From contig JABIQT010000338.1 of the NCBI GenBank assembly GCA_018667995.1, positions 1 to 21,207 on the forward strand: 21,207 bases of DNA, in the 5' to 3' direction. Positions 1 through 21,207 of the stretch are shown in pieces. Below the pieces are notes generated by a model. It saw only the letters and a program-made list of their open reading frames with translations. It was not told the origin of the DNA and ran no database searches. Made by a program: the position numbers and the translations under genes. Each line of letters opens with the position of its first letter. The stretch's first letter is position 1. This stretch comes from Candidatus Latescibacterota bacterium. Lineage in GTDB: Bacteria > JAAXHH01 > JABIQT01.

Positions 1-1
1 C

Positions 2-1621
2 ACGACTGCTTCACCCATCGCTATTGCCCTCATGGAGGACAATAGAGTCTTTGATAGCTACAAACGAACAGCGAGTCGGCTCGTGGATCATTTCAACGAC
101 GTGAACGTCATCCTGGCACTAGACAAACTCGAAAAAGAGCATCTTCGGGTACTTCAGAGTGAATTCGTCCTCTTGGAAGAATTTGACCGGGCGGAGATTG
201 CTGGAAAGGCCCCGGATATCTTCGGTGATATTGAGAAGATCACTCAATTGGACTACGCAACATTCATGACGGAATACGCCAACAAGAAGCTCGACCCGAA
301 AACCTATCCCCAATTGGCGCACGCATTCATTATAGCGGACGATTCAGGTTGGGATCAATTGGAATTGATGAGCGCGGTGCCGCATGAGGTCCGCGTTCAG
401 TCAGTCCATTGGATAAATGAGAATGGGGATACCGCATACGTCGAAACAAGAACCCCGATTTCCTTTCCAATCACCCTTCCGCCTAAATTCAAAGGGAATG
501 CGCCGGTTCCCATAGCGCTTCCCATTAAATCGCAGGAAAGCGTATCCGAATACGGGCTCACAATCACCTCAACTATTCCCGGAGAGTCCAGGAAATTTGA
601 GAGTCGGGCTGTCCGCTATCATCCTGCACTCGCGAGTCCCCCAGTCCCTGGAACATCCGGAATCGACGTAGATTTCCTGGAACGGACCGGGGAGGGTCAG
701 GGATATCGCGTAAGATCGGGTATTTGGAGCGTCCACGAACCAGTGATTCTGCCGAGGGGATCCAGTTTGCAAATAGAGCCCGGCACGACGCTTAGGTTCG
801 CGCCCCAAGCTTTCTTGTTAGTACGAGGACCGGTCTCCTTTGTCGGGACAGCAGATCAACCGATCGTCTTCGAAGGACTTGCCGCTTCCGATGGTAATGC
901 GGCTTGGCAAGGGATCGTGGTCATGGAGGCCACAGCTCCTTCAGAGTGGGCCCATGTTACCATACGAAGCACCTCAGGTATAAGATATCCTTCATGGTCG
1001 CTGACAGGTGGTGTTACCTTCTACTATAGTGACATCAAAATGAATAAGGTTCAATTCACGGGCAACGTGGGTGAGGATGCACTGAACATCATCCATTCTA
1101 ACTTCGAACTGGACGACATTGGCATCTCAGACACCGCATCGGATGCCTTTGACAGCGATTTTTCCGCAGGTACAATTCGAGGCAGTCGATTCCAGGACAT
1201 AGGCCAGATTGGCGGTGGCGACGCATTCGATCTGAGTGGCAGCGATGTAACCATGACAGATACAAAATTCCTCCGTATTAACGACAAAGCGCTATCGGTT
1301 GGAGAGAACAGTAAACTCACGGCTGACCGAATTGTGGTGGAAGATGTGGGGACCGGTGCAGCGAGTAAGGATCGATCCGAGCTGCACATAGCGAATTCAA
1401 CGATCAAAGGCGCACGAGTCGCTGGTCTGCTGGCATACATCAAGAAGCGCGAGTACGGCCCGGCTCGGCTCACGGCAGAGAATACAATAATCACCGACAG
1501 TGAGATTCCGGCCAAAGTCCAGACAGGCAGCTTTTTGAGTCAAGATGGTAAAACTGTGGAGACCGAGGACCTGGACGTAGATGCTCTCTATGAGACGGTT
1601 ATGAGAAGAGGCGGCCGTTAA
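2..1621 (+). CDS. C-terminal part of a large protein with a right-handed parallel beta-helix domain (5' end outside window)
   Basis: The reading frame is open to the left window edge, and the first ATG (position 32) has no Shine-Dalgarno sequence, so this is probably the 3' part of a longer gene. Numbered from that ATG (529 residues), about 1-230 form a mixed alpha/beta region I do not recognise. From about 235 to 490 there are short turns of roughly 20-25 residues rich in Gly, Asp, Asn and Ser alternating with beta strands (for example PGTTLRF, DAFDSDF, GGGDAFDLSGSDV, DKALSVGENSKL), as in parallel beta-helix proteins such as pectate-lyase-like folds. Such helices occur in surface proteins and in polysaccharide-binding or -cleaving proteins, and I recall similar C-termini on CotH-like proteins. 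No catalytic residues can be assigned. It lies just before the sulfate-activation genes and the glycan operon, so a role in surface glycan biology is plausible but is inference only. Confidence 0.8.
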   Translation, partial: TTASPIAIALMEDNRVFDSYKRTASRLVDHFNDVNVILALDKLEKEHLRVLQSEFVLLEEFDRAEIAGKAPDIFGDIEKITQLDYATFMTEYANKKLDPKTYPQLAHAFIIADDSGWDQLELMSAVPHEVRVQSVHWINENGDTAYVETRTPISFPITLPPKFKGNAPVPIALPIKSQESVSEYGLTITSTIPGESRKFESRAVRYHPALASPPVPGTSGIDVDFLERTGEGQGYRVRSGIWSVHEPVILPRGSSLQIEPGTTLRFAPQAFLLVRGPVSFVGTADQPIVFEGLAASDGNAAWQGIVVMEATAPSEWAHVTIRSTSGIRYPSWSLTGGVTFYYSDIKMNKVQFTGNVGEDALNIIHSNFELDDIGISDTASDAFDSDFSAGTIRGSRFQDIGQIGGGDAFDLSGSDVTMTDTKFLRINDKALSVGENSKLTADRIVVEDVGTGAASKDRSELHIANSTIKGARVAGLLAYIKKREYGPARLTAENTIITDSEIPAKVQTGSFLSQDGKTVETEDLDVDALYETVMRRGGR

Positions 1622-1639
1622 TAAACTTGGGGAGTACCT

Positions 1640-1843
1640 GTGAATAGGACGTTGTATCACGATAGTCGTCAGGTTGTCAAAGGAAGAGCAATTTCCTTTA
1701 CTGTCATGTTGTTCGTGGCTACATCGATTTATGGTCCCTCCGGGATCGGAAACAATCGTCGAGAAAAGCCGGCCTTTGATGTCCGCTGTCAAGTGTATCA
1801 GCCGATCGTCACATCCCCTTTGGCCCTTAGAATCGTGAATTAA
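1640..1843 (+). CDS. Doubtful small ORF, 67 aa, signal-peptide-like N-terminus
   Basis: A GTG start follows a good Shine-Dalgarno (GGGGAG at 1629-1634, 5-nt spacer), 18 bp after the stop of the beta-helix gene. The product has a basic N-terminus (to residue 16), one hydrophobic stretch (AISFTVMLFVATSIYG, about 17-32) and a short polar tail with one Cys. This looks like a signal peptide or single membrane anchor. It resembles no family I know. It could be a small exported protein, the 5' stub of a decayed secreted-protein gene, or chance. An ORF also runs across here on the minus strand, and neither is convincing. Confidence 0.25.
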   Translation: MNRTLYHDSRQVVKGRAISFTVMLFVATSIYGPSGIGNNRREKPAFDVRCQVYQPIVTSPLALRIVN

Positions 1844-1891
1844 CATTCAGTAAGAAGACGTCCATCTAGTCAATTCTACATCGAGTCACCT

Positions 1892-2797
1892 ATGTCGAAC
1901 TACAGCATATCGCATCTCCAACAACTGGAAGCTGAGAGTATCCACATCCTACGTGAGGTCGCCTCGGAGTTCGAACATCCAGTCATGATGTATTCTGTGG
2001 GCAAAGACTCTTCCGTTATGTTGCGGTTGGCTCAAAAGGCCTTCTTTCCGCAAAAGCTGCCATTCCCGCTACTCCATGTAGACACTGGGTTCAAATTCAA
2101 GGATATGTACACATTCAGGGATCGAATGGCGAGTGAATTGGGGGCGGAGTTGGTCGTCCACCGTAACGAGACGGCCATTACCGATGGCGCCAATCCATTT
2201 GATCTTGGTACCCAGCGATGCTGTGGCCTTCTCAAGACACAGGCTTTGTTGGACGCTCTGAAGGCAGGCGATTATGACGCTGCTATCGGCGGCGCACGAC
2301 GCGAAGAAGAGAAATCGAGAGCCAAGGAACGTGTGTTCTCGTTCAGAGACCAATTCGGCCAGTGGGATCCTAAGAGCCAGCGGCCAGAGCTATGGAACCT
2401 CTACAACTGCCAAATTGCGCAGGGAGAGTCCATCCGGGTTTTTCCCCTGTCGAACTGGACTGAGCTGGATATCTGGATGTACATAGACAAAGAGGACATT
2501 CCGGTCGTCCCCATGTATTTTGCGCGCGAGCAGGACGTGGTAGTGCGCGGCGAACAACTCATCCCCATCGACGCCACCACGCGGATGCTCCCCGGTGAAA
2601 AATCTGAACGGATATGCTGCCGCTTCCGTACGCTGGGATGTTCGCCCTGTACAGGTGCTATACGATCTGATGCGAAATCCGTCGCCGACATAATAGCGGA
2701 AATGATGACGGTTCGCATTTCGGAAAGGTCAACTCGAATCATAGATCATGACCAGGAAGGTTCGATGGAGCTGAAGAAGAGGGAAGGGTATTTCTAA
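1892..2797 (+). CDS. cysD: Sulfate adenylyltransferase subunit 2 (ATP sulfurylase small subunit)
   Basis: CysD catalyses sulfate + ATP -> adenosine 5'-phosphosulfate (APS) + PPi in the cytoplasm, driven by GTP hydrolysis in its partner CysN. The 301-residue length is normal for the family. The start matches other CysD proteins, with [16 protein letters not shown] at residues 8-23. The PP-loop is YSVGKDSSV (34-42), and [15 protein letters not shown] (133-147) and the C-terminal KREGYF end are typical of the family. The cysteines in [12 protein letters not shown] (242-253) are also usual. The Shine-Dalgarno sequence is weak. The cysNC gene follows after 59 bp, so the two form an operon. No cysH (PAPS reductase) or sulfite reductase is nearby, so the APS made here may serve sulfation rather than assimilation; that is inference. 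Confidence 0.96.
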
Positions 2798-2856
2798 GTT
2801 GTAGCCTTAGGCACAGTCTGGCTACGGGACTATTCAGGACACTGGAGCACATAAAT

Positions 2857-4803
2857 ATGAACGATGTTCGAACTTTCATTGAAGAAAACACCTCGAAGCA
2901 GCTCCTCCGCATCAGTACTGCCGGTAGCGTGGACGATGGCAAGTCTACGTTGATCGGTCGACTACTGGCTGACTCCAAGAATATATATGAGGACCACCTC
3001 TCTTCCTTGAAGAAGCTGGTGCGCGACGATGAGGCACCCGATCTTGCCCTGCTTCTCGACGGACTGAAGGCGGAGCGGGAGCAGGGCATTACGATTGACG
3101 TCGCATACCGGTATTTCTCCACCCCAAAACGTAAGTTCATCATCGCAGATACTCCCGGTCACGAACAGTACACCCGGAACATGGCTACAGGGGCGTCTAC
3201 CGCGAACCTCTCGATCGTTCTTGTTGATGCCCGTAACGGAGTGTTGACACAATCCAGACGCCATGCGTTCATAGCCTCCCTTCTCGGGATCAGCCACATC
3301 ATTGTGGCCGTAAACAAGATGGACTTGGTGGGCTATGAGGAGGCTACCTATGAATCCATCAAACAGGATTTTCTGGACTATGCGGCGAAGCTGAATATTA
3401 CGGATATACGCGTGATACCTGTCAGTGCACTCAATGGGGATAATGTGGTGTCAAAGAGTAGCCACATGCCCTGGTACACCGGACAGAGTATTCTTGAGAT
3501 TCTCGAAGATGTCCAGTTCCTCAGTGACAGGAACATGATCGATCTGCGATTTCCCGTACAATATGTCCTACGACCCAATCAGGATTTCAGAAGCTATGCC
3601 GGGACGGTCGCATCTGGCGTTATCCGCCCGGGTGACGAAATACTGGTACTCCCGGGACAGATCAGATCCCGTGTAAAATCGATTGTGACGTATGACGGGG
3701 ACCTGGAACTGGCTTTTCCGCCCATGTCCATCTCTATGCAGCTGGAGGACGAAGTCGACGTGAGCCGCGGTGATATGATCGTGCATCCGAATAATCTGCC
3801 TCGTTCGGAGCGTCATTTTGAAGCGATGGTTGTTTGGATGGATGAAACACCAATGAATCCGGGTGGGCACTACGCGATCAAACACGCCACTCAGACGGCG
3901 CGGGTTCACATCGACCATATGGAGTACAGTATAGATGTGGACACGCTCCACAAAAAGCAGGCAGGGCATCTGGCACTGAACGAGATCGGTCGTGTGGCAC
4001 TCACAACCGTGCGGCCCCTGTTCTTCGACCCATATAGTAAGAACAGGCAGACGGGTTGTTTCATTCTGTCTGATTACCTTACGAATCATACGGTGGGTGC
4101 AGGTATGATCATCGACCGACTCCCTGGAGACCGTACGCCGAGAGATGTGGATCGCATTGCAGAATCCGCCGCCGTTATGTCGGGGGTTAAGAGTAGTGTT
4201 TCAACGAAGGACCGGAGGCTGCAGTATGGGCAGGATCCGTGTACGATTTGGCTCACTGGTCTTGTGGGGTCGGGGAAATCAGAAATCGCATTTGCCCTTG
4301 AGAAGGCGCTGCAGGAGCAATCATTCGCAGTGGTGGTCCTGGATGGTGCCACGGTGCGTTCTGGACTGAGCCGAGACCTTGGATTCTCAGCGCCCGACCA
4401 GGCAGAGCATCTGCGACGTGTTGCGGAGATGTCGCGTATTCTCAATGACAATGGCTTGATCGTCATCGCGTCTTTTCTGTCACCGAGTGAAGAAATCCGT
4501 CAACAAGTAGCAGCATTAATCGGCAAGGACCGATATGTGGAAGTCTTTGTGGAGGCATCCGTAGCCTGGTGCAAGGCACACGACACGTCCGGGTGCTATG
4601 ATCTGTTTCAACGGGGAGAATTGAAGAATCTGGCAGGAATGGATTACCCCTATGAGGCCCCGGAGAGCCCGGATCTTAAGATTGCCCGAGAATACGAGCA
4701 GGATGGGGCTTCCGTTCGGCGCATTCTGGAGCATCTGGAAGAATCGGGCAAGCTTGATCCACGCCACGGGAAAGGCCAACAGAAGAGTTCATCCAGCTCG
4801 TGA
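2857..4803 (+). CDS. cysNC: Sulfate adenylyltransferase subunit 1 (GTPase) fused to an APS-kinase-like domain
   Basis: This is a 648-residue fusion. Residues about 15-430 are CysN, an EF-Tu-like GTPase that powers ATP sulfurylase: G1 GSVDDGKS (23-30), G3 DTPGH (98-102) and G4 NKMD (153-156) are intact, followed by beta-barrel domains with the family motif [19 protein letters not shown] (231-249). Residues about 460-635 are an APS kinase domain, which would make PAPS from APS and ATP. Its P-loop GLVGSGKS (468-475) is present. However, the usual DGDN is DGAT (496-499), the residue after GKS is Glu instead of Thr, the ENIRR stretch reads EHLRR (517-521), and the DPKGLYKKA lid reads DTSGCYDLF (576-584). 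PAPS formation is therefore uncertain while APS formation looks sound. The C-terminus ends in an odd run of five Ser. The stop lies 6 bp from the convergent operon. Confidence 0.95.
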
Positions 4804-4809
4804 GCCGGC

Positions 4810-6198
4810 CTACTTAAATACGGCCATCCGCTTCGCGCTTATCTCCTTTCGCTGTCCCGTCAATGACCTGGCCTTGAGTATCCGAGTAAAAAACCAGCTC
4901 GCGTACCGGTATAACAATGATCCCAGCTCGATAGTCAGTTTGCGCCACCAGATAGCTCGATACCGGCGTTGGGACTGCATGTTCTGTTTGTGGCGGAAAG
5001 CCAATGCAATCTTCGCGATCGCGGATTGGGAGGCGATCTGCGCTGCTTCCCTGTTTGGGCCACGCATCTTCGGCGTGAACTGCCCCTTTTCCTCCAGATA
5101 GTCTGCATATCCGTACGAAAAGTCGCCAAAGGTCAGGCTTCTTCCCTGCGACTCTGTGATATCATCCAGGCCTCCGGTAACCAGCGTAGCCACTGATTTT
5201 TCGACTAATTCTTCCAGAAGCTTTTCTGATTCTGATGTCCGACAGATAACAAGACTGACACCCGTCCGCGTTCTAACCGTGGAAGGAAGCCACGCATCCC
5301 CAACGACCACATCGGCAAGGAAATTGGTGTGATTGACGCATAGATGGCAGCGGGGAATGTTAAATGTCCGATCAAATGCCACCTGATAGGATAGATCCAA
5401 TCTCCTGTCGATCTCGGTAGTCTTTCCGTGGGCCGTAATTCTCAACTTCCCAACCGGACCGTTTCCACGATACGATATGTCCTCGATTGCCTCATAGTCA
5501 ATTCCCTTGTATTCACAAATGGCACGCAATGCATGGTGGGAGTAGTTCCAGCCGCAGACAAGACCTATAGTTGCGTGGATCCTCTGCCGTAGTTCCGGGG
5601 CATGTTTGAAGATGTAGGTGTAGATCCCTTCCAGCTGACAGGGGATGGCCGTCAGAACAAATCGGCCTTCGTTCTCTCGGAGCAGGCGCAGCGACCCGCC
5701 GAGGGGCACATTGTGATAGATGGATCCCGGTAAATCGTCGATCTGATCCAGAGCCCTAACAATAATCGGCTCGAATTCAAGGCCATTCCCCGGCCCCAGA
5801 CAGATGACCCCATCGACCTCTGGCTCAGCCAGATAAGCTCTCATCAATTCCTTAATAATGCCGCCAGAACTGGCTCGGAGGTTCCGTTGTTTGTCCGAGC
5901 TCTGCGCGAGAAACACGGACTCGACTACCCCATGCTCCGTGACATTTGCCTGAGGGAACAGCAGGCGGTGTAACTCCGGGTATTCCACGTGTATAGCAGG
6001 ACACACGCTGGCGGCCTCAGATGTGCCCGCGTTGTCTGGCAGGTACATCTGTTTCTCAGTGTCTAAATGTAGATTAATCTGTGGATCAACAGCTTCGCAT
6101 GCACCACACGCCACACACATCCCATTGGTGATTACATCTGAAAGGTCCGGCGCAGCTGAATCAAGATTCCTATCCTCGGGGATTCGCTCACTCATCAT
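4810..6198 (-). CDS. Coenzyme F420 hydrogenase/dehydrogenase beta-subunit (FrhB) family protein in a glycan operon
   Basis: This 462-residue protein belongs to the FrhB/FdhB family of iron-sulfur flavoproteins. An N-terminal ferredoxin-like cluster site reads CVACGAC (C28, C31, C34) with C66 in ASVCP. A second set of Cys, IPCQLEG (C187), GLVCGWNYS (C215) and RCHLC (C284, C287) followed by ADVVVGDAW, is the family signature. About 100 residues at the C-terminus are basic and partly hydrophobic (SLLYRYASWFFTRI) and could touch the membrane; they are not recognisable as a domain. It is the last gene of the operon and overlaps the pyruvyl-transferase gene by 11 bp, implying translational coupling. 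The same gene pair is common in capsule and exopolysaccharide loci, but the role of the FrhB-like partner there is not known to me. It may be a redox enzyme acting on a sugar or on a pyruvate-derived substituent. Two adjacent ATGs (6196-6198, 6193-6195) could serve as start. Confidence 0.85.
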   Translation of the reverse strand: MMSERIPEDRNLDSAAPDLSDVITNGMCVACGACEAVDPQINLHLDTEKQMYLPDNAGTSEAASVCPAIHVEYPELHRLLFPQANVTEHGVVESVFLAQSSDKQRNLRASSGGIIKELMRAYLAEPEVDGVICLGPGNGLEFEPIIVRALDQIDDLPGSIYHNVPLGGSLRLLRENEGRFVLTAIPCQLEGIYTYIFKHAPELRQRIHATIGLVCGWNYSHHALRAICEYKGIDYEAIEDISYRGNGPVGKLRITAHGKTTEIDRRLDLSYQVAFDRTFNIPRCHLCVNHTNFLADVVVGDAWLPSTVRTRTGVSLVICRTSESEKLLEELVEKSVATLVTGGLDDITESQGRSLTFGDFSYGYADYLEEKGQFTPKMRGPNREAAQIASQSAIAKIALAFRHKQNMQSQRRYRAIWWRKLTIELGSLLYRYASWFFTRILKARSLTGQRKEISAKRMAVFK

Positions 6199-7465
6199 GA
6201 GGCACTGTCGCTTCGTCGGTGAATTCCTGTCGTGATTGTGCCTGGAGCAAGTCTACAAGAGTGTCTACGTTTCGGACGGCGGCCCCTTTTACTGCCACGA
6301 GATCTGAGACAATCTCCTCACGGACCTGAGACTGACTAGAAGTTAGTGTTTCGAATTTCTGGAGGATGTCCTTTGAGCTCAACTCATCTATCCCCACGTG
6401 ATATGCCTCAAGGCCAAACATAGACATAGCCTCACGGTATTTGTGCCCACCGCCGATGGTGAGCAGCGGCACACCGGTAGAAAGAGCAGATATAGCCGCG
6501 TGGAACCGTGATACGACGACCACGTCCATCCTGCTGATAAGCGCCCGCAAAACGGGAGCCCGTGGCTTCGATTCGACCAAACACACACCGGCATTGCATC
6601 CTTTAAAATCCAGGATCTCCCGACACAATATCAGGTCATTGTTCCTCCGCAGCCTGCTCTCTGGACGAACGGCGTGCGGTATCATTACCACCTTGAAATC
6701 CTTGCTGATTGCATATGCGATGAGATCCGCCATCATTGTCCTATAGTCCAATCCTCGCGCTCCGCACTGTGCTTCTGTAACCACACTGGGAGACAGTCCG
6801 AGCACTTTACAACCCCGTGGAATATCTGGCAACAGTGCCTTGGCCGACGACATATCTACAGCGGAAACTTCCATCAGAAACGCCACATCAGCACCAATTT
6901 CGTAGTTGGTGCACCCCAATTCTGCCAGATGTTCCGCAGTGACATCACCCCGAGCGATGATCCGATCAAGTCGAGGCAGTATAGCCTCGGCAAACAACCT
7001 GTTGAGCCTGAAATTGAAGGGACCCAGTGTCTGTGCCAGTTTCACAAGAGGCGTTCCAAGCAGGAGTGGCGGCAAACAGAGGCTGACGTTATAGATTAAC
7101 TTGGCCAATCCCCTTCCATCGACGAAAGAGATCCCACTGCAGTCGACGACCACATCCGCCTTCAGCATAGCGTCCGCGGCCGGAAGCCATCGCAGCAGCC
7201 GCCCCGCGGTCTTCTTCCCTACGGTAGAACTGAGAATGATCGTGAGGGGCAACAGAATACATATCATGGTAAGCGGGCGGCCCGGTATAACACGTACTCC
7301 TGGGGGACAGACTTCGGCTTGATCCTGTCTTGGATAGATCGAGATTAGATCGTAGGTGCAGGCGTCCATTCGATGATCCATCTGTTGGGTAATTCCCAAC
7401 AGCATGGATTCCGCTCCGCGGTTTCCGGACAGAGTCAAGCCAACGATGCATATGCGTTTAGGCAT
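6188..7465 (-). CDS. Polysaccharide pyruvyl transferase family protein (WcaK/CsaB-like)
   Basis: This 425-residue cytoplasmic enzyme would transfer pyruvate from PEP to a sugar of a surface polysaccharide precursor, forming a negatively charged ketal. Supporting motifs are the N-terminal GNRGAES (14-20), DCSG (108-111), the central LGLSPSVV (222-229), IPHAVRPES (262-270) and the C-terminal SRFHAAISALSTGVP (319-333) followed by GGGHKYREAM (338-347), all in the order expected for the WcaK/PS_pyruv_trans family. A hydrophobic stretch at about 66-80 may be buried or membrane-adjacent. The gene overlaps the upstream methyltransferase by 8 bp and the downstream FrhB-like gene by 11 bp. The acceptor sugar cannot be predicted. 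Some family members have been linked to activities other than pyruvylation, so the name gives the family rather than a proven activity. Confidence 0.88.
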   Translation of the reverse strand: MPKRICIVGLTLSGNRGAESMLLGITQQMDHRMDACTYDLISIYPRQDQAEVCPPGVRVIPGRPLTMICILLPLTIILSSTVGKKTAGRLLRWLPAADAMLKADVVVDCSGISFVDGRGLAKLIYNVSLCLPPLLLGTPLVKLAQTLGPFNFRLNRLFAEAILPRLDRIIARGDVTAEHLAELGCTNYEIGADVAFLMEVSAVDMSSAKALLPDIPRGCKVLGLSPSVVTEAQCGARGLDYRTMMADLIAYAISKDFKVVMIPHAVRPESRLRRNNDLILCREILDFKGCNAGVCLVESKPRAPVLRALISRMDVVVVSRFHAAISALSTGVPLLTIGGGHKYREAMSMFGLEAYHVGIDELSSKDILQKFETLTSSQSQVREEIVSDLVAVKGAAVRNVDTLVDLLQAQSRQEFTDEATVPHDE

Positions 7466-8360
7466 AATTCCGATCTGGTTTCTCAGTCTTTACGGCGACA
7501 ACTGTCATGATGTCCAATAGATTCAAATATAGGTTCTTCACGAAAGGCAAACCTACTCCCTCGCGATCCAGTGACGGTGCATTGAAAATACGACCAAGTT
7601 TCCTTAGGATAAAATTCACACTTACGTACTTCCCAGGATGCCCACACGATACCACCTGAAATCCTCGCGACTCTAGTATGGCGTGCACCGCACGACGGGA
7701 GAAGTACGTCACGTTGACCGGCGGAATTAGTAGTGGCCATCTCTGTCGGGTTATCCGAAACATTATACTTTCGATGTCGGGCACCGTAAATGCCAAGATC
7801 CCCCCTGGCCTTAGTAGATCCCCTATGGTATCCACACATTTTCCGGGATTCGAAAATCCTCCAAGAGAGTCCCACATAGTTACCATGTCAAACGGCTTCG
7901 GGCTCAGATCAGATGCGAGAAAATCGCCTTGATGAACGTGAAGTCCGAGGCGATCGGTGCAGAATGCAGCAGCCACGGGGGACAGCTCCGACCCTGTTAC
8001 CTCAAAATGATCTGAGGCCAGCTTGAGGAAAGCACCCTTACCACAACCGATATCAAGCAGACGGCCGTTGGCCATGAACGATCTGATATGGCGTAAACGA
8101 TACATTCCGTTAAGATATACTGGTGCGTCAGACACAGTCCGTCCCTTCTCATTAAACTCTATATCCTGCTGTGAGGTAGCGAAGAAGTCAGCGTCATAGC
8201 ATTGTTCGACTTCATCCAAAGATGGACGCGGCAGGGCAAACGCACAGCCGCAACCGCAGCATTTCTGTATAGTGTAGACAGTGGCGTTTCCAACGACCTG
8301 CTGTGGTGCACTTTTGATCAAAAACTCAGTCGCCGAGCTGCCGCAAACGGGGCATTTCAC
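7458..8360 (-). CDS. Class I SAM-dependent methyltransferase with N-terminal zinc-ribbon
   Basis: This protein of about 300 residues would methylate a sugar or sugar-linked group. An N-terminal zinc ribbon has CPVCGS at residues 3-8 and CCGCGC at 34-39, followed by a Rossmann methyltransferase fold with motif I LLDIGCGKGAF (about 101-111), an acidic SAM-ribose residue in GSELSP, and the post-motif LLRPGGILAFTVPD (about 182-195). This arrangement (Zn-ribbon plus Methyltransf_23-type domain) is common in polysaccharide loci. An in-frame GTG at 8405 would add 15 residues, but the GTG at 8358-8360 has GGAG 7 nt upstream and places the zinc ribbon at the N-terminus, so I prefer the shorter form. 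It is cotranscribed with the flippase-like gene upstream and overlaps the pyruvyl-transferase start (ATGCCTAA arrangement). The substrate is unknown. Confidence 0.88.
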   Translation of the reverse strand: MKCPVCGSSATEFLIKSAPQQVVGNATVYTIQKCCGCGCAFALPRPSLDEVEQCYDADFFATSQQDIEFNEKGRTVSDAPVYLNGMYRLRHIRSFMANGRLLDIGCGKGAFLKLASDHFEVTGSELSPVAAAFCTDRLGLHVHQGDFLASDLSPKPFDMVTMWDSLGGFSNPGKCVDTIGDLLRPGGILAFTVPDIESIMFRITRQRWPLLIPPVNVTYFSRRAVHAILESRGFQVVSCGHPGKYVSVNFILRKLGRIFNAPSLDREGVGLPFVKNLYLNLLDIMTVVAVKTEKPDRNYA

Positions 8361-8367
8361 GAGGATT

Positions 8368-8371
8368 CTCC
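8368..8371 (-). promoter_or_regulatory. Shine-Dalgarno deciding the methyltransferase start
   Basis: GGAG on the minus strand is 7 nt before the GTG at 8358-8360. The more upstream in-frame GTG at 8405 has no such match, so this site favours the shorter protein. Confidence 0.5.
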
Positions 8372-8425
8372 GGATCGTGCAACTTGGCGCAAGGTAATAG
8401 GGCACTCATAGCCCGAAAGATTCAT

Positions 8426-9427
8426 CTATGATCTTGCTTCGGACCAGGCTTCGGCGACACGTTCGAAGGTTTCGCTGCGCCAGTCGGTGATCCAGGCGGC
8501 CGTTATGCAGAATGCCTCACCTGCCGTGGTGACGAGCCGAGCCGTTATGGCAATATACGTCGCGGTCTGCACCGGCATTACCTGATCCAGTGCCAGAATC
8601 AGCACGGCCTCACGAACGCCTAGGCCAGCAGGAGCTATGGCGACCAGAAATCCCGCCATCCCTGCTAGCGTATAACTGGCGGCGATATACAGGTATAGCG
8701 ACCAGGTAACAGATGGATCAATCGCTTTCGCTATGAAAAAGATGGAAAGGCCAAGCAGCAGCCAGTTTAACAGTGACAGCAAGAGCATCCTCAAGAGGTC
8801 GGTATACTGAATATCCAAGGATGAACTCTTGAATCCAAATCGAGTGGTCGCCAATTGAGCCAGGAAACCAAGCACTCCCGGATGCATCGATCCCAGAATA
8901 ACTGCAAGGGTTAAGATTCCAGCCATGCTTCCGAACCACGGAATAAATGAAAGATTCATCGGAATAAGGATGGTGAGAATCAGTATGAGCCCTGTCGCCA
9001 AGCCACTCAGGTATTCAAGGACAAACGCCTTCACGATATCCACGGTCTTGATACCGTGATCCACTTTACGATACAAATACCAGCGAATGCCGTAAAGCAG
9101 GGCCTTTCCAGGAATGTATTTCCCCACAATACTAAAGCACCAGATGGAGATTGTCGATCGACAGGCTACCGCGATGCCCTGTCGGCGGGTCAGGTAGAGC
9201 CAGATCATAGCACAAATGACGACGTAAACTATGAATAGGCACTGAGCCAGAACGAGCTGTGGGATCTCAGGCTGAAAGGCACTAACAGAAAACAAATTCA
9301 GGTCGTGTCTAACATTCAGTGCGAGGATACCGAACAGCGTGGCCGCGATAAGGAATTTCAGATAAGGAAGCACCGCCTTGGTGCGTGTTCGGGGCATACC
9401 CATAGGACGTCCAGTTATCAGACACAT
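8426..9427 (-). CDS. Flippase-like integral membrane protein (UPF0104 / LPG-synthase TM-domain family)
   Basis: This 333-residue polytopic membrane protein has about eight hydrophobic helices. Family marks are GKYIPGK (about 102-108) in the first half and IAPAGLGVREAVLI (about 263-276) in the second, both standard for the UPF0104/AglD/MprF-flippase-like family. Members of this family in glycan loci are thought to act on polyprenyl-linked sugars, either flipping them or supporting GT2 polyprenyl-phosphate sugar transferases; the exact role is not settled. It is preceded by the deacetylase gene (11-bp gap) and followed by the methyltransferase. No Wzx, Wzy or ABC-type polysaccharide exporter is in the window, so this may be the only membrane translocation candidate here, or the exporter may lie elsewhere. 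The start ATG at 9427 lies in a polar leader; an internal ATG at residue 9 or 11 would also leave the helices intact. Confidence 0.85.
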   Translation of the reverse strand: MCLITGRPMGMPRTRTKAVLPYLKFLIAATLFGILALNVRHDLNLFSVSAFQPEIPQLVLAQCLFIVYVVICAMIWLYLTRRQGIAVACRSTISIWCFSIVGKYIPGKALLYGIRWYLYRKVDHGIKTVDIVKAFVLEYLSGLATGLILILTILIPMNLSFIPWFGSMAGILTLAVILGSMHPGVLGFLAQLATTRFGFKSSSLDIQYTDLLRMLLLSLLNWLLLGLSIFFIAKAIDPSVTWSLYLYIAASYTLAGMAGFLVAIAPAGLGVREAVLILALDQVMPVQTATYIAITARLVTTAGEAFCITAAWITDWRSETFERVAEAWSEARS

Positions 9428-9438
9428 TCAGCGGAGAT

Positions 9439-10245
9439 CTATGCTACCACATCCGGTGTATGGTTTCTACGCCTGTGTAGGATCTGGAAGCATATCTTGA
9501 TATAGTTCACTGCCGTATCCGCCATGGCAGACAGCGCCCATTCAATAGTCGTACTCCGCCATCTTTCAGGATGAGTAAGGATATAGATATCGCTCTCATG
9601 ATCGCGCACAACGTCGATAATATCATCCGTATGATCACATACTGGCCTATCCGGTTTCTTTTCCACCGGAACGGGTATCGTATCTTTAATGTTGAAAACG
9701 TCTTCCAGCCAATTTCGCCCCGTGTCGGAGTAGTATAATACTGACCCGAAGTCGATGGACAGATAGGCCTCACCCGTCAATTGATAGTCTTCCAGGCCGC
9801 ATGAATTCCACAGATCACGATTGTCGAACGGTGTCGCTGGATTGCCATGCATGGCCACCGTAGAAACAGGTACCACCGCACGTAGTCGTCCGAGGTCGCC
9901 CTCGAAACTCGACACGGCTTCCGCCATTTCTCCCCGCGCCTTATCGACGCTCTCATAGTGTAGGCCCACTTCGTGCCCCATGCCTGCGATCTCTCGGATC
10001 AACTCGGGCACCAAGGTACCCGGTACACGAAAGTAATAGGTGGCACGCAGACCGTATTCGCTCTCTATCCTGGCGGTCTCTAATGCCTGTTTGGGAAATC
10101 GGTCCACATCATGTCTCAGAATCAGAGTTCGGCGTGACCGGTTAGAACTTCCGGATGCAAGGTATTCGGCGACGGTTAGACATTCCCGTGACGATGATGC
10201 ACTGGCGGCACACAGATCGCGATATTTATCCAACATAAAATCCAT
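9439..10245 (-). CDS. NodB-like polysaccharide deacetylase (CE4-type) family protein
   Basis: This 268-residue cytoplasmic-looking protein has no signal peptide. It has RHDVD (44-48), providing the candidate catalytic and metal Asp, and GHEVGLHYE (90-98), with two His spaced five apart as in the CE4 metal site. It also has MHGNP (132-136) and a late HPERW (225-229). These fit the polysaccharide deacetylase superfamily that removes N- or O-acetyl groups from sugars. An in-frame ATG 8 codons upstream (10269) exists, but the ATG at 10245 overlaps the stop of the acyltransferase gene as TGATG. This is a classic coupling junction, so I use it as the start. Its pairing with an acetyltransferase gene suggests that acetyl groups on the glycan precursor are placed and trimmed by adjacent enzymes. 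The substrate is unknown. Confidence 0.85.
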   Translation of the reverse strand: MDFMLDKYRDLCAASASSSRECLTVAEYLASGSSNRSRRTLILRHDVDRFPKQALETARIESEYGLRATYYFRVPGTLVPELIREIAGMGHEVGLHYESVDKARGEMAEAVSSFEGDLGRLRAVVPVSTVAMHGNPATPFDNRDLWNSCGLEDYQLTGEAYLSIDFGSVLYYSDTGRNWLEDVFNIKDTIPVPVEKKPDRPVCDHTDDIIDVVRDHESDIYILTHPERWRSTTIEWALSAMADTAVNYIKICFQILHRRRNHTPDVVA

Positions 10246-10247
10246 CA
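10243..10247 (-). promoter_or_regulatory. TGATG stop-start overlap coupling acyltransferase and deacetylase genes
   Basis: On the minus strand the stop TGA of the acyltransferase (10247-10245) shares a base with the ATG (10245-10243) of the deacetylase. This arrangement usually gives translational reinitiation and supports the chosen deacetylase start. Confidence 0.5.
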
Positions 10248-10835
10248 AGTGTGCTCCGGACCGACACACTGATCCTTTTTAAGGTAGGCCCGATCGCAGG
10301 CACCGCACTTGGCGCGCTCTGATTCTTCCGTGGTGTGAAAGACAAGGGCCTCACCACACCGGCATACCCAACCTGCCACCTCACCGGGCACTCCCAGTAC
10401 CAGCGCGTGATCTGGCACATCCCCCGTCACTACTGCGCCTGCTCCAACAAAGGCATACCGACCTATGACGTTTCCGCAGACTACTGTTGCATTGGCGCCA
10501 ATAGTCGCTCCGCGCTTGACCACCGTCTTTCGTATCTGATCTTTCTTGCTTATTTCGCTCCGCGGATTCGTAACGTTGGTAAAAACCATGGACGGACCAC
10601 AGAACACGTCATCCTCGAGGATCACACCGTCATAGATTGACACGCCGTTCTGGATATGAACATTGTTTCCCAGCCTGGCCTCACTTCCCACGAATACATT
10701 CTGCCCAAGCACGCATCGTTTACCGATTTCGGCCCCAGCCATTATATGTGAAAAATGCCAGATCTTTGTACCCGTACCCACGCAGGCAGGATCGTCGACG
10801 AAGGCGGATTCATGTTTGTAGTACGATAATTCCAT
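10245..10835 (-). CDS. Left-handed beta-helix (hexapeptide) N-acyltransferase with C-terminal zinc ribbon, WbpD/WlbB-like
   Basis: This 196-residue enzyme would acetylate an amino group on a nucleotide-sugar or lipid-linked sugar, using acetyl-CoA. Hexapeptide repeats run from about 18 to 150 (for example IGKRCVLGQNVFVG, LGNNVHIQNGVSI, IGANATVVCGNVIGRYAFVGAGAVV). The SMVFTNVTNPRSEI segment (82-95) is typical of the WbpD/WlbB group, which acetylates UDP-2-acetamido-3-amino-glucuronate in O-antigen and capsule pathways. The C-terminus adds CRCG (C158, C160) and CGAC (C177, C180), a likely zinc ribbon. The other enzymes of a diacetamido-uronate pathway are not in this window, so the substrate is open. 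The ATG at 10835 has AGGA about 7 nt upstream. It overlaps the deacetylase gene. Confidence 0.88.
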   Translation of the reverse strand: MELSYYKHESAFVDDPACVGTGTKIWHFSHIMAGAEIGKRCVLGQNVFVGSEARLGNNVHIQNGVSIYDGVILEDDVFCGPSMVFTNVTNPRSEISKKDQIRKTVVKRGATIGANATVVCGNVIGRYAFVGAGAVVTGDVPDHALVLGVPGEVAGWVCRCGEALVFHTTEESERAKCGACDRAYLKKDQCVGPEHT

Positions 10836-10960
10836 TCGTGAATCCTATCACTTTTTCACGGTGGCTATCGGAGAGCAAGGGAATCCAGGCAGCTCAGACC
10901 AACTCTCGACAGCCAGGCCATTCTGGATAGCCCATCCATTAGTCCAGGATTGTAGCCTGA

Positions 10961-11911
10961 CTATTTCAGGTCCTTGTTGTAATCCATATCAAACCACATG
11001 GCGAATAGTAAGAACATAACGCCCATGGTTGTCACAAATATTGAGGTCAGAAAGTTGATGGGTGGTATTTCACCCGTATTCCATAACACGTACCCCACAC
11101 GAGCAGTCAAGGGTATATCGACCAGGAAGAGGAGAAAGGCGAAGACATAAAAGAAGACGAGCGGATGGAAATCTCTAATGACGTATCGCTCCTTTAGCCT
11201 GAAGACAAACAGACGAAGCAGCAGGAAAGACATGGAGAATACCACCCGTCCGATCCGAATTCCAGATTTCTCTCCGATATTGTAAATCGGACGAACGACG
11301 ACATCTCGAGCCCTGAAACCGAAAACATTGAGCCGTACCAGAAGATCATTGGGCATGCCATATGTTTTGCGTATGCGATTCAGATCAAGTGTCGTCAGCA
11401 CTTTCAACGAAGCAGCCGTGTATCCGGTCTGAGAATCTGCCAGGTGCCAATAGCCAGAGGCGATTTTGGTCAACAGCGACAGTACGGAATTTCCTATATA
11501 TCTGGGCTTTGGGATGATTTTCCAGGCATCACCGGTCAACAGCCGATTGCCCTTACTGTAGTCCACCTCATCTTCAACGACCGGGTCAAGCAGAGCCGGT
11601 AAATCATCAGGATCCATTTGGGCATCGCCGGCCATGACCGCTGTTATATCGGCCTGATGCGCTATTGCCCTCTTGTAGCCTGTGACAATGGCGGCCCCCA
11701 CGCCCTGGTTCTGCTCGTGCCGAATGAGCTCAGCCCTGCCACCATCTTTGTGACAGAACTCCTCCACCAGGTGCTGCGTGCGATCGGTGCTGTAATCGTC
11801 TACCACAATTACCCGATCTACAAAGTCCGGCATCGTTTCCAGCACGCGCAAGATCAGGAGCTCTTCGTTATATGCCGGTACGACGACAGCGATCGACTTG
11901 TTTCTATACAT
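10961..11911 (-). CDS. Glycosyltransferase family 2, polyprenyl/dolichol-phosphate sugar transferase-like
   Basis: This 316-residue enzyme has an N-terminal GT-A domain and two C-terminal membrane helices (about 247-272 and 283-307). Motifs are VPAYNEE (11-17), VVDDYSTDRT (36-45, nucleotide binding), MAGDAQMDP (93-101, where the usual DGDxQ reads GDAQ) and DSQTGY (159-164). This matches DPM1/ArnC/GtrB-like transferases that move a sugar from a nucleotide donor to a polyprenyl phosphate at the inner face of the membrane. It is the first gene of the minus-strand glycan operon and is separated from the acyltransferase by 125 bp with no clear terminator. The UPF0104 membrane protein in the same operon is a frequent companion of such enzymes. 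Confidence 0.9.
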   Translation of the reverse strand: MYRNKSIAVVVPAYNEELLILRVLETMPDFVDRVIVVDDYSTDRTQHLVEEFCHKDGGRAELIRHEQNQGVGAAIVTGYKRAIAHQADITAVMAGDAQMDPDDLPALLDPVVEDEVDYSKGNRLLTGDAWKIIPKPRYIGNSVLSLLTKIASGYWHLADSQTGYTAASLKVLTTLDLNRIRKTYGMPNDLLVRLNVFGFRARDVVVRPIYNIGEKSGIRIGRVVFSMSFLLLRLFVFRLKERYVIRDFHPLVFFYVFAFLLFLVDIPLTARVGYVLWNTGEIPPINFLTSIFVTTMGVMFLLFAMWFDMDYNKDLK

Positions 11912-12010
11912 GGTCTATTCTGTCCATGGAATATCTGGGACCCGAGTGTCGGGGATCTCAGCGAGAAATCATTGGAGGTCTCCACGTAGGAACACGCGAA
12001 TATGACCTGT

Positions 12011-12038
12011 AATATAACCTGCCATATCGGGAATGCAA
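12011..12038 (-). promoter_or_regulatory. Weak candidate promoter for the glycan operon
   Basis: Read on the minus strand, TTGCAT (12038-12033) and TATATT (12016-12011) are separated by 16 nt, about 100 nt upstream of the GT2 start. The -10 matches consensus in 5 of 6 positions and the -35 in only 3. A small perfect inverted repeat GGAAT-GCAA-ATTCC (12030-12043) overlaps the -35 region and could be an operator. It may be chance. Confidence 0.2.
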
Positions 12039-12097
12039 ATTCCATTAGAACGGCCAAATTCTCAGATCTCCACGCCGGGGTCTTACGCTATTATCGA

Positions 12098-12126
12098 TTT
12101 ACCGAATAGCCTCGCTTTCGTATATT
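12098..12126 (+). promoter_or_regulatory. Candidate promoter for the amino-acid ABC operon
   Basis: TTTACC (12098-12103) and TATATT (12121-12126) are separated by 17 nt. The -10 matches 5 of 6 and the -35 matches 4 of 6 consensus bases. The start codon at 12139 is only 12 nt after the -10 box, so transcription from here would give a nearly leaderless mRNA; a different promoter further up is possible. Confidence 0.25.
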
Positions 12127-12138
12127 GCGGGACTAATT

Positions 12139-12903
12139 ATGAATGACACTTCCACTCCCCCCATCATTGAAGTCGGCCACGTCAATAAGTGGTTCGGTGA
12201 TTTCCAGGTTCTCCGAGACATCAACCTTGATGTCCGCCGAGGCGAATGCGTCGTCATCTGCGGTCCGTCCGGATCCGGAAAATCAACGCTGATCCGATGC
12301 ATCAACCGGCTCGAAACCCATGACGAAGGCACGGTGCGTGTGAACGGCATCGAACTGAAGGCGGGCGAACGGCACACCAAGTCCCTGGGCAGTTCGGTGG
12401 GGATGGTGTTTCAGGATTTCAACCTGTTCCCTCACATGACCGTCATGGAGAATTTGACTCTGGCCCCCATGCGGAATCTCAAGGTCTCGAAATCCGACGC
12501 TTTAGTTCTTGGGGCCCGCTACCTGGATCGCGTTCATATCGGAGATCAGGCCGACAAGTACCCGGCGCAGTTGTCGGGAGGCCAGCAGCAACGAGTCGCC
12601 ATCGCCCGGTCCCTCTGCATGAAACCGGAGATACTGCTGTTCGACGAACCTACATCGGCGCTCGACCCCGAGATGATACGAGAGGTCCTGGACGTGATGA
12701 GCGAGGTAGCCGAAGAAGGCATTACCATGGTCTGTGTAAGCCATGAAATGGGTTTCGCAAAAAAGGCGGCCGACAAGGTCATTTTCATGGATCACGGCGA
12801 GATCGTAGAGCGTGGGGATCCGGACGTCATTTTCCACAATCCGCAACACGAACGAACCCGAGCGTTTCTGGATCAGATCCTCCACTATGAGGCCACGGCG
12901 TGA
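12139..12903 (+). CDS. Polar amino-acid ABC transporter, ATP-binding protein (GlnQ/HisP family)
   Basis: This 254-residue ATPase powers uptake through the two permeases that follow. It has Walker [10 protein letters not shown] (42-50), Q-loop [17 protein letters not shown] (90-106), signature LSGGQQQR (145-152), Walker [15 protein letters not shown] (165-178) and H-loop SHEMGFA (201-207). The Q-loop phrasing and PTSALDPE are characteristic of the polar amino-acid (PAAT) group. Its stop overlaps the GTG start of the first permease as GTGA, so the three genes are translationally coupled. The exact amino acid cannot be predicted. No periplasmic binding-protein gene lies in the window. Confidence 0.95.
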
Positions 12904-13715
12904 CGGCCTCCTCAAGTTGGTCCAATCGAAGTAGACTCCGTACTGCGGCGCTCGCTTGGGGCCAATCACTGCTCCTGGCGGCGGCCGCATTCTGGGTGGT
13001 GGCAAACGGTGCGGAGCGAATCAATTATCGCTGGCAATGGTACCGCATCAGTGACTTTCTGATTGCAGAACGTGACGGCGTCCTCACCGCCGGTCCCTTA
13101 CTGGACGGCTTGCTCGTAACTCTGGAAATCTCCTTTTACAGCCTTGTCCTGACCTTGATCCTGGGACTGGCAACCGCCTTACTGCGCCTGTCCCTCTCGC
13201 TGGTAGGGAGGGCCCTCGCTCGCGGATACATCGAGCTCATACGCAACACGCCTCTGCTGATCCAACTCTACATCATGTATTTTGTCCTGGGACCTATACT
13301 GGGATGGGACCGAATCACGACCGCCGTAGTCAGCCTGGGACTGTTTCAAGGTGCTTATACGGCTGAGATTATCCGGGCAGGCTTGCTGGCGCTGCCCAGG
13401 GGCCAGCGAGAAGCGTGTCACACCTTGGGCCTGACGGCATTCGACAGTTACCGCTACGTGATCTTGCCGCAGGTCGTGCGGAATATGCTCCCACCGCTGA
13501 CCAACGAGGCCGTTTCGCTCATAAAGAACTCGTCCATCGTCAGCGTCATCGCCATATTTGACCTGACCACCGTGGGCCGCAATATCATCGCAGATACCTT
13601 CCTCACCTTCGAGATCTGGCTCACGGTTGCGGCCATATACCTGATATTCACCATATCACTATCGACACTGTCCGATACGGCAGAACGACGCATGCATGCC
13701 GACGTGAGGCGCTAA
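12900..13715 (+). CDS. Polar amino-acid ABC transporter permease (HisM/HisQ family), first subunit
   Basis: This 271-residue inner-membrane protein starts with GTG overlapping the ATPase stop. After an N-terminal hydrophobic helix (about 17-35) and an extra soluble loop, the typical permease core begins near residue 62 with [33 protein letters not shown] is the family marker, and the EAA loop that contacts the ATPase is [23 protein letters not shown] (split here as [13 protein letters not shown] and [10 protein letters not shown]). The last helices follow [16 protein letters not shown]. It forms the channel together with the next gene, whose ATG overlaps this stop (TAATG). Confidence 0.93.
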
Positions 13716-14617
13716 TGGCCCTCGCTCCCCACCCTCGCGCCTCGCGCTACAAGTTCTCCTGGCTGGACGTAATTCTTCTGGTGGCACTAGCTGCTGTCGG
13801 CACGTGGATCTGGTTTCGTTCCTCCATCGGCATAGCGTATGACTGGAATTGGACAGAAGCTTTTGAAACCATAAACACACCGGATCGCGACGGCGGCACC
13901 CCGTACTTCTACACGGGCGTCATCGCGACACTTCGACTTAGTCTGTGGAGCGCCATGATCGCCACCATGCTTGGCGTGTTAATAGGCCTGGGGCGCAGAT
14001 CGGGGATAAGCAGTATTCGCGTGGTCTGCTCCTCGTACATCCAGATGATCCGCAATATGCCTCCGCTGGTCTTCATTTTCATCTTCTACTTCTTCATCAG
14101 TAACCAGCTTATACCGCTGTTGGGACTCGAGAACCTGCTTCGGGCGAGCACCGACGACCAGTCGTACGTATCGGGGATATTGTTCGGACCTGCCCGTCTA
14201 TGGGAAAATCTACTATCGGGCGTGCTCTGTATCTCATTCATCGGCGGTGCCTACATTGCTGAGATTGTGCGCGCAGGAATCGGAGCCATTCCCCGTGGTC
14301 AGTGGGAAGCAGCTGAAAGTCTCGGTTTGAAGAAGTTGGATCGCTACCGATTCGTGATCTTTCCTCAAGCCTTTGCCCGAATTGTCCCCCCGCTGACGGG
14401 CCAGTATATTTCACTTGTGAAAGACTCTTCAATCGTGTCTCTGATTTCCATTCAGGAGTTGACATTCGTTGGAACAGAAATCGCTAATTCAAGCGGCCTG
14501 ATCTTCGAGACATGGATTTTTGTGGGTCTGGTTTATTTTCTGCTATGTCTTGTCCTGTCACTTGGCCTCCGGTTCGTGGAACGTCGCGTGACCATGCATT
14601 TTCATATGGCTGCATAA
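13715..14617 (+). CDS. Polar amino-acid ABC transporter permease (HisM/HisQ family), second subunit
   Basis: This 300-residue inner-membrane protein is the second half of the permease pair. It has an N-terminal helix (about 14-30), a polar loop of about 35 residues, and then the core with TGVIATLRLSLWSAMIATMLG, a marker QMIRNMPPLVFIFIFYFF, the EAA loop EIVRAGIGAIPRGQWEAAESLGL, and DSSIVSLISIQELTFVG near the C-terminus. The extended N-terminus on both permeases resembles the AapQ/AapM or BztB/BztC subgroup of broad amino-acid importers, but both proteins are shorter than those. No binding protein follows: the next gene is an oxidoreductase after 120 bp. Confidence 0.93.
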   Translation: MALAPHPRASRYKFSWLDVILLVALAAVGTWIWFRSSIGIAYDWNWTEAFETINTPDRDGGTPYFYTGVIATLRLSLWSAMIATMLGVLIGLGRRSGISSIRVVCSSYIQMIRNMPPLVFIFIFYFFISNQLIPLLGLENLLRASTDDQSYVSGILFGPARLWENLLSGVLCISFIGGAYIAEIVRAGIGAIPRGQWEAAESLGLKKLDRYRFVIFPQAFARIVPPLTGQYISLVKDSSIVSLISIQELTFVGTEIANSSGLIFETWIFVGLVYFLLCLVLSLGLRFVERRVTMHFHMAA

Positions 14618-14701
14618 ACAGACGAACTTTCCCTTGATTCGTACCATCGCTACCGCCACATTTGTAGGGTCCTCCGCAATACCTGCGAAACATATGCTGC
14701 A

Positions 14702-14721
14702 TTAATAACTGTTAATAATTG
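14702..14721 (+). repeat. Tandem 10-nt repeat just upstream of the AOR ribosome binding site
   Basis: TTAATAACTG (14702-14711) is followed directly by TTAATAATTG (14712-14721), matching in 9 of 10 bases and spaced by one helical turn. It lies 5 nt before the Shine-Dalgarno of the oxidoreductase gene, so it could be an operator, an AT-rich -10 region or a translation enhancer. Chance is possible given the low complexity. Confidence 0.4.
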
Positions 14722-14725
14722 ATAG

Positions 14726-14732
14726 AAAGGGG
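14726..14732 (+). promoter_or_regulatory. Strong ribosome binding site fixing the GTG start of the AOR gene
   Basis: AAAGGGG lies 5 nt before the GTG at 14738 and supports that start over later ATG codons. Confidence 0.55.
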
Positions 14733-14737
14733 TTTCC

Positions 14738-16657
14738 GTGATCACGGCACACACCGAGCACCCGGACAAGGTCACCGATTTTTCGTATTCCAGAGTTCAC
14801 TTCGACGTAACAGAAGGTTCCGTCATCAGCAATGACACTCGTCAGGTTGAGGACGAAATGGATTTTCTTGGCGGCATCGGAAGGTCCTTCAAGATCATGG
14901 CGGAGCATGATGTCACGGATCCCTTTGCTCCGGAGAGTCCCCTGGTAATTAACACGGGCTGCCTCACAGGCACGCAGTTTATGACGGGCCTGCGGACCTA
15001 CTTCACCGGGTACTCCCCACTGAAACGCACAACAGCCGGCATGCCCATGCCAGCCTGGTCAGCCATGAGCGGCAGTTTCGGTCGCAAATTCTCCTATACT
15101 GGCTTGGGTGATTTAGTTATTACAGGACGTGCTGATATTCCAAAGATCCTCGTGATCAAGCAGTCAGATGATGGACCGAAGTTTTCCCTCGTGGACGCGC
15201 CCGGGCATCTGGCTGGTTCTCGTGTGCGAGAACGGATGACCTATCTCAACAACGAATACAATGATGCAGCCAATAAGAATTTCCCAGCTCATTTCGCGGT
15301 CACCGGACCAGCGGCGGAGCACTGGGAATCGGTCTGGTATGCTTGTATTATAGGGACCACGCAGGAACAGTTGATGTCCGGCGAGGACAAATGGCGCTTC
15401 GGAGGCCGCCTCGGCATGGGCTCTGTCATGGGTTCCAAGAATATCATGGGCATTGTGGCCTACGCGGAGACAGACCACTACAGCAAGGGCGATGAACGCC
15501 TGAAAGCAGTCAATAGAGAAATCGGACGAGGTGACCAGAGCAAGGGGTACAGGCACCCCAACAATCGCGATGGCTTGGGGGGTACAGGTAAGAACGCTAA
15601 AATGCTTGACCAATTCGGTGTTCTTCCCTTCAAGAATTTCGCCCCTCCCGGTGAAAACGTGGCAGAACCGGTACACCTTGAAACCATGCGCGATTCAGAC
15701 GATTTCATCGTCATAGACAAAAACTGCTTTGGCTGTCAGATATCATGCCATCAGGATTTTTACGACGTACCTGCCGAGGGTAAGAACTCGGACTGGCGGC
15801 AGGCACGCAAGAACCACGGCGACTACCTGGGGCGCTACGAGTTTGAGCCGATGGAGCTCTCGGGTGCCAATCTCGGCATTCTGGATCCCAGAGCGAATCT
15901 GGAGCTTGCACGAATCGACGACGACCTGGGATTTGACACGATCTCCGTGAACGTCGTGCTCTCCTTCCTTATGGACCATAACAGTCGAGGGAACGATCAA
16001 CTGGCTGACGGACTTCAATTCGGCGACTCCGCGGGCGCCCTCAAATTGAAAGAGGACATCGCCTATGGCAGGGAGCCGCTGTTTGGCAAAGGAGTTCGAG
16101 CCATTGCGGCGGAACTGGGCGGTTCCGAATTCGCAATGCATTCAAAAGGTGTGGAGTTCTCGGCCTATATGGGCCAGACCAATCCAGGCTATCCCTTTGC
16201 CCTTGCCGGCGGGCATATGTCCATGCGGACCTTTCTTCTCTATGTGATGGATCCAGACTGCCAACCAGAATCGGCAGATTACTGGGTCGACAGCATTGTC
16301 AAGGAGGGATGGAAGATGATCAATAAGGACCTCCACGGTGCGTGCCTGTTTGCCATGGCCACACCGGATCAGGTCGCTGAGGGGATCTCGTCCGTCTTCG
16401 GACTGCCATTTACTACCGAACAGGTTCTGGACGCCACTTTCCGCGCACACATTCTCGGATTCGCACTTGAACAGAAACAGGGAATAACGGTCGAGGATTA
16501 CTCCCTGCCTCAAGAGATTATGGTCGGTCACAAGAAGGGCGACCTCCCGGGCGTGCATTTCCTCACATCGGAACTCTTTGAAGAAATCAGGAATCGTTCC
16601 TACGAGCATTTCAAACAGGACATGGTCCGGTTGGGATATGACAGTCTGGTAGGATAA
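14738..16657 (+). CDS. Aldehyde:ferredoxin oxidoreductase (tungsten/molybdenum bis-pterin AOR family)
   Basis: AOR enzymes oxidise aldehydes to carboxylic acids with ferredoxin as electron acceptor, using a tungstopterin cofactor and one [4Fe-4S] cluster. At 639 residues the protein is of normal length. The cluster ligands are CFGCQISC (C330, C333, C337) and a fourth in DLHGACLF (C536). The C337-C536 spacing of 199 equals that which I recall for Pyrococcus furiosus AOR (C295-C494). DDLGFD (395-400) fits the DxxGxD pterin motif and DLHGAC (531-536) the DxxGxC motif. The N-terminal part carries the AOR_N features, including INTGCLTGT (71-79) and GGRLGMGSVMGSKN (222-235). No signal peptide is present, so it is cytoplasmic. 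A potassium-channel gene follows after 12 bp, implying cotranscription. No ferredoxin or pterin-synthesis gene is nearby. The aldehyde is unknown; its place after an amino-acid importer suggests amino-acid-derived aldehydes. Confidence 0.93.
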   Translation: MITAHTEHPDKVTDFSYSRVHFDVTEGSVISNDTRQVEDEMDFLGGIGRSFKIMAEHDVTDPFAPESPLVINTGCLTGTQFMTGLRTYFTGYSPLKRTTAGMPMPAWSAMSGSFGRKFSYTGLGDLVITGRADIPKILVIKQSDDGPKFSLVDAPGHLAGSRVRERMTYLNNEYNDAANKNFPAHFAVTGPAAEHWESVWYACIIGTTQEQLMSGEDKWRFGGRLGMGSVMGSKNIMGIVAYAETDHYSKGDERLKAVNREIGRGDQSKGYRHPNNRDGLGGTGKNAKMLDQFGVLPFKNFAPPGENVAEPVHLETMRDSDDFIVIDKNCFGCQISCHQDFYDVPAEGKNSDWRQARKNHGDYLGRYEFEPMELSGANLGILDPRANLELARIDDDLGFDTISVNVVLSFLMDHNSRGNDQLADGLQFGDSAGALKLKEDIAYGREPLFGKGVRAIAAELGGSEFAMHSKGVEFSAYMGQTNPGYPFALAGGHMSMRTFLLYVMDPDCQPESADYWVDSIVKEGWKMINKDLHGACLFAMATPDQVAEGISSVFGLPFTTEQVLDATFRAHILGFALEQKQGITVEDYSLPQEIMVGHKKGDLPGVHFLTSELFEEIRNRSYEHFKQDMVRLGYDSLVG

Positions 16658-16669
16658 CTCACACGACCG

Positions 16670-17728
16670 ATGGCGCGGCCCCGCCTCATCGGTCCGAAAC
16701 AAGTAGCCCCGCCTATGTCTGCCAGATTCAAAGTCTTCATGGCCCTTGCCGCAATCAACGGCGCACTGGCATTCGGGACAGTGGGATTCAAGACCCTGAT
16801 GCCCTGGTCGTGGTTTGAGTCCTTCTATTTCAGCCTGATTACCATCACGACCATCGGGTACGGTGAGCCGCTGGACCTAACCGATGAAGCACGATTTTTC
16901 AATGCTATCTTGATAATTCTGGGGGTCGGAACACTGGGTTACGGTCTTTCCGTTCTCGCCCAGAGTATCATATCTTCAGAAATTGTAGACTCTATTGGAA
17001 AACGACGCATGATCAAAGATATCGCCCGTCTCGAAAATCACTATATCGTATGCGGCGCCGGTCGGGTCGGGCGGCGCGTGGCCTCAACCATCGTCTCACA
17101 CCGCTCGAAATGCGTGATGATCGAAATTGATGAGCTGAAGGCTGAGCAGCATTTGGAGGAAGGGTACCGAATGCTGGTTGGTGACGCCACCAGTGAGGCG
17201 GTCCTGAAACTGGCAGGAATTGAGCAAGCCAGTGGATTGGTCTGCGCCCTGGGATCCGATGCCGAGAATCTGTATACGACGATGACGGCACGGGAGATGA
17301 ACGCAGAACTCCTCATCGTAACAAGGGGCATTGAGGAGTCCGCGGTAAAAAGGCTAACCAAAGGCGGAGCCGACCGGGTCATATCGCCGGTAGTCACGGG
17401 GGCTCATCATATGGCCCACGTGCTGCTCAAACCGGCGGTCGCGGATTTCATCGAATTAGCAACAATGGCGGAAAAGCTGGAACTGGAAATCGAACAGATC
17501 CAGATAGCTGAGGCATCTCCCCTGGCCGGAAAATCGTTGCGGGAATCAAAGATTCACGCGCAGTTGAATGTGATGATCATTGCCATCAAAAGAGGCCAGG
17601 AACCAATGCGATTCAACCCAACAGCGGACACAGTCATGCAGCCTGAAGATGCGCTCATGGCCATGGGAAGCCATCATGATCTGGAATCGCTAAACGAATT
17701 AGCCTGTCCGGATGACTCCGCGCAATAA
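16670..17728 (+). CDS. Two-TM potassium channel with cytoplasmic RCK (TrkA-N/TrkA-C) domain
   Basis: This 352-residue MthK/Kch-like channel has a first TM helix at about 22-40, a pore helix and selectivity filter TTIGYGE (60-66; the last residue is Glu rather than the commoner Asp) and a second TM helix at about 77-100. A TrkA-N Rossmann domain starts at HYIVCGAGRVG (124-134), with an acidic residue after beta-2 (MIEIDE) that would bind a nucleotide or NAD ribose. A TrkA-C domain (about 258-340, SPLAGKSLRESKI) follows. The start is uncertain: the ATG at 16670 has no good Shine-Dalgarno, and an ATG 15 codons on (16715) would also keep both helices. It lies 12 bp after the AOR gene and is probably cotranscribed. 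It would conduct K+ under ligand control, possibly sensing a nucleotide or redox state. Confidence 0.9.
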   Translation: MARPRLIGPKQVAPPMSARFKVFMALAAINGALAFGTVGFKTLMPWSWFESFYFSLITITTIGYGEPLDLTDEARFFNAILIILGVGTLGYGLSVLAQSIISSEIVDSIGKRRMIKDIARLENHYIVCGAGRVGRRVASTIVSHRSKCVMIEIDELKAEQHLEEGYRMLVGDATSEAVLKLAGIEQASGLVCALGSDAENLYTTMTAREMNAELLIVTRGIEESAVKRLTKGGADRVISPVVTGAHHMAHVLLKPAVADFIELATMAEKLELEIEQIQIAEASPLAGKSLRESKIHAQLNVMIIAIKRGQEPMRFNPTADTVMQPEDALMAMGSHHDLESLNELACPDDSAQ

Positions 17729-17776
17729 CACCGCAGCGAATGAAGGAACCAATACGCATAGAAGAGGCTGAATCTA

Positions 17777-18955
17777 ATGGACTTTGAGGATGCGATATCG
17801 CAGATAAGGGATGCCGTCGACCGGCAGAGGCTCGTGGATACCGCAGTGGCATTGATAGAGGTGCCCAGTCATACCTGTGAGGCAAAAGAAGTTGCAGACC
17901 GGCTGTCGCTCTTGTTGGAAGAAGACGGATTCGCCGTTGAACGACCGGATGCGGGCTGGCCGGAAGCACCTGCAGTGGTTACGCGGTGGGAGGCCGGGCC
18001 CGGCGGAAGAACACTTCAATTCGATGGCCATCTGGATACGGTGCATCTGCCGTTTGTGGCACCCCGCATCGAGGACGGCACATTGTACGGCCAGGGATCT
18101 GCGGATATGAAGGGCGGGTTGGCAGCCGCGATCGAGGCACTACGGATTCTCCGACATACGGGTATCCTCTCGACGGGTAGTATCCTCTTAACCGCCCATG
18201 ACCACCACGAGGCGCCCTGGGGAGATAGTCGCCAGATTCATGGACTCATCGAGGAAGGTTATGTGGGGGATGGCGTTCTACTGCCCGAGTATCTCTTCGA
18301 TCGGATCACGGTGGCTGGACGCGGTCAGGCGGTAATGGAGATTACGGTTCGGCGGGAAGGTGATCGTATTCACGAGGTACTGCGACCGGACGATACGCCC
18401 GACGTGATAGAGGGGGCGGCCGAAGTCATCCGAGGACTCAAAGCTCTGAATGCCGAATTGTCGAAGACCACCCACAAGTACGTGGGAACGGAGTCTGCCT
18501 TTGTCGGACAGATTCATGGCGGCGAGATATTCAATCAGTCTCCCGTGGAGTGTAAGATCTCCGGTACAAGACGTTGGGTGTCGGGACGAGACACAGCCGA
18601 GCTTGAAGGTGAGTTTTCGGCTATCCTGGCGGATGCGGCAGATCGGACAGGTACGATTGTCGATGGCACTTTTACCGTAGTCCGGGATGCCTTTCAGGTA
18701 TCGGAGGAGGATGACCTGGTGCATGCCCTGCAGTCGGCGCATACGGGTGTGACTGGGGAGTCGTTGCCCTTTGGGAACAAGCCGTTTGTAGATGATGGGA
18801 ACTGTTTTTCTTCTATGCGGGGAATTCCGGCGCTTACGCATGGGCCGGCGGCTGAGGGAGCACATACTAGTAATGAACGGGTGCGGATTGATGAATTGGT
18901 GAGGGTGGCGGAGGTTTATGCCGCGACTGCGATCTGTTTTTGTGGGACTCGGTAG
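17777..18955 (+). CDS. M20 family metallopeptidase/deacylase (ArgE/DapE-like)
   Basis: This 392-residue cytoplasmic zinc hydrolase cleaves N-acyl or peptide bonds of small substrates. GHLDTV (84-89) supplies a metal His and the catalytic Asp. GSADMKGG (107-114) gives the bridging Asp (D110). PE at 170-171 is the likely third acidic ligand, and GAHTSNE (361-367) the late His (H363). A lid/dimerisation domain lies at about 178-295. The usual adjacent Glu-Glu (base plus ligand) is replaced: the region reads HDHHEAPWGD (141-150) with a single Glu145. The start ATG has GAAGAGG about 9 nt upstream. It is the last gene of the co-directional block. The 3' end of the gene becomes strikingly G/T-rich on the coding strand. 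The exact substrate (acetyl-ornithine-, succinyl-DAP- or dipeptide-like) cannot be assigned. Confidence 0.9.
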   Translation: MDFEDAISQIRDAVDRQRLVDTAVALIEVPSHTCEAKEVADRLSLLLEEDGFAVERPDAGWPEAPAVVTRWEAGPGGRTLQFDGHLDTVHLPFVAPRIEDGTLYGQGSADMKGGLAAAIEALRILRHTGILSTGSILLTAHDHHEAPWGDSRQIHGLIEEGYVGDGVLLPEYLFDRITVAGRGQAVMEITVRREGDRIHEVLRPDDTPDVIEGAAEVIRGLKALNAELSKTTHKYVGTESAFVGQIHGGEIFNQSPVECKISGTRRWVSGRDTAELEGEFSAILADAADRTGTIVDGTFTVVRDAFQVSEEDDLVHALQSAHTGVTGESLPFGNKPFVDDGNCFSSMRGIPALTHGPAAEGAHTSNERVRIDELVRVAEVYAATAICFCGTR

Positions 18956-19024
18956 GGGTGGTTGTTCGTTTTGAGTTGAGTTTGTGGAATTGGTGTATTG
19001 ATTAGCTGGTTTGGTTGGTCGGTT

Positions 19025-19041
19025 TTCCGCCTTTTGCGGAA
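19025..19041 (+). repeat. Small inverted repeat downstream of the M20 gene
   Basis: TTCCGC-CTTTT-GCGGAA is a perfect 6-bp stem with a 5-nt loop, about 70 nt after the M20 stop. It lacks a U-tract, so it is at best a weak terminator, but it sits directly before the larger hairpin. Confidence 0.4.
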
Positions 19042-19042
19042 T

Positions 19043-19067
19043 GCAACTTTCTTTAGAAGAAAGTTGC
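19043..19067 (+). repeat. Perfect 11-bp hairpin at head of repeat copy 1
   Basis: GCAACTTTCTT-TAG-AAGAAAGTTGC: eleven paired bases around a TAG loop. The equivalent hairpin in copy 2 is also perfect, with two base pairs changed on both arms. Confidence 0.85.
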
Positions 19068-19167
19068 GCAAAGAATCGCACTGTTTACAAGGCGTAGTGG
19101 AGTGGTCACTGTGGGTATGAGGCTATCTACGGGTGCCACACTTCCACACCCCTCGCTACGCGACCCC

Positions 19168-19190
19168 GAGGCTTCGCGGGGCGAAGTCTC
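19168..19190 (+). repeat. Second hairpin inside repeat copy 1
   Basis: GAGGCTTCGC-GGG-GCGAAGTCTC pairs over 10 positions, one of them G-T. In copy 2 (19514-19536) that position is T opposite T, so the lower stem is not maintained there although the CTTCGC/GCGAAG core is. Confidence 0.55.
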
Positions 19191-19382
19191 GAAATGGCCA
19201 CACCATTGTGGGGGCTGGGAATTTGCGGCGGTCAATCGCTGGGTAAACGGTGCAGGAAACGGCAGACGATGCAGGTGGATGTGCAGCCCTCGCGTATTGA
19301 ATACGGAACGACTGGGCACTGTGATGGTTCGTTAGTTTAGCAGGTGGATGTTACTGGTCTATCAGGCATTCAACCTTGTAAA

Positions 19383-19633
19383 GAATGCTCCTTTCTTTAG
19401 AAGAAAGGAGCGCAAAGAATCGCACTGTTTACAAGGCGTAGGGGGGAGTGGCGACTGTGGGTATGAGGCGATCTGTGGGTTCCGCACTTCCACACCCCTC
19501 GCTGCGCGACCGCGAGTCTTCGCGGGGCGAAGTCTCGAAATGGCCAAACCTTTGTGCGGGCTGGGAATTTCTGGGCGGTCTATCGCTGGGTAAACGGTGC
19601 AGGGACAGGCCGGCGGTGTAGGTGGATTTGCGG
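19383..19633 (+). repeat. Direct repeat, copy 2 (about 251 bp)
   Basis: It is the second copy of the element at 19039-19286, in the same orientation and about 344 bp downstream. Identical blocks lie at 19410-19441 and 19518-19546. The offset grows from 344 to 346 nt within the element, showing small indels, so the two copies have diverged for some time. The edges are set where similarity to copy 1 fades and are accurate to a few bases. Confidence 0.85.
19387..19411 (+). repeat. Perfect 11-bp hairpin at head of repeat copy 2
   Basis: GCTCCTTTCTT-TAG-AAGAAAGGAGC: eleven paired bases around a TAG loop. Compared with copy 1, A-T and A-T pairs three and four from the base have become T-A and C-G, so pairing is kept despite four base changes. 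Confidence 0.85.
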
Positions 19634-19744
19634 CGAACTGACTGCCGTGATTCCACGTTTCAGATTCTGTGTCTACAGGCCCGGTCAAGATGCCTTCTTT
19701 ATCTTGAGTTAATGTATGGTATCTTCGGCTATACTTCTCTGCGC

Positions 19745-20308
19745 TTAGAGGCGGCTATTCCATAGCGGTTCCTCCACCCCGGCCTCTTTATTTTCATATC
19801 TCGCCATTACAAATAACAGGTCTGAGAGCCGATTCAGGTAGGCCAGCACGTATTCGCCGATCGGCTCGGTATTGGACAGTGCGGATACCTCGCGTTCTGC
19901 CCGCCGGCAGCCGGTTCTTGCCACGTGCAGATGTGCGGCGCCTATGGCGCCTCCCGGTAGGATGAAATTCTCGAGTTGACCTACTTCGCTATTGAGCAGA
20001 TCTATTAGTGTCTCAAGACTATCGATGTGCCTTTTTTCAATCTGGGGAATCTGAAATTCCTCTTTATCGGATTCTTCAAAGCATAGGTCCGAACCAAGAT
20101 GAAACAGCTCGTTCTGGATGGTCGTAAGTGCCACTGTCAGGCGGCCCGAGACTCCATGGGCGAGTGCCACTCCCAGTTCTGAATTCACCTCGTCGACGGC
20201 GCCGTAGGCCGAGACGCGCAGGGATTCCTTGGCCACGCGCTGACCGCCTCCGAGTGAGGTACTCCCGTCATCACCCTTTCGGGTATATATCTTCGTCAAT
20301 CTGGGCAT
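19745..20308 (-). CDS. Cob(I)alamin adenosyltransferase, PduO type
   Basis: This 187-residue cytoplasmic enzyme transfers the adenosyl group of ATP to cob(I)alamin (or cobinamide), giving the coenzyme form. It has the N-terminal ATP loop TRKGDDGST (9-17), YGAVDEVNS (35-43), FILPGG (115-120), [11 protein letters not shown] (130-140) and [14 protein letters not shown] (157-170), all family signatures in the right order and at the normal length. PduO/MMAB-type enzymes are unrelated to CobA/BtuR. It overlaps the upstream PP-loop ATPase gene by 38 bp. The start at 20308 puts the conserved KIYTRKGD stretch right at the N-terminus, as in homologues. Context with a BtuC-like permease points to salvage of imported corrinoids rather than de novo synthesis. 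Confidence 0.95.
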
Positions 20309-20975
20309 CTGCCGGCTCCTTTAGTCTCAAATCCGAAAACATAAATCCATCACGTTCGATCCGCTCACCCGATACCACATCGAGAGGATAGCGCATCATA
20401 GGGCCATCGTGTACAAATGTGTGGAATTCGCCGTTCTCACCGCACGGATCCGCGGATTCGGGAAGATCGGCGAGAAAGTCTTCATCGAACCGGCGCCCCA
20501 CTAGTTCTGGGTCGATTTGCGCGGGATCTACGCACGTGACATGAGCTTTCAGGCCCGACGAGATCATCTCTCGCGCTAATTGCGGTGTGGGCAACCCCCA
20601 GACCGGGAAGATGGCATCGATACCGGTGGACTTCATCTTGTCCTCACGATAATCGCGAATGTCCTCGAGATAGAGGTCGCCGAATGCGACGGCGGCGATA
20701 CCGGCTTCTCGCGCCTCTATCATAGCCTTAGTCATTGCGGACTCATAGGCCTCATTACTGCAGGGACTCGGAATCGATACCGACCACAGCGGCACGCCAA
20801 CTGCCTCGGCCTGTGCTATGAGCAGTGATCGCCTGACCGCGTGCATAGCGACCCTATCGTAGACCTCATTCACGGTCGTAAGCAAACCAGCTACTTCTAC
20901 GTCATCACGCCGATGTAAGCACTGTAGTGCCCAGGCGCTATCCTTACCACTACTCCATGATAGCAGTACTTTCAT
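20271..20975 (-). CDS. DUF71/COG2102 PP-loop ATPase (diphthine-ammonia ligase-like; probable B12-salvage subgroup)
   Basis: This 234-residue adenine-nucleotide alpha-hydrolase-type protein has the PP-loop [10 protein letters not shown] (6-15), [15 protein letters not shown] (97-111), and [15 protein letters not shown] (178-192). The last motif is where Dph6 diphthine-ammonia ligases read EGGE(Y/F)E; here it is ENGEFHT. Bacteria do not make diphthamide, and a published comparative-genomic study of DUF71/COG2102 proposed a separate subgroup working in B12 salvage. The position between btuC-like and PduO-type genes fits that subgroup. The reaction is not established; an ATP-dependent amidation or related step on a corrinoid intermediate is inference. 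The ATG at 20975 has GGGA about 8 nt upstream. It overlaps the adenosyltransferase gene. Confidence 0.88.
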
Positions 20976-21037
20976 GATCAGGTTCCCATCCTCTTATACA
21001 CGTTGCTAAAGAATCCACCCACGCCAATGCACTGGAC

Positions 21038-21207
21038 TTAGAACAGCCTGTGCCGTTGTCTGTGTAGTAGATAAAGGAAGAACGGACCGCCCAACACCGT
21101 CGTAATAATACCGATGGGCATCTCCGCTGGTGCCATTAGGGTACGCGCTAGGGTGTCCGCCATGATGAGCAGGAGGGCGCCCGTGACGGCGGACACCGGC
21201 GTCAGGG
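21038..21207 (-). CDS. C-terminal end of a BtuC-like corrinoid/iron-siderophore ABC permease (FecCD family), partial
   Basis: The last 55 codons are present; the gene begins beyond the right window edge. The translation contains GALLLIMADTLAR, then APAEMPIGIITTVLGGPFFLYLL and a short basic tail, which is the standard C-terminus of FecCD-family permeases (BtuC, FhuB, FepD). The family moves cobalamin, haem or siderophores across the inner membrane. The neighbouring cobalamin genes favour a corrinoid substrate. It is 62 bp upstream of the PP-loop ATPase gene and probably heads the same operon. Confidence 0.88.
   Translation of the reverse strand, partial: LTPVSAVTGALLLIMADTLARTLMAPAEMPIGIITTVLGGPFFLYLLHRQRHRLF

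Follow-up and report, generated by a model that had tools for sequence, protein, structure and literature searches.

The window is a stretch of 21,207 nucleotides from a Candidatus Latescibacterota bacterium (contig JABIQT010000338.1). Between a + strand gene for an M20 peptidase and a − strand gene for a cobalamin adenosyltransferase, it has two intergenic copies of a repeat, arranged in tandem with a spacing of 344–347 nt (Table 1). Each copy opens with a perfect 11-bp stem around a TAG loop: GCAACTTTCTT-TAG-AAGAAAGTTGC in copy 1 and GCTCCTTTCTT-TAG-AAGAAAGGAGC in copy 2. An earlier note had drawn attention to these hairpins, to the four changes between their stems (AA/TT to TC/GA, or two compensated pairs), and to the identity of the 32 nt that follow (19066–19097 and 19410–19441), and all of these are as it described. 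By our arithmetic, the chance that 4 differences among the 22 stem bases would make two compensated pairs is about 8e-4 (55/7315 for changes that form two pairs, times (1/3)^2 for complementarity). The repeat unit is longer than the hairpin described in the note: the hairpins are the 5' part of a repeat of about 212–215 nt, and the bodies of the two copies are about 87–90% alike. The order of the parts is the hairpin (P1), a CAAAGAA box, and then a long-range stem (P2) that closes the folded body.

Table 1. Parts of the two copies of the element (positions in the window).
Feature	Position	Observation
Copy 1, whole element	19043–19254	Folding z −4.1 on the − strand, better than 200 shuffles
Copy 1, P1 hairpin, 11 bp, TAG loop on +	19043–19067	
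Copy 1, box CAAAGAA on + (TTCTTTG on −), candidate third strand	19069–19075	From the sequence; in relatives, it changes together with the purine arm of P1
Copy 1, P2 5' strand, GCACTGTTTAC	19078–19088	
Copy 1, inner hairpin of the body	19167–19191	Covaries among own-genome copies (alignment columns 130–154)
Copy 1, P2 3' strand, GTAAACGGTGC	19243–19253	Near the element's right end
Copy 2, whole element	19387–19601	Folding z −5.6 on the − strand, −4.1 on the + strand
Copy 2, P1 hairpin	19387–19411	
Copy 2, box CAAAGAA	19413–19419	
Copy 2, P2 5' strand	19422–19432	
Copy 2, inner hairpin of the body	19513–19537	
Copy 2, P2 3' strand	19590–19600	

Because the window copies lie between a + strand gene and a − strand gene, and the hairpin of copy 2 has a weak T tail on the − strand, we considered whether the element is simply an intrinsic terminator for two convergent genes. 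However, no T tract follows the P1 hairpin in the relatives that we read (the weak tail is at copy 2 only), and the intergenic regions that hold copies include divergent, co-directional, and convergent ones. A terminator is extremely improbable.

Searches of the window's own genome, which is 85% complete, found seven distinct P1 hairpins: two in the window, two on contig C493, and three on contig C976. (A hairpin at the start of C976 overlaps the end of contig C926 and was counted as one copy.) The pair on C493 is one complete copy and one lone hairpin, and six of the seven hairpins belong to full copies. The lone hairpin is a perfect 15-bp stem, GAATGCTCCTTTCTT-TAG-AAGAAAGGAGCATTC (L003 1371–1403); it is inverted relative to the full copy about 320 nt away, and its flanks recur at the contig's end. 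C976 and C926 overlap via one copy of the element (L006 1–120, L007 1–120), and C493 ends in a repeat. The family breaks the assembly, and its copies are probably under-counted.

In an alignment of the six full copies, RNAalifold found P1, an 11-bp P2 enclosing the entire body, and the inner hairpin; all three covary. For example, one pair in P1 occurs as UA, AU, and CG, and one pair in P2 occurs as UG, AU, and GU. We also scored a structure that we named ourselves, comprising P1 and P2 with a 4-bp inner extension: paired cells made up 96.8%, versus 38–51% if the partner was slid, and the covariation score was above those of all 500 shuffles. None of the six copies has lost the P1 stem, with one mismatch in each of three of them. 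The box is altered in just one of the six (CAAGGAA in the C493 copy, a single A-to-G change).

These copies also suggest how the compensated pairs arose. The ancestral P1 of the six copies looks like GCTAC/GTAGC. Two copies (C493 and C976c) have GCTCC/GTAGC, with a one-sided C.U mismatch, which is a step between GCTAC/GTAGC and the GCTCC/GGAGC of copy 2; this points to stepwise compensation in copy 2. So the compensated pairs that the earlier note reported are real, but the joint origin that it implied is not what the six copies indicate: the two compensations probably arose step by step, in separate lineages. The one-sided intermediate also speaks against a single template-switching event (quasipalindrome correction), which would make complementary changes in one step without any selection on the stem. 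P1 would suit such a process, as its arms are adjacent with an ideal 3-nt loop and the two changed pairs are neighbours. However, P2 (whose arms are about 155 nt apart), the inner hairpin, and a pseudoknot between the P1 loop and downstream bases (see below) also covary, and the box that changes in lockstep with P1 is not a matter of complementary arms. We consider it very improbable that such a mutational process alone accounts for the stems.

Read on the complementary strand, the element's core is 5'-S1-TTCTTTG-N4-CTTTCTT-loop-AAGAAAG-N4'-3'. The core and box are present in seven hairpins of a related genome (G015) and in one degenerate hairpin of another (G001), while the TAG core is absent from 12 genomes of one related genus in the same order. 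A scan of GTDB contigs found the core in a Candidatus Latescibacterota genome from Lake Baikal (G016), which the set of genomes from the window's phylum did not include. The Baikal genome has 15 copies with the TAG-loop core and at least 40 matches to the body (from 130 first-look candidates), and it is the only one of 64 genomes of its phylum with the TAG-type pattern. We selected 46 Baikal copies by their box and body and tested six P1 pairs in them under a tree-aware null built from the body tree; four of these pairs gave p values of 0.0005–0.003. One Baikal subtype (L092, L095, L364, L366, L372, and L374) often has a small conserved hairpin-like stretch after the body, around GTC-GTTTT-GACC. 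We also noticed inverted pairs of elements, 500–600 nt apart, that make a large palindrome-like unit (L142 1712–2349, L157 6551–7756, and L178 1334–1878).

To describe the wider superfamily, we ran a loose pattern (CTTTCTT, loop, AAGAAAG, N4-6, CAAAGAA) against IMG/VR, which gave 78 stretches, of which about 70 are distinct. (The 47 matches to our first IMG/VR pattern were set aside as chance because their stems do not extend.) A perfect 4-bp basal P1 stem, whose four pairs stand outside the search pattern, is present in 34 of 69 viral matches, versus 2.4 expected if the 3' halves are shuffled. Many of the matches also carry a P2 stem, which starts 2–5 nt past the box. BLAST against plasmids and phages found no relative, and Rfam, at gathering and at permissive cut-offs, found no family in the element. 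The element family is wide and includes unrelated bacteria and phage-like contigs; presumably, similar TTTCTTTGG...ACTTTCTTT repeats are present in many bacterial genomes.

Four related phages (L193, L125, L162, and L173) carry the element between their portal and scaffold genes, with both P1 and P2 compensated across the four. Their basal P1 arms are GTAT/ATAC, CTGA/TCAG, GTTC/GAAC, and GGTA/TACC. Two related phages (L126 and L171) have the element at other sites, which suits mobility. In a set of eight phage-type elements, covariation extends jointly over P1, P2, and the loop pseudoknot: 8 pairs have changes on both sides, and the covariation score is above those of all 500 shuffles. In L193, the phage RNA motif GP20-b (Rfam RF03003; 2924–2981) lies directly after the element, also between the portal and scaffold genes.

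The earlier note suggested that the folded form is under selection, and that a lack of covariation in a broader alignment, or stems broken in most copies, would count against this. The copies from the window's own genome, the Baikal copies, the phage elements, and the viral matches all covary instead. That selection keeps the shape of the fold while the letters change is well supported by these alignments.

In most relatives, the Baikal and phage copies among them, the loop of P1 also base-pairs just past the box, which gives an H-type pseudoknot. This pairing covaries as well, with forms such as CGTGC/GCACG, TGCCC/GGGCA, TGTCC/GGACA, and CGTC/GACG. The window's TAG-loop class keeps the box and does not have the loop pseudoknot. 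Furthermore, the TTCTTT of the box is parallel to the AAGAAA of the stem and base-matched to it, as in a pyrimidine-motif triplex. If the box is a third strand in the groove of an H-type pseudoknot, then the box and the purine arm should change together. In the relatives they do: AAGAAAG goes with CAAAGAA, and AAGAAAAG goes with CAAAAGAA. Counting matches from four IMG/VR scans with at least 3 of the 4 basal pairs, we found 47 cases of AAGAAAG with CAAAGAA and 24 of AAGAAAAG with AAAAGAA, versus 5 mismatched cases of AAGAAAG with AAAAGAA and 2 of AAGAAAAG with CAAAGAA. Of the five AAGAAAG cases, most are chance matches in A/T-rich sequence and one is clean. As a control for the third strand, we used a second core, AAAGAAG, for which matched and mismatched boxes are both near background. 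Similarly, among the 46 Baikal copies, G at position R7 of the arm goes with a C in the box in 28 copies and A goes with A in 18, with no crossed combinations. This lockstep involves 10 shared branches (p_tree = 0.0005 under the body-tree null), a count that exchange of the P1-plus-box block between copies may inflate. In the relatives' sequences, the candidate third strand is matched to the purine arm and follows its changes; the window copies represent one state. From the lockstep of box and arm, we predict a triplex with the third strand in the groove.

A few riboswitches (SAM-II and preQ1-II) and telomerase RNA are known to contain an H-type pseudoknot with a major-groove triple helix. As in those structures, the pyrimidine strand of loop 1 would run parallel to stem 2's purine strand, and the order on the − strand is S1, TTCTTTG, S2, S1', S2'. 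The pairing of a hairpin loop with its flank that defines an H-type pseudoknot is found in the Baikal genome and the phages and not in the window's TAG-loop class. Unlike the known examples, to which it has no sequence relation, the element is dispersed and does not precede one kind of gene, and its triplex is a prediction.

The main rival to a mobile element that is read as single-stranded DNA is a class of structured non-coding RNA (a small RNA, a stability element, or a cis-regulator) that acts as RNA. A pseudoknot with a possible triplex between L1 and S2 in the major groove does resemble RNA architectures, and the site between portal and scaffold genes is conserved in four phages. The G.U-type wobble of P1 on the − strand also fits an RNA. 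On the + strand, the non-Watson-Crick pairs in P1 include 22 A.C or C.A and 3 G.T; an excess of A.C on the + strand is G.U on the − strand, so P1 favours the − strand. P2 has no strand bias overall, and the copies in the window's genome show G.U on the + strand, which favours that strand. Thus, the wobble pairs in P1 and P2 do not settle which strand folds. Against an RNA class, no promoter-like site was found near the window copies, the genome from Lake Baikal has at least 40 variable copies, and neither the neighbouring gene nor the orientation is constant across copies. (Only phage genes for terminase, portal, and capsid proteins recurred as neighbours, and viral contigs inevitably carry these.) The orientation of the element relative to the flanking genes is mixed. 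We consider an RNA-level function unlikely.

We looked for an enzyme that might move the element. No Y1 (HUH) or RAYT transposase was found in G015. The window's genome has a single Y1 domain in a long frame, without the element's hairpin nearby, and the Baikal genome has one partial Y1 match, 9 kb from the nearest copy found; no mobilising gene is linked to the element in these three genomes. The Y1 domain in the window's genome (contig C899; L085 1501–1854) is unusual in that it ends a long acidic frame, near another long frame. Tyrosine recombinases are present in all four genomes, which is uninformative. Reading the flanks of the element by eye, we saw no clear target-site duplication, and the flanks of P1 differ by genome (for example, GAATGC, TTTGCC, and GCATT).

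Another possibility is a REP or REPIN-type element that is mobilised by a RAYT (TnpA-REP) transposase. REPs are described as small palindromes of 20–40 bp, tagged at one end by GTAG or CGTC (PMC3733652). Like REPs and REPINs, our element is intergenic, palindromic, dispersed, and multicopy, with tandem and inverted pairs. However, it has no linked RAYT gene; it is not a small palindrome with such an end tag; and its length (about 212 nt), multi-stem body, conserved CTTTCTT core, mirror-matched third-strand-like box, and loop pseudoknot are all unlike REPs. A REP-type element seems very improbable.

The element also resembles MITE-like foldback repeats such as ERIC, Correia, and BOX, which are 100–200 nt, non-coding, and non-autonomous, and fold as a unit. 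Our element shares these features, as well as compensatory changes among copies. But MITEs have fixed terminal inverted repeats and an autonomous partner, while the closing stem P2 differs between copies of our element, P1 lies outside P2, the box is in lockstep with the stem, and we saw no autonomous element. Cozzuto et al. described 92 families of stem-loop-containing repeats in 40 genomes (2008; PMC2267715). These families are defined by their stem-loops and are similarly intergenic with a common secondary structure. None of the papers searched contains the motif sequences. Dispersed folding repeats as such are already known, and within the literature and databases that we searched, this family appears to be undescribed.

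On balance, we lean towards reading the window's tandem pair as copies of a dispersed, non-coding repeat that is mobile but non-autonomous and is recognised in trans through its folded single strand. This is the most economical account. The alignments show that compensatory change keeps the stems, both inside single genomes and from one genome to another, and that the P1 loop of the main class pairs just past the box. We propose that TTCTTT(T)G would lie as a third strand along the CTTT(T)CTT/AAGAAA(A)G stem, in its major groove, with T.A-T and C+.G-C triples. Our proposal would explain why the box and the core of the stem keep their sequence and the rest of the fold keeps only its pairing. 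The single strand, either DNA during replication or RNA, would be the form that a trans-acting enzyme reads, and this enzyme would move the element into intergenic sites of chromosomes and phages.

We also put forward, as a possibility that we hold more tentatively, that these elements are an unnamed and widespread class of bacterial and phage repeats that need, for their mobility or function, a conserved single-strand pseudoknot with an intramolecular triple helix, in which the third strand coevolves with the stem. If the third-strand reading is true, then placing TTCTTTTG on the AAGAAAG stem should weaken the fold, and the double change should restore it; it would also raise the family above the known dispersed folding repeats. 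A compensation between two copies that was spotted by eye has led to a real and testable family. If our broader claim is true, then the dozens of varying copies per genome, together with those in phages, would be a large natural test set for the rules of triplex formation, and one would then have to ask what enzyme recognises the fold.
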